A DNA stretch of 20,226 nt from a virus, in IMG/VR virus record IMGVR_UViG_3300047554_000311, positions 1-20,226 of that record; one strand, written 5' to 3'. Positions 1 to 20,226 of the stretch are shown here, in pieces. Under the pieces are notes generated by a model that was not told where the DNA came from, made no database searches, and saw only the letters and a program-made list of their open reading frames with translations. The position numbers and the translations under genes are program-made. How positions within the stretch are numbered: position 1 is the stretch's first letter; each line of letters begins with the position of its first letter.

Positions 1-405
1 CTCGGGATCAGTCAGCAGCTCGGGGTTGCCGATCAACGCAGGGCGGATGAAGTTCTTGATGAAGTGCCAGGTGTCCGACTTGGTCTTGTCGGCGGCGTTG
101 CCTGTGGACAGGATGCCGTTGTGTGCGAGCCAGACGTCGTTGGTCACCATGTAGGGATGACAGTTGTCGAAGTCGATGTCGCCGTGCGTCTGCATGCGTG
201 CATGCCACACGCAGTTCTTGCCCTCGGCGTGTGCGCGGTAGAAGCCGATGAACTCCTGAGCGTTGGCGGGCAGGCACTTGAAGATGTGCAGCTTGTCATC
301 CTCGGCGTACATCACGCCCAGGCCGTCCTGGTTCTTGTTGAAGACGTCGGCGAGGAACTCGTCGGTGAAGTTGGAGCTCGTGGTTTGCTGAACGAGAAGA
401 CACAT
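1..405 (-). CDS. Class II glutamine amidotransferase-like protein (partial, C-terminus beyond left edge)
   Basis: The visible 135 residues begin MCLLVQQ, placing a cysteine at position 2. That is the nucleophile position of Ntn-type class II glutamine amidotransferases, which hydrolyse glutamine and pass ammonia to a partner synthetase. Other family landmarks appear in order: HARMQTHG near residue 70 (the R-x-x-T-x-G type segment), NCHPY, LAHNGIL around residue 100 (Asn-Gly of the oxyanion/glutamine pocket) and SDTWHF near 115. The start at 405 is chosen because it exposes Cys2 and has AAGGA at good spacing upstream. The gene lies 29 bp downstream of the amidoligase-like gene 435-1793, with no terminator seen between them, so co-transcription and ammonia supply to that ligase are likely (inference). 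The reading frame has no stop before the window edge. An amidohydrolase role without a ligase is possible. Confidence 0.85.
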   Translation of the reverse strand, partial: MCLLVQQTTSSNFTDEFLADVFNKNQDGLGVMYAEDDKLHIFKCLPANAQEFIGFYRAHAEGKNCVWHARMQTHGDIDFDNCHPYMVTNDVWLAHNGILSTGNAADKTKSDTWHFIKNFIRPALIGNPELLTDPE

Positions 406-434
406 GTTGTTGATCCTTGGTAATTGATGATTGA

Positions 435-1793
435 TTAAGCTGCTTCGAGACGCTGTGCCAGGTAGGGGCGCAGGAACTCGGTCTCGTTCGACTCGTCGCT
501 GTTGATGAACTCGAGGAACTTGTCTGCCTTGAGGTCAACGATTGAGGTTTTGGCTCGGCCGCAGAAGTCCACGACCGCGTTCGAGAACTCGATCGCTGCC
601 ATAACTGACTCGTACTTCAAGCTGCCCTTGAAGATGCGGAACTCAATCGTCTTGCGAGAGGTGATGTTCACCGCTTCGTAGCGATCTTCAGAATGCGCAG
701 CAGCGCCGATCTTCTTGTGCTTGATCCTGCAATATCCCTCGGCGTACCGACGTGCGACTGCGCGAATCAACTGCTCGTTGTCAGGGTCGTTGACGAACGT
801 GACGATCTTGGCGATCTGAAGCTTCGACAAGTTCTGCTTGCTGACGTGGACGTGCAGGCCGCAGGTTGTCGTGTTGTGCGAGCGAAGATGCCTGACCAGG
901 TTGCGGTCATTGAGCCAGGCCCACAGCTCACGATGCTTGTCGAGACCCATCGGTTGGCTGATGATCTCGAAGCCGTGGCTGATCGAGCCATCGTTCTCGA
1001 AGAACACGCGCTTGCCGAACTCACCGTCGTTGACGTGATCGAAGATTTCCTTGGCTTTGGTGGCTCGGTCTGAACGATCGGCCACTACCTCGACCTCGAG
1101 CTCAACACCCAGATAGCGCTTCTTCAGCTTGGTCCACTCGCTTGGCTGCTCGCGTTGCGAGTGCTTGCTGCTGTGGTAGTTGCCGATGATTCTGGATGCG
1201 GGATCGTAGTCCTCATGGACATAGGTGTCCTCGTCATCGTCGTAGGTAAAGTCATCGTCTTCGTAGTGGATCGTGCAGCTTCGGCCGTCTTGGTCGATTG
1301 CACTCCTTGCGTCTTCGCCGTAGATGTACGCGTCGTAACGGTCCGAATACTGGTATTCGTTGTCGATGCAGCTGCGGCAGATTGTTGCGTCCTCGTTGCC
1401 GTAGTAGTCGCGTGCGTGATCGCTGAGTTCCCACTCGCCGCAGTCATCGCAACGGACCAAGCCCTTCTTGCGCTCGAGGTAGTCGATGATGTCGTCGTAG
1501 TCGTCGGCATCGCTGTATGAGCTGAGCCAGTCACGCAGCCCGTAGCTCGACATCTCGGCCAGGTACATGCTGCGCAGGTCGATGCGAAGACGAAGCATGT
1601 GGTAGCCGTCTCCGTCGTCCTTCATGAATGAGCAGACGTTGTTGCGAAAGTAGGTCGGGAAGATGTCAATGATTTCCAGCAAGGTGCTGACGTCGCCCCC
1701 TTCTCTTGCACGATTTGCGATGCTCTGCGCAAAAGCCGCTTGCTCGGCATGTGTTGCGCTCATCTTCCTGATGAGGTAGTTGTTCGGTTTCAT
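435..1793 (-). CDS. Amidoligase-like protein (glutamine-synthetase fold, Amidoligase_2 type) with N-terminal Cys cluster
   Basis: This 452-residue protein carries the pattern of GS-fold COOH-NH2 ligases in its C-terminal half: LGVELEVE (228-235), ENDGSISHGFEI (266-277), CGLHVHVS (311-318), RYEAVNI (371-377) and TIEFRIFKGSL (382-392). These Glu, His and Arg residues are the expected metal/ATP-binding set. Such enzymes join an amine to a carboxylate using ATP. The N-terminal half is different: a possible zinc ribbon with Cys115/Cys118 and Cys139/Cys142, then a very acidic, Tyr-rich stretch (about 177-197). The start at 1793 has GGAG six bases upstream; the internal Met11 has poor spacing. A strong terminator just upstream separates it from the preceding operon, and the class II amidotransferase gene follows 29 bp downstream. 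Family assignment is from motif recognition; the substrate (protein, cell wall or metabolite) cannot be read from the sequence. Confidence 0.82.
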   Translation of the reverse strand: MKPNNYLIRKMSATHAEQAAFAQSIANRAREGGDVSTLLEIIDIFPTYFRNNVCSFMKDDGDGYHMLRLRIDLRSMYLAEMSSYGLRDWLSSYSDADDYDDIIDYLERKKGLVRCDDCGEWELSDHARDYYGNEDATICRSCIDNEYQYSDRYDAYIYGEDARSAIDQDGRSCTIHYEDDDFTYDDDEDTYVHEDYDPASRIIGNYHSSKHSQREQPSEWTKLKKRYLGVELEVEVVADRSDRATKAKEIFDHVNDGEFGKRVFFENDGSISHGFEIISQPMGLDKHRELWAWLNDRNLVRHLRSHNTTTCGLHVHVSKQNLSKLQIAKIVTFVNDPDNEQLIRAVARRYAEGYCRIKHKKIGAAAHSEDRYEAVNITSRKTIEFRIFKGSLKYESVMAAIEFSNAVVDFCGRAKTSIVDLKADKFLEFINSDESNETEFLRPYLAQRLEAA

Positions 1794-1812
1794 TTGATCT
1801 CCGAATAGAAAT

Positions 1813-1836
1813 GAAAAAGCCCGCCATAAGGCGGGC
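1813..1836 (-). terminator. Rho-independent terminator, minus strand
   Basis: Perfect 7-bp stem GCCCGCC/GGCGGGC (1819-1825 and 1830-1836) with a 4-nt loop. On the minus strand it is followed directly by TTTTT (complement of 1814-1818). It ends the transcript coming from the 5310-1918 operon, just before the amidoligase start at 1793. Confidence 0.9.
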
Positions 1837-1866
1837 CAAGGTCACGTTCAAACAGGGGTTACATAC

Positions 1867-1909
1867 AAACAGCAAGAGAGGATTCCCCTCCCCAAAGAGG
1901 GGAAGACAC
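1867..1909 (-). repeat. Flank-conserved intergenic hairpin, copy A
   Basis: Stem TTCCCCTC/GAGGGGAA (1883-1890, 1897-1904) with a 6-nt loop. It is bordered by CAAGAGA (1873-1879) and AGACA (1904-1908) as read on the plus strand. The same flanks surround different stems at copies B (8591-8645) and C (9112-9160). No T-tract follows directly, so it is probably not a terminator by itself. The true terminator lies about 50 bp further along at 1813-1836. Confidence 0.65.
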
Positions 1910-1917
1910 TCCCTGAA

Positions 1918-2394
1918 TCAAGCTGGCGCTGGAATTCTCCTGGCCTTGTTCTTCTTGATCTGATCCCACACGTCGTCGAGCGCACCTTCCATCTCTGCAA
2001 CTGTGCAGATGTCGAGCTGCGCGTCGTGGATTTCCATCGTCAGGTTGATGGCGTTGAGCTCGGGGCCGGTGGCCACGAACCTGCCAAGTGATACTGACCT
2101 GACGCCGAGGTTGTAGAGCGCGTCTTGACCAGCCTTGATCTCGGCGCGAAAGTCTTCGCCGATGTTCCTGATGGCTAGCGCCTCGGTGACGTTGAACGCC
2201 TGGATCAAGATGTCCACGTCGTCCTTGTCTGCTTGGCCAAGACGCAGCTTGTCGATGGCGTTGTGGTTCTTGATGCGCGTGTCGAGGATGATGCTGCCGC
2301 CGCCCACCTGAGCAGCCTTAAGCATGCCGCTCTTGATCCATGCCATCGTGTCCAGTCTCACGCCCTTGGGTTTGTACTTTGACTTCTTCCTCAT
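1918..2394 (-). CDS. Conserved-looking phage hypothetical protein (158 aa)
   Basis: The protein starts MRKKSKYKPKGVRLD, a basic N-terminus, followed by a mixed helical body with no membrane segment and no recognised catalytic motif. Its start overlaps the stop of the upstream gene in an ATGA arrangement (2391-2394), supporting translational coupling and the chosen start. It is the last gene of a long co-directional unit that begins near 5310 and ends at the terminator at 1813-1836. The basic start and the length remind me of hypothetical proteins in phage accessory regions, but I do not recognise a function. Confidence 0.8.
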   Translation of the reverse strand: MRKKSKYKPKGVRLDTMAWIKSGMLKAAQVGGGSIILDTRIKNHNAIDKLRLGQADKDDVDILIQAFNVTEALAIRNIGEDFRAEIKAGQDALYNLGVRSVSLGRFVATGPELNAINLTMEIHDAQLDICTVAEMEGALDDVWDQIKKNKARRIPAPA

Positions 2395-2732
2395 GCCAGC
2401 ACCTCAGGCACATCGACTTCATCACCCAGCTTGCTGGCCACGTAGCACCGCATGGCGGCGATTAAACAAGTGTCGCCTTCGCCACGAACAACATCCATAT
2501 TTTCGTAGTCGGTAACTAACGTGCCAATCCATCCGCCGTAGGTGTTGGTGCAGACGTCGATCATCTCCCGCTCAATGATCGGCCCGCCGTGTGACCAGTC
2601 GCTTGAGTAGCGCTCCCCCTCAAAGTATGTATACCGGTGCAGCCATCCTTCGGGGTCATATGTTGCCCCTTGCGCAATGTCTACCGCCCAATCGAGCGCG
2701 ACTTCTGTAAGTTCATTGGTTTTGATTTTCAT
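2391..2732 (-). CDS. DUF2591/NinX-like phage protein
   Basis: The 113-residue product begins MKIKTNELTEVALDWAVD, the N-terminal signature I associate with the phage DUF2591 (NinX) family. Later segments fit the same family: a Tyr-rich centre, then 'SSDWSHGGPIIER' around residues 43-55 and a C-terminal 'CLIAAMRCYVASKLGDEVDVPE' region, interrupted here by quoting. The molecular role of the family is not established; members occur in phage early or delayed-early regions. An upstream open extension exists, but the start at 2732 overlaps the preceding stop in an ATGA junction and matches the family N-terminus. It also overlaps the next gene by four bases. Confidence 0.85.
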   Translation of the reverse strand: MKIKTNELTEVALDWAVDIAQGATYDPEGWLHRYTYFEGERYSSDWSHGGPIIEREMIDVCTNTYGGWIGTLVTDYENMDVVRGEGDTCLIAAMRCYVASKLGDEVDVPEVLA

Positions 2733-3124
2733 GTTGATGCTCCGAACAGCGCCGCCGTCAGTGGGTCGCGCTGTGGTTTCTTCTTGGTCCAGTAGTAAGC
2801 CCTGCTCTTGGCAAGCAAGTCTTCCCATCCACCATTCTTCTTGAGCCCGCGTCGATACCTCTTGACTCGGTCGGCATCGGTGGTCAGCTTCGGCATCTTG
2901 ATCGTGTACCTCGCTGGCGCTGGGCCAGGGTGATACACATGAATCAGCGGCCCGCCGTGAGGGTGGACCTCCATGTGATGCACATGAATGTCGCCAGCAT
3001 CGAGTAGGTCTTTGAGCCACCTGTGTGTGGTGGCCAGGCTCAACCCTGTGCGCTGCCTCACATCGGCGTTACTGCCTGGTAGTGCGGCCAACACTTTGGC
3101 GCGATTGACTCCGCGCTTAGCCAT
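2729..3124 (-). CDS. Winged helix-turn-helix DNA-binding protein
   Basis: Residues about 8-70 read as a small winged-helix domain: a first helix (AKVLAALPG), a helix-turn-helix (ADVRQRTGLSLATTHRWLKDLLDAG) and a beta-wing with HVHHMEV...LIHVYHPG. The C-terminal 60 residues are basic (KRYRRGLKK, WTKKKPQR) and may add DNA or RNA contacts. It is probably a phage regulator of accessory-gene transcription, but no operator can be assigned. The start at 3124 overlaps the preceding glutaredoxin stop by one base (TAATG), and the stop overlaps the next gene by ATGA, so it sits inside a tightly coupled operon. MarR- or IclR-like architecture is possible, but too little is present for a family call. Confidence 0.8.
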   Translation of the reverse strand: MAKRGVNRAKVLAALPGSNADVRQRTGLSLATTHRWLKDLLDAGDIHVHHMEVHPHGGPLIHVYHPGPAPARYTIKMPKLTTDADRVKRYRRGLKKNGGWEDLLAKSRAYYWTKKKPQRDPLTAALFGAST

Positions 3125-3354
3125 TAGATGCCGAGCTGCTTCAACGCTGCCTGTAAGCCAGCCAAGCCACCGACACGCTGACCGTCGATGAAGATTTGTG
3201 GCATCTGTCGGGCATCGGGGTACTTGTGAAGGAGTGTGTCAAGAATGTTCCCTTGCGCGTCCAGTTCCTTGTACTCCAGCCCCTTAGAGATCAGGATTGC
3301 TTTGGCGATGGTGCAGTTGGGGCAGTTGGCTTTGGTGTAGATGGTGATGTTCAT
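3124..3354 (-). CDS. Glutaredoxin (internal start, 76 aa)
   Basis: This is a complete small thiol-disulfide oxidoreductase: MNITIYTKANCPNC gives a first beta strand and the CPNC dithiol active site at residues 11-14, QMPQIFIDGQRVGG (50-63) supplies the cis-Pro loop (Met-Pro), and GLAGLQAALK forms the last helix. Length and motif order fit NrdH/Grx-like phage glutaredoxins, which commonly donate electrons to ribonucleotide reductase or maintain cytosolic thiols. No reductase gene is in the window, so the partner may be the host enzyme. AAGGAAAA lies just upstream of the ATG at 3354. It is in frame with, and inside, the longer 3124-3471 frame. Confidence 0.85.
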   Translation of the reverse strand: MNITIYTKANCPNCTIAKAILISKGLEYKELDAQGNILDTLLHKYPDARQMPQIFIDGQRVGGLAGLQAALKQLGI

Positions 3355-3471
3355 GCGTTTTCCTTTCAGTGTTTGTCGTAGCACCCATCGTGCGTCAATG
3401 CGATCTGCAAACCAGCGAAACAGCTTACGGCAGTCGTCTTGCAACAAGCCCGGGGGCCAGCCAGTTTTCAT
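3124..3471 (-). CDS. Small phage protein fused in frame to glutaredoxin (115 aa)
   Basis: The full frame encodes an N-terminal 39-residue segment (MKTGWPPGLLQDDCRKLFRW, then FADRIDAR) followed without a stop by a complete glutaredoxin. The N-terminal segment resembles a short stand-alone hypothetical protein that I recall from Burkholderiales phages; that is memory, not a search. The start at 3471 overlaps the upstream stop by ATGA and has AAGGA about nine bases upstream, so the long form should be translated. The glutaredoxin part has its own start at 3354 with AAGGAAAA upstream and is listed separately. Both products may be made from one mRNA. Confidence 0.65.
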   Translation of the reverse strand: MKTGWPPGLLQDDCRKLFRWFADRIDARWVLRQTLKGKRMNITIYTKANCPNCTIAKAILISKGLEYKELDAQGNILDTLLHKYPDARQMPQIFIDGQRVGGLAGLQAALKQLGI

Positions 3472-4619
3472 GTGTTCTTTTCCTTGAGTTTGGCTTCAAA
3501 GTTTTTCATCATTCGCTTAAACGGTGTAGGCACATACCCATGGGTACTTTTGAACCCGCCGATTTCGTATAACTCCTCATCCGTCAGCCCAACCCATTGC
3601 CGCTGTGCTGCGGGTGGCGTAGCCACGTTGGGTGGGGTGGTGTAGAGGGGTTTCGTGAAGTTGCCCGCCGCAGTTTTGCGTGCCGGGATGTAACGGCCAT
3701 CCTTGTGACCTTCGGGGTCTGTGTGCTTTTCGAGCTGACCTGCCGACACAAACAGCACCGGCTCCTGCACAGGTGCTGGCTGTGCTGCGGGTGGTGTCCA
3801 CCCAAGCTCAATCAGCTTGTCACGCAAAGCGCCTTCCTTTTCGGCCTCGCTTGCGTCAATGCGGATATGTGCAAACGGGTACTTCTCGCTGGTCATCTTT
3901 GCGATGGTTTCCGCTTGTTCTTCGGCGAGCGCTTTCCAGTCCTGCGCTGGCTCTTGCTGTGCGGGCGAGGCAGCGTTCACCATTGAAGCCCACACGTTAT
4001 TGGCTTCAATGCGTATGTCGTCGCTGTATTTCGCTTGGTCATACGCCGCTACCATCTCAACAGTCGGCACAACTGGCACCAGCTTCCATCCCTGCGCAGG
4101 TGCTGGCTGTGCTGCGGGTGGAGTGGTGTAGAGGGGTAGATCAAACCCGCCGACCTTGTGTGTGTATGAGTTCAGGCGCTCGTGTTCTTTGCGCGTTTTG
4201 TCGGTCATCCACTCGTCGTGCTCTGCGCTGTACCAACTGTGCGGCTCCTGCACAGGTGCTGCGGGTGGGGCGGCTTCCAGTGCAAACAGGTGGCGAATCC
4301 AGAGCTGTGCCCCGGCCTTGGTCAGGTGCGCCCCGTCATGCTCAGTTTCGACCCATGCAGGCCACAGCTTGAAACCACTCATTGCCATGTGCTTTTTCAT
4401 TTGCCCAACCGTCAAACCTGACTGACCGTAAAGCATGAGAAAGCAGCGCACCGCTTTGTTTTCCCCTTCGGCATCCTGCACAGGTGCTGCAAGGGCTTGC
4501 TTGATGGCGGTGATGGCTTCTTCGGCGCGTTCTATCTCCTCTATGCTGAGTGCTAGACCTTTGAAGAATTCCAACGCCGCCAGCGCCAAGTCGAGTGCTT
4601 CGTCTTTTGGGTGTGTCAT
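3468..4619 (-). CDS. Modular linker-repeat phage protein of unknown function (383 aa)
   Basis: The protein is built from short unrelated modules joined by recurring Ala/Pro/Gln linkers: PAAQPAPAQ, PAAQPAPVQEP, PAAPVQEP, SPAQQEPAQ, and twice PLYTTPP. At the DNA level the linker sequence (plus-strand CAGGTGCTGGCTGTGCTGCG type) recurs near 3771, 4098, 4253 and 4481. Modules include a short helical N-terminus (DEALDLALAALEFF), a segment with WIRHLFALE, and a C-terminal GLTDEELYEIGG piece. Similar bead-on-linker proteins are, in my memory, common in Burkholderiales phages and prophages; the function is unknown. The start at 4619 has AGGAGG six bases upstream and overlaps the previous stop by ATGA. 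A longer frame upstream lacks that support. Confidence 0.8.
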   Translation of the reverse strand: MTHPKDEALDLALAALEFFKGLALSIEEIERAEEAITAIKQALAAPVQDAEGENKAVRCFLMLYGQSGLTVGQMKKHMAMSGFKLWPAWVETEHDGAHLTKAGAQLWIRHLFALEAAPPAAPVQEPHSWYSAEHDEWMTDKTRKEHERLNSYTHKVGGFDLPLYTTPPAAQPAPAQGWKLVPVVPTVEMVAAYDQAKYSDDIRIEANNVWASMVNAASPAQQEPAQDWKALAEEQAETIAKMTSEKYPFAHIRIDASEAEKEGALRDKLIELGWTPPAAQPAPVQEPVLFVSAGQLEKHTDPEGHKDGRYIPARKTAAGNFTKPLYTTPPNVATPPAAQRQWVGLTDEELYEIGGFKSTHGYVPTPFKRMMKNFEAKLKEKNT

Positions 4620-4816
4620 GGTTGTCCTCCTGTTGCCTTGGCGATGGCGGCGCGGGCGGTTTCCCACTCGGGCTTTCCGTTGTCCCAATACATGACGCCT
4701 TCCAGCGCCTCAACACAAGCATCGCGCTCCTCCATGAGGCGAATGATGATTTCCACCGCTTGATCCCGTGTGAGGAACGACAAATCGCGCGCGTCTTTGA
4801 CCGTCATACTGGTCAT
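4616..4816 (-). CDS. Small hypothetical protein (66 aa)
   Basis: MTSMTVKDARDLSF starts a mostly helical, acidic protein with RDQAVEIIIRLMEERDACVEAL in its middle (quoted only to its key part: AVEIIIRLMEER) and WDNGKPEWETARAAI near the end. The start at 4816 is preceded by AGGAGG and overlaps the stop of the 54-aa membrane protein gene by ATGA. Its own stop overlaps the next start likewise. I do not recognise a function; length and composition fit a small phage accessory protein. Confidence 0.75.
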   Translation of the reverse strand: MTSMTVKDARDLSFLTRDQAVEIIIRLMEERDACVEALEGVMYWDNGKPEWETARAAIAKATGGQP

Positions 4817-4977
4817 ACCTTCCTCCTTGCTTTGCATTTGTCCTGATCGGGTTGCGCCAACTGTTTGCAGTCGGTCGGGTTGTGTGTCCGGGGTGCATGG
4901 TTCAGCATGAGGTAGGCAAGAAAGCCCCACAGTGCTGCGCCAATAGCCAGCCGGATGACGAACCCGCGCTCAGTCAT
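4813..4977 (-). CDS. Small single-pass membrane protein (54 aa)
   Basis: This short gene reads MTERGFVIRLAIGAALWGFL followed by AYLMLNHAP, giving one transmembrane helix at about residues 7-26, then a polar tail with two Cys (36 and 48) and a basic end (KARRKV). The start has AAGGAGG just upstream. It overlaps the preceding stop by ATGA at its start and the next gene by ATGA at its stop, which is strong positional evidence for a gene this short. It could be a spanin-like, superinfection-exclusion or other inner-membrane peptide; nothing in it decides among these. Confidence 0.7.
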   Translation of the reverse strand: MTERGFVIRLAIGAALWGFLAYLMLNHAPRTHNPTDCKQLAQPDQDKCKARRKV

Positions 4978-5153
4978 TTGTCCTCCTTCTTAATCGGGAT
5001 GTAGAGGCAGTGCTCGTCCATTGAATTGACGCAGTCGTGCTGAGGGGTGCGCTCACCCCATGTCTGGTCCTCATGAGCAGCCCAGCGCTTGCAGCCCTTG
5101 CAGTTGTGGTCAGGCAGCAAGGCATTGCACCTGGCGTAGTCATACGGAAGCAT
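4974..5153 (-). CDS. Small Cys-rich hypothetical protein (59 aa)
   Basis: The product begins MLPYDYARCNALLPDHNC and has Cys at about residues 9, 18, 21, 41 and 49, including a CKGC pair, plus several His. That could bind a metal such as zinc, though no classical finger spacing is complete. I recall similar small proteins starting with 'YDYARC' in phage early regions, function unknown. The ATG at 5153 has GAGAGG five bases upstream; a GTG six bases earlier is the alternative. It overlaps the end of the upstream 56-aa gene by 14 bp and couples to the next gene by ATGA. Confidence 0.72.
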   Translation of the reverse strand: MLPYDYARCNALLPDHNCKGCKRWAAHEDQTWGERTPQHDCVNSMDEHCLYIPIKKEDK

Positions 5154-5310
5154 GGTCACCTCTCTTGCTCACGCTCTTGGCCAGCAGCCACTTGTCGCCA
5201 AGCAGTCGCACTTGCCGCACCCACTGGCGCTGATACGAACGGTTGTGCTCGCGTGGAATGTGCTCTGAGCAGAACAGGTGACGCACGATCTTCAATGCCT
5301 TGGTGTTCAT
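5140..5310 (-). CDS. Small basic hypothetical phage protein (56 aa)
   Basis: The frame MNTKALKIVRHLFCSEHIPR continues with NRSYQRQWVRQVRLLGDKWLLA and ends KSVSKRGDHASV (segments quoted separately). It is highly basic, with Arg/Lys/His spread along two predicted helices, so nucleic-acid binding is conceivable. The 'WVR-VR-LGDKWLLA' core matches small phage hypotheticals I have seen in Burkholderiales phages. A longer frame over the same region is an out-of-frame shadow that would cross the terminator. The start at 5310 has GAAGGA and follows repeat leader copy R1, making it the first gene of a nine-gene transcription unit. Confidence 0.75.
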   Translation of the reverse strand: MNTKALKIVRHLFCSEHIPREHNRSYQRQWVRQVRLLGDKWLLAKSVSKRGDHASV

Positions 5311-5379
5311 AGTTTTCCTTCGATGTAAATATTGAAGTGGGAGTTGCCCTTGAATAGCAAACGCCCCCGAAGGGGCGTT
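5311..5379 (-). promoter_or_regulatory. Terminator-plus-leader junction, copy R1
   Basis: On the minus strand, stem AACGCCCC/GGGGCGTT with a TTCG loop (5360-5379) ends the upstream unit. It is followed by a conserved 22-nt core (complement of 5323-5344: ACTCCC, TTCAATATTTACAT) and then GAAGGA before the ATG at 5310. The core recurs at 6957-6978 and 8054-8075, with 17 of 22 positions identical in all three. The T-tract here is weak. The core may be a phage promoter or an mRNA leader signal; I cannot tell which. Confidence 0.7.
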
Positions 5380-5397
5380 GTTGTTTATCGCTGGTGA

Positions 5398-5784
5398 TTA
5401 CCACCAACTGTCGTAGATCACCGCCTTGCCGTTGGCGATTGCAAGCCGTGACCTTTCAACGAACTCGAGCACATCCTTCGTTGCTTCGGGTGTCATGTCA
5501 TCCTCGTCACCCCAGAAGAACCCGGATGCAGGCTTGAGTGTTGCGGCCTCAGCAGCCAGGCGATCGAGGTCTTCACGCATGAGCCTGACCGTGTTGCAGT
5601 TGAAGCTGCTGCTCTGCCCTCCCTTCTTGAAGTACAGGTCAGCCATCCACTGATGCAGGTTGTTGAACTTGCGCCAGTAGGCGAAGTCCCTGTCCAGCCC
5701 CCTGACCTTATCGAGGTCGATGTCGACTTGCTTGTCTCCGACTTGCTCCTGGTCGCATGTGTACGCGTACATATCAAGACCCAC
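5398..5784 (-). CDS. 'GLDMY' family phage hypothetical protein (128 aa)
   Basis: The GTG at 5784 gives an N-terminus (M)GLDMYAYT, the hallmark start of a widespread phage hypothetical family. AAGGAG lies just upstream; earlier in-frame ATGs are not supported. Family-like landmarks follow: FAYWRKFNNLHQWM near residues 32-46, a Cys-Asn-Thr-Val segment, SGFFWGDEDD near 86-95 and TKDVLEFVERS near 102-112, ending YDSWW. No catalytic residues are known to me, and the role is unknown. It overlaps the coiled-coil gene upstream by 11 bp and is the last gene before the R1 terminator. Confidence 0.82.
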   Translation of the reverse strand: MGLDMYAYTCDQEQVGDKQVDIDLDKVRGLDRDFAYWRKFNNLHQWMADLYFKKGGQSSSFNCNTVRLMREDLDRLAAEAATLKPASGFFWGDEDDMTPEATKDVLEFVERSRLAIANGKAVIYDSWW

Positions 5785-6019
5785 GGCGCTCTCCTTGTGC
5801 GTTGATGATTCGTTGTGAAGACATGAGCTTGAGCTCAAGGCTTCGCTTGTCCTTGGTCAGTTGCTTGACCTGGTCCTCGAGGTCGATGAGCCTGAGCCTC
5901 ATGTACTCGAGTTGCATCGCCTGCGCATGGATCGCTTCCGTCTTCATGCGCTCGATGGACTTGGCTGCTTTCTCAGCCTGCGTGAGCGGCTTCGGCGCTT
6001 CGCCCTTCGGTATTGCCAT
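5774..6019 (-). CDS. Small coiled-coil protein (81 aa)
   Basis: MAIPKGEAPKPLTQAEKAAK leads into a long heptad-rich helix (IERMKTEAIHAQAMQLEYM, then RLRLIDLEDQVKQLTKDKRS), a clear coiled coil over roughly residues 20-72. No enzyme motif is present; self-association or a scaffold-type role is plausible. The start at 6019 has GAGGGA upstream. Its first 47 bp overlap the end of the preceding gene in another frame, larger than usual but compatible with both being real. Confidence 0.7.
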   Translation of the reverse strand: MAIPKGEAPKPLTQAEKAAKSIERMKTEAIHAQAMQLEYMRLRLIDLEDQVKQLTKDKRSLELKLMSSQRIINAQGERRGS

Positions 6020-6284
6020 TGGTTGGTCCCTCTAGTAGTTCGATTGCCTCGAGCAGGTAGTTGCGAGCAGCGTCGATGTCGGGCTGCTCCTCGAACACAT
6101 GCTCGGTGCTTGTCGCAAGCCAGTCGTTCAGCAAGAACTCAGACTTGCGCACCAGGTCCAGCACCTGGTTGACCGCGGCGTGCGCCATGCGCATGACCTC
6201 TGCCGCCTGGTCGAGGTCACCGTAGGTACAAGTGCGCCGGTCGATGAGCTCGGACAGCTCGTAGAGTTTCTTCATCCTGCCCAC
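5973..6284 (-). CDS. Hypothetical helical phage protein (103 aa)
   Basis: The protein is almost wholly helical and acidic (KKLYELSELIDRR, DLDQAAEVMRMAHAAV, LLEAIELLEG) with a polar Gly/Ala tail. The GTG at 6284 sits one base after the upstream stop and has GGAG at good spacing; the ATG at 6275 is the alternative and shortens the product by three residues. I recognise no function. It lies between a DUF6876-like gene and a coiled-coil gene in the same transcription unit. Confidence 0.7.
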   Translation of the reverse strand: MGRMKKLYELSELIDRRTCTYGDLDQAAEVMRMAHAAVNQVLDLVRKSEFLLNDWLATSTEHVFEEQPDIDAARNYLLEAIELLEGPTNGNTEGRSAEAAHAG

Positions 6285-6285
6285 G

Positions 6286-6654
6286 TCAGTACTCCGAAGT
6301 GAGCATCAGGACGTTGCTCTGAAGGAAGAAGCGCCAAGTTCCCTGCGGGCAGTCAGTGAATGAGATGCGCCGCGTGTACAGCTCTTCGTCATTGCCGTCA
6401 GTCACGACCAGGTCGCACGACTCGTTCTCGTAGACGCGCAGCTTGATGTCCAGGAATGGGTTGAACCGGGCCAGGCTGCGGAACTCAGTGCCGATGATGT
6501 CAAGCAGCCAGTAAGCGCCGCCACCTGCATTGGTGGCGAAGTACTTGACGCCGTCCGTGTAGTTCAGCCACCGGTACAGCGGGTTGAAGTGGTATCCCTC
6601 AGTGCCGATGAACTGCTCGAGCTCGGACTGAAGGGTGATGGTGTCGGTGGTCAT
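6286..6654 (-). CDS. DUF6876-like protein (122 aa)
   Basis: The order of motifs MTTDTITLQSELEQFIGTE, YTDGVKYFATNAGGGAYWLL, then LRVYENESCDLVVTDGN and a C-terminal FLQSNVLMLTSEY matches the family I know as DUF6876, found in phages and integrative elements. The family has no established activity. The start at 6654 overlaps the preceding stop by ATGA and gives the expected family N-terminus, so the longer upstream frame is rejected. The conserved tail 'SEY' at the stop shows the protein is complete. Confidence 0.85.
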   Translation of the reverse strand: MTTDTITLQSELEQFIGTEGYHFNPLYRWLNYTDGVKYFATNAGGGAYWLLDIIGTEFRSLARFNPFLDIKLRVYENESCDLVVTDGNDEELYTRRISFTDCPQGTWRFFLQSNVLMLTSEY

Positions 6655-6947
6655 GCTTCTTTCTTGAGGTTGCGGTAAGGCAGGGCTGCGATCTGGTCCA
6701 GGAGGGATTCGACCTGCTCCCATGTCAGGCGGCCGAGCACGTCGTCTGTGATTGGCGTCTCGTAGTCGAGCGACCAATCCCACGGGCCATCTCCAGCGCC
6801 CAGGGTGACGGCCAACTCCCACAACCCACCTTCAGAGCCATAGCTGAAGGAGTGGCGAATGACGCTTGCCCCCTGGTTGTTTGGGAATCGGTAGATTTTC
6901 TGAACGCCGCCGTTGATTTGGCGTTCTGTTATTGGTTCGTGCTTCAT
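6651..6947 (-). CDS. Conserved-looking phage hypothetical protein (98 aa)
   Basis: MKHEPITERQINGG is followed by a beta-rich core (KIYRFPNNQGASVIRHSFSYG, read in two parts; GLWELAVTLG) and an acidic helical end (TPITDDVLGRLTWEQVESLL). The pattern 'YRFPN-GASV-RH---YG---GLWELAV' recurs, from memory, in phage and mobile-element hypotheticals often next to DUF6876 genes. Function unknown. The start at 6947 has GAGGA upstream and follows repeat leader R2; an ATG 90 bp earlier would read through the terminator and is rejected. Confidence 0.8.
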   Translation of the reverse strand: MKHEPITERQINGGVQKIYRFPNNQGASVIRHSFSYGSEGGLWELAVTLGAGDGPWDWSLDYETPITDDVLGRLTWEQVESLLDQIAALPYRNLKKEA

Positions 6948-7012
6948 CTGGTCCTCACGTAAAGATTGAATCGGGAGTGGTTCTGGAAAAGAAAAAGGGA
7001 GCCGAAGCTCCC
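6948..7012 (-). promoter_or_regulatory. Terminator-plus-leader junction, copy R2
   Basis: Minus-strand stem GGGAGC/GCTCCC (6997-7002, 7007-7012) with a TTCG loop and a following TTTTT tract is a clear rho-independent terminator for the 8037-7034 unit. Immediately after it comes the shared 22-nt core (complement of 6957-6978) and then GAGGA before the ATG at 6947. A single short segment therefore ends one unit and precedes the next. Confidence 0.75.
6990..7012 (-). terminator. Rho-independent terminator with UUCG loop, minus strand
   Basis: Six-bp GC-rich stem GGGAGC/GCTCCC closed by TTCG, followed on the minus strand by TTTTTC. It lies 22 bp after the stop of the membrane protein gene 7034-7426. 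Confidence 0.9.
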
Positions 7013-7033
7013 TTGTTGGTGGGTTGAATGCTG

Positions 7034-7426
7034 TCACCGGATCAGCTCGGCGATCGCCTTGATGAGGTAGACCTTTGGCGCGAACCAGATCAGCAGCGTG
7101 TGCTTGAACTGGATCATCGTGATAAACAGCATCAACACGCTGGCAATACCGCCAAAGATCATGGCGGTGATTGCAGAGTCAGCAGTTGACCCGTAGCGAT
7201 CTCTCTTCTTGCTGAAGAAGCCGTACGTGAGCGCCACGTAGAGCGACGCAGCAAGCAGCAGCACAAAGAACAAGAGTGAAGCAGTCTCGTACACCAGGGA
7301 GAACTGCATGTACGTGGTCACCACGTCAGGCAGTTGATCCAGAGTGAAGTCCTTGGCGGCAGTCACGCCAGCCGTCATCCCGTCGATGATCTCGACGAGC
7401 TTGCCTTGGAGCTGCTCGTTCATCAT
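7034..7426 (-). CDS. Two-helix membrane protein, possibly holin-like (130 aa)
   Basis: Two hydrophobic segments are clear: about residues 46-70 (ending YVALTYGFF) and 84-106 (SAITAMIFGGIASVLML onward), separated by a basic loop SKKRDRYGS. The C-terminus reads LIWFAPKVYLIKAIAELIR, a 'PK-YLIE--A-L' ending I recall from phage membrane hypotheticals. Size and topology allow a holin role, but no endolysin or spanin gene is adjacent, so that is speculation; ion or exclusion functions are alternatives. The first ATG overlaps the upstream stop by ATGA; Met2 is a second possible start. It is the last gene before the R2 terminator. Confidence 0.78.
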   Translation of the reverse strand: MMNEQLQGKLVEIIDGMTAGVTAAKDFTLDQLPDVVTTYMQFSLVYETASLLFFVLLLAASLYVALTYGFFSKKRDRYGSTADSAITAMIFGGIASVLMLFITMIQFKHTLLIWFAPKVYLIKAIAELIR

Positions 7427-7635
7427 CGTGCGTCCAAGATGGCGACGATCTTGTCCCGCGTCTCCATGATCTCGGCCTTCTTGGCTTCGATCTTGGTCGA
7501 GGTGGCGCGGACAGAACTCAGTGCGCTGTACTCAACCTCGAGCTGCTTGATGCTGTCGATGAGTTGCCCATCGCTGAGCTTGGTCACGTCAGCGTCGTTG
7601 ATGTAGGTGATGTTCTTGATTTCGATGGAAGGCAT
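7423..7635 (-). CDS. Internal-start coiled-coil protein (70 aa)
   Basis: An in-frame ATG at 7635 is preceded on the minus strand by CAGGAGAACCTT, a near-ideal Shine-Dalgarno sequence with six-base spacing, far better than expected by chance inside a gene. The product, MPSIEIKNITYINDADVTKL onward, is a complete small helical protein. It would be the same as the last 70 residues of the 204-aa product. Whether it is made separately is inferred, not shown. Confidence 0.55.
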   Translation of the reverse strand: MPSIEIKNITYINDADVTKLSDGQLIDSIKQLEVEYSALSSVRATSTKIEAKKAEIMETRDKIVAILDAR

Positions 7636-8037
7636 AAGGTTCTCCTGGATAGGTTTGGTTTCTGGTTGGCCGTTGATGGCCTCGGGGGTTGCGGGATGGT
7701 TGCCCATCACTTGGCTGGCAAGCCAGCCAAAGCCGTGACTGTGGGCATAGCTGATGTGCTTGCAGAAGATGTCGTCGTTTCCAAACCTGGCTTTGACCAT
7801 CTCTGAGCTCAGCATGTACTCGAGCACCATCAGCCTGATGTAGACCTTGTCGTCGGTGTCAGGTTCGTAGAGCTTGTGTCTCTTGCGCAGGATGTCTACA
7901 AAGTCATCCACCCTCAAGACGAACGGCTTGAAGTTGCGATCCTCGAGCACACACCGAAGGTTGTTGTGCCAAGCGCCGTCGTTGACGATCGCCAGGTAGT
8001 ACTGGTCGTGAAAGTACTGGAAGTCATGTTCAGTCAT
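7423..8037 (-). CDS. Two-part hypothetical protein with C-terminal coiled-coil domain (204 aa)
   Basis: Residues 1-134 form an unrecognised domain (FHDQYYLAIVNDGAWHNN, LRVDDFVDILRKRHKLY). Residues 135-204 begin MPSIEIKNITYINDADV and continue as a helical coiled-coil region (LSDGQLIDSIKQLEVEY, KIEAKKAEIMETRDKI). The second part resembles a small stand-alone phage protein from memory and has its own strong ribosome-binding site at 7635, so this looks like a gene fusion or a lost stop codon. The start at 8037 follows GAGAGGA and repeat leader R3. A competing ATG at 8041 opens only a three-codon frame ending inside this gene's start. Confidence 0.75.
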   Translation of the reverse strand: MTEHDFQYFHDQYYLAIVNDGAWHNNLRCVLEDRNFKPFVLRVDDFVDILRKRHKLYEPDTDDKVYIRLMVLEYMLSSEMVKARFGNDDIFCKHISYAHSHGFGWLASQVMGNHPATPEAINGQPETKPIQENLMPSIEIKNITYINDADVTKLSDGQLIDSIKQLEVEYSALSSVRATSTKIEAKKAEIMETRDKIVAILDAR

Positions 8038-8041
8038 TCAT

Positions 8042-8115
8042 CGGTGTCCTCTCATGTAAATACTGAATTGGGAGTAGCTCTTGAGAAAGAAAAAGGGGTG
8101 ACCGTAGCCACCCCC
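8042..8115 (-). promoter_or_regulatory. Terminator-plus-leader junction, copy R3
   Basis: On the minus strand, an 8-bp stem (complement of 8095-8102 and 8107-8114, one G-U pair) closed by a TACG loop and followed by TTTTTC ends the unit above. The shared core (complement of 8054-8075: ACTCCCAATTC, then AGTATTTACAT) and GAGAGGA follow directly before the start at 8037. Same architecture as R1 and R2. Confidence 0.75.
8091..8115 (-). terminator. Rho-independent terminator with UACG loop, minus strand
   Basis: GGGGTG-based 8-bp stem, UNCG-type tetraloop and a T-tract on the minus strand, six bases downstream of the stop of gene 8121-8564. Confidence 0.88.
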
Positions 8116-8120
8116 TTGTC

Positions 8121-8564
8121 TCAGTACGGAGCCGGTTCTGCGTGAGCAGTCGGTTGCATGCCCACCACACGGCGCTCGACAGCCATCGGCTTGGCCAAGC
8201 GTTCCATGCAGGTTGCCATCAGCAGTTTGACGGCGCTGTCCACGTCGTCTTGAGTCTTGCTGTCGTCCAGCATGGCTCGCTGGATTGCTTGCACGCACTC
8301 CAGAATCTTGACCTGGGTCATCGCCTCGCGAATACCAGCGCCAGGCAATTCCTTGCCGCACCAGCCCAGACCAACGCCCATCATGTAGGCAGCGCCTAGA
8401 ACATTGTCAGGAGCAGGAGCGGTTTCCTGCTTGGCGATCTCAGCAGCGATCATCTGGCTGGCTTCTTCGCGGGTAGCAGGGCATTGCAGTTGACGCTTGG
8501 CGAACCACACGAGCTGCTTAGCAGTGGGAGCGTTGGCGTTCAGAGATTTGGTGGTGAAAAACAT
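8121..8564 (-). CDS. Hypothetical phage protein (147 aa)
   Basis: The N-terminus MFFTTKSLNANAPTAKQLVW leads into FAKRQLQCPATREEASQMI, a 'T-KQ---A--L--P----EAS-LI' pattern that in other phage proteins forms a small helical unit. The middle has Gly-rich AAYMMGVGLGWCG and the end is Ala/Pro-rich (HAEPAPY). No function is recognised. The start at 8564 has AAAGGAA upstream. It is preceded by hairpin copy B and followed immediately by the R3 terminator, so it may be a short transcription unit or the end of the 9004-8121 unit. Confidence 0.75.
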   Translation of the reverse strand: MFFTTKSLNANAPTAKQLVWFAKRQLQCPATREEASQMIAAEIAKQETAPAPDNVLGAAYMMGVGLGWCGKELPGAGIREAMTQVKILECVQAIQRAMLDDSKTQDDVDSAVKLLMATCMERLAKPMAVERRVVGMQPTAHAEPAPY

Positions 8565-8590
8565 GATGAGGTTCCTTTACAAAGGGTTGA

Positions 8591-8645
8591 GAACAAAAAA
8601 CACAAGAGAAAGCTGGCTGGCTCTCTCCGCAGGAGAGCCAGACAG
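8591..8645 (-). repeat. Flank-conserved intergenic hairpin, copy B
   Basis: Stem CTGGCTCTC/GAGAGCCAG (8617-8625, 8633-8641) with a 7-nt loop, bordered by CAAGAGA (8603-8609) and AGACA (8640-8644). On the minus strand it is followed a few bases on by a T-rich run (GTGTTTTTTG), so it could act as a weak terminator after 8685 or as a processing/stability hairpin for the 8564 gene. Confidence 0.65.
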
Positions 8646-8684
8646 AATTCGGCTCGTAAGCCCACAGGCTCACGCAAACCACAG

Positions 8685-8864
8685 TCAACGGTAGGCGTTG
8701 AGCTCGTAGCGGTGGACGCACCAGCAGAAGATGCCGACCAGAACAAAGCACGGCGCAAAGCCGACGATGAACGGCAACCCAAGGTTGATAACCAGAAACG
8801 GGAAGGCGAAGTAAAAGCCGGGAACGATGCCAACTAAGGCGAAGGCAGCAATGACGAGCAGCAT
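8685..8864 (-). CDS. Small two-helix membrane protein (59 aa)
   Basis: Nearly the whole product is hydrophobic: MLLVIAAFALVGIVPGFYF, then AFPFLVINLGLPFIVGF and a second helix region to VLVGIFCWCVHRY, ending ELNAYR. It would insert in the inner membrane as a hairpin. I prefer the ATG at 8864 because GGAG lies seven bases upstream and the stop of the 45-aa frame upstream is only two bases away; an ATG 12 bp earlier has no ribosome-binding site. No family recognised. Confidence 0.65.
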   Translation of the reverse strand: MLLVIAAFALVGIVPGFYFAFPFLVINLGLPFIVGFAPCFVLVGIFCWCVHRYELNAYR

Positions 8865-8866
8865 GA

Positions 8867-9004
8867 TTAGCTCCATGTAGTTGTGAAGGGGTTTATGTTT
8901 GCTTTAAGCATCTGTGTGTACGTAACCAGAGGCGCTGGTCGAAGCCCACGTCTGTGGCAGTAGGAAAGGTACTCAGAATAGGGTTTGGCAATGGGTGGTT
9001 TCAT
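8867..9004 (-). CDS. Possible small hypothetical protein (45 aa)
   Basis: A short frame, MKPPIAKPYSEYLSYCHRRG followed by LRPAPLVTYTQML, ends two bases before the next start at 8864, the close spacing seen throughout this arm. The 'Y-EYL---RGL-P' texture resembles short phage hypotheticals. There is no convincing Shine-Dalgarno upstream of the ATG at 9004, so it could be chance coding. If real, it is the first gene of the leftward arm. Confidence 0.45.
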   Translation of the reverse strand: MKPPIAKPYSEYLSYCHRRGLRPAPLVTYTQMLKANINPFTTTWS

Positions 9005-9506
9005 GGTGATTGTTGTTTTAAATCAATGGGTTGGGGGTTTGAGAATTGAAATGTCATAGATAAACACGCACAAGAGCTGTATTCCGTACGTTTTTGTCAT
9101 CAATCAATTCCCAACAAACAAGAGAAGTTGGCTACCTTTCTCTCAAAGAAAGGTAGACAACGGACTCAAAAGGTACACAGACGGTAGATAACCCATTGAA
9201 AAGGCTGGGTTTACTACGGACTGTGGATCAGGAAGGGATGGTGGTGAGCTGGAGGGGGTGGCCTAGTGGACACCGTGTGGTGAGGCAGGGGGTATGAGGA
9301 CTCCAGCACGTATAGGATCACTCGTACGAGTCTCACCCCAGGGTGTGAGTTCAGTTCACACCCATGCCAGGACGCTTATTTAGCCCCGTGGCTGCGTCAA
9401 AACGGGTTGGTTGGTGCTACCCCCCTACCGGACCCAGAAAAAGGCTTGTAGGGGGCCTAAAGGAACCCCGGTCAGAATGTGTTTTTCACAACAACCGGAG
9501 AAAGAC
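9005..9506. other. Non-coding divergence region with hairpins and palindromes
   Basis: I see no supported gene between the first leftward and first rightward frames. The stretch holds hairpin copy C (9112-9160), the 12-bp palindrome ACTCGTACGAGT (9320-9331), GGGTGTGA/TCACACCC inverted repeats (9341-9348, 9356-9363), a G-rich plus-strand run (about 9247-9296) and a CCCCCTAC/GTAGGGGG inverted repeat (9421-9428, 9448-9455) in the leader of the 9507 gene. No good sigma-70 promoter pair was found by eye; a weak minus-strand TTGATG near 9098-9103 lacks a matching -10. Confidence 0.6.
9112..9160 (-). repeat. Flank-conserved intergenic hairpin, copy C
   Basis: Perfect 10-bp stem CTACCTTTCT/AGAAAGGTAG (9132-9141, 9147-9156) with a 5-nt loop, bordered by CAAGAGA (9119-9125) and AGACA (9155-9159). 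It is the strongest stem of the three copies, with stem bases unrelated to copies A and B. Confidence 0.65.
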
Positions 9507-9779
9507 ATGCTGACAGCCGTTGAAATGCAGGGTTTCCTGCGTCAGTTCGAGCCGTTGAGGGAAGTTTGCGTGGATGAGACGAGCCAATTCGTCTATGCGC
9601 CGTGGCATGTGAAGCTCCACGGGACCGTTTTGGTCTACGGTGAGCCTCATGCCTTCGAGTCAGAGCTCGATCTGCGTCAGTTCGGGGGTCAAGACGACCT
9701 GATGAAGCTGGCCAAGCAGCTCCTGCTGGCCTTTGCTGGCGCAGCCGAACACGTCAAGCGCGGTCAAATTCCGGTTTGA
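9507..9779 (+). CDS. Hypothetical protein isolated in the control region (90 aa)
   Basis: MLTAVEMQGFLRQFEPLREV continues with a compact alpha/beta sequence (FVYAPWHVKLHGTVLVYG, SELDLRQFGG, LAKQLLLAFAGAAEHVKRG). There is no membrane segment and no recognised motif. The ATG at 9507 has CGGAG eight bases upstream; the longer frame starting at 9411 lies across the leader hairpin and has weaker support. It is the only gene between two repeat-rich non-coding blocks and is the first plus-strand gene, so an early regulatory role is conceivable but unsupported by homology that I can recognise. Confidence 0.72.
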   Translation: MLTAVEMQGFLRQFEPLREVCVDETSQFVYAPWHVKLHGTVLVYGEPHAFESELDLRQFGGQDDLMKLAKQLLLAFAGAAEHVKRGQIPV

Positions 9780-10240
9780 CGCCGTAGATACCGGTATCCA
9801 GCCTATGGTTACCTTACGGTATTCTGGTTTTCTCCCACTACGTGGATAACCATAGGTTAGAAGAGAATAATGCTTACGCATTATTGAGTACATTGTCTAA
9901 GGATACCGGTATCCCATAGGAATACCTTTATCCTTATATACCTTAATACAGCAAAGACCGTGCCAGGTTTTGTTTGACCCTGGCAAAGACCACCAGTCAC
10001 ACTGCATTCGTGCGCCTTGCAGAGGGTGTCATGACCCCAGCGGCTGGTGGGGAGATAACCACCGCAGCGTGGGCTGGGAGTTTCTCCGCGACTTCCTTTC
10101 GCCCGGTGACCACGCCGCCTGACCCACGTCACGGGTCACCCCTATTTAGGGTTTACCCTGATTTATGCCGCAGGGATAAACCGCCAAAGCTCGATATAAT
10201 TCGTGCCATGCAAACCGTTTCTCAACCGCGACCGACTTTT
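9780..10240. other. Repeat-dense non-coding region (candidate origin or control region)
   Basis: No gene is supported here. Two copies of palindrome GATACCGGTATC (9787-9798, 9902-9913), CCTATGGTTA with its inverse TAACCATAGG (9802-9811, 9847-9856), a further CCATAGG (9914-9920), hairpin AATAATGC/GCATTATT (9866-9873, 9878-9885), TGCCAGG/CCTGGCA (9961-9967, 9979-9985) and direct repeat GCAAAGACC (9951-9959, 9983-9991) follow one another. The part up to about 9950 is clearly AT-richer than its surroundings. Further inverted repeats (GGTGACC/GGTCACC at 10105-10140; TGACCC/GGGTCA) lead into the tRNA cluster. Confidence 0.65.
10151..10200 (+). promoter_or_regulatory. Possible tRNA-cluster promoter with inverted repeat
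   Basis: A perfect TATAAT (10195-10200) lies 40 bp before the first tRNA. No TTGACA-like box sits at 16-18 bp; instead GTTTACCCTG/CAGGGATAAAC (10151-10160, 10171-10181, one bulged base) occupies that space, and could be an operator. Promoter status is inferred only from the -10 match and position. Confidence 0.4.
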
Positions 10241-10316
10241 CTGGGTGTAGCTCAGATGGTAGAGCACGCGCTTTGGGAGCGTGAGGTCGCAGGTTCGATC
10301 CCTGTCACCCAGACCA
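10241..10316 (+). tRNA. tRNA-Pro (anticodon UGG)
   Basis: Acceptor CTGGGTG/CACCCAG, D-stem GCTC/GAGC, anticodon stem CGCGC/GCGTG with loop TTTGGGA (UGG), T-arm GCAGG-TTCGATC-CCTGT and encoded CCA: a complete 76-nt cloverleaf. First of six tRNAs. Confidence 0.95.
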
Positions 10317-10333
10317 ATTCAAACTCTTGGCGT

Positions 10334-10355
10334 AATACGACAACCTCGTCGTATT
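10334..10355 (+). repeat. Inverted repeat between tRNA-Pro and tRNA-Tyr
   Basis: AATACGAC (10334-10341) and GTCGTATT (10348-10355) form a perfect 8-bp stem with a 6-nt loop in the 54-nt tRNA spacer. No T-tract follows. Possibly an RNA-processing hairpin or protein-binding site. Confidence 0.6.
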
Positions 10356-10370
10356 GACACCCCCGCTCAT

Positions 10371-10457
10371 GGGGGTGCGGCGCAGATGGTGAGGCGCAGC
10401 GGACTGTAAACCCGTTGACCAAGAGTCGAGAAGGTTCAAATCCTTCCACCCCCACCA
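10371..10457 (+). tRNA. tRNA-Tyr (anticodon GUA)
   Basis: Acceptor GGGGGTG/CACCCCC, D-stem GCGC/GCGC, anticodon loop CTGTAAA (GUA), the long variable arm expected of bacterial tRNA-Tyr, T-arm GAAGG-TTCAAAT-CCTTC and encoded CCA; 87 nt. The base pair closing the anticodon stem is an A-C mismatch. Confidence 0.92.
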
Positions 10458-10476
10458 TCATCCCCCTGAAGATTTT

Positions 10477-10552
10477 TGTCCGGTAGCTCAGTCGGTAGAG
10501 CGCCGAGCTGTTAACTCGGTGTGCGTAGGTTCGATGCCTACCCGGACAGCCA
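10477..10552 (+). tRNA. tRNA-Asn (anticodon GUU)
   Basis: Acceptor TGTCCGG/CCGGACA, D-arm GCTC/GAGC, anticodon stem CCGAG/CTCGG with loop CTGTTAA (GUU), T-arm GTAGG-TTCGATG-CCTAC, discriminator G and encoded CCA; 76 nt. Confidence 0.95.
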
Positions 10553-10557
10553 GTTGT

Positions 10558-10631
10558 ATGCCGCTCGTCCAATGGCAGGACGCTGGTCTCCAAAACCAGT
10601 AATCGGGGTTCGAGTCCCTGGCGGTATGCCA
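10558..10631 (+). tRNA. tRNA-Trp (anticodon CCA)
   Basis: Acceptor ATGCCGC/GCGGTAT (one G-U), D-stem GTCC/GGAC, anticodon stem CTGGT/ACCAG with loop CTCCAAA (CCA), T-loop TTCGAGT, discriminator G and encoded CCA; 74 nt. It lies five bases after tRNA-Asn and one base before tRNA-Thr. Confidence 0.94.
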
Positions 10632-10632
10632 A

Positions 10633-10708
10633 GCCCTTGTAGCTCAGTTGGCAGAGCTGCCCCCTTGTAAGGGGAAGGTCGTGGGTTCGATTCCTACCGA
10701 GGGCACCA
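10633..10708 (+). tRNA. tRNA-Thr (anticodon UGU)
   Basis: Acceptor GCCCTTG/CGAGGGC, D-stem GCTC/GAGC, anticodon loop CTTGTAA (UGU) on a CCCC/GGGG stem, T-arm GTGGG-TTCGATT-CCTAC and encoded CCA; 76 nt. Confidence 0.94.
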
Positions 10709-10713
10709 GATAC

Positions 10714-10799
10714 GGAGCCTGGCGTGCAGGGCACAAACGGGGCTTGAACCCCCGGCCACTTGGCGACAGGTGAGGGTTCGATTCCTTCAGGCTCCGCCA
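10714..10799 (+). tRNA. Ser(UGA)-type tRNA with reduced D-arm
   Basis: Acceptor GGAGCCT/AGGCTCC, anticodon stem CGGGG/CCCCG with loop CTTGAAC (UGA), a variable arm ACTTG/CAGGT, T-arm GAGGG-TTCGATT-CCTTC, discriminator G and encoded CCA support a class II tRNA-Ser. The D region (10721-10737) has only 17 nt, lacks U8 and the usual AG...GG...A loop, and can form at most GTGC/GCAC around three bases. It may be a functional aberrant tRNA or a decaying one. Confidence 0.75.
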
Positions 10800-10855
10800 C
10801 TCAAAGCACCAGCCACAATCCTCGCAAAGCCACCAACATAACCATCGAGGTTGAT

Positions 10856-11098
10856 ATGGCAGCAAGACTCCGCAAGACGCATCAAGAGGATGTGCGAAAA
10901 AAAATCCAGGTCAGCGCGTTGATCAACCGCTTGACCGACTGCGCTATGGGCAAAGTCGATCTCTCGACCCAGCAGGTTCAGGCCATCAAAGTCCTCATGG
11001 ACAAGAGCCTGCCAAACCTGTCGGACGTGAAGATCGAGACCAGCTCTCAGGGCATCACGTTCAACTTGAACACGGCCCCTAAGCCGAAGGCTGAATGA
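10856..11098 (+). CDS. Putative terminase small subunit / packaging protein (80 aa)
   Basis: MAARLRKTHQEDVRKKIQVS is followed by ALINRLTDCAMGKVDLSTQQ and VQAIKVLMDKSLPNLSDV, matching the short 'KIQ-S-LINRL---GK--LS--Q--A---LL-KSLP-LS' proteins that sit directly before large terminases in many phages and bind DNA during packaging. The ATG at 10856 has GAGG six bases upstream; a longer frame would start inside the Ser tRNA and is rejected. The stop overlaps the TerL start by ATGA. Confidence 0.85.
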   Translation: MAARLRKTHQEDVRKKIQVSALINRLTDCAMGKVDLSTQQVQAIKVLMDKSLPNLSDVKIETSSQGITFNLNTAPKPKAE

Positions 11099-12555
11099 CC
11101 GAGGTCGCCGAATATGTCGACGAAGGGGCGGTCAACTACTATCCGCCTGGACCTGTCGCTTCCGAGTTTCATCACGACTCGGGCTTCGTACGAGGTCTCA
11201 TGGGGCCTGTTGGTAGCGGCAAGTCGTCTGCCTGCTGCTCTGAAATCGTCATGCGTGCTCTTGCCCAAGCACCCTACTACGACGGTGTACGTCGATCCCG
11301 ATGGGCCATCATCCGGAACACCTACCCCGAACTGAAGTCCACGACCATCAAGACGTGGCAGACCTGGTTCCCGCAGAACGTAGCTCCCATCCGCTGGGAC
11401 ACACCCATCACCAGCTTCATGCGCATCGACGACATCGGCGATGGCACCGCGATGGAGCTCGAGGTGATCTTCCTGGCGCTCGACTCTGAGCTCGACACCG
11501 GCAAGCTGCGCTCCCTGGAGCTGACCGGGGCCTGGATCAACGAAGCCTCAGAAATTCCCAAGGCCGTCTTCGACATGTGTACCCAGCGTGTCGGCCGCTT
11601 CCCCTCGAAGCTCAAGGGCGGGCCTACCTGGTGCGGCGTCATCATGGACACCAACCCGCCAGACGACGACCACTGGTGGTATCAGCTCGCCGAGCAGGAA
11701 ACACCCAAGGGCTGGAAGTTCTTCCGCCAACCAGGTGGCCTGTACTACGACCACGAGGAAGAGGTCTACAAGCCCAACCCCGAAGCCGAGAACATCGACA
11801 ACCTGCCCAACGGGCACGGCTACTACCTCCAGCAGCTCGGCGGCAAGCAGGACACCTGGATCAACGTCTTCCTGCTGGGCAACTACGGCACCACCTCTGA
11901 CGGCAAGCCCGTCTTCGCAGAGTGGAACGACCGGGTCCACGTCAGCGACAAGAACCTCGAGCCCGTGCGTGGCCTGCCCATCATCCTCGGCTGGGACTTC
12001 GGTCTCACCCCGGCGTGCATCATCGGCCAGCAAATGCCCAACGGCCGACTGCACATCCTCGAGGAGATCATCAGCGAGGACATGGGTATTCGGGAGTTCG
12101 CCTCTGACGTGGTGCGCCCGATCCTGGTCAACCGCTACAGCGGCTTCATGCGGTTCAGCGACGGCGACCCTGCTGGCGCGATCCGCGCACAGACAGACAC
12201 CCGGACCTGCTTCATGGAGCTGGCCGAGGTAGGCATTCCCACTGAGCCTGCGGGCACCAACGACTGGATACCCCGGCGAGAATCAGTGGCGTACTTCCTC
12301 ACGCGGATGATCGACGGCGGTCCGGCTTTCTTGCTGGACCCTCGATGCACGACTCTGCGAAAAGGATTCAATGGTCGCTACCGCTACGAGCGCATGAAGA
12401 TTTCAGGCTCGGCACGATACAGGGACCGCCCCGTGAAGGATCAGTTCTCTCATCCTCACGACGCTCTCCAATATTTGTGCATGCGGGTGCGTGATGGCCT
12501 GAGACCCGTACGGGCTCGCCAGGTGGTCAACGCATCCAGTAAGGGGTGGACATGA
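11095..12555 (+). CDS. terL: Terminase large subunit
   Basis: This is the ATP-driven packaging motor and headful/genome-cutting nuclease. The ATPase has Walker A GPVGSGKSS (37-45), a Walker B region LELTGAWINEAS (141-152) with the catalytic Glu, and the coupling-type MDTNPP (184-189). The RNase H-fold nuclease has GWDFGLTPA (299-307, Asp301), SDGDPAG (355-361) and a C-terminal PHDALQYL (454-461) supplying the acidic metal ligands. At 486 residues it has full length. Its start overlaps the small-subunit stop, and its stop overlaps the portal start, both by ATGA. Packaging mode (cos, pac or terminal repeats) cannot be judged from sequence alone. Confidence 0.96.
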   Translation: MTEVAEYVDEGAVNYYPPGPVASEFHHDSGFVRGLMGPVGSGKSSACCSEIVMRALAQAPYYDGVRRSRWAIIRNTYPELKSTTIKTWQTWFPQNVAPIRWDTPITSFMRIDDIGDGTAMELEVIFLALDSELDTGKLRSLELTGAWINEASEIPKAVFDMCTQRVGRFPSKLKGGPTWCGVIMDTNPPDDDHWWYQLAEQETPKGWKFFRQPGGLYYDHEEEVYKPNPEAENIDNLPNGHGYYLQQLGGKQDTWINVFLLGNYGTTSDGKPVFAEWNDRVHVSDKNLEPVRGLPIILGWDFGLTPACIIGQQMPNGRLHILEEIISEDMGIREFASDVVRPILVNRYSGFMRFSDGDPAGAIRAQTDTRTCFMELAEVGIPTEPAGTNDWIPRRESVAYFLTRMIDGGPAFLLDPRCTTLRKGFNGRYRYERMKISGSARYRDRPVKDQFSHPHDALQYLCMRVRDGLRPVRARQVVNASSKGWT

Positions 12556-14570
12556 AAATGGGACTCGCAATGGCTGCTGTGCAGCCACCCGTCGAGGTTG
12601 AAGTCCTCGTTGACGAGAAGAATCAGCTCATCGACACGATCGGCACCGAGCTTGCCGCTCACGTCAATGACGCCTGGAGTCGGGCCAAGTTTGCCAAGAC
12701 CGAGATCACTGAGCGTTTGCTCCAGTGCGAACGTCAGCGGCGCGGCGTCTACGACCCGGACAAGGCGATGGACATCGCCAAGACCGGCGGCTCTGACATC
12801 TACATGCGCATCACGGACGTGAAGTCCCGTGCGGCGGCGAACTGGATCATCGACGTGATGATCAGCGGCGGACGTCGAGCCTTCAACCTGGACCCCGCCC
12901 GCGAGCCCGAGCTGCCTCCCGAGATTTCGGCTGGCATCGTGGACCTGGTGCGCCTCGAGATGCAGGAGTTCGTGGCCGCTGGTGGCCAGGTTCACCCCGA
13001 AGCTTTCCGCGTCCGCATGGAGCAGGTCCAAGACGAGATCATGGACAAGCTGCGCGAGGAGGCCAAGCAGAAGGCTTTCCGCATGGAGAACAAGATCGAG
13101 GACCAGCTCAACCAGGGCGGCTTCGATCCCGCGTTCCGCGAGTTCATCGACGACTTCGTCACCTACCCCACCGCCATCCTCAAGGGTCCGGTGGTGCGCC
13201 GCAAGAAGGTGATGAAGTGGGGGCCAGCCTACAAGCCGATCATCGTCACCGACTTCGTGCGCAAGGTCGAGCGCGTCTCCCCGCATGACGCCTTCCCCTC
13301 GCCCAGCTCGAGCACGATCCACGACGGCTACTTCATCGAGCGCCACCGCCTGAGCCGCGCAGCTCTCGAGTCCATGAAGGGCACCCCCGGCTACAGCAAC
13401 TACGACATCGACCAGGTGCTCGAGCGCTTCGGCGACACGGGCTTCCGTCAGTGGCTCATGGGCGACCAAGAGCGCGACCGCCTGGAAGGCAAGCCTCACT
13501 CACGCCTGTACACCAAGGACGTGATCGAGGCCGTCGAGTACTGGGGTTCCGTCTCCGGCCGCATGCTCAACCAGTGGGGCTACAAGGGCAAGAAGCTCGA
13601 CCCGTACAAGGAGTACGAGGCCAACATCTGGGTGATCGGGCCGTTCGTCATCAAGGCGATCCTGAACCCTGACCCGCTCGGCCGTCGTCCCTACGAGATC
13701 GCTCAGTGGGTTCCGATCCCCGGCAGCTTCTGGGGCTCCGCCCTGCCTGAGCAGATGCGCGACACCCAGGTGCTGTGCAACGCCGCCGCCCGCTCGCTGG
13801 CCAACAACATGGGCATCGCCTCTGGCCCGCAGGCCGAGGTCCACGTTGACCGCCTGCCTGACGGCGAGGAAGTCACCTCGATGTTCCCTTGGAAGATTTG
13901 GCAGACCACGGCTGACCGCACTGGCGGTGGCCAGCCTGCCGTCCGGTTCTTCCAGCCGAACATGAACGCCGAGGCGCTGATGAGCGTCTACCAATACTTC
14001 AGCCGCCAGGCCGACGAAGTCACGGGCATCCCGAACTACGTCTACGGCAACACAGGTGGCGGTGGCGTGGGTCGCACGGCGTCTGGCTTGAGCATGCTCA
14101 TGGACAACGCGGCCAAGGGGATCAAGGCGGCGATCGGCTCGATCGACACCGTGGTCGCTTCGCTGGTCGATCGCCTGTACATCCACAACATGATCTACGA
14201 CGCTGACGCTGCGTGCAAAGGCGACTTCAAGGTCATCGCCCGTGGCGCGATGGGTCTGGTTGCCAAGGAGCAGCTCCAGGTCCGCCGCAACGAGTTCTTG
14301 CAGGCGACAGCCAACCCTGTCGACCTCCAGATCATCGGCCCGATGGGTCGCTCTTACCTGCTGCGCGAAGTGGCCAAGAGCCTCCAGATGGACACCGACA
14401 AGCTGGTGCCCACCACCGAGCAGCTCGAGTTCCGTCAGCAAAAGCAGATGGCCGAGCAAATGATGCAGCAGGCCCAAATGATGGGTGGCCCGCAACAGCA
14501 GGCCAAAGCACCAATGACACTAGACGCTGCTGGCAACCCCGCAGGCGGCGAAGCCAACCTCATGCAATAA
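12552..14570 (+). CDS. Portal protein
   Basis: A 672-residue protein directly after TerL, with the mixed alpha/beta body and size of podovirus-type portals, the dodecameric ring through which DNA enters the head. Recognisable pieces are the N-terminal helical wing (RAKFAKTEITERLLQCERQ), VSPHDAFPSPSS (near 248-259), QWVPIPGSFWGSALPEQMRD (near 384-403), DEVTGIPNYVYGNTGGGGVGRTA region (near 489-511, quoted for its Gly run) and a Gln/Met-rich C-terminus (about 630-655). The ATG at 12552 has AAGGGG upstream and overlaps the TerL stop; a GTG six bases earlier is possible. Identity rests on position, size and these motifs. Confidence 0.9.
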   Translation: MKMGLAMAAVQPPVEVEVLVDEKNQLIDTIGTELAAHVNDAWSRAKFAKTEITERLLQCERQRRGVYDPDKAMDIAKTGGSDIYMRITDVKSRAAANWIIDVMISGGRRAFNLDPAREPELPPEISAGIVDLVRLEMQEFVAAGGQVHPEAFRVRMEQVQDEIMDKLREEAKQKAFRMENKIEDQLNQGGFDPAFREFIDDFVTYPTAILKGPVVRRKKVMKWGPAYKPIIVTDFVRKVERVSPHDAFPSPSSSTIHDGYFIERHRLSRAALESMKGTPGYSNYDIDQVLERFGDTGFRQWLMGDQERDRLEGKPHSRLYTKDVIEAVEYWGSVSGRMLNQWGYKGKKLDPYKEYEANIWVIGPFVIKAILNPDPLGRRPYEIAQWVPIPGSFWGSALPEQMRDTQVLCNAAARSLANNMGIASGPQAEVHVDRLPDGEEVTSMFPWKIWQTTADRTGGGQPAVRFFQPNMNAEALMSVYQYFSRQADEVTGIPNYVYGNTGGGGVGRTASGLSMLMDNAAKGIKAAIGSIDTVVASLVDRLYIHNMIYDADAACKGDFKVIARGAMGLVAKEQLQVRRNEFLQATANPVDLQIIGPMGRSYLLREVAKSLQMDTDKLVPTTEQLEFRQQKQMAEQMMQQAQMMGGPQQQAKAPMTLDAAGNPAGGEANLMQ

Positions 14571-14579
14571 GGAGCCAAC

Positions 14580-14807
14580 ATGGCAATCAAACCATTCGCA
14601 GGCAAGCAGACCAAGAAGGAAGAAATGGCCGAAGCAAAGGCCGTGAAGTCCGGCAAGGTCACGCCCGCCCAATACGCCGCCAAGGAAAAAGCCGAAGGCG
14701 ACTCCAAGTCCAAGAGCGCCCTGATGGCCAAGGGCAAGGCTCTGGCCAGCGGCAAGATGTCCGCCAAGCAGTACGCCGACAAGGCGACTGGCAAGCCAAA
14801 GAAGTGA
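14580..14807 (+). CDS. Small Lys/Ala-rich protein (75 aa)
   Basis: MAIKPFAGKQTKKEEMAEAK begins a highly basic, Lys/Ala-rich protein with a repeated motif: KVTPAQYAAKEK and KMSAKQYADKAT. AAGGAG precedes the start. It lies between portal and scaffold genes, so it could be a minor head or DNA-condensing protein, but no such function is established. The two-fold internal repeat is visible by eye. Confidence 0.82.
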   Translation: MAIKPFAGKQTKKEEMAEAKAVKSGKVTPAQYAAKEKAEGDSKSKSALMAKGKALASGKMSAKQYADKATGKPKK

Positions 14808-14815
14808 GGTGAAGC

Positions 14816-15577
14816 ATGGGCTACGCACCAGACTGGCAGCGCCAGAACATGAAGAAGACCGGAGCCTCCGGTCCCACCACGACTGAGTACCGCAAGGACT
14901 GCGGCTCACTCTTTCACAGCTCCCCTGCCCCGCAGAGCAAGAGCGCAACCAAGCCGATGCGCTTGGCTGACGGCGACACCGAAGAGACCTACAAGGCCCG
15001 TGGCCTCGAGGCGTCCAAGGACGAGCAAGTCGGCTTCTTCGAGCGCCTGCGCATGGGCAACATCGACCAGCCTGGCAGCGAGGCATACAACCGCTTCGGC
15101 GCTGGCCGTGCCGCACTGGACGCGATGGATCGCGATGCCGAAGACATCCGCTCGGCCAATCGCTCACCCTCCCCTGCGGCGTCCGCTCCAGAAACCAAGA
15201 GCTCTGATGACTCAGGCAACGGCGCATTCCTGGGCAGCTACGAGGATATGGCACCAGCGCCATCTTCAGCGCCAGCAGTCTCGCGCCCTACCGCTCGGCC
15301 CGCCGCACCAGCTCGCCGCCGCGCAACGTCTTCGGTGTCTGGCTCGAGCACACGCGCATCCGCGCCTGATGAGTCTGCCGCCGAGTCCAGACGCCTGAGC
15401 AGCCGCTCGATGAGCAACGACCAGAGCGATGCCGAGACTGCTCGCCTTGCTCGCTACGCTCCGCGCACCACAGTGCGAACCGCAGCGCCCGCAACAAGCT
15501 CTCGTGGCCAAGACCGCATCCTGCGCGACACACGCCCAGGCGAGGTTGATCCAAAAACTTTGCTGCCTAAGCGCTGA
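14816..15577 (+). CDS. Low-complexity hypothetical head-region protein (253 aa)
   Basis: After an ordered start (MGYAPDWQRQNMKKTG, then EYRKDCGSLFHSS) and a middle with FFERLRMGNIDQPGSEAYNR, most of residues 120-235 is Ser/Ala/Pro/Arg-rich and probably disordered. The end reads RDTRPGEVDPKTLLPKR. GAGGTGAAG precedes the ATG at 14816. Position between portal and scaffold suggests a virion or head-assembly role; I recognise no family. A minus-strand open frame opposite it is a composition-driven shadow. Confidence 0.78.
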   Translation: MGYAPDWQRQNMKKTGASGPTTTEYRKDCGSLFHSSPAPQSKSATKPMRLADGDTEETYKARGLEASKDEQVGFFERLRMGNIDQPGSEAYNRFGAGRAALDAMDRDAEDIRSANRSPSPAASAPETKSSDDSGNGAFLGSYEDMAPAPSSAPAVSRPTARPAAPARRRATSSVSGSSTRASAPDESAAESRRLSSRSMSNDQSDAETARLARYAPRTTVRTAAPATSSRGQDRILRDTRPGEVDPKTLLPKR

Positions 15578-15810
15578 TGCTCTTAAAACCACCAGTTAGG
15601 CTCACAGCAGCGTTGGCTTCGTTGGAAGGCAACAATGATTTTGAGGAGGTCTGTAAGTGGCTCGAAGAGTCTCTTGCGGACATCCGCAGACAGAACGATG
15701 TGACCAGGGATGAAGTTCAGACCCGGTGGCATCAAGGAGCATCCCAGGTGCTCGACGAGTTTCTCGAGAAGAAGCAGTCGGCCAGGGACACGCTCTACAA
15801 GATGAAGTGA
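15577..15810 (+). CDS. Small helical head-region protein (77 aa)
   Basis: MLLKPPVRLTAALASLEGNN is followed by DFEEVCKWLEESLADIRRQ and RWHQGASQVLDEFLEKKQS, a purely helical protein similar to short phage proteins found between portal and capsid genes. Its start shares one base with the previous stop (TGATG), supporting coupling. Function unknown; a scaffold accessory or decoration role is only possible. Confidence 0.78.
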   Translation: MLLKPPVRLTAALASLEGNNDFEEVCKWLEESLADIRRQNDVTRDEVQTRWHQGASQVLDEFLEKKQSARDTLYKMK

Positions 15811-15936
15811 TTCGCCCCGTCGGGGCAAACCGCCTGTCCAGCAGCGGTATTTGCTGGCACCGAGAACACCGGATCAACCGTAAGGGAAAACCCTAAGAGG
15901 GCTCCCGAAGGAGTGTGAAGGCTCTAGGAGAAGAAA
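15811..15936 (+). other. Structured leader upstream of scaffold gene
   Basis: Four short hairpins follow each other on the plus strand: GCCCC/GGGGC (15814-15826), CCAGCA/TGCTGG (15838-15857), AGGG/CCCT (15883-15894) and CTCC/GGAG with a CGAA loop (15902-15913). None has a T-tract. They may shape translation or mRNA stability of the scaffold-capsid message. Confidence 0.45.
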
Positions 15937-16869
15937 TTGAACCTACCACGCGCCGTCATTGAGGCGGAAAGAAAGGCAGAAGAAGCTCTTCAACGACTGC
16001 AACAGGCTCGCCAGCCCTCGCAGCAGCAGAACGATCCCCCGCCAGGTGATCAGCCTGCTTCGGACCCGGCCCCTATGCCGAGCCCGAGTGAAACCCCAGC
16101 ACCGGCAAACCAGGCACCCGCCAACACCCCTCCGCAAGAGGGAGACGACAAGTGGGAAGCGCGGTTCAAGACGCTGAGCGGCAAGTACAACGCCGAGGTT
16201 CCACGCCTGCATGCGGCTATCAAGGAGCGTGATTCAAAGTTGAATAGCCTGACCGAAGAGGTGGAGGCGTTGAAAGCGCGAATGGCTGCTCCCCAGGAGA
16301 AGCTGGTAAGCGCTGAAGAGGTGAGTGAGTTCGGCGAACCACTCGTTGATCTGATCCGCCGCGCAGCTCGTGAAGAGGTGCAGGCCAAGGACAACGAGAT
16401 CAAAGAGCTCAACAGGAAGCTCGAGTCATTGGTCGGTACGACGACGGCCAGCGTGGAAGTGTCCTTCTACGATCGGCTGGCGATGCAAGTCCCTGACTGG
16501 CAGACCATCAATGATGACCCCGAGTTCCACACCTGGCTGAGTGAAGTCGATGACCTCACTGGTGCCCAACGTCAAGACATCCTGTCGCAGGCTGAAGAGA
16601 AGCGCGATGCAGATCGTGTTGCCAGATTCTTCAAAGCGTTCAAGAAGGTTCACCAAGACAGGTCGGCAGCAAGCACGGCCTCGTTGGAATCGCAGGTAGC
16701 CCCTGAGGCTACGCGGACCCCAGAAGTCCCCAAAGGGAAGAAGCTCTGGACCCGTGCGGAGATCGCAGCGTTCTACGCAGCAGATCGTCGCGGCGCTTAC
16801 ACCGAGGAGCAGGCTGCTGCCATTGATGCAGAAATCCAGTCCGCCATTCGCGAACAACGAGTGCGATGA
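15937..16869 (+). CDS. Putative scaffolding protein (TTG start)
   Basis: The 310-residue protein precedes the capsid gene and has a typical scaffold make-up: a Pro/Gln-rich disordered region (about 30-70), a charged coiled coil (about 75-170, e.g. IKERDSKLNSLTEEVEALKA), and a helical C-terminus with VPKGKKLWTRAEIAAFY and a basic end REQRVR that could bind coat protein. Scaffolds guide procapsid assembly and leave before maturation. The best start is TTG at 15937 with AGGAG seven bases upstream; no ATG with a good site lies nearby. Identity is from position and architecture. Confidence 0.82.
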   Translation: MNLPRAVIEAERKAEEALQRLQQARQPSQQQNDPPPGDQPASDPAPMPSPSETPAPANQAPANTPPQEGDDKWEARFKTLSGKYNAEVPRLHAAIKERDSKLNSLTEEVEALKARMAAPQEKLVSAEEVSEFGEPLVDLIRRAAREEVQAKDNEIKELNRKLESLVGTTTASVEVSFYDRLAMQVPDWQTINDDPEFHTWLSEVDDLTGAQRQDILSQAEEKRDADRVARFFKAFKKVHQDRSAASTASLESQVAPEATRTPEVPKGKKLWTRAEIAAFYAADRRGAYTEEQAAAIDAEIQSAIREQRVR

Positions 16870-16895
16870 CGGACACAGCCCTATGAGGTATTGAT

Positions 16896-17879
16896 ATGTC
16901 AGTTGCAGTTTCTGGCGACCGTTACGGCGCAGGTTCCGGTGTTGACTCTTACAGCGGCGCTTCCGGCTTCATCCCTGAAGTCTGGTCGGGCAAGCTCCAG
17001 GTCAAGTTCTACAAGTCCACCGTGTTGGGTGAGATCACCAACAACGATTGGGAAGGCGAGATCAAGGGCCAAGGCGACAAGGTCCACATCCGCACCATCC
17101 CAACCATCAACATCAGCAACTACACGAAGGGTATGAACCTGACGTCGCAAGTTCCTACCAGCACTCCGCTGGAGCTGAACATCGACAAGGGCAAGTACTT
17201 CCAAGTCGTTCTGGACGACGTGGATGAAGTGCAGGCTGACGTCAAGCTGATGGACATCTTCACCAACGACGCAAGTCAGCAGATGAAGATCGCCATCGAC
17301 GGCGACGTGCTGGGCAACGTGTACGCAGACGCTGCTGCCGCCAACAAGGGTGCCACCGCTGGTGCCATCTCTGGCGACATCAACCTGGGTGCCACTGGCG
17401 CTCCTCGTTCCGTCAGCAAGACCAACGTCCTGGACCTGATCCTGGACATGGGTCAGGTGTTGGACGAGCAGAACGTGCCCGAAGACGGCCGCTGGATGGT
17501 GATCCCCGCCTGGATGGCTGCGATGATCAAGAACTCTGATCTGAAGCAAGCCTACCTGACCGGCGACAGCGTGACTCCGCTGCGCAACGGCAAGATCGGC
17601 ATGATCGACCGCTTCACCGTGTACATCAGCAACAACCTGTCCAAGGTCACCGACCTGGGTTCGGACGCTGCTTCCGGTGGCACTGGTGGCGCAGCCGACA
17701 AGTCGGCCTGGAACATCATGGCTGGCACTCGTGACGCCATCTCGTTCGCTTCGCAGATCACCAACGTCGAGAGCCTGCGTGCTCAGACCACGTTCGGCAA
17801 CATCATGCGCGGCCTGAACGTGTACGGCTACAAGACCACCAAGCCTGAAGCTCTGGTCTCGGCCTACGTGTCGAAGTAA
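16896..17879 (+). CDS. Major capsid protein
   Basis: A 327-residue HK97-fold-type coat protein, judged by position after the scaffold and by the segment SGFIPEVWSGKLQVKFYKS followed by TVLGEITNNDWEGEIKGQGD and VHIRTIPTINISNYTKG, a pattern I know from phage major capsid proteins (N-arm and E-loop region). Later GRWMVIPAWMAAMIKNSDL and MIDRFTVYISNNL fit the P and A domains. GAGG precedes the ATG at 16896. It is followed by a strong terminator, consistent with high-level expression of a discrete message. Confidence 0.93.
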   Translation: MSVAVSGDRYGAGSGVDSYSGASGFIPEVWSGKLQVKFYKSTVLGEITNNDWEGEIKGQGDKVHIRTIPTINISNYTKGMNLTSQVPTSTPLELNIDKGKYFQVVLDDVDEVQADVKLMDIFTNDASQQMKIAIDGDVLGNVYADAAAANKGATAGAISGDINLGATGAPRSVSKTNVLDLILDMGQVLDEQNVPEDGRWMVIPAWMAAMIKNSDLKQAYLTGDSVTPLRNGKIGMIDRFTVYISNNLSKVTDLGSDAASGGTGGAADKSAWNIMAGTRDAISFASQITNVESLRAQTTFGNIMRGLNVYGYKTTKPEALVSAYVSK

Positions 17880-17896
17880 TCACGTCAACCCGTGAA

Positions 17897-17928
17897 GGGG
17901 GGAGGGGGTAACTCCCCTCCCTTTTTTT
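17897..17928 (+). terminator. Rho-independent terminator after the capsid gene
   Basis: Stem GGGAGGGG/CCCCTCCC (17900-17907, 17914-17921) with a 6-nt loop and seven T (17922-17928). The next start codon (17929) begins at the base after the T-tract, so read-through messages carry this hairpin directly before that ATG. Confidence 0.92.
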
Positions 17929-18183
17929 ATGCACAAACTCCTCAAGCAAAAGACCACTGGTCACATCTACGTGTGGACCGAAAACCTCGCTGCTCGCGAC
18001 GACATGGAGGACTACGCCCTCACTCCCGAGCCTGCGCAAGCGCAAGAAAACACCAGCGAGAATCAGGCCACTACCAGCGCGGAAGTGCCGCCAGCCACGG
18101 AGCTGGAGGCTGCTAAGGCAGCTTTTCGCAGACAGGTCACACGGGCTCCACGTAAGCCCAGAACGGCAACGAGTGAAGCATGA
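17929..18183 (+). CDS. Small hypothetical protein after capsid gene (84 aa)
   Basis: MHKLLKQKTTGHIYVWTENL then AARDDMEDYALTPEP forms a short ordered start. The rest is Glu/Ala/Pro-rich, ending in a basic tail (RRQVTRAPRKPRTATSEA). The 'LKQKTTGHIY-WT--LA-R-DME' start recalls small phage proteins lying just after capsid genes. No Shine-Dalgarno is present: the ATG directly follows the terminator T-tract. The stop overlaps the next start by ATGA, which argues the frame is real. Confidence 0.75.
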   Translation: MHKLLKQKTTGHIYVWTENLAARDDMEDYALTPEPAQAQENTSENQATTSAEVPPATELEAAKAAFRRQVTRAPRKPRTATSEA

Positions 18184-18875
18184 AAGTCTCCGACGTAATT
18201 TCACGCGCAAGGTATCTGCTCAATGACACCGATCCCAGCCTTCGGCGCTGGGAGGATGAAGAGCTGATCCTCTGGACCGACGACGCGCAACGCGCCGTTG
18301 CTGTCGCCAGACCCGACTCGAGCCCGTCCGAGCGCGTGGTTACGTTGGCGGCTGGCACCAAGCAGGCCACCCCGGCCGACTGCTTCAAGCTCATGGACGT
18401 CGTGCGAAACGTCGCTCAAGACGGCGTCACCCCCGGTCGAGCCATCCGTCTGATCGAGCGCGAAGTCCTCGACCAGTTCGATCCAGGCTGGCACACATCC
18501 GCCGCCAAAGCCGAGGTCCGCCACTTCACTGTGGACGATCGCGCACCCAACACCTACTTCGTCTACCCGCCGGTAGTGGCTGGCACGAAGATCGAAGTGC
18601 TCCTGTCTCAACGACCCGCCACTGTCGATTCTTTGACAGATGACCTGGCGCTGGCCGACATGTACTTCGACCCGATCGTTGATTGGGTCATGTACCGCGC
18701 CTACGGCAAAGACACCGAGTACACCGCCAATCCCGCGCAGCAGGCCTCGTACCTGGCTGCATTCGCCAACAAGCTGGGCGTCAAGCTCACCAAGGACAAC
18801 GCCTACTCCGCGATCATCAACCGCGCAGGCGGTATGCCCAACACTGCTGCCGTGCAGCTCGGGGGTGTCGCATGA
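18180..18875 (+). CDS. Head-tail adaptor protein (DUF6682-like)
   Basis: MKVSDVISRARYLLNDTDPS, then RWEDEELILWTDDAQRAVAV and GRAIRLIEREVLDQFDPGW are the sequence features I associate with DUF6682 phage adaptors, which seat between portal and tail. The C-terminal DMYFDPIVDWVMYRAYGKD and YLAAFANKLG give the helical part that joins the ring. Length 231 residues is typical. It is coupled by ATGA at both ends to its neighbours. Confidence 0.85.
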   Translation: MKVSDVISRARYLLNDTDPSLRRWEDEELILWTDDAQRAVAVARPDSSPSERVVTLAAGTKQATPADCFKLMDVVRNVAQDGVTPGRAIRLIEREVLDQFDPGWHTSAAKAEVRHFTVDDRAPNTYFVYPPVVAGTKIEVLLSQRPATVDSLTDDLALADMYFDPIVDWVMYRAYGKDTEYTANPAQQASYLAAFANKLGVKLTKDNAYSAIINRAGGMPNTAAVQLGGVA

Positions 18876-19525
18876 CGAACTACGAAGCGTTCTTCCCCTA
18901 CGTGCTGACCGAGGTTGCTGGTGCTCCAGAGCCCGTCGTCCTGCTGGCCATTCGCAGCGCCTGCATCGAGTTCTGCGAGAAGAGCCTGGTGCTCACCCGC
19001 GACCACGACCCAATCACGATGCTGCCCAAGGTCTGCGACTACGACCTCGAGCCACCCACTGGCTACCTGGTGGTGAAGGTCCAGAAGGCCTGGGTCGAGA
19101 ACAACCCGATCGACGCGATGGCCCCCGACGTGGTGCGCGAGGCGTCGGTCTACAACCGCCTCTTCTCCTCGTACAGCACCGGCAGCGGCAGCACCCCTCA
19201 GGCCTACCTCCAGAAGGAGGAGCGCTCGATCAGCGTGTGGCCTCTGCCTGACCGCCGCTACCCGAACGGCCTGACCCTTCGCGTGGCGCTCAAGCCTACC
19301 CGTGCGTCCACCGGGATCGACGACGTCATCTTCGAGGACTACGCCGAGGTGATCGCCTCCGGCGCTCTGCATCGCCTGATGGCAAGCGCAGGCAAGGCCT
19401 ACACCAACCCAGAGCTGTCTGCGGTTCACAAGGGCAAGTTCGACCAGGGTGTGAACGTCGCCCGTGGCCGAGCCCTGCACGGCAATACGCGCTCGAACCT
19501 GAGCGTGAAGTTAAGGAAGATTTGA
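18872..19525 (+). CDS. Hypothetical head-tail/tail-completion protein (217 aa)
   Basis: MTNYEAFFPYVLTEVAGAPE, then VVLLAIRSACIEFCEKSLVL begins a helical N-terminus; the middle has beta-rich YDLEPPTGYLVVKVQKAWV and RSISVWPLPDRRYPNGL, and the end returns to helices (VIASGALHRLMASAGKAYTN). This plan resembles connector/adaptor proteins following the first adaptor in podovirus-like clusters, so it may complete the neck. The start at 18872 overlaps the preceding stop by ATGA; the longer frame from 18683 lies inside the adaptor gene and is rejected. Confidence 0.78.
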   Translation: MTNYEAFFPYVLTEVAGAPEPVVLLAIRSACIEFCEKSLVLTRDHDPITMLPKVCDYDLEPPTGYLVVKVQKAWVENNPIDAMAPDVVREASVYNRLFSSYSTGSGSTPQAYLQKEERSISVWPLPDRRYPNGLTLRVALKPTRASTGIDDVIFEDYAEVIASGALHRLMASAGKAYTNPELSAVHKGKFDQGVNVARGRALHGNTRSNLSVKLRKI

Positions 19526-19526
19526 G

Positions 19527-19859
19527 ATGGCAGACAAGATCAAGCTCGTTCAAGGCGACACCCGCCCTGCCCTGGTCTGCACGATCACGGACGACACCAC
19601 CGGCCAGCCGATCAACATCACTGGCGCAACGCTGGTGCTGAAGTTCCGCGCCGCTGGGGCTGAGACCCTCCAGGCAACCGTCCCTGGCTCCGTGACCAAC
19701 GGCGCTGCTGGCCAGGTTGCGTTCTACCCGGCGTCTGCCCCGGCAATGCTGCAAGGCGAACCCGGCGAGTACGAGGGTGAGATCGAAATCACCTTCGCTG
19801 ACGGCCAGGTCCAGACCGTGTTCGACCTGCTCAAGTTCAAGGTGCGCGGAGACTTCTGA
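19527..19859 (+). CDS. BppU N-terminal domain-like protein (110 aa)
   Basis: IKLVQGDTRPALVCTITD, then QPINITGATLVLKFRAAG and GEYEGEIEITFADGQVQTV match the short Ig-like, all-beta domain found at the N-terminus of baseplate upper proteins (BppU_N/DUF2479 type), here as a stand-alone protein. It probably serves in tail or fibre attachment. AAGGA lies upstream of the ATG at 19527. The stop shares bases with the following start (TGATG). Confidence 0.8.
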   Translation: MADKIKLVQGDTRPALVCTITDDTTGQPINITGATLVLKFRAAGAETLQATVPGSVTNGAAGQVAFYPASAPAMLQGEPGEYEGEIEITFADGQVQTVFDLLKFKVRGDF

Positions 19860-20226
19860 TGGCGATCAAGGTCACCGGCAACACCACAGCAACATCAGTC
19901 GCTTCGGCAAAGCCGAGGGCGAGTGTGGTTGTGGTCGACCCTGTGACCAGTGTCAGCTACTCCCTCGCCGCCTCGAGCATCGCCTACGTGGAGCTCGGCG
20001 TCTCGGCGGAGCTGGACACCAGCGGCCTGTTCAAGTTCATCCTTGACTCCGTGGTCACGACTGACCAAGTCAGCCTTCTGCTCTCCAAGCCGTTTGCCGA
20101 CTCCTTCGCGATGACTGACATCGCCACTCGAACCATCGGCAAGGCTGCGGCTGATCAAGTCTCGCTCGAGGACAGCCTCCTTGTCACCCTGATCTTCCTG
20201 CGCGATTTCGCCGAGCAGTACGACCT
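19859..20226 (+). CDS. Tail-type protein with Asp/Ser repeats (partial, C-terminus beyond right edge)
   Basis: The 122 visible residues start MAIKVTGNTTATSVASAKPR and soon show recurring short motifs: DSVVTTDQVSLLLSKPFADS, AMTDIATRTIGKAAADQVSL and EDSLLVT. This D-x-V-S-L/D-S spacing (roughly 17-20 residues) is typical of repetitive phage tail or virion surface proteins. Its start overlaps the preceding stop (TGATG). No end is visible, so total size and any enzymatic domain are unknown. Confidence 0.75.
   Translation, partial: MAIKVTGNTTATSVASAKPRASVVVVDPVTSVSYSLAASSIAYVELGVSAELDTSGLFKFILDSVVTTDQVSLLLSKPFADSFAMTDIATRTIGKAAADQVSLEDSLLVTLIFLRDFAEQYD

Follow-up and report, generated by a model that had tools for sequence, protein, structure and literature searches.

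A tightly coupled amidoligase and glutamine amidotransferase gene pair of phages and bacterial mobile elements, a candidate two-component amidation enzyme

At the far left end of a podovirus-like phage fragment, on the minus strand, a gene for an amidoligase is directly followed by one for a class II glutamine amidotransferase (GAT). Do these genes encode a single amide-forming enzyme, and on what would it act? The fragment (IMG/VR record IMGVR_UViG_3300047554_000311), all 20,226 bases of which are called the window here, had been read in an earlier note as carrying an amide-transfer system in a transcription unit of its own. Phage amidoligase/GAT neighbourhoods have been described since 2009, the cassettes of phiEco32, LUZ24 and RIO-1 being credited to Iyer et al. 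(2009) and later papers (via PMC5498523; PMC10580990). LUZ24-like phages carry an Amidoligase_2 protein, a COOH-NH2 ligase, a GAT and an ATP-grasp protein (PMC3890496). Similarly, a seven-gene "peptidoglycan modification cassette" was described in RIO-1-like phages, phiEco32 and others, the idea being credited to Iyer and Hardies (PMC5498523), and the pair itself (PF12224 and PF13522) was reported from over 30 marine viral genomes as well as from MEP401/402, its functions being left to explore (PMC10580990). The pairing of amidoligases with GATs invoked in the earlier note is thus documented for phages in these three papers. Added here are the strict coupling of the two genes, the minimal gene content, a cysteine module in the amidoligase and the distribution on mobile elements.

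The features of the window are collected in Table 1. Three of them had gone unremarked in the earlier note, namely the truncation of the GAT, the four-cysteine module and the near-absence of room for a promoter after the terminator. Two 56-kb phages encode amidoligases 86% identical and GATs 99% identical to those of the window (over the visible part of the GAT). Amidoligases 26-64% identical to that of the window occur in further relatives, among them mycobacteriophage Marvin, Methylophilales phage MEP402 and MW202733 (Manatee Spring). In these three, as in closer relatives, the GAT follows the amidoligase with no gene between. A tyrosine integrase is encoded by 14 of 20 pair-bearing phage records, the four closest relatives among them, which makes a temperate life cycle probable for the window phage and a function of the pair in the lysogen worth considering.

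Table 1. Features of the window, with positions on the 20,226-base stretch.
Feature	Position	Strand	Basis or remark
Class II GAT, first 135 aa of about 328, cut by window end	1..405	-	GATase_4, GlmS profile match, L002 model
Intergenic gap, 29 bp, with ribosome-binding-site-like AAGGAT ahead of GAT start	406..434	-	Sequence
GS-fold amidoligase with putative zinc-ribbon-like module, 452 aa, intact	435..1793	-	Pfam, AF2 model, GS fold, invariant residues
Parts of the amidoligase (residues)			N-terminal helices 1-110; four-cysteine module C115/C118/C139/C142; acidic beta-hairpin stretch about 146-200; GS-fold ligase domain 218-452
Intrinsic-terminator-like hairpin and T run, directly upstream of pair	1818..1837	-	Ends 24 bp before amidoligase ATG
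Second C/G-rich hairpin, TTCCCCTC-TTTG-GGGAGGGGAA, without T run	1877..1905	-	4/8 pairs changed on both sides, 7 relatives
Leftward block of small genes	about 1-8900		
Six-tRNA cluster	10241-10799		
Large terminase	11095	+	Profile matches
SU10-type portal	12546	+	Profile matches
Major head protein	16896	+	Profile matches

The first protein is, by sequence and predicted structure, a GS-fold member of Amidoligase_2, for which ATP-dependent amide formation is predicted. The four motifs singled out in the earlier note are all present in this ORF, at residues 229-235 (GVELEVE), 266-270 (ENDGS), 311-318 (CGLHVHVS) and 382-392 (TIEFRIFKGSL), and the profile search that it proposed assigned the protein to PF12224 (Amidoligase_2) at 39 bits against a curated cut-off of 22. 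PHROG 2443, "amidoligase enzyme", matches as well (E 1.7e-14). The GS-like fold that had been suspected was recovered in an AlphaFold2 model built on an alignment of 43 amidoligases (pLDDT 88), residues 218-452 of which match GS with a Foldseek E of 3e-6. With VIA-align (overall Z 13.4-11), the same residues match a YbdK homologue (Z 13.4), plant glutamate-cysteine ligase (13.0) and GS (12.7), the superpositions having an rmsd of 3.5-3.7 over 189-219 residues; gamma-glutamylmethylamide synthetase is also among the fold matches. Together with this fold, the protein has the E-x-E, H-x-H, R and E-x-R sites expected of GS-like amidoligases. Indeed, G229, E231, E233, D268, S270, E276, G312, H314, H316, R349, N376, T382, E384 and R386 are invariant in 43 of 43 amidoligases, and E231-x-E233, D268, E276, H314-x-H316, R349, N376 and E384-x-R386 presumably correspond to the metal, ATP and substrate sites of GS.

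Ahead of the ligase domain stand two cysteine pairs, C115-x2-C118 and C139-x2-C142. C118, C139 and C142 are present in all 43 amidoligases and C115 in 40 of the 43. PDB sequence matches to this module are weak (E 0.1 or worse) and mostly to small zinc-binding domains, so that it may be zinc-ribbon-like. Among solved structures, no sequence relative of the amidoligase was convincing, the best (E 0.097) being a PHD-finger protein aligned over the cysteine module. In the MW202733 amidoligase (locus L014, 1926-3482), compared with residues 110-200 of the window protein, the region past the first CxxC pair resembles extra copies of a small motif; the second copy keeps its cysteines in MW202733 (CHRCGNC...CGAC), and these are lost in the amidoligase of the window phage.

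The second protein is, from its residues and the model of a close homologue, a class II glutamine amidotransferase. As had been noticed earlier, it starts with MC (start 405) after a gap of 29 bp and carries the landmarks R70-x-x-T73-x-G75, N96-G97 and S110-D111-T112 of this class. Its residues further include the Cys2 nucleophile after Met1, H68 (H68xR70..T73) and H95 (H95-N96-G97). Its visible part matches PF13230 (GATase_4) at 27.3 bits, the cut-off being 23. The complete protein of a near-identical phage (L002:6389-7372, 328 aa, 99% identical over the visible part) was modelled at full length with a pLDDT of 83. Both the residues of class II GATs (C2, R70, N96-G97, D111) and the Ntn-hydrolase GAT-II fold were found, and C2, H68, R70, T73, H83, H95, N96, G97, D111 and T112 are invariant in 55 of 55 GATs. 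In a profile search of solved structures, GlmS (E 1.4e-8) and PurF were nearest by sequence, and the HMMER alignment with GlmS pairs Met1-Cys2, H-x-R-x-x-T-H-G and H-N-G.

Whether this protein would donate ammonia or act as a simple hydrolase is judged differently by fold and by sequence. The L002 model matches the glutaminase domain of GlmS (Foldseek E 3.4e-7, Z 11.8) and, on a par with it, EgtC (Z 11.9), a gamma-glutamyl hydrolase, whereas the sequence leans to GlmS and PurF, and EgtC was not matched by the GAT profile among solved structures at E up to 0.1. An EgtA/EgtC-like ligase and hydrolase are the main rival to glutamine-dependent amidation. In such a make-and-remove pathway (that of ergothioneine, or of PuuA/PuuD type), an amine would first receive a gamma-glutamyl or amino-acid group from the GS-fold enzyme; the gamma-glutamyl bond would later be hydrolysed by the GAT-fold protein, which would donate no ammonia. 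EgtA/EgtC likewise combine a GS-fold ligase with a GAT-II-fold protein, and the plant glutamate-cysteine ligase and gamma-glutamylmethylamide synthetase matches of the amidoligase point the same way, as does the match of GATase_4, which takes in DUG3/EgtC-like proteins, to 47 of the 55 GATs. The active-site Cys, Arg and Asp would bind a gamma-glutamyl group under either chemistry. On the contrary, no ergothioneine genes were seen near the pair, no enzyme of an intermediate pathway step is conserved with it in 64 viral loci and no gamma-glutamylcyclotransferase (GGCT) was found in 20 pair-bearing records. Taken with the sequence preference for GlmS and PurF, this leads us to consider such a pathway rather unlikely.

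The two genes are tightly coupled, and the search for the same pair in related phages that the earlier note had called for gave a clear answer. In profile searches, 80 of 81 viral amidoligase loci have a GAT directly downstream on the same strand, and in the remaining one the contig stops just past the amidoligase. Conversely, 77 of 79 viral GAT loci have an amidoligase within 300 bp upstream; in the other two, the amidoligase lies 525 bp off or the contig begins inside the GAT. The partnerless loci (L094 and L205) are both cut at a contig end. As the same order recurs in 80 of the 81 viral loci, the recurrence of the pair is not due to chance. Pairwise divergences of the two proteins are correlated (r 0.89, permutation p 0.0005), as expected from co-inheritance, for which phage descent alone may also be sufficient. 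The GAT is the sole broadly shared neighbour of the amidoligase among 64 non-redundant viral loci. A third cassette gene was sought there and rejected, the next commonest neighbour family occurring in only 26 of the 64 loci, with neither a fixed position nor a fixed strand. No fusion of the two proteins was found among all ORFs searched.

The two genes are a real and conserved pair that probably encodes a functional two-component enzyme, and with modest confidence we take it to be a glutamine-dependent, amide-forming one. The GAT, with Cys2 as N-terminal nucleophile, would hydrolyse glutamine and hand the ammonia to the GS-fold amidoligase, which would use ATP to turn a carboxylate into an activated acyl phosphate and then into a primary amide. 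We infer both this transfer of ammonia and the amidation chemistry. A simple -CONH2 product is favoured over peptide extension because the pair has no amino-acid ligase partner. The zinc-ribbon-like N-terminal module suggests docking on a macromolecular target, which could be a protein, a nucleic acid or a wall precursor assembly, and our best guess at this target is a peptide of the host wall or surface, or else a host protein, whose modification, in the lysogen or at an early stage of infection, would benefit the phage. Some points argue against glutamine-dependent amidation by the pair. The GAT model is matched equally well by EgtC and GlmS, the tryptophan beside the catalytic arginine of GlmS is replaced by Met or Phe in nearly all of the 55 GATs, and GS uses free ammonia, so that a GAT is not strictly needed. 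The joint amide-transfer system proposed in the earlier note stands as the best reading, by inference, with the GAT fold equally accommodating an EgtC-like gamma-glutamyl hydrolase. MurT and GatD, which amidate peptidoglycan glutamate, have folds unrelated to those of the window pair, namely a Mur ligase and a class I GAT. They resemble it as a two-component system for glutamine-dependent amidation (PMC3267633).

The cassettes of phiEco32, LUZ24 and RIO-1 share with the window the order of an amidoligase gene and a class II GAT, the podovirus context, the location among early genes and the enzyme classes. However, the phiEco32 and LUZ24 records show three further enzymes, a COOH-NH2 ligase, an ATP-grasp ligase and a GGCT, none of which was found in 20 records with the window-type pair. 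The COOH-NH2 ligase (PF14395) and GGCT (PF06094) were each found in 0 of 20 pair-bearing records and in both controls (phiEco32 and LUZ24). The ATP-grasp (RimK-like) ligase, for which the LUZ24 protein served as query in place of a RimK Pfam model that proved too weak in a control, was likewise found in both controls and in 0 of the 20. These records are 17 viral contigs of 51-65 kb, which carry no completeness estimate, with MW202733, MEP402 and Marvin; the absence of a single cassette gene could reflect a missing contig end, an explanation that is unlikely for a consistent absence over 20 records. The amidoligases also differ, those of phiEco32 and LUZ24 being devoid of the N-terminal cysteine module while their GATs bear CxxC motifs near the C-terminus instead. 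The profile of the window family scores the phiEco32 amidoligase at 10.9 bits and that of LUZ24 not at all. Finally, integrases are encoded by most of the minimal-pair phages. The window system is therefore the minimal variant, of two genes only, and its amidoligase is built differently.

Two-gene counterparts are found elsewhere. OM43 phages MEP401 and MEP402 have the same two-gene order and alignable proteins, with an amidoligase identity of 26%, and in mycobacteriophage Marvin gp105-gp106 are an amidoligase then a GAT on the same strand, 79 bp apart, with about 27% identity. In several cluster-mates of Marvin gp105 (L016 5815-7176), the label "glutamine amidotransferase domain protein" sits on the amidoligase, the GAT being the next gene (gp106), and is probably an annotation error.

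These comparisons bear on the target of the enzyme. Some authors, with reference to Iyer et al. (2009) and Hardies et al. (2013), proposed for phiEco32/RIO-1 type cassettes that modification of peptidoglycan or of the surface brings about superinfection exclusion, the wall peptides being amidated so that competing phages cannot adsorb (PMC5498523; PMC10580990; PMC11318856). This proposal concerns the target only and is compatible with two-component amidation, and the integrases of the 14 phages make a role in protecting the lysogen possible. On the contrary, it is put forward in these papers as a hypothesis, the window-type pair has none of the other cassette enzymes, a cysteine module would sooner be expected in a protein that binds proteins or nucleic acids, and the same genes occur in phages or elements of hosts with very different envelopes, namely mycobacteria, Methylophilales and Firmicutes. 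For the pair studied here, such a target is rather doubtful.

The pair extends beyond phages. Bacterial loci, mostly from Firmicutes with some from Polynucleobacter and others, keep the order of amidoligase and GAT in 57 of 80 cases by profile and in 57 of 62 when non-redundant loci are clustered by their neighbours. Within about 6 kb, 48 of the 62 have a gene for a recombinase, a relaxase, mobilisation or an excisionase, which points to a location on mobile elements; Pfam served to check the clusters of relaxase and resolvase, and those of integrase, MobC and excisionase were named from their sequences only. A small protein with no assigned function, DUF960, is encoded near the amidoligase in 27 of the 62 bacterial loci, at a median of 340 bp upstream (e.g. 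L109 5378-5710), and in no viral locus; it is possibly an extra subunit or specificity factor in bacteria. Membership in a known anti-phage defence system was rejected, as neither the amidoligase nor the GAT nor DUF960 matched a family of PADLOC-DB. A pair of GAT and QueC makes archaeosine; a link to QueC was also rejected, a QueC-like gene being seen only in relative G001 (41746-41892), unlinked to the pair, and absent from seven other relatives.

The cysteine module, the very different hosts and the mobile elements would also fit the modification of a conserved host protein. The module would recruit a host or phage protein (RNA polymerase, translation factors or a defence protein), of which an Asp/Glu or C-terminal carboxylate would be amidated, again compatibly with the two-component reaction. 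Besides the near-invariant cysteines, occurrence in phages and near mobility genes fits host takeover or counter-defence, and Burroughs et al. argued likewise for other phage amide ligases (PMC4431377); the pair, however, matches no PADLOC family, and we give this target only tentative credence. Others considered nitrogen. The pair was counted with the auxiliary metabolic genes of OM43 phages (PMC10580990), and such a role was suggested for a planctomycete phage (PMC10945688), the amide nitrogen being shuttled into nucleotide or amino-acid supply during infection. The divergent sequences, the cysteine module of the amidoligase and the lack of conserved pathway neighbours make this very unlikely.

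A bolder form of the amidation reading, in which the pair is a minimal self-contained module of temperate phages and bacterial mobile elements whose cysteine module recognises one macromolecular target and on which a primary amide is installed, is held to be quite unlikely. If true, the pair would modify a protein or the wall in a way for which no mobile element is yet known. The cell-wall function of phage amidoligase cassettes is an assumption repeated in the cited literature, and the two-gene form, with one ligase and one glutaminase almost never apart, is the simplest place to seek the substrate. The pair is also present in tractable phages, namely Marvin, a phage of M. smegmatis, and MEP401/402. 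For hundreds of phages and many mobile elements, a proven substrate would tell whether the pair protects the surface, modifies host proteins or serves nitrogen metabolism.

The expression of the pair is a further question, as the earlier note had placed it in a unit of its own after its own terminator. The terminator-like hairpin, a strong one, is indeed present and conserved; the separate unit fared less well, since the hairpin leaves almost no room for a promoter of the pair, and none of sigma-70-like type was found between it and the amidoligase ATG. With 24 bp available, read-through, antitermination or a phage-specific promoter would be required. Six relatives share this arrangement, mostly with different stem sequences, together with the second C/G-rich hairpin upstream. 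In the leader alignment, 89% of cells pair, slid controls being lower, and five pairs are changed on both sides, figures that come from a small sample of seven sequences and a structure derived from those same sequences. The tandem hairpins with covarying stems, the second terminator-like, lie within positions 1794-1933 of the minus strand, and at least six related phages keep them directly ahead of the pair; they are possibly an attenuation or antitermination leader. The motif TGCTGTTTGTATGTA between the two hairpins was considered as a repeated phage promoter and rejected, as it occurs only once in the window.

Other genes of the window and its relatives merit mention. Close relatives encode a Tad2-like (Thoeris anti-defence) protein (G001 6628-6858, G002 7601-7831 and G004 24200-24436), a gene that was not found in the window fragment. 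The leftward block contains genes for NinX (PF10765) and DUF6876, at 2391-2732 and 6289-6657 on the minus strand. Positions 3587-4280 hold four copies of a 34-nt repeat, two of them close and two about 65% alike, inside an Ala/Pro/Gln-rich ORF (3468-4688), and these copies suggest that its product is a modular low-complexity protein.
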